The notes under the pieces are model-generated. The model was not told the DNA's origin, searched no databases, and worked only from the letters and a program-made list of their open reading frames with translations. This document shows positions 1-35,035 of a stretch of 35,035 nt of DNA, in pieces (position 1 is the stretch's first letter; the number at the start of each line of letters is the position of its first letter). This DNA is from Gammaproteobacteria bacterium (lineage in GTDB: Bacteria > Pseudomonadota > Gammaproteobacteria > SZUA-229). The stretch lies in NCBI GenBank assembly GCA_013041745.1, contig JABDRN010000035.1, positions 1 through 35,035 on the forward strand. The letters run 5' to 3'. Made by a program: the position numbers and the translations under genes.

Positions 1-298
1 GGCGAGTTACTCTTTTGCTACAGCCCAAAAGAGTAACCAGACTAATTTAGCCGGGAGCAAAATTGAACAGCTGGTTTTTAGCTGGCCCGAAGGGCAAAAA
101 ACAGGACGTTTTTTGTAACAGGCCGCCACGTCAGCTGCGCCCCTGTAAAAGGCACAGGGGTACCCATTGAGGCAATGCTATTATCATGCTGTGCCAGAAC
201 TCGCAAAGAACGCTCAGACAGCTGGCACAGAAAGCCCATGATAATGGTGCTGCCTCAATGGCTTGCTGAGGTGGACTGAAGGTCAAGAGCAAAAACAG
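1..298 (+). repeat. Structured dispersed repeat element, copy 1 (left end may be cut by the window)
   Basis: No credible gene lies here. The stretch is a chain of hairpins. An 11-bp perfect stem pairs 6-16 with 27-37 around loop GCTACAGCCC. An A/T-rich 8-bp stem pairs 95-102 with 108-115. CCCCTGT/ACAGGGG pairs 140-146 with 154-160. A long nested hairpin spans 164-261: outer stem 164-174/251-261, middle stem 181-188/238-245, apical stem CTGTGCCAG/CTGGCACAG at 189-197/222-230, and a 24-nt loop at 198-221. A tail at 262-298 is also shared with the inverted copy at 348-573. Relative to that copy it carries about 75 extra nt (about 41-115). The unit could be a structured RNA, a non-autonomous mobile element, or both. 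I cannot name a family. Confidence 0.75.
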
Positions 299-347
299 TG
301 TCTGCATTTAGTGTTGCGCTACTTCTTTGTTTATTTGTTTCTGGATT

Positions 348-573
348 CTGGTTTTTGTTTTTTTGACTTTCTCTCGCATCAGCCAAGCCATTGTTGTGCT
401 GCCGGTATCATGAGCTTTCTGTGAAAACTGTCTGAGCGTTCTTTGCGAGTTTTTTCACAGCATGATGCCGGCAGCACAGCAATGGGAACCCCGTGCCTTT
501 CACGGGGCGCCAGGCGTAGCGACGGCCTTTTCTGGGTACTCTTTTGGGCTGTTGCAAAAGAGTGCCTTGCCGT
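348..573 (-). repeat. Structured dispersed repeat element, copy 2 (inverted)
   Basis: Read on the minus strand this matches copy 1 hairpin by hairpin in the same order. Stem 535-545/556-566 has loop GCAACAGCCC. CCCCGTG/CACGGGG is at 489-495/501-507. The long hairpin spans 388-485: outer stem 388-412/461-485, apical stem CTGTGAAAA/TTTTCACAG at 419-427/452-460, and the same 24-nt loop at 428-451. Stem sequences differ from copy 1 but remain paired, while the loop is identical. The two copies are separated by about 49 nt (299-347). A short reading frame crosses this copy on the minus strand (722 to 408), but the hairpins explain the sequence better and I do not call it a gene. Confidence 0.75.
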
Positions 574-577
574 AAAA

Positions 578-745
578 GGCGAAACTCACGGGTACAATAT
601 AAGTACCTAGGTAGCGTCAGAAAGAGAAGTATCGAAAACGTGAATGAGTACCTCGCCCGCGGTGCGAGCACCGCAAGGCCAAACAAAAAGAACCCGGTAA
701 ATGCCAAACACCAGGCATTCAAATCAGGCGAAACTCACAGTACAA
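578..745 (+). repeat. Short direct repeat pair flanking a 129-nt spacer
   Basis: GGCGAAACTCAC followed by GTACAA occurs at 578-597 and again at 727-745, with one to two differences between the copies. The spacer contains three small hairpins: GGTAC/GTACC at 591-595/603-607, GCGGTG/CACCGC at 659-664/669-674, and AATGCC/GGCATT at 700-705/714-719. It adjoins the outer end of structured repeat copy 2 and could be its continuation or a remnant of an insertion. I see no gene between here and the end of tilS at 823. Confidence 0.5.
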
Positions 746-822
746 ATCCACATACCTAATCAGCACCAATAAAAGAAAACTAAAAATTGCAACAAGACCT
801 GCCAGACCAGAACAAAACAATA

Positions 823-2175
823 CTAAACAGACTCAACCTTAATCATCCAACCATCCTCTCCCTCAGCAACCGAATACTCCTTACTGACCCAGAGTCCGGC
901 AACAGCGATCAACTCATCACCAAGATATACCAGCGGTATAACATCCCTCTCCCAGGGCGGGATAGTCGCTTCCTGTAATAACTTTTTCAAACTCTGTGAG
1001 TGTCGTCGACCCGACGGGTGAAATTTCTCACCACCTTTGCGAGAGCGAATTGTAAAAGTTTTATCTAATAGATCTCTCTTTAAGCCACCGCCTTTTGAGT
1101 CGACAACTTGCAGCCGTATATCTGGCCTTTCTATGCTGATTGGTGAACCAGGATTCCACTCGATTTCGTACTGAAGTTCCCTGGCATTACTTTTTCTCAA
1201 CAGATAGATATCTCCCTGGAATCGCCTGAACACAAAGTCATAAAAAGCAACTTCAGGATTGGCATCACGCTGTGAATTGATCAACGTCCTTTCGATCTCG
1301 TGCAGCAGATTCCTTGTCGGCTGCTGATCCAGCGTCGAGATAATCCAGTAACGTAGAAGATTGAGCAGACGTGAGGATGACAGCTGACGCAGCCTGCTGA
1401 TAGACAGGCTGGAGATAAGGTCATAAACAAACGCTTTTGATTGAGTCTGCGCTGTTGAAATAGTATTCGCCAGGTCGATCGCCGCCATATCTTCCAGCAC
1501 TCGCAAGTTATTCGATTGCAATTCTGCCACCATTGCCAGCTGTGAACTGACTCCTGGCCAACGCCGTTGCAGCAATGGCAGGATATCTTTTCTTAAAAAG
1601 TTACGGTCATAAGAAGTATCCTGATTACTCGGATCCTCGACCCACTGCAGACTGTTCTCTCTGGCATAGACTTCGATCTCCTGCCTGGAAAATGATAGCA
1701 GTGGTCTGATATGCATATGGTCGCCAAATGTTTTATTAGCAGGCATCGCTGACAAGCCTGCCGTACTGGCGGTACGGAAAAGTTGCAGCAACAGGGTTTC
1801 TGCCTGATCATCTTTATGCTGAGCTGTTACCAGGCATTCACCTTTTTTCAGGTTCTCATGCAACGCTTGATATCTTGCATTCCTGGCCGCTTCTTCAGGG
1901 CTAGTGCCTGCTTTTGCTTGTGCATCGACATACAGTGTATCGAGCTGGACACCCAGTTGGTTACAGGTTTGTTGACAGTGCTCTACCCAGTCATCAGCGA
2001 TTACCTGCAGTCCATGATGCACATGGACTGCACGCATAGCGACATTGAGTTGCTTAAAACAGTGCAGCAGGACATGTGAATCGAGGCCGCCACTATATGC
2101 GACAACATATTGAGAATTTTCTGCGGGTGAATACAACGATCCCAGTGAATCTTGGAACCGTTTAGCAAAGGACAT
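823..2175 (-). CDS. tilS: tRNA(Ile)-lysidine synthase TilS
   Basis: This ATP-dependent cytosolic enzyme attaches lysine to C34 of the CAU-anticodon tRNA-Ile, so that it reads AUA and is charged with Ile rather than Met. The 450-residue protein has the N-type ATP pyrophosphatase PP-loop SGGLDS at residues 28-33, followed by the expected TilS elements HVHHGL and AQHKDDQAETLLLQL. Its long C-terminal half ends in a TilS C-terminal domain (RSRKGGEKFHPSGR, then KKLLQEATIPPWERD). The length is close to the E. coli protein (about 430). It is the last gene of the leftward set truD-accA-tilS, 45 nt after accA, an accA/tilS proximity also seen in other gammaproteobacteria. Confidence 0.96.
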   Translation of the reverse strand: MSFAKRFQDSLGSLYSPAENSQYVVAYSGGLDSHVLLHCFKQLNVAMRAVHVHHGLQVIADDWVEHCQQTCNQLGVQLDTLYVDAQAKAGTSPEEAARNARYQALHENLKKGECLVTAQHKDDQAETLLLQLFRTASTAGLSAMPANKTFGDHMHIRPLLSFSRQEIEVYARENSLQWVEDPSNQDTSYDRNFLRKDILPLLQRRWPGVSSQLAMVAELQSNNLRVLEDMAAIDLANTISTAQTQSKAFVYDLISSLSISRLRQLSSSRLLNLLRYWIISTLDQQPTRNLLHEIERTLINSQRDANPEVAFYDFVFRRFQGDIYLLRKSNARELQYEIEWNPGSPISIERPDIRLQVVDSKGGGLKRDLLDKTFTIRSRKGGEKFHPSGRRHSQSLKKLLQEATIPPWERDVIPLVYLGDELIAVAGLWVSKEYSVAEGEDGWMIKVESV

Positions 2176-2220
2176 GGTTATATCAGAAAAATATCATCGA
2201 CCGGGTGATACCAGGCAGCA

Positions 2221-3189
2221 CTAACCTGTTGACTCTTCGAGAAACTCACCATACGAAGTCAGGCGGCGGTAGCGTTCTTCCAGCAGTTTTTCCAGGCCCA
2301 TGGTTTCAAACTTTTGCAGGCTATCGATCAGGGCCTGCTTGATATTCCGTGCTGTTTCATCGACATCACGGTGTGCACTGCCCAGGGGTTCACGAATGAC
2401 CTGGTCGATCAATCCGGCATCTTTAAGTTTTGCTGCGGTAATACCCATCGCTTCAGCAGCGTCAGCCGCCTTGTCGGCACTCTTCCACAGAATGGAAGCA
2501 CAGCCTTCCGGAGAGATAACCGAGTAAGTGCTGTACTCGAGCATCATGACTCGGTCACCGACACCGATCGCCAGCGCACCGCCTGAACCGCCTTCGCCGA
2601 TCACTGTGCAGATGATCGGAGTTTTCAGATCAGCCATCTCGAACAGGTTACGTGCTATCGCTTCCGACTGGTTTCTCTCTTCTGCGCCGATGCCTGGATA
2701 CGCCCCGGGAGTATCGATAAACGTGATCAGCGGAATACGAAAACGTTCCGCCAGCTTCATCAGGCGCAATGCCTTGCGGTAACCTTCCGGCCTGGGCATA
2801 CCGAAATTACGACGGATATTCTCTTTCGTATCACGGCCTTTCTGTTGGCCGAGTACCATCACCGGCATACCATCAATTCGTGCCAGGCCACCGACCAGGG
2901 CGGCATCGTCGGCATAGGCACGATCACCATGTAATTCCTGGAAGTCGGTAAAGATACGATCGATATAGTCGAGTGTGTAGGGCCGCATCGGGTGACGTGC
3001 CAGCTTGGAAGTCTGCCACGCATCGAGTTTGTTGAAGATAGTCTTTGTCAGTGAACGGGATTTTTCTTCAAGTTTACTTATCTCGTCACCGATATTGACC
3101 TCGGTATCGTCACCGACGTAACGCAGTTCTTCAATCTTGGCTTCGAGTTCAGCGATGGGTTGTTCAAAATCGAGATAATTAGGATTCAT
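2221..3189 (-). CDS. accA: Acetyl-CoA carboxylase carboxyltransferase subunit alpha
   Basis: This is the alpha half of the carboxyltransferase that, with AccD, moves CO2 from biotinylated AccB to acetyl-CoA, giving malonyl-CoA for fatty acid synthesis. At 322 residues it is the usual size for AccA. It opens with the typical [20 protein letters not shown] and has the crotonase-like core with [62 protein letters not shown] and [18 protein letters not shown]. The C-terminal helix ends near [11 protein letters not shown]. It lies 75 nt downstream of truD and 45 nt upstream of tilS, all leftward. Confidence 0.97.
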
Positions 3190-3264
3190 GCGGTAAACCT
3201 GATTTTATTTATTTGTTTTATATAGATTTTTTAACTTTAGTTATTAGCTAGATTTTAGCATGTT

Positions 3265-4413
3265 TTATCCTGTTTTTGCCCTGGCGGAATTATTATCATT
3301 AGATTCATCTAACTCGAAAAAAATCTCTGCCAGAACCATGGTTGCATAACTGCCTGTGGGCAATGTGAAAGATATGACAAAATCATCACCCAGCCGGGAA
3401 CATGCCAGCTGCTCAGGTATGACACGGCATGACCGCCTCTGTGCCTGTAATCTGGCCACGATCAGGCCATCTCGAAAAACCGGGAACTGATCGACCACTG
3501 CCCGTTCCAGATCAGCCGCCTGTGAGGTGACCATAATATCCCCCTGTCCCCACATTATTGCCGTCGGGTTGATCTCCTTATTCATCAATCTCTGGTCGAT
3601 TTCGTCAGCGTTGTCTGCATCATCCTTAAAACAGGCCGATCTGCCATTCAGCATGAAGACATCTCCGGCTAAGCGGCTGTTCCATATACCCTGCTTAACT
3701 CGCTCAGACAGGATACGGTTGAACAACCATGAGCGTGCAGCAGACAGGTACAGGCTGCGCTTATGTTTTGCTAACTTGTAACGTGGCCTGGCGAATAGTT
3801 TCTCGGCCTGATCCAGGTTGTTATAGTTTCTGCCGAATCGTTGCGCACCGAAGTAGTTAGGCACACCACACTTCGCTATCTGATGACAGCGCAACTCTAA
3901 AGAATCGAACGTTGCCTCACTGTTATCGCTCAACTCGCGAAGTGTGATGCGGAAAGTATTACTCTTCAGCGCGCCACGCTGTAATTTTTTATTATGACGA
4001 AAACACTTTAACACCTCCACGCGCTCCTCTGATTCGAGGCGTCTGAACGATGCTTCAAATTCACACCATTCTGGCGTCGGCCTGCCGGGTAACTGCACAC
4101 TGAACCATTGAGAAGTAACTGCGTGCCTGTCTTTTAAGCCAGCATATGATACCGCCATCTTTTTTACACCACAGTATGCTGCCAGCTGCTGTGCTATCCA
4201 GTCGGTATTGCAGCCACGCTTCCTGATATATAACCAGCAATGTTCACCTTCACCGCTAAATTCGATAGAAATATTTTCTTTGACGATGAAATCATCCGCC
4301 ACTGATTTTAATTTAGCGGATATATCCAGTGCTTGATAAACTCTCTGCAGAGAATGACCTCTGTCCAAATAACCGCTAGCGGCAACCGTGGTGTCGTAAC
4401 TATGATTCGTCAT
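3265..4413 (-). CDS. truD: tRNA pseudouridine(13) synthase TruD
   Basis: TruD isomerises U13 of tRNA-Glu to pseudouridine. The 382-residue protein shows the family order. Near residues 38-45 is the substrate-entry motif (ADDFIVKE). The stretch GLKDRHA carries the catalytic Asp (D95), with TSQWFSV after it. GVPNYFGAQRFGRNYNNL then leads into the inserted TRUD domain, and the C-terminal half has LPTGSYATMVLAEIF. It is about 30 residues longer than E. coli TruD because of the N-terminal lead and the C-terminal tail. Its start codon lies inside the 5' end of the divergent SGNH hydrolase gene (12-bp overlap), so the two promoters must each lie within the other gene. Confidence 0.95.
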   Translation of the reverse strand: MTNHSYDTTVAASGYLDRGHSLQRVYQALDISAKLKSVADDFIVKENISIEFSGEGEHCWLYIRKRGCNTDWIAQQLAAYCGVKKMAVSYAGLKDRHAVTSQWFSVQLPGRPTPEWCEFEASFRRLESEERVEVLKCFRHNKKLQRGALKSNTFRITLRELSDNSEATFDSLELRCHQIAKCGVPNYFGAQRFGRNYNNLDQAEKLFARPRYKLAKHKRSLYLSAARSWLFNRILSERVKQGIWNSRLAGDVFMLNGRSACFKDDADNADEIDQRLMNKEINPTAIMWGQGDIMVTSQAADLERAVVDQFPVFRDGLIVARLQAQRRSCRVIPEQLACSRLGDDFVISFTLPTGSYATMVLAEIFFELDESNDNNSARAKTG

Positions 4414-5031
4414 ATTATTAATATTATTTTGCTCTTTATCTTCATCTTCGCGGGCTTATTGGCTAGCTGCAGTGATGATACAAAATTACCCGCACTCTCG
4501 AAGGATGCAACGATACTCGCATTTGGCGATAGTTTAACGTATGGCACAGGAACCAGTAGTAATAATGCGTATCCGGCAGCACTGCAAAGGTTGCTGCAAC
4601 GCACAGTCATCAATGCTGGCATACCTGGTGAGATAAGTTCAAAAGGCCTTGCTCGCTTACCTGCATTGATCGAAAAATATCAGCCAGCACTGATCATTAT
4701 CTGTCATGGTGGAAACGATATACTTCGAAAACTGAACCTGTCTGAAACCAGCGATAATATCCAGCGAATGATCGATCTCGCAAAAAGCAATAATAGTGCC
4801 GTCATACTGATCGGCGTGCCGCAGTTTGGCCTGTTTTTTAATTCTGCTGCCTTTTACGAGGAACTCGCTGAAAAAAATAATATACCGATATCAAACGATA
4901 TCCTGGGCGATATTATATCTAATAACTCGCTGAAATCCGATCGTATCCATCCAAATAGTCAAGGTTATCAACTGCTTGCAGAAGATATCAGTTCACTGCT
5001 GCAACGCCACGGTGCCATTCCAGGTAGGTGA
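4402..5031 (+). CDS. SGNH/GDSL-family lipoprotein hydrolase (TesA/arylesterase-like)
   Basis: Predicted outer-envelope esterase/lipase of the TesA-like SGNH family, 209 residues. I use the ATG at 4402 because the protein then begins with a lipoprotein signal: short basic start, hydrophobic segment 5-20 and lipobox LAS-C with acylated Cys23. The upstream in-frame ATG at 4333 would bury this signal. All four blocks are present: GDSLTYG with nucleophile Ser44, the Gly of AGIPGE (block II), GGNDIL (block III) and the catalytic Asp and His of SDRIHPNSQG (block V). Substrate cannot be told: thioester, lysophospholipid or aryl ester are all possible. The 5' end overlaps truD in divergent orientation. 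Confidence 0.88.
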   Translation: MIRHIINIILLFIFIFAGLLASCSDDTKLPALSKDATILAFGDSLTYGTGTSSNNAYPAALQRLLQRTVINAGIPGEISSKGLARLPALIEKYQPALIIICHGGNDILRKLNLSETSDNIQRMIDLAKSNNSAVILIGVPQFGLFFNSAAFYEELAEKNNIPISNDILGDIISNNSLKSDRIHPNSQGYQLLAEDISSLLQRHGAIPGR

Positions 5032-5067
5032 AATATAACTTAGACAATTGTCCAACTAATAAACATA

Positions 5068-5097
5068 TTGACATTTTTTGACGGTTCGTCATATTAT
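5068..5097 (+). promoter_or_regulatory. Sigma70-type promoter with embedded palindromic operator
   Basis: A perfect -35 TTGACA (5068-5073) and a -10 TATTAT (5092-5097) are separated by 18 nt. The spacer ends in the 13-bp palindrome TGACG-GTT-CGTCA (5079-5091), which touches the -10 box. A dyad of this size and position, directly before a TetR-family gene, is the usual arrangement for autorepression. The ATG at 5106 is only 8 nt past the -10, so the transcript from this promoter would start at or next to the start codon and be essentially leaderless. Confidence 0.72.
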
Positions 5098-5105
5098 TGT
5101 GCGCC

Positions 5106-5840
5106 ATGTCGTCACTTACACGAAAACAGCGAGAAATCAACGAGCGTGAAAAACTGATACTTTCTGCAGCACAAACCATGCTTCACCAGCATGGCTACAA
5201 CTACCTGACCATGGACCGGGTGGCAGAAACCGTCGAATACTCCAAAGGCACCATCTATAATCATTTTGCCAGTAAAGAAGACCTGGTCTGCTCGCTGTGC
5301 TGTCGTTGTGTTAGCAACCTTATCGACGTATTCGAGCGTGCCTATCATTACCCGGGAACAACACGTGAACGTTATTCAGCGATCGGTATCGGCTACTCTC
5401 TCTACCACCAGTTACATCCACTGGATAGCCAAATCCTGCAGACTGTTAAAAATAACGCCGTCAGAGAAAAGATAAGTGAATATAAACTGGCGGAGATGGA
5501 ATCACTGGAACAGAAGATTACAAAGATAACCAGCAGTATCGTGCAGCAAGCCATCGATTGTGGCGACCTGGATAAACGTCACCAGGACAACGTGAGTACC
5601 ATCGTATTTGGTTGCTGGTCTATGCACTACGGTGCTCTGATGCTGGACCAGTCAGATATTCCGTTATATGAACTTGGTTTTAACCCGGTCGTTAAGATGT
5701 TGTGGAAAAATGCCAATATCTATCTCGATGGTTACCAGTGGCAACCACTGAGCAGTTCGATCGACACGGACCAGCTGTTCGAAAAAATTTCAACCGCACT
5801 GTTTGACGGTGAGATCAATATGCTAAAACAGGCGGTGTAG
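5106..5840 (+). CDS. TetR/AcrR-family transcriptional regulator
   Basis: One-component repressor of 244 residues. The N-terminal helix-turn-helix runs from about residue 17 to 60: LILSAAQTMLHQHGYNYLTM, then VAETVEYSKGTIYNHFASKEDLV, the canonical TetR signature. The remainder is an all-helical ligand-binding and dimerisation domain with no family I can name. I choose ATG 5106 over an in-frame TTG at 5097, because that codon lies on the -10 box. The gene precedes the MMPL exporter by 62 nt in the same direction. With the promoter palindrome, this suggests it controls itself and the export operon in response to a small hydrophobic ligand, which is inference. Confidence 0.92.
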   Translation: MSSLTRKQREINEREKLILSAAQTMLHQHGYNYLTMDRVAETVEYSKGTIYNHFASKEDLVCSLCCRCVSNLIDVFERAYHYPGTTRERYSAIGIGYSLYHQLHPLDSQILQTVKNNAVREKISEYKLAEMESLEQKITKITSSIVQQAIDCGDLDKRHQDNVSTIVFGCWSMHYGALMLDQSDIPLYELGFNPVVKMLWKNANIYLDGYQWQPLSSSIDTDQLFEKISTALFDGEINMLKQAV

Positions 5841-5902
5841 GACATGGCCTGTTGTTGAATATAAATTAAAATATAACTAACAATAAAAATCGAGAAAAAA
5901 CT

Positions 5903-8194
5903 ATGATCGAGTCATATACGCGTTGGATAATACGCTGGAGATACCTTGTTGTCCTCGTCACCATCGCGCTGACATTCGCGCTTGCTTCTGGCGGCCGTTT
6001 CCTGGGCTTCAGCAATGATTACAGGATGTTCTTTGGTGATGATAATCCCCAGTTACTGGCATTCGAGAAGATGCAGGCGACATTCAACAAGAACGATAAT
6101 GTCCTGTTCGTGGTGACACCGAAATCAGGCAAGGTCTTCACCAGGGAGACACTGGCGGTAATAAAAGAATTAACCGAAGAGGCCTGGCAGACACCCTATT
6201 CCATACGTGTCGACTCGATCACCAACCATCAGCATACAACCGCTGAAGACGATGACCTTATCGTCGATGATCTGGTAGTGGATCCGTACAGTTTGAGCGA
6301 TAGTGACCTGCTGAAGGTGCAGTCCATCGCAATCAATGAGCCGATGCTGGTTCATCGGCTGGTATCACCTGACAGCCGCTTTGCCGGTGTCAATGTGACC
6401 GTACAACTTCCCGGTAAAGCACTCGACGAAGTACCGAAACCGATCGCCTTCGCACGTGAATTAAAACAGTCGATGCTAGAGAAACATCCTGAAGTGGAAA
6501 TTCGCCTGGTCGGTATGGCGGTAATGAATAATGCTTTCCCTGAAGCCAGCCAGGATGATGTCGCTAACCTGTATCCGTTAGCACTGGGTTTTATCGTACT
6601 CACTTTGTTTATCCTACTGAGAGGCTTAAGCGGCACCATAGCGACATTCATCATGATCATCATGTCTATTATGACCGCGATGGGCCTTGCCGGCTGGTCA
6701 GGCATCATGTTATCACCGCCGGTGATGTCAGCGCCTATAATGATACTGACCATGGCGGTCGCAGATGCCGTCCACCTGCTGGTCACCATGCGGCATGAGC
6801 TCGCCATCGGCGTGGATAAAAACAAAGCCATCATCGAGAGCATGCGCATCAACTTCCGCCCGATATTCGTAACCACGCTGACCACTGTCCTCGGTTTTTT
6901 AAGCCTTAATTTCAGCGATGCGCCGCCGTTTCATGATCTCGGTAATATCGCCGCTATGGGTGTAGGCGCTGCATTCATATTCACTATCACTTTCCTGCCG
7001 GCGATCGTCAGTATACTGCCAGCAACGGGCAAACGTGAAGTTGCCGGCAAACAGATGATGACGAAAATTGGTGAATTCGTGATAGCAAAACAGAAGCCAC
7101 TGCTTTACGGCAATGCCTTCATCATCATATTACTTGCTACGATGGTTCCGCTGAATGAACTGAACGATCAGTTCGTCAATTATTTCGATGAGAGCATCGA
7201 ATTTCGACGCGATTCGGATTACTCAGCAGAAAACCTGACCGGTGTGTATTACATCGATTATGCCCTGGGCACCGAAGAATCGGGTGGCATCAGCGATCCG
7301 CAATATCTCGCCGATGTAGCAGAGTTTTCACAATACCTGCGCTCACAACCGGAAGTCATCCATGTGCAGACCATCTCGGACACTTTCAAACGTCTGAATA
7401 AAAACATGCATGGTGATGATCCGGCCTGGCAGCGCCTGCCGGAAGAACGCAACCTGGCCGCACAGTATCTATTGTTATACGAGATGTCACTGCCTTATGG
7501 CCTGGATCTCAACAACCAGATCGATGTAGACAAGTCTGCGACCAAGATTTCTGTCACCTTACAGACACTGTCTTCCAATGAAGTGATCGCCTTCGATAAT
7601 GCGGTCATGCAGTGGCTGGACGAGAACATGCCATCGATCAAACCCTATAATGGCAGCCCTACCATCATGTTTGCACACCTGGGCAAACGTAATATCACCA
7701 GCATGCTGACCGGTACCACGATAGCGCTCATCCTGATATCAGCGGTATTGATATTTTTCCTGGGCTCACTGAAGTATGGCGTTATCAGCTTATTGCCAAA
7801 CCTGACTCCTGCCCTGGCAGCCTTTGGTCTATGGGGGATCATGGTGGGTGAAGTCGGCATCGGATTATCGATCGTCACAGGCATGACACTGGGTATCGTG
7901 GTCGATGATACCGTGCATTTTCTCAGTAAATATCTTCGAGCACGCCGCGAAAAAGGCCTGAATGCGGAAGATGCAGTACGCTATGCATTCAACAATGTCG
8001 GCCTCGCCCTGCTGGTCACATCGGTGGTACTGGTCGCCGGCTTCATGATCTTGGCACAGTCGCATTTTTACCTGAACTCTAGTATGGGCCTGTTGACCAG
8101 TGTGGTCATCATGCTCGCGCTCATTATCGACCTGACATTATTACCTGCCCTGCTGATGAAATTTGCCAGCAGCAAAAAAGGAGAGAAACTATGA
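5903..8194 (+). CDS. RND superfamily (MMPL-type) transporter
   Basis: Inner-membrane transporter of 763 residues with the MMPL/HpnN-like RND layout. TM1 lies at about 12-30, followed by a periplasmic domain to about 220. TM2-6 form about 222-372. TM7 (about 395-412) is followed by the second periplasmic domain. TM8-12 fill the C-terminal 150 residues. The two half-repeats carry MAVADAVHLLVTM and GIVVDDTVHFLSKYLRA, the Asp/His membrane motifs typical of proton-driven MMPL and SSD-like proteins. It is shorter than AcrB-type pumps (about 1,050 residues), and no membrane-fusion protein gene is adjacent, arguing for lipid or hydrophobic-metabolite export rather than tripartite drug efflux. It overlaps the next gene by ATGA. 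Confidence 0.92.
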   Translation: MIESYTRWIIRWRYLVVLVTIALTFALASGGRFLGFSNDYRMFFGDDNPQLLAFEKMQATFNKNDNVLFVVTPKSGKVFTRETLAVIKELTEEAWQTPYSIRVDSITNHQHTTAEDDDLIVDDLVVDPYSLSDSDLLKVQSIAINEPMLVHRLVSPDSRFAGVNVTVQLPGKALDEVPKPIAFARELKQSMLEKHPEVEIRLVGMAVMNNAFPEASQDDVANLYPLALGFIVLTLFILLRGLSGTIATFIMIIMSIMTAMGLAGWSGIMLSPPVMSAPIMILTMAVADAVHLLVTMRHELAIGVDKNKAIIESMRINFRPIFVTTLTTVLGFLSLNFSDAPPFHDLGNIAAMGVGAAFIFTITFLPAIVSILPATGKREVAGKQMMTKIGEFVIAKQKPLLYGNAFIIILLATMVPLNELNDQFVNYFDESIEFRRDSDYSAENLTGVYYIDYALGTEESGGISDPQYLADVAEFSQYLRSQPEVIHVQTISDTFKRLNKNMHGDDPAWQRLPEERNLAAQYLLLYEMSLPYGLDLNNQIDVDKSATKISVTLQTLSSNEVIAFDNAVMQWLDENMPSIKPYNGSPTIMFAHLGKRNITSMLTGTTIALILISAVLIFFLGSLKYGVISLLPNLTPALAAFGLWGIMVGEVGIGLSIVTGMTLGIVVDDTVHFLSKYLRARREKGLNAEDAVRYAFNNVGLALLVTSVVLVAGFMILAQSHFYLNSSMGLLTSVVIMLALIIDLTLLPALLMKFASSKKGEKL

Positions 8195-9015
8195 AGCAAA
8201 ACAATATCGCCCGCATCCTGACCCTCAGCACACTGTTATTGGCGCCATTACTGCTACAGGCTGAAACAACAGAGGCCAGCGCTACAGAGCGGGGTTTAGC
8301 TATCGCCGTAGAGGCCGACAGAAGAGATGCCGGTTTTGAGGACTTCACCTCGAACATGGTCATGGAACTGCGCAATAAACAGGGTGATGTAAGCACGCGC
8401 ACCATCCGTTTAAAAACGCTGGAAGTGGAAGGTGACGGCGACAAATCGATGTCGATATTCGATAAGCCTGCAGATGTAAAAGGTACCGCATTCCTGACTT
8501 TTTCTCATGCGATAAAACCCGACGAGCAATGGCTATACCTGCCAGCACTGAAACGGGTAAAACGCATCAACTCGAAAAACAAATCCGGTCCATTCATGGG
8601 CAGTGAATTTGCTTACGAAGACCTTGCATCGCAGGAGGTCGAAAAATACAGCTACAAATATATTCGGGATGAAAAGATCAAAACCGCTGAATTTCCCGAT
8701 GGTGTCGATACTTTCGTAATAGAACGTTACCCGGCTTATGAACATTCAGGCTACACACGACAGCTGGCGTGGATCAACAAAGACCGCTATGTCGCAGAGA
8801 AGATCGAGTTCTATGACAGGAAAAATGACCTGCTGAAGACCTTGATCAGCAGCGGCTATAAACAGTATCTCCAGCAGTACTGGCGTCCGAGCGAGATGCT
8901 TATGGAAAACCACCAGACCGGAAAAAGTACGCTATTAAAATGGGAAGATTACAAATTTAAAACCGGTTTAACTGATAAAGATTTCAGTCGTAACAGCCTG
9001 AAGCGTGCAAGATAG
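8191..9015 (+). CDS. LolA-like outer membrane lipoprotein-sorting family periplasmic protein
   Basis: Secreted 274-residue protein with a Sec signal peptide (1 to about 24, LLLQA before ETTEAS). The mature part matches the LolA-like family usually annotated outer membrane lipoprotein-sorting protein: TFSHAIKPDEQWLYLPALK, then KSGPFMGSEFAYEDLAS and a C-terminal LKWEDYKFKTGL. Such proteins have a half-open hydrophobic barrel and are often encoded beside MMPL exporters, for example in aryl-polyene clusters. A strong ribosome-binding site (AAGGAGA, 8178-8184) lies inside the end of the transporter gene, and the ATGA overlap implies translational coupling. Likely role: periplasmic chaperone carrying the exporter's substrate toward the outer membrane. 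It is not the housekeeping LolA. Confidence 0.88.
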   Translation: MKQNNIARILTLSTLLLAPLLLQAETTEASATERGLAIAVEADRRDAGFEDFTSNMVMELRNKQGDVSTRTIRLKTLEVEGDGDKSMSIFDKPADVKGTAFLTFSHAIKPDEQWLYLPALKRVKRINSKNKSGPFMGSEFAYEDLASQEVEKYSYKYIRDEKIKTAEFPDGVDTFVIERYPAYEHSGYTRQLAWINKDRYVAEKIEFYDRKNDLLKTLISSGYKQYLQQYWRPSEMLMENHQTGKSTLLKWEDYKFKTGLTDKDFSRNSLKRAR

Positions 9016-9060
9016 AGAAACAGCCGTTTTATACAGTGTAATTTGCAACATCAATAGGCC

Positions 9061-10299
9061 ATGAAACAACACTGTCATCCAATATTTGCTGCGACGATTG
9101 TAACTGCATCTGTTTTAACTGTTGTCTCTGCAAGTAATTTACATGCGGGTGAGTTCTCAGGTTATATCGGCGGACAGGCCCGCGTTTTTTTTGAAGACCC
9201 GCTAAGCCCGGCACAGCACAACAGTTACCTATCGGCTGTTGCCGAACCCGAGTATACTCAGCAATGGGATGATGGCGCACAGAGCTTCAATGCCATACTG
9301 TTCTATCGTGTCGATCAATATGATGAGCAGCGAACGCATGGCGATATCCGGGAACTGTCATGGACCGGGGTCTATCAGGACTGGGAACTGCTGGCAGGTA
9401 TCAGCAAGGTTTTCTGGGGCGTTACCGAAACACAGCACCTGGTCGATATCGTCAACCAGACAGACCTGGTTGAAAACCTCGATGGTGAAGACAAGCTTGG
9501 TCAGCCGATGATCAGGGCGAGTACCGAGCGTGACTGGGGCACCATCGATCTGTTTATCCTGCCGGGTTTTCGAGAACGTACTTTTCCCGGCGAGGAAGGC
9601 CGCCCTCGCCCCAATATCGTAATAGATACCGAGCAGGATGCGGTCTATGATTTCAGCAGTGGTAAGGATCATATCGACCTGGCTGCGCGCTACTCGCATT
9701 ATATAGACGAGTGGGAATTCGGCCTGTCATTGTTCAGTGGCACCACCCGCGAACCGACCGACTTCAGCCCGGTGGGTATCAGTGCCAATGGCGAAGCCAT
9801 CGTCGTTCCAGTTTATTCGCTGATCAACCAGTTCGGCATCGATGGCCAGGCATTTTTTGGTGACTGGACCTGGAAACTCGAAGCGATCAATACCGAAGCC
9901 CGCAGTGGAAACAAAAAAGGCATCAACAGCATCCAGTCCGTAGTCGGTTTTGAGTATACCCTGGTCGGTATAGCAGACAGCGTTATGGACCTGGGCTTCG
10001 TCGTCGAATACCACTTCAGCGACAAACGCATCTATGAGAACACCATTTTTGATAACGACCTGGCCACCGCATTGCGTTTTGTCTTCAATGACATACAGTC
10101 CACAGAGATACTGGCTGGCTTAACCACCGATGCAGACACCCAGTCTATCGGCAGCTTTATCGAAGCCTCCCGCCGCCTGGGTGAAAGCTGGACACTGGAG
10201 GCGCAGGTCAGGACATTCCATGGCACCAAGGAAAATCGACCACTGTACAGTTTCAGGTTTGATAACTACGCCCAGCTGGATCTAAATTATAACTTCTAG
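9061..10299 (+). CDS. Outer-membrane beta-barrel protein of the MMPL/LolA-like operon
   Basis: Predicted outer-membrane protein of 412 residues. The signal peptide is about 1-28 (SNLHA before GEFSGY). The mature protein has alternating aromatic beta-strand patterns throughout and ends in YAQLDLNYNF, the terminal Phe and aromatic alternation recognised by the BAM machinery. Tracts such as WELLAGISKVFWGVTETQHL and GQPMIRAS resemble DUF1302-type and related barrels, but I cannot fix the family. It begins 45 nt after the LolA-like gene on the same strand, with only a weak Shine-Dalgarno sequence. Its position as third gene suggests it receives or releases the substrate at the outer membrane (inference). 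Confidence 0.82.
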   Translation: MKQHCHPIFAATIVTASVLTVVSASNLHAGEFSGYIGGQARVFFEDPLSPAQHNSYLSAVAEPEYTQQWDDGAQSFNAILFYRVDQYDEQRTHGDIRELSWTGVYQDWELLAGISKVFWGVTETQHLVDIVNQTDLVENLDGEDKLGQPMIRASTERDWGTIDLFILPGFRERTFPGEEGRPRPNIVIDTEQDAVYDFSSGKDHIDLAARYSHYIDEWEFGLSLFSGTTREPTDFSPVGISANGEAIVVPVYSLINQFGIDGQAFFGDWTWKLEAINTEARSGNKKGINSIQSVVGFEYTLVGIADSVMDLGFVVEYHFSDKRIYENTIFDNDLATALRFVFNDIQSTEILAGLTTDADTQSIGSFIEASRRLGESWTLEAQVRTFHGTKENRPLYSFRFDNYAQLDLNYNF

Positions 10300-10346
10300 C
10301 TTTTTCTGCTCAGATTAATTCTGAGAGAATAAGATGCCGGGATAAA

Positions 10347-11090
10347 TTAAAAGTGTATACCAACACCCAGGTAGACGCCCTTGAGATTGACATCATATAG
10401 AAAATCATCCTCTTTGAAGTCTATCTGCAAATAGCGATAGCCGACTGTAAATGAGACAGTGTCATTAAACAGGTATTGCAGATCGGCAGTAGTATTTATC
10501 ATGCGCTGGGTTGAAACATCGAATCCGCCGATGTCTCCTCTGAGCCACAGTTGCCAGTTGTCTGTAAGCGGATGACTATAACGTAAGCCGATCACCGGGT
10601 CCGTCCAGCTGAAAGAACGATTGGTTTCAGGCCTGTTTGAAAACTGCATATCGACATCGAGAAATGAATAACGTACACCGCCGAGCAGTTCCAGACTATG
10701 TCTGTCAGAAAGACGATAAGCAGCCACCAGTTCGGCAAAACCGAGCTCAGTAGCAAGACTAAGATTGACGATATTTCTTTCTGTCTCGTCAGAATATCTT
10801 GCCCGTAAACTGTCGAAGAGAAGACTGAACCTGCTGTGTCGAGCTTCAAACTTCAACGCCAGGTAATCATCAAGATTATCCAGCGTAAAAAAACGGTAGT
10901 CCGGATTTATCGGCTGATCGCCGCCGCTGTTATCATCCGACAGGCTTGCGCTGACCGAGGCGTTCCATAGCACCGGTGTCACGATAAATTGCCACTGATC
11001 CTCGGTTTGTGCCGATACATCACTCCAGGCCGTTAACATCAGCGTGAAAATGAACGACCGGATTACATGTTGATCATAACGGTTACTCAT
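10347..11090 (-). CDS. Small outer-membrane beta-barrel protein, function unknown
   Basis: Hypothetical protein of 247 residues with a signal peptide (cleavage near DVSA before QTEDQW). The mature part has an OmpA/OmpW-like pattern of about eight amphipathic strands: WQFIVTPVLWNASVSASL, HSLELLGGVRYSFLDVDMQF, WQLWLRGDIGGFDVS, VSFTVGYRYLQIDF. It ends in GVYLGVGIHF with terminal Phe. It starts 12 nt beyond the uvrB stop on the same strand, so it is probably co-transcribed with uvrB without functional linkage. It converges on the export-operon barrel gene across 47 nt. A short interrupted palindrome (10309-10325) sits in that gap but has no T-run. Confidence 0.78.
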   Translation of the reverse strand: MSNRYDQHVIRSFIFTLMLTAWSDVSAQTEDQWQFIVTPVLWNASVSASLSDDNSGGDQPINPDYRFFTLDNLDDYLALKFEARHSRFSLLFDSLRARYSDETERNIVNLSLATELGFAELVAAYRLSDRHSLELLGGVRYSFLDVDMQFSNRPETNRSFSWTDPVIGLRYSHPLTDNWQLWLRGDIGGFDVSTQRMINTTADLQYLFNDTVSFTVGYRYLQIDFKEDDFLYDVNLKGVYLGVGIHF

Positions 11091-11102
11091 AGAGCAATAC
11101 CT

Positions 11103-13112
11103 TTAACCGACCATTGCCAACTGCTTGATACGTTCTATCTCATCACGCATATGCGCTGCTTCTTCAAATTCCAGGTTACGCGAATGTTCGTACATCTGCT
11201 TTTCGAGTTTTTCGATGGTTTTGCTTAACTGGCCCGGAGTCATCGCCTGGTATGTCGCTTTCTCTTCAGCCACCTTCTGCAACTCGACCGTTTTCCTTGA
11301 GTGCTTATCACCATAACCGGATTCGAGAACATCATGAATATTTTTTATGATGCCCTGCGGCGTGATACCATGTTCTTCGTTATAGGCGATCTGTATCTCA
11401 CGGCGCTGTTCTGTTATATCGATCGCCTTCTGCATCGAGCCGGTAATCTTATCCGCATAGAGTATCGCTTTACCATTAACATTACGAGCCGCACGTCCGA
11501 TACTCTGGATCATCGAACGTTCCGAACGCAGGAAGCCTTCCTTATCAGCATCCAGTATCGCGATCAGTGATACCTCTGGCATATCCAGGCCCTCGCGCAA
11601 CAGATTGATACCGACCAGTACATCGAATTCACCCAGGCGCAGATCACGGATGATCTCGACACGCTCGACTGTATCTATATCTGAATGCAGGTAACGCACA
11701 CGTACGCCATGCTCATTCAGATACTCGGTCAGATCCTCAGACATGCGCTTGGTCAGTGTCAGTATGAGCACACGCTCATTTTTCGATACACGCAGGTTGA
11801 TCTCAGACAGTACATCATCGACCTGTGTGGCTACCGGGCGCACTTCGATGACCGGGTCGAGCAGACCTGTCGGTCGCACCACCTGCCTTGCGATGGCATC
11901 GGAATGCTCTTCTTCATAAGGGCCCGGGGTGGCAGATACATACAGAGTCTGCGGTGACATCCTTTCGAACTCTTCCCAGCGTAATGGCCGGTTATCAAGT
12001 GCCGAGGGCAGACGAAAACCAAAATTTACCAGGTTCTCTTTCCGTGAGCGGTCGCCTTTGTACATGGCACCTATCTGCGGCACTGAGACATGGCTCTCAT
12101 CGATCACCAACAGGGCATCTTTTGGCAGGTAATCGAACAGGCATGGCGGTGGTTCACCAGGTGCTCGGTTTGACAGGTAGCGTGAATAGTTCTCGATGCC
12201 GCTGCAATAGCCCAGCTCACGCATCATCTCGATATCGAACTGGGTGCGTTGTTCCAGCCGCTGCGCTTCCACCAGTTTATTGTTGTCACGTAACTCCTGC
12301 AGGCGTTCGCGCAGTTCTAGCTTGATATTCTCGATCGCTGCCAGTATCACTTCTCGGGGTGTCGCATAGTGTGTTTTCGGATATATGGTTATACGCGCGA
12401 CTTTCTTGATGATCTCCCCGGTCAACGGGTCGAAGATGCTGATATTTTCGATCTCTTCATCGAACAGTTCGACACGGATGGCTTCCCGCTCGGAGTCAGC
12501 CGGATGGATATCGATCACCTCGCCTCGCACCCGGTACGTACCGCGGCGTAGCTCGAGGTCATTTCTCGTGTACTGCAATTCCGCGAGCCGCCGCAAGATG
12601 TGGCGCTGATCGACCATGTCGCCACGCACCAGGTGCAGGATCATGGCAAAATATGACTCAGGATCACCGAGTCCGTAGATCGCGGAAACAGTGGCGACGA
12701 TGATCGTATCTTCTCGTTCCATCAGGGCCTTGGTGGCCGACAATCGCATCTGCTCGATATGCTCGTTGACCGATGCATCTTTTTCTATGAAGGTATCACT
12801 TGCCGGCACATATGCTTCAGGCTGGTAATAATCGTAATAGGAGACAAAATACTCTACTGCGTTATTGGGAAAGAATTCTTTCATCTCGCCGTAAAGCTGT
12901 GCTGCCAGCGTTTTATTCGGCGCCATGATAATGGTCGGACGTTCGAGCTGCTTGATGACATTGGCTACAGTGAAGGTCTTACCGGAACCGGTTACACCCA
13001 GCAGCGTCTCCCTGGCGAGGCCATTCTCAAACCCGTCTACCAGCGTCTTGATCGCAACCGGTTGATCGCCGGTTGGCTCATATTCGGTTTGAAGTTCAAA
13101 TTTTTTCGACAT
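11103..13112 (-). CDS. uvrB: Excinuclease ABC subunit B
   Basis: Damage-verifying DEAD-box-like ATPase of nucleotide excision repair. It loads with UvrA onto damaged DNA and recruits UvrC. I start at the ATG complementary to 13110-13112 ([11 protein letters not shown]), giving 669 residues against about 673 in E. coli; the open frame upstream to 13481 has no UvrB homology. Walker A is TGSGKT with Lys45. [12 protein letters not shown] is the damage-probing beta-hairpin region. [11 protein letters not shown] is motif [20 protein letters not shown] and QSIGRAARN are helicase motifs V and VI, and residues after about 630 form the UVR domain contacting UvrC. I saw no LexA box in the 97 nt separating it from the divergent aminotransferase. 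Confidence 0.97.
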
Positions 13113-13209
13113 AGTTACTCTGGCTACTACTTTCCGCTGTAAAAATAAATTAAACTTGTTCGGAAATGAATCATTAAAATAATCGGCTGAATTCCTGGTG
13201 GACACTGCA

Positions 13210-14394
13210 TTGAAAATATCACTTTCAGATCGTATACAAAGAGTAAAACCATCACCTACCCTGGCAGTCTCAGCTCTAGCCGGCCAGCTGCGCGCTGAAG
13301 GCCGCGATATCATCGGCCTGGCCACCGGCGAACCGGACTTTGATACCCCAGACTCAATCAAACAGGCAGCCATCGATGCGATTAACAAGGGGTATACAAA
13401 GTATACCGCGGTCGATGGTACAGCCAGCCTCAAACAGGCCATTATAAACAAGTTCAAACGGGAAAATGACTTTGATTTCAACGATGATCAGATCCTGGTA
13501 TCAGTCGGTGGCAAACAGGCATTCTATAACCTGTGCCAGACCCTTTTGGATGAAGGTGATGAAGTCATCATCCCGGCACCTTACTGGGTCTCTTACCCCG
13601 ATATCGTGAAACTGGCGGATGCGACACCGGTAATAGTCGAAGGTGATATTTCACAGTCGTTCAAGATCACCCCGGAACAGCTGAAGCAGGCGATCACTGA
13701 CAGAACAAAACTGTTCGTCATCAACAGCCCCTCTAATCCGTCGGGTAAGGCTTATAGCCGTGCTGAGCTCAAAGCACTGGCTGAAGTGCTGCTGCAACAC
13801 CCCGATATCGTGGTGATGACCGACGATATCTATGAACATATCATCTGGACCGATGAAGGCTTCGTCAATATATTAAATGCCTGCCCTGAGCTTTATGAGC
13901 GGACCGTTGTCATCAACGGTGTATCGAAAGCCTACTCTATGACGGGCTGGCGTATCGGCTACAGTGGCGGTCCGGCAGATATCATCAAGGGCATGAAAAA
14001 AAATCAGTCACAGAGCACCTCGAACCCTTGTTCGATAGCGCAATATGCTGCCGAGGCAGCGCTTGAAGGCGACCAGAGTTTCCTGCAGGAGATGTGTGAT
14101 GCTTTCAAGCAGCGCCATGATTTCGTCTACCAGACGCTCGATGCGATGGACGGTGTCAAATGCCCTGCCAGTGACGGTACGTTCTACAGTTTTCCGTCTT
14201 TCCAGGGGGTTATCGAGCGTACACCGGGGGTAGATGATGATGTTCAGCTGGCACAATTGATTCTGGAAAAAGCGGAAGTTGCACTGGTACCCGGTTCCGC
14301 ATTCGGCCTATCTGGCCATTTGAGACTGTCATATGCCACAGATATGGAGAGTCTTGAAAAAGCGTTGACGAGAATCAGGCAATTTATTGAATAA
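13210..14394 (+). CDS. Class I pyridoxal-phosphate aminotransferase, aspartate aminotransferase type
   Basis: Transfers amino groups between aspartate and 2-oxoglutarate (subgroup Ib, AspC/AatA-like). It opens with the family-typical [20 protein letters not shown] and [12 protein letters not shown]. Further on come [12 protein letters not shown], the Asp/Tyr cofactor motif MTDDIYEHI, and [15 protein letters not shown] with PLP lysine 240. There is no ATG near the 5' end. I prefer TTG 13210 ([10 protein letters not shown], with GGTGG at 13196-13200 as ribosome-binding site). GTG 13198 would add four residues and has no visible ribosome-binding site. The product is about 394 residues, normal for the family. 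A glutamate-prephenate side activity, known in some Ib members, cannot be excluded. Confidence 0.93.
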
Positions 14395-14505
14395 TCACCT
14401 TTTTTCTATGCCAAGCCCCATTAAATGGAGCATTTGGTATTGACCGATGCAAGTCAAATCGGTAGCATACCGCCTTCCAATTAGGACGCCAGTTCTAGCA
14501 GTTAT

Positions 14506-14581
14506 TCCCCGATAGCTCAGTTGGTAGAGCAACGGACTGTTAATCCGTTTGTCGCTGGTTCGAGCCCAGCTCGGGGAGCCA
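14506..14581 (+). tRNA. tRNA-Asn (anticodon GTT)
   Basis: Complete cloverleaf. The acceptor stem TCCCCGA (14506-14512) pairs with TCGGGGA (14571-14577). The D-arm GCTC/GAGC has the conserved AGTTGGTA loop. The anticodon arm ACGGA/TCCGT has loop CTGTTAA and GTT at 14539-14541. The T-arm GCTGG/CCAGC encloses TTCGAGC. The discriminator G and an encoded CCA end at 14581. It is followed within 10 nt by a strong terminator. Confidence 0.97.
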
Positions 14582-14589
14582 TAAAAAAC

Positions 14590-14627
14590 AAAGAGTTGTA
14601 GATAAAAATCTATAGCTCTTTTTTTTT
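14590..14627 (+). terminator. Rho-independent terminator after tRNA-Asn
   Basis: A 14-bp stem (14590-14603 with 14608-14621, two G-U pairs) encloses loop AAAA and runs into nine T residues. It lies directly after the tRNA and ends its transcript, separating it from the MCP gene 230 nt further on. The region 14628-14856 holds no gene. It is A/T-rich and probably contains the MCP promoter, which I could not assign. Confidence 0.88.
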
Positions 14628-14856
14628 GAATCAAAGTTTGCTTATCATCAGCAGGCTAAATATCTATTTTGTAGCACCTTTAGAAATCACAGGCACTCAC
14701 CTGGTTCTTCCTGGAACATGCCTGTTTACTATCCACGTTATTACAAACCCATCCAAGATATTTCGATATAAATCATACAATAAGCGGCATCACATCATAT
14801 TTTCTCTATACTCCAGTGAAGACCATGATATTCAGAGAGCCTCGAGGTAACAATAC

Positions 14857-16623
14857 ATGTCAAAACCTAATCAGCCAATGACGGGTAAAAGAACGGCAAA
14901 AATGAAGTTGATAACCAAGGTGGCCACGCTTGTTGTCATGATGTTAGCTATATCTATATTACTTGTCTCGCTCGGTGTCTTCAGTATGAAAAAGACCGGT
15001 GACGATCTGCGTGACATCTCACAGACAGACATACCCCTGCTCACCGCGATCACACAGATAACACTGACACAGCTCAAGCAATCAATATGGTTTGAGCGCA
15101 GTTTGATGGCTGCTGAAACAAGAAATGAGATAGAGTTTGAAAAAGCTGAATCTGAACTGGTAAGTCTTATAGAGACTGTTTTTGAGCAATTTAACACCGC
15201 TGACATCCTGGTCAGCAATTTACTTGCTACTAAAACTGATGATAAAGAAATACGAGATAAATACCTCACGCTGCAGACAGAAATAAGCATCAACGAATCC
15301 AACTACAGGGATTTCAGTGAGGGTACTACTGAACTGCTTACATTAATACTTAATGAAGAAATCATACTTGATGACATCGATCTTCCTGTAGTCAAACAAC
15401 AGGTTGAAGACCTGAGCCTCGCATTACAGCAGTTAACTGATAAAATAAACACTTCGACCACGTCGACGGCACATGCAGCTACCTCTAGAGAAGCTTCTGC
15501 GACAGACACCATGATAATTGTGACCATCGTCGCTTTGATCATTGTATTGTCATTGGCAATCTGGATATTGCGCAGTATCGGTACACAGCTCGGCGGTGAC
15601 CCGGCTGCCCTGGCACAGGTGGCAGAATCACTGGCGCATGGTGATCTTTCTTCTAATAAGGATGTATCCAAGGTTGGCGTCTATGGTTCTATCAATGCGA
15701 CTGTTAGCAAGTTAAAAGAAATTATCAGTGGTATTAAATACTCAGCAAATGAAGTTCACCTTACCGCTGAGCAGGTCTCACAGGGGAACATCAACCTTAG
15801 TCAACGAACACAGGAGCAGGCATCAAGCCTGGAAGAAGTCGCATCAAGCATGGAGCAGATGACAGGCACTATCAATCAGAATGCGCAAAATGCTGAACTC
15901 ACCAATGAGTTGGCACAGGCCGCGTCTGAACGGGCCAAAGACGGTACAAAAGTCGTCAAAAATACCGTTGAAGCGATGCAGAAGATCGACGATTCCAGTA
16001 AAAAAATTGCTGAGATCATCCATGTAATCGATGATATTGCCTTTCAGACCAACCTGCTGGCACTGAACGCAGCTGTAGAAGCCGCCCGTGCTGGTGAACA
16101 TGGCAGAGGATTTGCCGTGGTAGCCACCGAGGTACGAAACCTTGCAGGCAAAAGCGCTACCGCTGCAACAGAAATTAAGGAATTAATTACAGATAGCCTG
16201 GTAAAGGTGAAAGAAGGCGTCAAACTAGCAGATGAATCAGGTAGTACATTGAGTGAAATTGTAGAGTCTGTGCAAAAAGCAAGCATGATGGCAACTGAGA
16301 TTGCATCTGCCAGTCATGAACAGTCAGAAGGTATCGCACAGGTCAATAAAGCATTAATGCAGATGGATGAGATGACGCAACAAAATGCATCACTGGTAGA
16401 AGAAGCCGCTGCTGCCAGCGAAGCGATGGGCGCACAGGCACAGGAATTAAACGACCTGGTAAGCTACTTCAACCTGGGAACTGATGATATAACTCAACAT
16501 GTAAATCAGATACAGCAGTTGCCAACTGAACCAGAGGTGTATAAGCAACCTGGCCTGGAAGATAGAACGACACCGACAACCGGAACACTGACGACTGAAG
16601 ATGATGAATGGAAGGAATTCTAA
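14857..16623 (+). CDS. Methyl-accepting chemotaxis protein with periplasmic helical-bundle domain
   Basis: Transmembrane chemoreceptor of 588 residues. TM1 is at about 21-43, the periplasmic ligand-binding part about 45-216, apparently a four-helix bundle, and TM2 about 218-238. A HAMP domain follows ([20 protein letters not shown]). The long signalling coiled coil has the hairpin tip [20 protein letters not shown] and [16 protein letters not shown], which contacts CheA and CheW. The C-terminus is a flexible linker ending in EWKEF, a match to the xWxxF pentapeptide that tethers CheR and CheB to high-abundance receptors. GAGGTAA at 14844-14850 is the ribosome-binding site. It converges on the second receptor gene across 104 nt. 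The ligand is unknown. Confidence 0.95.
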
Positions 16624-16727
16624 GCTGAAAGAGCTCTGCGTATAAGTCTGACGTACAGCAAAGTCCTTTACTCAGTATATTAAGCTAGATACTGTCACAC
16701 AGAATTCCAGCTCTCGGGAAGTAGCTG

Positions 16728-18074
16728 TCAGAAGTCTTTCCAGTCACCATCCTCATCAGCATCACCCGTTCGCTTATGGCCCGTCTGTCCATTCGTGGGC
16801 AATGCAGCCTGTACCGGTGCCTGCTCTATCTCTGAAACCTCATTTGTTCTTTCTTCATTGTTTGCTATCTCACCAGTTATCGATTCATTGAGCTTGAAGT
16901 ATGATACCAGTGAAGTAAGCTCTTCTGCCTGTGCGCCCATCGCTTCGCTGGCAGCAGCGGCCTCCTCGACAAGGGATGCATTAGACTGAGTCATCTCATC
17001 CATCTGCATTAATGCTTTATTGACCTGGTTGATACCTTCAGACTGCTCTTTGCTTGCGGCCGCTATCTCGGTGATTAACTCAGCAACATTTTCTGCAGAT
17101 GTATTTATTTCACTCAATGAAATGGCAGTTTCTTCGATGAGGTCAGATCCATCCTCGGTTTTGGCAACACTGTCTTCGATTAGTTCTTTGATCTCTTTCG
17201 CAGCCTTTGCGCTTCGTCCAGCGAGTTCTCTGACTTCACTTGCCACCACCGCAAAGCCACGCCCCTGTTCACCGGCGCGGGCGGCTTCTACAGCTGCGTT
17301 CAGTGCCAGCAGGTTTGTCTGAAATGCGATATTTTCGATAACCCTTATAATGTCAGCAATTTCCTTGCTGGATTTCTCAATTTTTGCCATCGCGCCTATA
17401 GTGGTGCTGACGACGACCAGGCTTTTCTTTGCACTTTCATTTGCTTCGATAGCAAGCTCTTTTGCTTTTAATGAATTTTCAGCATTATGGTTAACTGTTT
17501 CAGTCATCTCTTCCATGGTGGATGCTATTTCCTCGAGGCTTGATGCCTGCTCCTGAGTACGCTGACTCAGGTTGGTGTTTCCATGGGACACCTGCTCGGC
17601 TGCTTCACTGACCCCATTCGCACCTGAGCGAATACTATTAATCACGACAGCCAGTCTGATCTTCATCATTCTCAAAGATTTTCTGAGCTTGCCTATCTCA
17701 TCACTCGAAAGTTTGCTGGCATGTGTTACCAGGTCACCTTCAGATATCGAGTTTGCGATATCAGTAGCAGTAGCTAAGCGAGCAACGAACTTTCTTTTGA
17801 ATACCCAGGATGTTATCAGCAATAAGGCGACGATCATGATCGATAGTATCATGAATATCTGGACACTAAGGACACCAACATTTAGTACTTGTTCTGCAGA
17901 ACCGATGGAGTCATCAATAATATTTTTTTCTATCAATACTGGTATGATAAAGTACAGGAGAAAGGCACCCAGCAGAAAAACGATAAGCATCGGAGCGAAC
18001 AGGCTAAAGAACAGACTGCTAGTATCCTTTCTTTGTCTTAGACGATTTTTAATTGTAGAAAAAGCACCAATCAT
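16728..18074 (-). CDS. Methyl-accepting chemotaxis protein with minimal periplasmic loop
   Basis: Chemoreceptor of 448 residues. TM1 (about 22-48) and TM2 (about 66-91) are separated by only about 17 residues, so there is no periplasmic sensor domain. A HAMP domain spans about 92-145, followed by a signalling domain nearly the same as that of the neighbouring receptor ([20 protein letters not shown], tip [20 protein letters not shown], then [20 protein letters not shown]). It ends in DWKDF, again an xWxxF-type CheR/CheB tether. It may sense membrane or cytoplasmic state, or take signals from a partner. The 180 nt upstream (18075-18255) hold its promoter region, not resolved, and no gene. Confidence 0.94.
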
Positions 18075-18255
18075 AGTTTTTACCTAAAGTGTTAGAACAT
18101 GCTACTTTCCTTTGTTCAAACCACCAGCTCCTTTTGCAAAGCTGTTCAATATATGCCGTCTGTATCAGTTATATACTTATTTATAGCAGATACGGTTATC
18201 TATAGTTAGCATATACCCTGTTTGTCATAAATCTGACAATGGGGCCAGCTATATA

Positions 18256-19383
18256 TTAAGCCTTGTCCCTGTCTTCTATAAACTTGATATATCTTTTCAT
18301 TATGGTCAGCAGTTCTAATTCATACTGCTTAGGGATTGCTTCAAAATCGCCACTTATTACAGACTTAAGAAAGAACCATAAACCGAGTTTCTTACCACGA
18401 GATTTAAATTCTCCAAAGATGCTCTCACCAAATCTCCTTGCTTCCTTACGGATATCTACAAGATCGGTATCATCATTGTTTGCATGCAGGTTTGAATCAG
18501 CATGCATACATATTTCGCTGAAAGTTACATCCTTATCATGATGCTTGGAATTTTCATAACCATGTAATATATCTACCTTGATGGGCTTGCCTTCAAACTC
18601 GAACTCGATATCATCGAGGTGGTTAATCAGGCGGCTTACTACCGTACTCGAAGTCGAGCCAACCAGGCTATACATAACAGCAAGTTTATTTACCCCTAGT
18701 CGCGTTGTTATATCTTCATCACGAACCGTCTCGTTGATTCTCTTGGCGACTGTCAGCATCACAGCCTTGGCATTCTGATTTCCAACTATTTCCTCTATCT
18801 CTTCATAGTTGCCTAACTCTATATAGACGACTGAAATACTCGTATCATTTTCCCTGGAAAACTCAAGCGCCTGACAGCCTACGCTATGAAACGAACTTGC
18901 ACTTGCGATGATCTCACGTTCTTCGAGCGCAATATCAGACACTCTCTTCCTGTGTGAATTCTTTGGATTCACATATGCCCTGGCCCTGGATATCAGGTCG
19001 AGCGTGTCGAATGGTTTACCGATAAAATCTGAAGCACCTATATCAAATACAGCCTGCTTGCCTGCATCTGTATCTGATTTACCAGTAATCATGACGACTG
19101 GTAATTTTGATAAACGTAAGTCTTCAGAATTGCGGATTTTCAACAATAGTTCGAGGCCGTTCATTATGGGCATCTGCATATCTGAGAAAACCAGTGTGAT
19201 CGCCTTGTTTTGATTTAATATATCCCATGCTTCGAGACCATTGGCTGCAGTAACTACCACATACCTCTCTTCAAGCATCTTAGATGCAACCGCAAGTACT
19301 GTTGGAGAATCGTCAACAAGAAGAATTTCATCGACCGGTTTATGTTCAGTCTTTGATCTGATTTGTATTTGAGATTCAGACAC
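18256..19383 (-). CDS. Response regulator with degenerate GGDEF-like output domain
   Basis: The 375-residue protein has an N-terminal receiver domain at about 18-135, with acidic pair D24/D25, phospho-acceptor Asp68 (VFSDMQMPIMNG), T100 and Lys123 (GKPFD), so phosphorylation should work. Residues of about 165-270 have the layout of a diguanylate cyclase (SISVVYIELGNYEEI, then TTRLGVNKLAVM). Where active enzymes have R-x-GGDEF-A, this has R-L-GVNKL-A, lacking the metal-binding and catalytic acids. It is therefore probably not a cyclase and may bind a partner or nucleotide. The C-terminal about 100 residues are helical, unassigned, and end in RRFGESIF and KFIEDRDKA. It lies downstream of a CheY-like gene on the same strand after 227 nt without a gene. 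Confidence 0.85.
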   Translation of the reverse strand: MSESQIQIRSKTEHKPVDEILLVDDSPTVLAVASKMLEERYVVVTAANGLEAWDILNQNKAITLVFSDMQMPIMNGLELLLKIRNSEDLRLSKLPVVMITGKSDTDAGKQAVFDIGASDFIGKPFDTLDLISRARAYVNPKNSHRKRVSDIALEEREIIASASSFHSVGCQALEFSRENDTSISVVYIELGNYEEIEEIVGNQNAKAVMLTVAKRINETVRDEDITTRLGVNKLAVMYSLVGSTSSTVVSRLINHLDDIEFEFEGKPIKVDILHGYENSKHHDKDVTFSEICMHADSNLHANNDDTDLVDIRKEARRFGESIFGEFKSRGKKLGLWFFLKSVISGDFEAIPKQYELELLTIMKRYIKFIEDRDKA

Positions 19384-19610
19384 AATACCCTCTGGGATTA
19401 TTATTATTTGTACTGCAGATCAACGTATACGCTTCATCTATGTAAAGCTGTAATAGAACATAGCCCGATTGATGAGCACTAAATATGCTCTTTCTTATTT
19501 ACGACTAAATATAGCTCACTATCGAGAGATAGCCAGCCAAACCAATGAATAGTAAGGGTATTTGAAATACTTAGTTTGAGTGCCTGTTAACCAGCAAGGC
19601 GAGACGTTTC

Positions 19611-19982
19611 TCAGGCAGGAACAATCTGCTTCAGGATATTAACCACATTCACTGGCTGAATTGGTTTATTTATCCAGGCATCGATAGAGATGGATTCACC
19701 GTCTGCCAGCTTGGCCTGCTCAGATTCAGTGGTCAGCATACAAATAGGAGTAAACATATGCTGCGGGAGTTTTCGAATCTCCCAGATGAAAGTAATGCCA
19801 TCCATATTCGGCATGTTTAAATCGGTAATAATGATATCGACCTGTCTGTCAGAAGTAAGCACCTGCAAACCTTCGTCACCTGAAGAAGCCGTCATCACAT
19901 TATAACCAGCAACATCGAGAACTTTTCGCATCAATGAAAGTATGGACTTGGAATCATCAACGACAAGTGCTGTTTTAGGCAT
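19611..19982 (-). CDS. CheY-like stand-alone response regulator
   Basis: Single receiver domain of 123 residues. It carries acidic pair D9/D10, phospho-acceptor D54 (IIITDLNMPNMDG), T84/T85 and Lys106 (INKPIQP). I start at ATG 19982 (MPKTALVVDDSKS). The 15-residue extension to 20027 has no homology and would run through the ribosome-binding region GAGATCGGGG. There is no output domain, so it acts by protein contact, as a motor-binding CheY, a phosphate sink or an adaptor regulator. It is transcribed away from the CheW-CheA operon. Confidence 0.92.
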   Translation of the reverse strand: MPKTALVVDDSKSILSLMRKVLDVAGYNVMTASSGDEGLQVLTSDRQVDIIITDLNMPNMDGITFIWEIRKLPQHMFTPICMLTTESEQAKLADGESISIDAWINKPIQPVNVVNILKQIVPA

Positions 19983-20385
19983 AGCCCCGATCTCTAAAAG
20001 AAGTACCCATGTACGAAAGATTAGCACCCCAACTAATAAGGCGCAATGAAATCAGTATTTTATTTACTATAAATAATAAGTGTCTCATTACTTCTGCGCA
20101 ACATGACAGGTAACAATACTACTAGCCTGCACCGTTGTTGCAAGCACAGGTTACAGATAACCGCATACAAATTGAATATAATTCTTGTCAGCATGAATTT
20201 CCAGCATAACAACTCAATCTTCAAAATGGGCAGATAGCCATACACAACTGGAATGGTTTCAATAAATGAAACCCTTTTAGAGATCAAACTTGTCAAACTA
20301 TGCTATATACAAAGTATCAAGCTTAAATAATAAATATATTACCTGTCAGCCAAGCAAAAGTGCTACCAATAATACAGGCTCTCAT
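19983..20385. promoter_or_regulatory. Divergent intergenic region with a hairpin, upstream of cheW
   Basis: About 400 nt of A/T-rich sequence separate the leftward CheY-like gene from the rightward cheW. It should contain both promoters; I could not assign convincing -10/-35 or sigma28 boxes. The one clear structure is a 7-bp perfect hairpin GGTTTCA/TGAAACC (20255-20261 with 20267-20273, loop ATAAA) followed by CTTTT. It might be an operator or a weak terminator. An open frame extends upstream of cheW from 20290, but I treat that part as noncoding. Confidence 0.4.
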
Positions 20386-20907
20386 ATGAAAGAAATCGAT
20401 AATTCCTTTATGCATGAACAGGAAATTGGTACAGAGCAATACCTGACCTTCATTCTCGGTAATGAAGAATATGGCGTAGATATCCTTAAGGTACAGGAGA
20501 TCAGAGGATGGGATTCAGCAACTGCTATTCCGAACACACCTGATTATGTACTTGGCGTAGTCAACCTTCGTGGCGTTGTGGTACCGATCATCGACCTGAG
20601 AAAGCGTTTTAAGCTAGAAGATGCTGACTTTGGCCCCACTACTGTTGTCGTCATCGTCAAGACCACACAATCAGGAAAAGAACGTACCGTGGGCATGGTC
20701 GTTGATGCTATATCAGATGTATATAATATAAACGCTGAAGAAATTGGTGATGCACCTGACCTGGGAAGCATTGTGACCACTGAGTTTATCACTGGACTTA
20801 CCACAGTCGATGATAAAATGGTCATCCTTCTTAATATAGATCTACTGATCAACAGTGGTGTACTGGAAGTGGCTGCAGGCGAAAACGAGCCCGAAACGAT
20901 ATCTTAG
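20386..20907 (+). CDS. cheW: Chemotaxis coupling protein CheW
   Basis: SH3-like adaptor that links the receptor tips to CheA in the signalling array. The protein has 173 residues from ATG 20386. The core shows the CheW signatures TEQYLTFILGNEEYGVDIL, VQEIRGWDSATAIPNTPDYV, LGVVNLRGVVVPIIDLRKRF and a final GLTTVDDKMVILLNIDLLI. The first 16 residues are a short acidic lead not needed for the fold. ATG 20413 is a possible alternative start, while the frame back to TTG 20290 would add an unrelated 32-residue leader. It heads the colinear chemotaxis run ending at 27278. The 283 nt to the next gene contain a stem-loop (GCTTAT/ATAAGC, 20917-20932) without a T-run. Confidence 0.94.
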   Translation: MKEIDNSFMHEQEIGTEQYLTFILGNEEYGVDILKVQEIRGWDSATAIPNTPDYVLGVVNLRGVVVPIIDLRKRFKLEDADFGPTTVVVIVKTTQSGKERTVGMVVDAISDVYNINAEEIGDAPDLGSIVTTEFITGLTTVDDKMVILLNIDLLINSGVLEVAAGENEPETIS

Positions 20908-21190
20908 TAAACTGAAGCTTATCGTTATAAGCAAGACCATCATAAGTATTTTCACATGGAGTAATACCGTGCAAACAGGTCTCCATGATCAATAATACCT
21001 GTCCGTCTATCATTCCCATATCTCCTAAATATCCTCTCACTCGATTAATTAGTCAGCTATTTTTTGATATCGAGAAACACAATAATATTGACTCTTAAAT
21101 CTCTGATATCTCTATCGTAATGCATTTTTGCCTGCTCTGTAGCCATATCCACAGCAACGTCTATACTAATTTCTAATACAGGAGAGAAAG

Positions 21191-21550
21191 ATGATAAACA
21201 TATTATTGGTAGATGATTCTGTCTCGATGCGAGAGATGGTTTCATTTACACTGAACCAGGCTGGGCACAATATAACTGAAGCTGAAGATGGTGTTCAGGC
21301 GCTAGAGATCGCACAGAGCAATACTTTCGATCTGGTAATAACAGACATAAATATGCCAAGAATGGATGGTATCACTCTTACCGCACAACTGAGAGGCCTG
21401 GACGATTTCACATTCACTCCTATCCTGATCCTGACCACCGAGACGAGCGAACCGCGCAAGATAGAAGCAAAACAGGCAGGCGCTACAGGTTGGATTGAAA
21501 AGCCATTCGATCCCGACCACCTTCTCGCCACAATAAACAAGGTCATATAG
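21191..21550 (+). CDS. cheY: CheY-type chemotaxis response regulator
   Basis: Single receiver domain of 119 residues placed directly before cheA, so the probable cognate phospho-acceptor of this CheA. It has the acidic pair D8/D9, D52 as phosphorylated Asp (LVITDINMPRMDG), T82/T83, and Lys104 in WIEKPFDPD. A clear AGGAGAG ribosome-binding site lies at 21180-21186. It resembles the CheA-adjacent CheY proteins of many environmental proteobacterial clusters more than the E. coli flagellar CheY. Whether it controls a flagellar switch, a pilus or something else cannot be seen here. Confidence 0.93.
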   Translation: MINILLVDDSVSMREMVSFTLNQAGHNITEAEDGVQALEIAQSNTFDLVITDINMPRMDGITLTAQLRGLDDFTFTPILILTTETSEPRKIEAKQAGATGWIEKPFDPDHLLATINKVI

Positions 21551-21599
21551 AACTCACCGCTATGAATAAGAAACCCTACAACGGATAGGTCTACATCAT

Positions 21600-23633
21600 A
21601 TGGAAATCGATATAGATATGTCACAGTTCCACGATATCTTCTTTGAAGAAGCTATCGAAGGAATTGAAATAATGGAAAAAGAGCTGCTCAACCTGAAACC
21701 AGGTACAGACGATAGCGACATCATCAACACGATTTTTAGAGCCGCACATTCGATCAAAGGAAGCGCAAGCACATTTGGTTTTGAAGAAATAGGCAAGTTC
21801 ACTCATAGCATCGAGAGCAAGCTCGACAGTTTACGCAACGATGAACTCGAAATAACCCAGGAGCTGATCACACTTTTGTTATCTTCTGTTGATTGTCTGA
21901 ACAATATGCTTTCCTCTGAAAGGTCAGGCAAAGAACATGATACATCCAGCATCGATACGATCACCACAAAACTTGATGAATATTATTCGCCTGCATCAGC
22001 AGCTGAAAAGAATAGAGAGATAAGGCAAGACGAACCTGAGCCTCAAATTACGACTGCAGATGCTGCTGATAGCGCTGTCAGAAAGTGGAAGATAAATTTT
22101 TTTCCTGACGAAAAGCTCTTTTACACCGGAAATGACCCACTCCGCCTGATACGCGAGTTAAAAACACTAGGGAAACTGACCGTCGAGGCTAGCATCGACA
22201 AGTTACCAGACTATAGTGAATTAGATGTACATAATAGCTATCTAGGCTGGGTCATCGATCTAGAGGGAACGGTCAACCAGGAACAGATTGAAGAAGTTTT
22301 TGCCTGGGTGGAAGGCGACTGTAAACTTTCCATACGAAACGAGACAGAACACAGGGTCATACCTGACAGGAGAGATAATACTAACCCGGCAGGACGCAGA
22401 AAAACAGATAATGAGCATCGCTCTATCCGCGTCAGTACTGATAAGGTTGATGAGTTGCTTAACCTGGTCGGTGAACTTGTCATCACCCAGTCTATATTGA
22501 ACAGCGTATGCAATACACAAGGCCCGGGAACATCTGAGCGACTGCATCAGTGCCTGGAACAGCTCGAACGCAATACCCGTGACCTGCAGCAACAGACAAT
22601 GAGCATCAGAATGCTGCCTATCGATAATGCCTTTCAGCGGATACCAAGAATTGTTCATGATCTGAGTATCGCACAGGGCAAAAACGTTACTTTGAAACTC
22701 ATCGGCGAATCGACCGAGCTTGATAAGACGGTATTGGAAAAGATCGGTGACCCACTGGTACACCTGGTGAGAAACGCCATCGATCATGGTATCGAAATGC
22801 CAGCAGAACGTGCCTCAGCTGGTAAACCTGAGAATGGTGTAATCACGATTAAAGCCGAGCATGAAGGCGGCCACATCGTACTGAGGATCTCGGATGACGG
22901 CAAAGGAATCGACACAGATACACTGCTAGCAAAAGCAATTGAAAAAAACATAATCAATGACAATCATGATCTAACAGAGACCCAGATCATGAACCTGATA
23001 TTTCAGCCAGGCTTCTCGACAGCGGCTGTTATAAGCGATATATCAGGTCGTGGTGTGGGCATGGATGTTGTCAGACAGAACATCACTGATCTTGGCGGTA
23101 GTGTTGAAATCTCCTCTGAGAAAGGTATTGGCAGCACCTTTACTATCAAGCTTCCGCTAACACTGGCTATACTCGATGGCCAGATTGTTAAAGTTGGTGA
23201 TCAGACATTCATAATCCCGCTTCACTCTATTGCAGAAACGTTGATGTTTGATAAAGAACAGACAAATACTATTGCAGAAAAGAAGGAACTATACCAATAC
23301 CGGGACAAATATATACCTGTTATCAGGCTCTATGAGTCATTTGATATAAAGGCGAGCACAAGTTCAGATACGGATAAATTAATCAGCTCGACTAAAAGAC
23401 AGAAAGATCTGCTCGTGGTCTTTGAAACAGGTGACAGGCATGCCGGTATCCTTGTAGATGATGTTATCGGACAACAACAGGTAGTCATAAAAAGCCTCGA
23501 AAAGAACTATGACAATGTTCCAGGCGTAACGGGTGCAACAATTCTTGGCGATGGATCTGTAGCCTTAATACTCGATGTTACAACCCTAAGTACACAACAG
23601 TACGAACCAGCTGTCTCTTTGAATACAGTTTAA
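21600..23633 (+). CDS. cheA: Chemotaxis histidine kinase CheA
   Basis: Cytoplasmic kinase of 677 residues with the five CheA modules. P1 HPt has phospho-His50 in RAAHSIKGSASTFGF. A P2-like regulator-docking domain is at about 160-245. P3 dimerisation starts at STDKVDELLNLVGELVITQ. P4 is the ATPase, with N-box HLVRNAIDHGIE, G1 SDDGKGID and G2 SGRGVGMDVVRQNI. The P5 CheW-like domain (IKLPLTLAILDGQIVKVG to about LILDVTTL) completes it. All residues expected for activity are present. It phosphorylates the neighbouring CheY, CheB and possibly the other two receiver proteins. Start ATG 21600 has GGATAGG upstream. Confidence 0.96.
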   Translation: MEIDIDMSQFHDIFFEEAIEGIEIMEKELLNLKPGTDDSDIINTIFRAAHSIKGSASTFGFEEIGKFTHSIESKLDSLRNDELEITQELITLLLSSVDCLNNMLSSERSGKEHDTSSIDTITTKLDEYYSPASAAEKNREIRQDEPEPQITTADAADSAVRKWKINFFPDEKLFYTGNDPLRLIRELKTLGKLTVEASIDKLPDYSELDVHNSYLGWVIDLEGTVNQEQIEEVFAWVEGDCKLSIRNETEHRVIPDRRDNTNPAGRRKTDNEHRSIRVSTDKVDELLNLVGELVITQSILNSVCNTQGPGTSERLHQCLEQLERNTRDLQQQTMSIRMLPIDNAFQRIPRIVHDLSIAQGKNVTLKLIGESTELDKTVLEKIGDPLVHLVRNAIDHGIEMPAERASAGKPENGVITIKAEHEGGHIVLRISDDGKGIDTDTLLAKAIEKNIINDNHDLTETQIMNLIFQPGFSTAAVISDISGRGVGMDVVRQNITDLGGSVEISSEKGIGSTFTIKLPLTLAILDGQIVKVGDQTFIIPLHSIAETLMFDKEQTNTIAEKKELYQYRDKYIPVIRLYESFDIKASTSSDTDKLISSTKRQKDLLVVFETGDRHAGILVDDVIGQQQVVIKSLEKNYDNVPGVTGATILGDGSVALILDVTTLSTQQYEPAVSLNTV

Positions 23634-23665
23634 CGATACAGTTATATTGAACCCGGGAAAGCGTC

Positions 23666-24112
23666 ATGACTACAAGTAAAAAAACACTAAAGAAGAGATC
23701 ACGGCCATCTGTTAAAAAAACTGCTTCGACAGTAAAAAAGAAAAGGGTTATAAAAAAGAAAGCCAAAGCTGTCAAATCTTCCCCGGTAAAAAAATCTATA
23801 AAGAAAAAGGGCACAGCGTCAGGCAGTATCAAAGAGAACACTGATAACCGAATGACACTCGATCCGGTACTCGTGATTAATAATGCGAAGTCCATGTTAG
23901 ATAGCATAGACAAGCTTGTAAATACTGACGATGATGTCTACATTGACGCCTCAGGTGTAGAAATGGTTGATACTGCAATATTACAGTTACTACTAGCAGC
24001 CAGCATCAAGATAAGATCGAAAAACCACAAAGTCGTATGGACTAAACCGTCAGATATATTCTTATCCAATGCCACCCTGCTCGGTTTATCAGAAGCACTA
24101 GGTGTAGAGTAA
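23666..24112 (+). CDS. STAS-domain protein with lysine-rich, histone-H1-like N-terminal tail
   Basis: Protein of 148 residues in two parts. Residues 1 to about 50 are very basic and of low complexity, with runs of Lys, Ser, Thr, Pro and Ala such as KKTASTVKKKRVIKKKAKAV, resembling the tail of histone H1 or AlgP-type proteins. Residues of about 65-148 form a STAS fold: VYIDASGVEMVDTAILQLLL has the loop that in SpoIIAA-like proteins carries the phosphorylatable residue, here a Thr or the Ser of the ASG turn. The gene starts 32 nt after cheA and ends 7 nt before cheR, so it belongs to the operon. Lone STAS proteins occur in other chemotaxis clusters, but the basic tail is unusual. The tail may bind DNA or an acidic partner (inference). 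Confidence 0.85.
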   Translation: MTTSKKTLKKRSRPSVKKTASTVKKKRVIKKKAKAVKSSPVKKSIKKKGTASGSIKENTDNRMTLDPVLVINNAKSMLDSIDKLVNTDDDVYIDASGVEMVDTAILQLLLAASIKIRSKNHKVVWTKPSDIFLSNATLLGLSEALGVE

Positions 24113-24119
24113 GTAGATC

Positions 24120-24977
24120 ATGAAACCATTCGTGCATAACATCGATAAAGAATTTATTTTTACTGATGAAGATTTCATTTTTCTTAGCCAGTTAGCTGCA
24201 CAACATGCAGGGATAAATCTGACTGAAGACAAACGAGAACTCGTGTACGGACGTGTCGCAAAACGCTTACGGATCCTTAACATCGATAATTTCAAAGAGT
24301 ATTGTTCTCTGCTGAGACAGGAAGGTAACGAAGAATCCGGACATTTCATCAACTCGATAACGACAAATGTGACTTCTTTCTTCAGAGAGAATCATCATTT
24401 TGAACACCTGGCCAATAATGTGATACCTGAGATAATAAGAAAGAATGCCAACGCCAAACTGCCACGATTACGCATCTGGTCAGCCGGTTGCTCGACAGGA
24501 AAAGAGCCTTATTCAATAGCCATGGTGCTAAGAGAGAAAATCGATAACATAGATTGCTGGGATGCAAAAATCCTCGCCACAGATCTCGACTCAGACGTGC
24601 TCCATACTGCAGAACAGGCTATCTACCCGATAGACGGTGTAGATCAGGTATCCGATGAACGCAAGAAGAAGTGGATGTTAATGGGTACCGGAGACAATGC
24701 GAGTAGCGTCAAAATAAAAAAAGAGATACGTGATCTGGTTTACTTCAAACAGTTAAACCTGACAGAACAATGGCCTATCCATGGAACTTTCGACTGCATC
24801 TTTTTCCGTAATGTTGCCATATATTTTAAGAGGCCAACCCAGGTCAATATACTTAACCGTTTTGCCGATTGCCTTGATAGTAACGGCACCCTTTTTGTCG
24901 GCCACTCTGAGAGCCTGATCGGCCTGTCAGAAAGATATATAAATACAGGACAGACGATCCATCAAAAAATTGCCTAA
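24120..24977 (+). CDS. cheR: Chemoreceptor glutamate methyltransferase CheR
   Basis: Methylates specific glutamates on the receptor signalling helices with S-adenosylmethionine during adaptation. It has 285 residues. The all-helical N-terminal domain at about 15-90 includes RELVYGRVAKRLRILNIDNF and the NSITTNVTSFFRENHHFEHL segment. The Rossmann methyltransferase domain has LRIWSAGCSTGKEPYSIAM (SAM motif I), ILATDLDSDVL, and the late motif FDCIFFRNVAIYFK. It ends with LFVGHSESLIGL. Both receptors in this window carry xWxxF tails that a CheR beta-subdomain could bind. It overlaps cheD by one base (TAATG). Confidence 0.95.
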   Translation: MKPFVHNIDKEFIFTDEDFIFLSQLAAQHAGINLTEDKRELVYGRVAKRLRILNIDNFKEYCSLLRQEGNEESGHFINSITTNVTSFFRENHHFEHLANNVIPEIIRKNANAKLPRLRIWSAGCSTGKEPYSIAMVLREKIDNIDCWDAKILATDLDSDVLHTAEQAIYPIDGVDQVSDERKKKWMLMGTGDNASSVKIKKEIRDLVYFKQLNLTEQWPIHGTFDCIFFRNVAIYFKRPTQVNILNRFADCLDSNGTLFVGHSESLIGLSERYINTGQTIHQKIA

Positions 24978-25627
24978 TGAAGATCCAATATAACAATTCA
25001 CCATCAGGCTTACCAGTTACACTCACAGGATTTGAGTCGATCAATCGATACTGGGATGAAAAGCATGACATTTATGCTGCCAAGATCCTACCAGGTGAAT
25101 TTTATGTTTCTGTGAGCGGAGAATTGATAACGACGGTACTCGGTTCATGCATATCAGCCTGTATCCGTGACAGAAAAACAGGTATCGGAGGCATGAATCA
25201 TTTCATGCTGCCGACAGATATACGGCGAAATCCTAACTCATGGAATGATACACCTGTGAACATGCAAACTCGATATGGCAACATAGCTATGGAAAGGCTT
25301 ATCAATGTCATATTAGCTAGTGGTGGAAAACGGAGTAACCTCGAAATAAAACTGTTTGGCGGCGGAAAGGTATTGCAGATAGATACTGATATTGGTGGAA
25401 AGAACATCAGCTTCGTAAAGCAGTATCTCATGACAGAGGGTCTAAAGGTCGCTGCAGAGGATGTCGGCGGAATATATCCAAGAAAAGTACTATATTTTCC
25501 GAAAAGCGGCAGGGTCAGAGTAAAAAAGCTCATCAACGAACACAATGATACCGTTAAGCAGCGTGAGAAAAAATATATTAAATCACTCGACACTTCACCT
25601 ATAGAAGGCAGAATCGACCTGTTTTGA
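24977..25627 (+). CDS. cheD: Chemoreceptor glutamine deamidase CheD
   Basis: Deamidates glutamines of the receptors to methylatable glutamates. It has 216 residues. The catalytic Cys58 (TTVLGSCISACIRD) and His75 (GIGGMNHFMLP) are 17 residues apart, and Thr52 lies six before the Cys, the same spacing as in the structurally known CheD enzymes. ELKLFGG-type (here EIKLFGGGKVL) and GGIYPRKVLYFPKSGRV are present. About 20 residues precede the usual start of the fold. The C-terminus is GRIDLF, closely like the ending of the protein encoded at 26736. The start overlaps the cheR stop, so the two are translationally coupled. Confidence 0.94.
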   Translation: MKIQYNNSPSGLPVTLTGFESINRYWDEKHDIYAAKILPGEFYVSVSGELITTVLGSCISACIRDRKTGIGGMNHFMLPTDIRRNPNSWNDTPVNMQTRYGNIAMERLINVILASGGKRSNLEIKLFGGGKVLQIDTDIGGKNISFVKQYLMTEGLKVAAEDVGGIYPRKVLYFPKSGRVRVKKLINEHNDTVKQREKKYIKSLDTSPIEGRIDLF

Positions 25628-25629
25628 AA

Positions 25630-26724
25630 ATGACTACCAAGAGAAAAATTCGCGTCCTGATAGTCGATGACTCTGCAGTGATAAGAAAGATACTTAGCGA
25701 GATACTCTCTTCAGATGATGAGATTGAAGTTGTCGGCACCGCGATAGATCCCTATATAGCCAGGGATAAAATAAAACGCCTGCATCCTGACGTATTAACG
25801 CTCGATGTCGAAATGCCAAAAATGAACGGCATCAGTTTTCTAAAGAACCTGATGCGCCTGCGGCCTATGCCAGTCATCATGGTTTCATCTTTAACACAGA
25901 AAGGTGCTGATGTAGCACTGGAAGCTCTCGGTCTGGGTGCGATCGACTACGTTGGTAAACCAGATGCAAAAAGTAAGAACAAACTTTCAGATTACGCAGA
26001 AGAGATAATCAGTAAGGTAAAGATTGCGGCCTCAACAAGCAAAGACCTAGAAATAGGCGGTGGTATACAGCGGAATTTTAAGCCGTCAACAGGGACGCCA
26101 TCAACAATCAAATCACTAACCACTGATTGCTCACAGGAAATTATTGCTATAGGTGCTTCAACAGGCGGTACCGAAGCCATTAAAGACATACTAATCAACC
26201 TGCAACCTGCTTCCTTCAGTATGGTCATCGTACAACACATCCCAAAAGCATTTAGCAAAGCATTCGCTGATCGTGTGAATAACTTAACAACACTAGAGGT
26301 AGAAGAAGCTATAGACAAACAGAAAATACTTCCTGGACATGTATATGTCGCACCGGGAGATCAGCATCTGACAATTGTAAAGAGAAAAGATAGCTATTAC
26401 TGTCGGTTAGAAGACAGTGAACCATACAACAGGCATAAACCATCTGTCGATGTATTATTTAGATCTGTTTGCAAACACGCAGGAAACAATGCTATTGGAG
26501 TTCTATTGACCGGCATGGGTTCAGATGGCGCTCGAGGCCTAAAGGAGCTACAGGATTCAGGTGCAATTACAATAGCACAGGACGAGCATAGCAGCATCGT
26601 CTGGGGCATGCCTGGTGAAGCGGTAAAACTTCAGGCCGCGGATTATGTTCTGCCATTAGATATAATCCCAGATAAACTGACTACACTCATCAGTAGAAAC
26701 AATAAGAACAGTAATAAATCATAG
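25630..26724 (+). CDS. cheB: Chemoreceptor methylesterase/response regulator CheB
   Basis: Phosphorylation-activated esterase that removes receptor methyl groups. It has 364 residues from ATG 25630; an alternative TTG at 25624 overlaps the cheD stop and adds two residues, and there is no clear Shine-Dalgarno for either, suggesting coupling. The receiver domain holds D12/D13, phospho-Asp59 (LTLDVEMPKMNG) and Lys110 (VGKPDAK). After a linker, the methylesterase domain has the catalytic triad Ser177 (AIGASTGGTEA), His203 (VQHIPKAFS) and Asp299 (TGMGSDGARG). The order receiver-linker-esterase is standard and all active residues are intact. Confidence 0.96.
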   Translation: MTTKRKIRVLIVDDSAVIRKILSEILSSDDEIEVVGTAIDPYIARDKIKRLHPDVLTLDVEMPKMNGISFLKNLMRLRPMPVIMVSSLTQKGADVALEALGLGAIDYVGKPDAKSKNKLSDYAEEIISKVKIAASTSKDLEIGGGIQRNFKPSTGTPSTIKSLTTDCSQEIIAIGASTGGTEAIKDILINLQPASFSMVIVQHIPKAFSKAFADRVNNLTTLEVEEAIDKQKILPGHVYVAPGDQHLTIVKRKDSYYCRLEDSEPYNRHKPSVDVLFRSVCKHAGNNAIGVLLTGMGSDGARGLKELQDSGAITIAQDEHSSIVWGMPGEAVKLQAADYVLPLDIIPDKLTTLISRNNKNSNKS

Positions 26725-26735
26725 CTCTTGGTATT

Positions 26736-27278
26736 ATGAACGAATCAAATACAGACGATACAGAAGCAAATGAGATGCTGGCAAGTCTGGCAAACGATAT
26801 AGTTAACTTAATGCTTAGAGAGCATCAAAGTATTCATCAGGAACTAGATCATGTCAGCAACCTGATCAGTGATGCCAGCAAATCATTGAGCAGCAGTTTC
26901 GATGAAATAAATACTATTGCAATCAAACAGAATTCATTGCTCAACACAGACAGTAAAGTGTCAAAAGAAACAAGCGACGATCTAGCGACTCAACTAAAAA
27001 AGAACCAGCTCAATGTTGTCACCGCACTTCAATTTGATGACATCGTACAACAGTTAACAAAGCATTCACAGAGCAGAACCAGCCACATCCAGATGATGTT
27101 CAATAAACTGGCAACATACCTGGATGAGATTAAAGAATTAGAATACAAATCTGCCCCGGCGATCAATGACAGGATTCATGACTTAAGGCATGATGTCGCG
27201 AAGCTGCGTATAGAGCTTGAGAAAGAGAATCCAGTCAAGCAAACTTCTCTCAGTACAGGAAAAACTGAACTGTTTTGA
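26736..27278 (+). CDS. Helical chemotaxis-operon protein, candidate CheZ-like phosphatase
   Basis: Protein of 180 residues, predicted almost wholly alpha-helical and coiled-coil, with no membrane segment. The middle has ALQFDDIVQQLTKHSQSR. D101/D102 and Q105/Q106 give DxxxQ spacing, as in the phosphatase site of CheZ (Asp and Gln four residues apart, in a QDLTGQ context), here on a long helix with matching amphipathic pattern. The C-terminus ends GKTELF after a likely disordered linker, as CheZ ends in a separate CheY-binding peptide. It is the last gene of the cluster, 11 nt after cheB. No other CheZ, CheC or CheX is visible, so a phosphatase role is plausible. A structural role is the alternative. 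Confidence 0.7.
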   Translation: MNESNTDDTEANEMLASLANDIVNLMLREHQSIHQELDHVSNLISDASKSLSSSFDEINTIAIKQNSLLNTDSKVSKETSDDLATQLKKNQLNVVTALQFDDIVQQLTKHSQSRTSHIQMMFNKLATYLDEIKELEYKSAPAINDRIHDLRHDVAKLRIELEKENPVKQTSLSTGKTELF

Positions 27279-27404
27279 TACTACTTTCTATAAAGCACTA
27301 CTCAGCAATTATCTGTATTTAAGTAATATCGAGTATTGTGCTCAGCAGCAAGCTATATATGTCGCATTTTTAAAAGACGTTGATAAGAGCAGAGCCCAGG
27401 GATG

Positions 27405-27626
27405 TCAGGTGGCATTGTGCATGACGAGCTTGACAACGCCGATGACGATCAAGATGAACACTACCGCAAATACGATACCGCCGATGATGAAATGGTGAAA
27501 TTTGCCATGTTCAAAATCACGCTCTCTATTCTTCTTTGATTGCACACCAAATGCAGCAGCGATGATACTGCTGATGAACGAGAGTGGCGTGATCTTTTTT
27601 GGCGTATCCTGTTTTTCAGTATTCAT
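27405..27626 (-). CDS. DUF2970 family small membrane protein
   Basis: Protein of 73 residues from the ATG at 27626; a TTG 12 nt upstream is possible but lacks support. It matches the DUF2970 pattern: a hydrophobic segment (about 17-28) ending in AAFGVQSKKNRERDFEHGK, then one clear transmembrane helix (HFIIGGIVFAVVFILIVIGV). The function of this family is unknown. Its location near galU and opposite the end of the chemotaxis run says little. The 126 nt between it and the CheZ-like gene hold no obvious terminator. Confidence 0.82.
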   Translation of the reverse strand: MNTEKQDTPKKITPLSFISSIIAAAFGVQSKKNRERDFEHGKFHHFIIGGIVFAVVFILIVIGVVKLVMHNAT

Positions 27627-27684
27627 GTAACTTATCAACCAGGGGTGAAATTAGATTTATTCTATATAATTATACCCTAATGTA

Positions 27685-28563
27685 TTAATCGAGTTTCAGA
27701 TTTCTCAGGTATTCCTTAAATTCCTCTGCCATCTCATCATGTTGAAGCGCGATTTCGACATTGGCTTCCAGGTATCCGTTTTTACTGCCACAGTCATATC
27801 GGCGGCCTTCGAAGCTGTAGGCATAGATCTCTTCTTTTTTTCTTAGCTCTGCTATAGCGTCTGTCAGCTGGATCTCGTTACCCGCTCCTCGCTGTGTCGT
27901 CCGGAGCACGTCGAGAATGGCGGGTGTCAGTATATAACGACCGACTACCGCCTGGTCAGATGGCGACTCTTCGGCTGATGGCTTCTCGATGAGATCGTCG
28001 ACACGGGCGAGCCTGTCCTCCAGCTTCGGTCCCGCGACCATACCATACTTGTGGCTTTCAGCGATCGGCACTGTCTGGGTACCTATGACACTGCCCTGTT
28101 TTTTCTCATAGACATCGACCATCTGCTGGATACAGCTAGGGCCATCCTTGTTATAGATCAGGTCATCGGGCAATAACACGGCAAACGGTTTATTACCTAT
28201 CGCTGGCTCGGCACATAGTACCGCATGACCGAGACCCAGGGCCTCAGACTGGCGTATGAATACACAGTGGATGTGTGAAGGAACCACCTGTTGAACCACT
28301 TCCAGCAGCGCGTCTTTTTTTCTCAGTGCCAGCTCGGTTTCCAGTTCATACGCCTTATCATAATGGTCGATAATAGCGTTTTTTGTACGACCGACGACAA
28401 AGACCAGGTTCTCCATACCTGCGGCGACAGCCTCTTCGGATGCGTACTGTATCAATGGTTTATCCACCACTGTCAGCATCTCTTTTGCTATGGCTTTTGT
28501 GGCCGGTAAAAAGCGTGTTCCCAGGCCGGCAACGGGGAAAACGGCCGTACGAATTGAACTCAT
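27685..28563 (-). CDS. galU: UTP-glucose-1-phosphate uridylyltransferase
   Basis: Makes UDP-glucose from UTP and glucose-1-phosphate, feeding LPS core, capsule and other glycan synthesis. From ATG 28563 it has 292 residues. The N-terminal nucleotide-binding motif is AGLGTRFLPATKAIAKEMLT with DKPLIQYA, followed by FVVGRTKNAIIDHYDK, the UTP/metal region VLLPDDLI, LVEKP-type DDLIEKPSAEESPS, and the C-terminal FEGRRYDCGSKNGYLEAN. Length and motifs are standard. An AAGGA Shine-Dalgarno sits just upstream of this start; the longer frame to 28617 is not supported. It is divergent from fdxA across 110 nt. Confidence 0.96.
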   Translation of the reverse strand: MSSIRTAVFPVAGLGTRFLPATKAIAKEMLTVVDKPLIQYASEEAVAAGMENLVFVVGRTKNAIIDHYDKAYELETELALRKKDALLEVVQQVVPSHIHCVFIRQSEALGLGHAVLCAEPAIGNKPFAVLLPDDLIYNKDGPSCIQQMVDVYEKKQGSVIGTQTVPIAESHKYGMVAGPKLEDRLARVDDLIEKPSAEESPSDQAVVGRYILTPAILDVLRTTQRGAGNEIQLTDAIAELRKKEEIYAYSFEGRRYDCGSKNGYLEANVEIALQHDEMAEEFKEYLRNLKLD

Positions 28564-28610
28564 GACAGGATCCTTAAATTGTTTCAAATAAACATCGATT
28601 TTAAACCATG

Positions 28611-28638
28611 TTGGCATGCATATCAGGATGACTATGGT
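28611..28638 (+). promoter_or_regulatory. Possible sigma70 promoter for fdxA
   Basis: TTGGCA (28611-28616) and TATGGT (28633-28638) are separated by 16 nt, 36 nt before the fdxA start codon. The -10 is imperfect and an overlapping TAAAAT (28638-28643) could serve instead. No [Fe-S]-regulator or other operator is evident. Confidence 0.3.
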
Positions 28639-28673
28639 AAAATTTCAGGGTTTTTTTCAAAAGTAGAATTGTT

Positions 28674-28997
28674 ATGACCTATGTAGTTGTTGAAGATTGT
28701 ATCAAATGCAAGCACACCGACTGTGTCGATGTATGCCCGGTTGACTGTTTCCATGAAGGTCCCAATTTCCTGGTGATCGATCCTGAAGAATGTATCGACT
28801 GCACCTTGTGTGAGCCTGAGTGCCCCATCGGCGCAATTTTTGCCGATGACGATGTCCCCGAAGGTCAGGAAAATTTCATCGCCCTCAATGCGGAATTAAG
28901 CCTGGAATGGCCGGTTATCAATGTCAGTAAAGAATCTCTACCTGATGCTGCTGAATGGGAAGGCGTACCGGACAAGTTAAAATTACTGGAAAGATAA
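28674..28997 (+). CDS. fdxA: Seven-iron ferredoxin FdxA
   Basis: Small soluble electron carrier, 107 residues, of the Azotobacter ferredoxin I type. Cysteines are at 9, 12, 17, 21, 25, 40, 43, 46 and 50. By comparison with that family, C9, C17 and C50 bind a [3Fe-4S] cluster, C21, C40, C43 and C46 bind a [4Fe-4S] cluster, and C12 and C25 are spare. The C-terminal about 50 residues ([20 protein letters not shown]) are the usual extension. It is preceded by galU on the opposite strand and followed 18 nt later by the nuclease gene. Co-transcription with an iron-sulfur nuclease is possible but the redox partner is unknown. Confidence 0.95.
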
Positions 28998-29015
28998 CAC
29001 CGCTAGCCTTAACCT

Positions 29016-31871
29016 GTGACAACACCAACCATTATTGAATTAGCTCCCCATAAAAACATACTTCAATTCACCGCTGAGTTCATTTTTGATAAATTTAGCG
29101 GTGAAATACCCGATTTTTCTGACCTCTATGTCTTGTTACCGCAGACACAGGTAATAAGGCCATTTAATGAAACGCTGTGTCGCGCTCTTCCTGAAGACGT
29201 GCCTGCCATCATCCCTCCCTGGTCGGGCACATTAAGGAACTGGATACACGAATATTCCAGCATCGAGCATGCCGAATACCAGGTCATCAGCTCACATGCA
29301 CGTCAGTTACTGTTTATCGAGGCACTGCAACAACACCCTGATCTGTTCAAAGAAGAAAACAAGTGGCAGGTCACTCAGGCACTACTGGAGCTGTTTGACG
29401 AACTTAGCCTGAACCAGGCTGAATTATTTACCACTGCCGAAGGCTGGCATGAACAATTACGTCAGGCTTATGGTATCGCACAGCAGGACCTGGATCACCT
29501 GCATTACGAGAGCAGGCTGGTTTACACGCTATGGCATGCCTGGCAGACACAACTCAGTGAGAATGAGCTATACGATGAAACCACTGAGTACATCTCCCGC
29601 CTGAGCAATGCGCCCACAGCCATCGATAATAAATATTTCATCTGCCTCGGCCTCGCTAACTACAGCGGGACCGAACAGGAATTCATCAACCTTCTCGTCA
29701 GCAGACAGCAATGCCAGATAATAGAATATAGCGATACTATGGATGTTGATGAAAGCACACTCGACGGCAATAGCTTCTCGGCATTCATCAGTAACGCCTT
29801 CGCGCAGTCACCAGTCACGATAAAACAACGCGCTGAGAGCTTCTCGAAACACTACGGCGCTGACTTTTCTGGCAGCCCGCCATTTAGCACTTACATGGCG
29901 AGTGATGATGAACAGCAGATACGCGCTATTGACTATTTCATTCGCAAAAACATCATCAACGGCGTCGATAATATTGCTGTTATCAGTGAAGACCGAAAAC
30001 TGTCAAGACGTCTACGCGCCCTGCTGGAGCGAGCTGATATTCAATTGCAGGACAGGGCCGGATGGTCTCTGGCGACGACACAGGCATCGACTATCATCGA
30101 ACGCTGGTTGCAATGTATCGAAGAAGATTTCAGCGCCTATCCCTTGCTAGACTGTTTGAAATCGCCATTTTTGGAAATTTCAGCCTCCGTATCCGACTTC
30201 AAGCACAATATCTACCGTTTTGAGCATGACCTGATCTTCCACGAAAATGTCAGTAGTAATATCAGAGAATATAAGAAGAAACTGAAAGAGCGCCTGGAAC
30301 GCTTGAGCCACTGGCCACAGGACGCTTACAAATCATTGACAGATACGCTGGACTATATCGCTGACATCGCAGAGCCATTATCGGTAATTCACCGCAAAAA
30401 CAAGTCGATACACCTGTCTGTTTTTCTGGATGAGCTGTTAGCCTGCCTTGAACAGCTCGGTGTATTGAAGAATTATAAGAATGATGAGGCCGGGCTGCTG
30501 TTACTACAGGCCTTCGACTCTTTGAAACAGAGCATCGCTCATTCAGACCCCGCACTGAGTTGGCAGGATTGCCGTCAGTGGCTGGGCATGGCCCTGGAAT
30601 CACAACACTTCACGCCGATCAGCAACGACTCCAGGGTACAGCTGATGACTCTCGAACAGGCATCCTTTCAGCATTTTGATTGCATCATAATCGCAGCGAC
30701 AGAATCACAGCATTTCCCCGGCAACGCAAGAACCTCGCCGTTCTTCAACCAGTCAGTGCGTGACTCACTGGGACTGGATACCTGGGAGAAGCAGCATAAA
30801 CGACGCCATGAACAGTTTAACCGCGCCTTATTATCCTCACCAGAAATATTACTTACCGCATGCAATGAAGACAAAGGTGAGGACAAACCAGTCTCCCCCT
30901 GGTTAGAGTTACTGGCCAGCTTTTACCAGCTGTGCTTTGACAAATCAGTCGAAGACCAGCACCTGCAAGAGCTGGTGCTATCGAACAACGAGGTATTCAG
31001 ATGTGATGAAGCATCCCTGCCAGAGGTTTCTCAGCAGCCGATGCCGGTTATACCTCTAGACCTGATAGCTGAAAAATTATCTGCAAGTTCTTATCAGCGT
31101 ATCATCAACTGCCCTTACCAGTATTTCGCTGCGGATGGACTGGGTCTCAAACCACTTGAAGAACTCAGCGAAGAGTTAAAAAAGTCTGACTATGGCAAAC
31201 GCATCCATCTGATCCTGCAAGTATTTCACAGTGGCCATAAAAAACATGGTAAAGCTTTCGGTAAACCGTTAACTGAAGATAACAGGTCAGCAGCAGAAAC
31301 ATTCCTCAACAGACTTTCAGAAAAAATATTTCTGCAAGACCTGGATGATAATGTTTTACACCGCAGTTGGTTATTTCGCTGGAAAAAACACATACCGTCC
31401 TATATCGACTGGCAACTCCGCCACCAGGCCGACTGGGAGATCTTTGAGAGTGAAAAGATGCTTGAAAGTGAACTGGAAGGATCTGTAAAAATCTATGGCT
31501 TCCTCGATCGCATCGACCGCAACAAGGAAAACAGCACTCATGCCATCATCGATTACAAGACAGGGATGACAGCCATGCAGGAGGATGTTGATAGCGGGGA
31601 AAATGTCCAGCTATCCACATATGCACTGCTCGATGACGAAGCCAGTGAAGTGAGCTATCTGTCGGTTGATTCTTCTCATCAGAAAGTTGAGAGCAAATCG
31701 TGTTTATCTGCAGAAGAGCTGGAGATTAATCGCCAGCACAACAAGCAGCGTATCGTGGAAATATTTGATCAGATGAAAAGCGGCACATCGCTTAGCGCCT
31801 GGGGCGATGACGACGTTTGCCGTTACTGTAATTTTTCCGGCTTATGCCGAAGAGACGAATGGAATGACTGA
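29016..31871 (+). CDS. AddB/RecB-like PD-(D/E)XK nuclease with Fe-S cysteine set (probable DNA repair protein)
   Basis: Protein of 951 residues starting at GTG 29016. The first about 600 residues resemble an inactivated UvrD-type helicase, as in AddB: LYVLLPQTQVIRPF at the N-terminus but no Walker A GKT. Residues of about 690-951 form a RecB-family nuclease with GFLDRID (D831) and IIDYKTG (D846, K848). Cys699 (INCPYQYFAADGL) and Cys935, Cys938 and Cys944 (CRYCNFSGLC) match the four-cysteine [4Fe-4S] staple of AddB-type nucleases. It fits the family annotated as probable DNA repair protein in gammaproteobacteria. No AddA/UvrD-like partner gene is adjacent in the window, where the neighbours are fdxA and a beta-propeller gene. 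Confidence 0.87.
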   Translation: MTTPTIIELAPHKNILQFTAEFIFDKFSGEIPDFSDLYVLLPQTQVIRPFNETLCRALPEDVPAIIPPWSGTLRNWIHEYSSIEHAEYQVISSHARQLLFIEALQQHPDLFKEENKWQVTQALLELFDELSLNQAELFTTAEGWHEQLRQAYGIAQQDLDHLHYESRLVYTLWHAWQTQLSENELYDETTEYISRLSNAPTAIDNKYFICLGLANYSGTEQEFINLLVSRQQCQIIEYSDTMDVDESTLDGNSFSAFISNAFAQSPVTIKQRAESFSKHYGADFSGSPPFSTYMASDDEQQIRAIDYFIRKNIINGVDNIAVISEDRKLSRRLRALLERADIQLQDRAGWSLATTQASTIIERWLQCIEEDFSAYPLLDCLKSPFLEISASVSDFKHNIYRFEHDLIFHENVSSNIREYKKKLKERLERLSHWPQDAYKSLTDTLDYIADIAEPLSVIHRKNKSIHLSVFLDELLACLEQLGVLKNYKNDEAGLLLLQAFDSLKQSIAHSDPALSWQDCRQWLGMALESQHFTPISNDSRVQLMTLEQASFQHFDCIIIAATESQHFPGNARTSPFFNQSVRDSLGLDTWEKQHKRRHEQFNRALLSSPEILLTACNEDKGEDKPVSPWLELLASFYQLCFDKSVEDQHLQELVLSNNEVFRCDEASLPEVSQQPMPVIPLDLIAEKLSASSYQRIINCPYQYFAADGLGLKPLEELSEELKKSDYGKRIHLILQVFHSGHKKHGKAFGKPLTEDNRSAAETFLNRLSEKIFLQDLDDNVLHRSWLFRWKKHIPSYIDWQLRHQADWEIFESEKMLESELEGSVKIYGFLDRIDRNKENSTHAIIDYKTGMTAMQEDVDSGENVQLSTYALLDDEASEVSYLSVDSSHQKVESKSCLSAEELEINRQHNKQRIVEIFDQMKSGTSLSAWGDDDVCRYCNFSGLCRRDEWND

Positions 31872-31957
31872 TATCACGGTAAAAATCAACGTCGCCAGTA
31901 GGATCATGTTTATCAAACCTGCTGCAACACTAGGAGTGATATACATTACCCTACAGG

Positions 31958-31981
31958 ACTGACCTACCGAGACCGGTCAGT
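31958..31981. terminator. Palindrome between convergent genes, possible bidirectional terminator
   Basis: ACTGACC (31958-31964) pairs perfectly with GGTCAGT (31975-31981) around a 10-nt loop, just beyond the stop of the leftward beta-propeller gene and 87 nt past the nuclease stop. There is no T-run on either strand, so it could equally be an mRNA 3'-end stabiliser. The rest of 31872-31983 shows nothing else. Confidence 0.35.
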
Positions 31982-31983
31982 AC

Positions 31984-33093
31984 TTATTTCACAGCAAATA
32001 ATGACCCTTTGACACTGTTGAAATAGACATGTCCGTCATCGACAACTGGCGCCGAGTATATGTGGCCATCGACTTTATACTTCCAGCGCAAGGTGCCTTC
32101 ATCTGCGTCTATAGCATATAGATAGCTGTCGGTACTACCGACATAGACTGTATCAGATGCGATACTGACCGGTGCGAAGACAGCACCTTCAGTGCGAAAC
32201 TCCCACTCACGGGTTCCATCTTCAGTATCGTATGCATAGATATAACCGTCTTTACTGCCAATGAAAACATAGCCATCATAGATAGCTGGTGATGACAGTA
32301 CCGGGCCGGCAGTTTTCTTTACCCATGTTTGCTGACCGGTATAAATATTAACCGCATATACACGTTTGTCATCACTTCCAAAATAAACATTGTTAGCATC
32401 AACTGCAGGTGATGAATGTATTTTTCCAGTCGCCTTGAAGCGCCAGTATTCCTGACCGGTGTTCTTATTCACTGCAAACATATGACCACCGAGGGTTCCA
32501 AAAAAGATATAATTTCCCGAGATCGCCGGTGAACTGTAGATGGCCGCACCTGCGTCAAAACTCCACTTTCGATAACCGTTGCTGGCATCAGCTGCATAAA
32601 GACTTCCGTCTTCACTGGCGAAATAGACGATACCTTCAGAGATGATGGGCGATGAGGAAATGGGTCCATCTGTTTTCTGCTTCCACACCAGGGCCTGGGT
32701 GTCGTCCTTAATCGCATAAAGGTTTTTATCCCAACTGCCGATATAGACTATACCGTCGGAAACAGCCGGTGTTGCCTCTATGTTGCCGCCTGTTTTGAAG
32801 CGCCATTTCATCTGCCCAGTTTGTTGATCGATGGCATACATATGCTTGTCATTGCTGCCAAGATAGACCTTGCCATTGGCAACAGTCGGCGAAGAATAGG
32901 TTTTATCAGGAGCACTGTATTTCCAGTCTAATGAGTCCAGACTGGTGGGACCAGCTTCAGGGTAAACCGCCGAGTGGCTGGAATCTGAGCGGAACATACT
33001 TGTCTTACCAGTGCCACACGATGTCAGTGTCAAGGTTAATGCCGTAATGCCGGCCAGTAACAGTTTATTGTTGAATATTTTATTATCGATCAT
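31984..33093 (-). CDS. PQQ-like eight-repeat beta-propeller lipoprotein
   Basis: Envelope protein of 369 residues. Residues 1-25 form a lipoprotein signal peptide with lipobox LTS-C (Cys26). From about residue 60 the sequence is eight tandem repeats of about 40 residues, each with [SA]-[ST]-P-x-[VI] (YSSPTV, EATPAV, SSSPII, YSSPAI, HSSPAV, LSSPAI, FAPVSI, YSAPVV), then VYxGSxDxxxYAxD and a W-x-F/Y element, which should close as an eight-bladed propeller. Free PQQ binding is not implied. The fold resembles BamB, but bamB-type neighbours (der, hisS) are absent. A GGAG ribosome-binding site precedes the ATG. It is a single-gene unit; 33094-33251 upstream holds only its presumed promoter. Confidence 0.88.
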   Translation of the reverse strand: MIDNKIFNNKLLLAGITALTLTLTSCGTGKTSMFRSDSSHSAVYPEAGPTSLDSLDWKYSAPDKTYSSPTVANGKVYLGSNDKHMYAIDQQTGQMKWRFKTGGNIEATPAVSDGIVYIGSWDKNLYAIKDDTQALVWKQKTDGPISSSPIISEGIVYFASEDGSLYAADASNGYRKWSFDAGAAIYSSPAISGNYIFFGTLGGHMFAVNKNTGQEYWRFKATGKIHSSPAVDANNVYFGSDDKRVYAVNIYTGQQTWVKKTAGPVLSSPAIYDGYVFIGSKDGYIYAYDTEDGTREWEFRTEGAVFAPVSIASDTVYVGSTDSYLYAIDADEGTLRWKYKVDGHIYSAPVVDDGHVYFNSVKGSLFAVK

Positions 33094-33251
33094 GAATTAC
33101 TCCATCATTCCCCATACTTTCTTATTATGTTCAGTCTCTCAATCTGAGGCGTATATCTGACTATCGAAGATTAATTTATACTTGATTTAGCGCTAATTTA
33201 CCTAATAAGTAGAATAGACCAATTTGGCTATATTTCGCGTAATTCAGGCTA

Positions 33252-34343
33252 TTATCGAATAGAAAAATAAGCAGCCCCGGCATTACACATCAGCTCATAG
33301 GCGATGCTCTCACTCGCTGCTGCAATCTCGTCGATACCCAACTCCCTGCCCCAGAGAACTACCCTGTCACCTACAGAAGCTTTAACACCGGTGAGATCGA
33401 TACTGATGCTATCCATCGAGACTCGACCGATGAGCTGACAGCGATGACCGTTGATCCATACCGGCGTGCCATTTTTAGCATGCCTCGGATAACCGTCACC
33501 GTAGCCCGCAGCAACAATGCCCATGGTCATATCCCTGTCAGCTACGAAGGTACTACCATAGCCGACGGCATCTCCCGCTTTTAGCTGTTTGATGGCGAGC
33601 AGTTCTGCCTCAAACTGCATGGCTGCCTGTAAGCCGAGTTCTTCAGCTGTGACGCCAGCAAAAGGTGAAGAGCCGTATAGCATGATGCCTGGACGCACCA
33701 TCTCGAAATGACTTTTCGGCATACTGATAATGGCCGCGGAATTGGCCATACTGCATTCGACATCAATATCATTAGTTACTTTAATAAACCTATCTAACTG
33801 TTTGTTATTTAATTCATTATTTCTTTCATCAGCATTGGCAAAGTGACTCATGATGTAAATCTTCGCGACGTTAGAGGAATTTCGTAACAGTGCAAAATAG
33901 TGTTCAGCATCATTCTCTGATATACCCAGTCGATGCATACCGGTATCGACCTTCAGCCATGCATCAACAGGTAAAGTCAGATTACTATCTATCAGCATAT
34001 CGAGCTGCTTCGACTGATGGATGACAGCTGAAATATTCAACGCAGAAAACTTCTCAAGCTCGTCGACATGATTAAAACCATGCAATACCAGCAGCGGTTT
34101 TGTACAGCCGGATGCACGCAAGGCAAAAGCCTCCTGCGGCATCGCCACAGCAAACATGTCCGCCGAATCGAGCACAGTTGCTGCATGCAGCATACCATGA
34201 CCATAGGCATTGGCCTTTATTACCGCCATCACCTGGGCATTGGGTGAATAGTCTCTAACCCGTTTCAGGTTATTTAATAGCGCGTCTGAATTGATGAGCA
34301 CCCTGGCTCGGCGCCAGTGCTGTGAGGACGTATCTTCACTCAT
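33252..34343 (-). CDS. alr: Alanine racemase
   Basis: PLP enzyme interconverting L- and D-alanine for peptidoglycan. It has 363 residues. The PLP lysine is K43 in AVIKANAYGHG. KVDTGMHRLGI, MSHFANADE and RPGIMLYGSSPF line the barrel active site. AAGYGDGYPRHAKNG supplies the second catalytic Tyr, and GRVSMDSISIDLT is in the C-terminal beta domain. The start codon overlaps the dnaB stop (ATGA), giving the dnaB-alr order found in many gammaproteobacteria. I use the biosynthetic name alr. No alanine-catabolic neighbour (dadA) is present. Confidence 0.95.
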   Translation of the reverse strand: MSEDTSSQHWRRARVLINSDALLNNLKRVRDYSPNAQVMAVIKANAYGHGMLHAATVLDSADMFAVAMPQEAFALRASGCTKPLLVLHGFNHVDELEKFSALNISAVIHQSKQLDMLIDSNLTLPVDAWLKVDTGMHRLGISENDAEHYFALLRNSSNVAKIYIMSHFANADERNNELNNKQLDRFIKVTNDIDVECSMANSAAIISMPKSHFEMVRPGIMLYGSSPFAGVTAEELGLQAAMQFEAELLAIKQLKAGDAVGYGSTFVADRDMTMGIVAAGYGDGYPRHAKNGTPVWINGHRCQLIGRVSMDSISIDLTGVKASVGDRVVLWGRELGIDEIAAASESIAYELMCNAGAAYFSIR

Positions 34344-35035
34344 TCAAAACCGTCAGTATTGTACATTTCAGGGATATAGTTTTCGAACTTGGTATATTTG
34401 CCTAAGAATGTAAGCAATGATTTACCGATCGGACCATTACGTTGTTTGGCGATAATTATCTCAGCAACACCTTTTTGCGGGCTGTCCTCATTGTAGACTT
34501 CATCGCGATAGATGAAGACGATCAGGTCGGCATCCTGCTCGATAGCACCCGATTCACGTAGATCTGACATCACCGGCCTCTTGTCGGGACGCTGCTCCAG
34601 ACTGCGGTTAAGCTGGGACAATGCGATGACCGGTACCTTTAGCTCTTTTGCCATGGCTTTCAGGCTGCGTGAGATCTCGGATATCTCTGTGGCACGGTTT
34701 TCGCTGCCACCATGGACCTGCATCAGCTGCAGGTAATCGATCACGATAAGGCCAAGGCCATGCTGACGCTTCAAGCGACGAGCTCTCGCCCTCACCTCGT
34801 TCGGTGACATCGCAGGCGTGTCATCGATATAAATATTTGCTTCAGACAGGATATGGATCGCAGAAGTGATACGAGCCCAATCTTCATCAGTCAGGTTGCC
34901 GGTTCTTATATGATGCTGATCAACACGACCGAGCGAGGAGATCATACGCATCGCCAGTGCATCGCCGGGCATCTCCATACTGAACACGGCGACCGGTATC
35001 TTATCGCCTATGGCGGCATTTTCGGCGATATTCAT
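34340..35035 (-). CDS. dnaB: Replicative DNA helicase DnaB, C-terminal part (cut by window edge)
   Basis: Hexameric 5'-3' helicase of the replication fork. Only the C-terminal 231 residues of an expected about 460 are in the window. The Met at 35035 is internal, not a start, and the Walker A motif lies outside. Visible are the RecA-fold elements FSMEMPGDALAMRM, DDTPAMSPNEVRARARRLKR, Walker B LGLIVIDYLQLMQV, the glutamine-sensor stretch VPVIALSQLNRSLEQRPDKR with PVMSDLRESGAIEQDADLI, and the end FLGKYTKFENYIPE. There is no intein or insertion in this part. It is upstream of alr with a 4-bp overlap. Confidence 0.96.
   Translation of the reverse strand: MNIAENAAIGDKIPVAVFSMEMPGDALAMRMISSLGRVDQHHIRTGNLTDEDWARITSAIHILSEANIYIDDTPAMSPNEVRARARRLKRQHGLGLIVIDYLQLMQVHGGSENRATEISEISRSLKAMAKELKVPVIALSQLNRSLEQRPDKRPVMSDLRESGAIEQDADLIVFIYRDEVYNEDSPQKGVAEIIIAKQRNGPIGKSLLTFLGKYTKFENYIPEMYNTDGFE

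Follow-up and report, generated by a model that had tools for sequence, protein, structure and literature searches.

The window, by which we mean the whole stretch of 35,035 nucleotides analysed here, opens with what we interpret, at a probability of roughly 0.55, as a non-autonomous mobile element, the "divergent GA-core hairpin element", recognised as a single-stranded hairpin by a putative trans-acting enzyme. Positions 1-571 are occupied by two multi-hairpin units arranged as a divergent (inverted) pair, with inverted arms at 157-265/384-492 (109 nt, 76% complementary) and at 1-41/531-571 (88% complementary), so that the two multi-hairpin copies in opposite orientation reported in the preliminary description are borne out. 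The z values of the core hairpins (-8.25 for the right and -4.5 for the left) were obtained against dinucleotide shuffles, none of which (0/200) equalled the native sequence. The window is the start of a contig in a 2.97-Mb draft genome and, because this contig begins at window position 1, the left end of the element is cut; on the right side, similarity to same-genome copies shows repeated modules continuing to approximately 797 (Table 1). Other copies are flanked by the same terminal hairpin as that at 6..37, and the type A module is the counterpart of the GTTTCGCC-nnnn-GGCGA that ends the elements of the ilvY-ilvC interval described below.

Table 1. Features of the element copy at the start of the window
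Feature	Position	Strand	Basis or remark
Left terminal hairpin, GTTACTCTTTTG / CAAAAGAGTAAC	6..37	-	12-bp perfect inverted repeat; continues outward, cut by contig start
Left unit, second hairpin, CCCC...GGGG	140..160	-	Folding; helix 4 in pair counts
Left unit, core hairpin, 'CCAG' type	164..261	-	Fold z -4.5; covariation, 50 units
Left core hairpin, stem P1	164-188/237-261	-	
Left core hairpin, 5' bulge GGGCTTTC and P2 CTGTGCCAG/CTGGCACAG	within 164..261	-	
Left conserved core, internal loop TGTCTGA/GAGTT around apical P3	198..221	- (5'-3')	Near-invariant columns; compensatory changes in P3
A/T-rich central spacer with two diverging TTTTGACCTTC-like leaders, one ahead of each unit	262..383	.	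Copy comparison
Right unit, core hairpin, 'AAAA' type	388..485	+	Fold z -8.25; covariation
Right core hairpin, stem P1	388-412/461-485	+	
Right core hairpin, bulge AGCTTT	413-418	+	
Right core hairpin, P2	419-427/452-460	+	
Right conserved core, TGTCTGA (429-435) and GAGTT (447-451) around P3 (436-438/444-446)	428..451	+	Conserved columns, covariation, searches
Right unit, second hairpin, CCCCGTG/CACGGGG	489..507	+	Folding; helix 4
Right terminal hairpin, GGTACTCTTTTG / CAAAAGAGTGCC	535..566	+	Inverted repeat; fold z -4.25
Outer end module type A, GCCGTAAAAGGCGAAACTC	567..590	+	Copy comparison
Further repeated outer modules, with type B hairpin CTCGCCCGCGGTGCGAG...ACCGC at ~652-680 and others	591..797	.	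Similarity to same-genome copies

The compensatory stem changes from which the preliminary description had deduced selection on structure were confirmed when 50 units of the window's genome and its congeners were aligned and 48 pairs scored. Paired cells amounted to 97.0%, against 82.3 ± 0.5% in the shuffled control, changes on both sides occurred at 30 of the 48 pairs, and 327 doubly changed cells were observed versus 90 ± 11 after shuffling, while moving the partner by one to three columns lowered pairing to 35-50%. Selection on structure is therefore established by covariation. The positions that remain invariant over the 50 units are the ATG-G at the top of P1, the 5' bulge, TGT.TGAG and GAGTT, the constant part being an asymmetric internal loop, TGTYTGA opposite GAGTT, within which a tandem G.A pair is likely. 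The invariant 24-nt loop of the preliminary description is indeed identical in the two copies of the window, but across the family it varies and is an internal loop around a covarying apical stem, P3 (GCG...GC). Changes such as GAGCG..GCGAG to GAGTG..ACGAG, together with the variants GCGTACGT...GCGTACGC, identify the centre of the 24 nt as this small stem, which may reach 8 bp, and it was these long-stem variants that led us to abandon the interpretation of the conserved strip as a plain 24-nt loop. A self-complementary P3 is found again in another genus (GCAACGTAGTTGC, GCCACGAAGTGGC, GCCGTTTACGGC and others).

Several other repeats accompany the element. Core hairpins of several genomes, with differing P2 arms, are interrupted directly 3' of GAGTT, always at the identical point, by another repeat, GACGTGCATGGATGCACTAATGTCGC...GCGCAGGAAGCGCAAGAGCGAC (loci L120 at ~175, L058 at ~1750, L063 and L310), and a related stretch lies within the CCCC hairpin of L107; the insert resembles an exchangeable domain or a further mobile hairpin. 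End modules of type A (GCCGTAAAAGGCGAAACTC) and type B (GCCCGCGGTGCGA-AACCGCAAGGCC) are freely combined at both ends of copies (window 567-797; L102-L115), a mixing that looks like end exchange. Hairpins of the REP-like form GTAGGAGCGGA..TCCGCGA, possibly a separate RAYT-type repeat, stand at the outer edges of several copies (L105 893-925, L106 930-960 and L115 535-570), and in the spacer of one copy (L106 ~1275-1450) the simple repeats (CAAAAA)n and (TTTA)n are expanded.

The mismatches tolerated in the stems are strongly asymmetric. Read in the TGTYTGA direction, G.T(U) outnumbers A.C by 110:13 in the window's genus, in a count that left out two pairs with a G.U consensus, and two unit types of the Thermoactinomycetaceae gave G.U:A.C ratios of 89:16 and 62:9 on the same strand. 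This excess means that one strand is under selection, the constraint being confined to the strand that reads TGTYTGA...GAGTT; a double-stranded cruciform would show no such bias and a single strand, RNA or DNA, would, which supports the preliminary description in its naming of RNA or single-stranded DNA. The asymmetry is compatible with RNA as much as with single-stranded DNA, and folding energies fail to separate the two. GNA triloops, with all four bases at N, close 39 of 46 apical GC-N3-GC stems, a count that excludes 14 loci fetched by a GNA-biased pattern and in which the stems share ancestry within genera. The c(GNA)g triloops and tandem GA pairs in a Py-GA-Pu context are unusually stable DNA folds. 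Because the apical triloops are mostly c(GNA)g and the GA pairs lie in a Py-GA-Pu context, DNA is the likelier identity of the recognised strand, an argument that rests on general knowledge and is not decisive.

The search for more copies that had been proposed with the preliminary description was productive, with approximately 20 further copies in the window's own genome, many of them inside contigs, and others in its congeners. Similarity among same-genome copies spans ~720-1000 bp, and the copies thus exceed the interval first described. Recurrence in other gammaproteobacteria, until now an impression, was also verified, and the distribution extends beyond them into Bacillota. A covariance model of the core retrieved multi-copy relatives with unrelated stem arms from other gammaproteobacteria and from Bacillota, while the pattern CTGTYTGAGC-N(2-16)-GCGAGTT was present in 11/299 Pseudomonadota and 18/299 Bacillota genomes, frequently as multiple copies with a maximum of 38, against four matches of the reversed pattern in the 598 genomes; a few single pattern matches may be due to chance or to coding sequence, and weak single matches of the model may be due to chance. 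With model and pattern taken together, the multi-copy core with unrelated P2 arms occurs in at least nine gammaproteobacterial genera and in ~17 Bacillota genomes. The exact core 23-mer is present in several gammaproteobacterial MAGs and in the Thermoactinomycetaceae, which carry the same 23-mer as the left conserved core of the window, and three genomes of this family have 13-49 cores each (up to three mismatches). Plasmid and phage collections gave no match to the window hairpin and the exact core was absent from the viral contigs searched, whereas a relaxed GCGNAGC core was found in 14 IMG/VR contigs (L242-L255), which may be real viruses or host flanks.

The preliminary description had found the element unexplained by a protein-coding gene, a known tRNA/rRNA or an IS end that it recognised. 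Comparison with Rfam gave no credible match: no family was matched at the gathering threshold and only eukaryotic microRNA-type chance matches appeared at relaxed thresholds. Full-text searches with the core and hairpin strings returned no relevant paper, keyword searches of the literature returned only general repeat surveys, and an earlier description outside the searched literature and databases is possible. In the consulted passages of one such survey of stem-loop families (PMC2267715), which covered 40 genomes, nothing like the GA-core element is named.

Among cores up to 600 bp apart, 29 of 31 pairs are divergent and none is convergent, and the two units of a pair usually differ in type: in the window's genus a CCAG unit is paired with an AAAA unit, in the Thermoactinomycetaceae GTGGCAA accompanies GGTGCAA, and in G1019 one P3 is short and the other long. 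The latter, a complete single-contig chromosome, repeats the layout of the window (terminal hairpin, linker, core hairpin, spacer and a mirrored second half), and outer ends of the form GTTTCGCC-nnnn-GGCGA-n-TACTTT are shared by the window's genus and the G306 genus. The copies occupy very different gene neighbourhoods and orientations.

Comparison of insertion sites, which the preliminary description had proposed between strains, was made among congeners and revealed both empty and filled orthologous sites. Elements or cores are found at the parE site in the window's genome and two congeners and at the dcd site in the window's genome only, in both cases upstream of gene starts, while in several congeners the genes flanking these sites lie close together without the element. 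Within the G306 genus, whose genomes have 0-7 cores each, eight species show an ilvY-ilvC interval of ~650-740 bp that contains two cores, and seven show one of ~190-230 bp that contains none; L341 has a short site that agrees with the flanks of the filled L337 site, and L338 retains a remnant of one terminal hairpin. Moreover, L333 carries at this site the same element as L334 and L336 in the opposite orientation (529 bp at 90.4% identity when inverted, against 68.6% when compared directly), and in L110 a single core hairpin is flipped in place. Copies come and go at orthologous sites, and both orientations of the complete element are seen at a single site; ordinary recombination between the inverted arms could produce such inversions. 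An exact target-site duplication was not found, as flank divergence masks the exact junctions, and neither an autonomous copy nor an ORF-bearing element with these ends was seen among the loci examined. The ORFs between widely spaced cores of G447 and G667, each of ~800 aa with a signal-peptide-like N-terminal start and that of G447 near ribosomal protein genes, were considered as a shared transposase and rejected as unrelated genes. The ilvY-ilvC spacers of L333, L337 and L339 contain AAGTGCGGT, the Pasteurellaceae DNA uptake signal, and those of L337 and L339 also its complement; DNA uptake could aid the spread of the element. Overall, the preliminary interpretation is partly supported, its structure, copies and recurrence standing and its hairpin-loop reading not, while mobility and the occurrence of both orientations go beyond it.

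In each element, a central spacer separates two inverted structured units that as a rule differ in type, and terminal hairpins flank them. As the core is common to many gammaproteobacteria and Firmicutes, shared cell machinery probably recognises the single strand. We envisage a widely distributed trans-acting enzyme that would bind the hairpin on the strand running outward to each end, recognising there the apical stem, the 5' bulge and the internal loop with its tandem GA, and that would move or duplicate the element; inversion in situ could simply follow from the long inverted arms and need not involve a dedicated invertase. No partner enzyme was found for the element. More tentatively, at somewhat less than even odds, the copies may form a mobile family, undescribed as far as we found, of Gammaproteobacteria and Bacillota, in which heterodimeric divergent pairs of a tandem-GA hairpin of single-stranded DNA or RNA move and flip through a shared enzyme.

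An explanation that we hold unlikely, though deserving of serious consideration, is that the units are structured RNAs, i.e., two divergently transcribed noncoding RNAs or UTR elements whose k-turn-like GA loop binds a conserved protein, with mobility being secondary. It would account for the tolerance of G.U on one strand, for a conserved 5' bulge and tandem G.A internal loop such as k-turn-like RNAs have, and for the length of the units (~150-200 nt), which have a conserved leader and a conserved tail; however, the lack of an Rfam match, the diversity of gene neighbourhoods and orientations, the strong presence/absence polymorphism and the GNA apical triloops, a speciality of DNA rather than RNA, all count against it, and a common promoter was not evident by eye in the spacer. 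Much less probable is the view that these are bidirectional transcription terminators or mRNA-stabilising hairpins selected at gene ends. Although the copies are intergenic, their terminal hairpins carry T runs, the spacers of G1019 contain terminator-like hairpins and inverted uptake-signal pairs occur at ilvY-ilvC, this last site lies between divergent promoters rather than at gene ends, the parE and dcd copies precede gene starts, and the complexity of the core goes far beyond what termination would require. Chance palindromes or an assembly artefact, which the location of the window copy at a contig end might suggest, are refuted by the numerous copies within contigs and by homologues in many genomes, including that of G1019.

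That the element is an ordinary BIME/REPIN or ERIC palindromic repeat mobilised by a RAYT (Y1/HUH) transposase is improbable in our judgment, even though its copies are intergenic, multi-copy and arranged in inverted two-type pairs as in BIMEs. The corresponding domain, PF01797, is present in 23 of 30 element-bearing genomes, many of which have a single-copy gene, but gave no match in the other seven, which include G097 (~50 cores) and G128 (17). The only neighbour of this kind seen is a Y1/IS200-like transposase gene (L256 597-1079, minus strand) ~550 nt from a core of G447; no core lay within 1.5 kb of the other Y1_Tnp genes examined, and the GTAG/GGAG foot of REP sequences is absent from the conserved columns of the unit. 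A RAYT/Y1 transposase as universal mobiliser was accordingly rejected.

The non-autonomous mobile element that we favour amounts to structured, invertible DNA of hundreds of bases placed between genes in many genomes, whose hosts include Thermoactinomycetaceae and a genus that appears to be Pasteurellaceae. Its invariant core is a handle for finding the binding protein and, through it, a new mobility or nucleic-acid-binding system, and inversion in situ beside promoters, such as those of ilvY-ilvC, could switch expression.

Several known systems resemble the element in part. The 3' overhang hairpins of Streptomyces telomeres have GNA loops, sheared purine pairs and outward-running 3' strands, but here the repeats are internal to the chromosome and no linear replicon is involved. 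Integron attC sites are likewise single-strand hairpins with conserved unpaired features and variable stems, whereas the present units are inverted rather than tandem, no cassette arrays were seen, and the boxes GTTRRRY and RYYYAAC (R''/R') were not seen by eye in the unit consensus. Kink-turn and SECIS-like RNAs share the asymmetric internal loop, with UGA opposite GA and an adjoining short stem; when the unit was compared with the kink-turn, UGA/GA and a covarying NC-stem (P3) were present, the bulge and C-stem were off the standard register, and no k-turn family was matched in Rfam. As in ERIC and MITE sequences, the copies are intergenic, transposase-free, insertion polymorphic and strongly folding, with the MITE traits of inverted terminal hairpins, no coding sequence and empty/filled sites, but each element has two structured units and a core conserved across phyla. 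BIME/REPIN repeats are the nearest kind, being also intergenic, multi-copy, non-autonomous and composed of inverted two-type palindromic pairs with strand-specific hairpin recognition, and they differ in unit size (~30 nt, versus ~100-250 nt here) and in the conserved part, which here is the internal loop TGTYTGA/GAGTT. The element is real, structured, mobile and widespread, and is a composite palindromic repeat that is BIME/REPIN-like in its logic.
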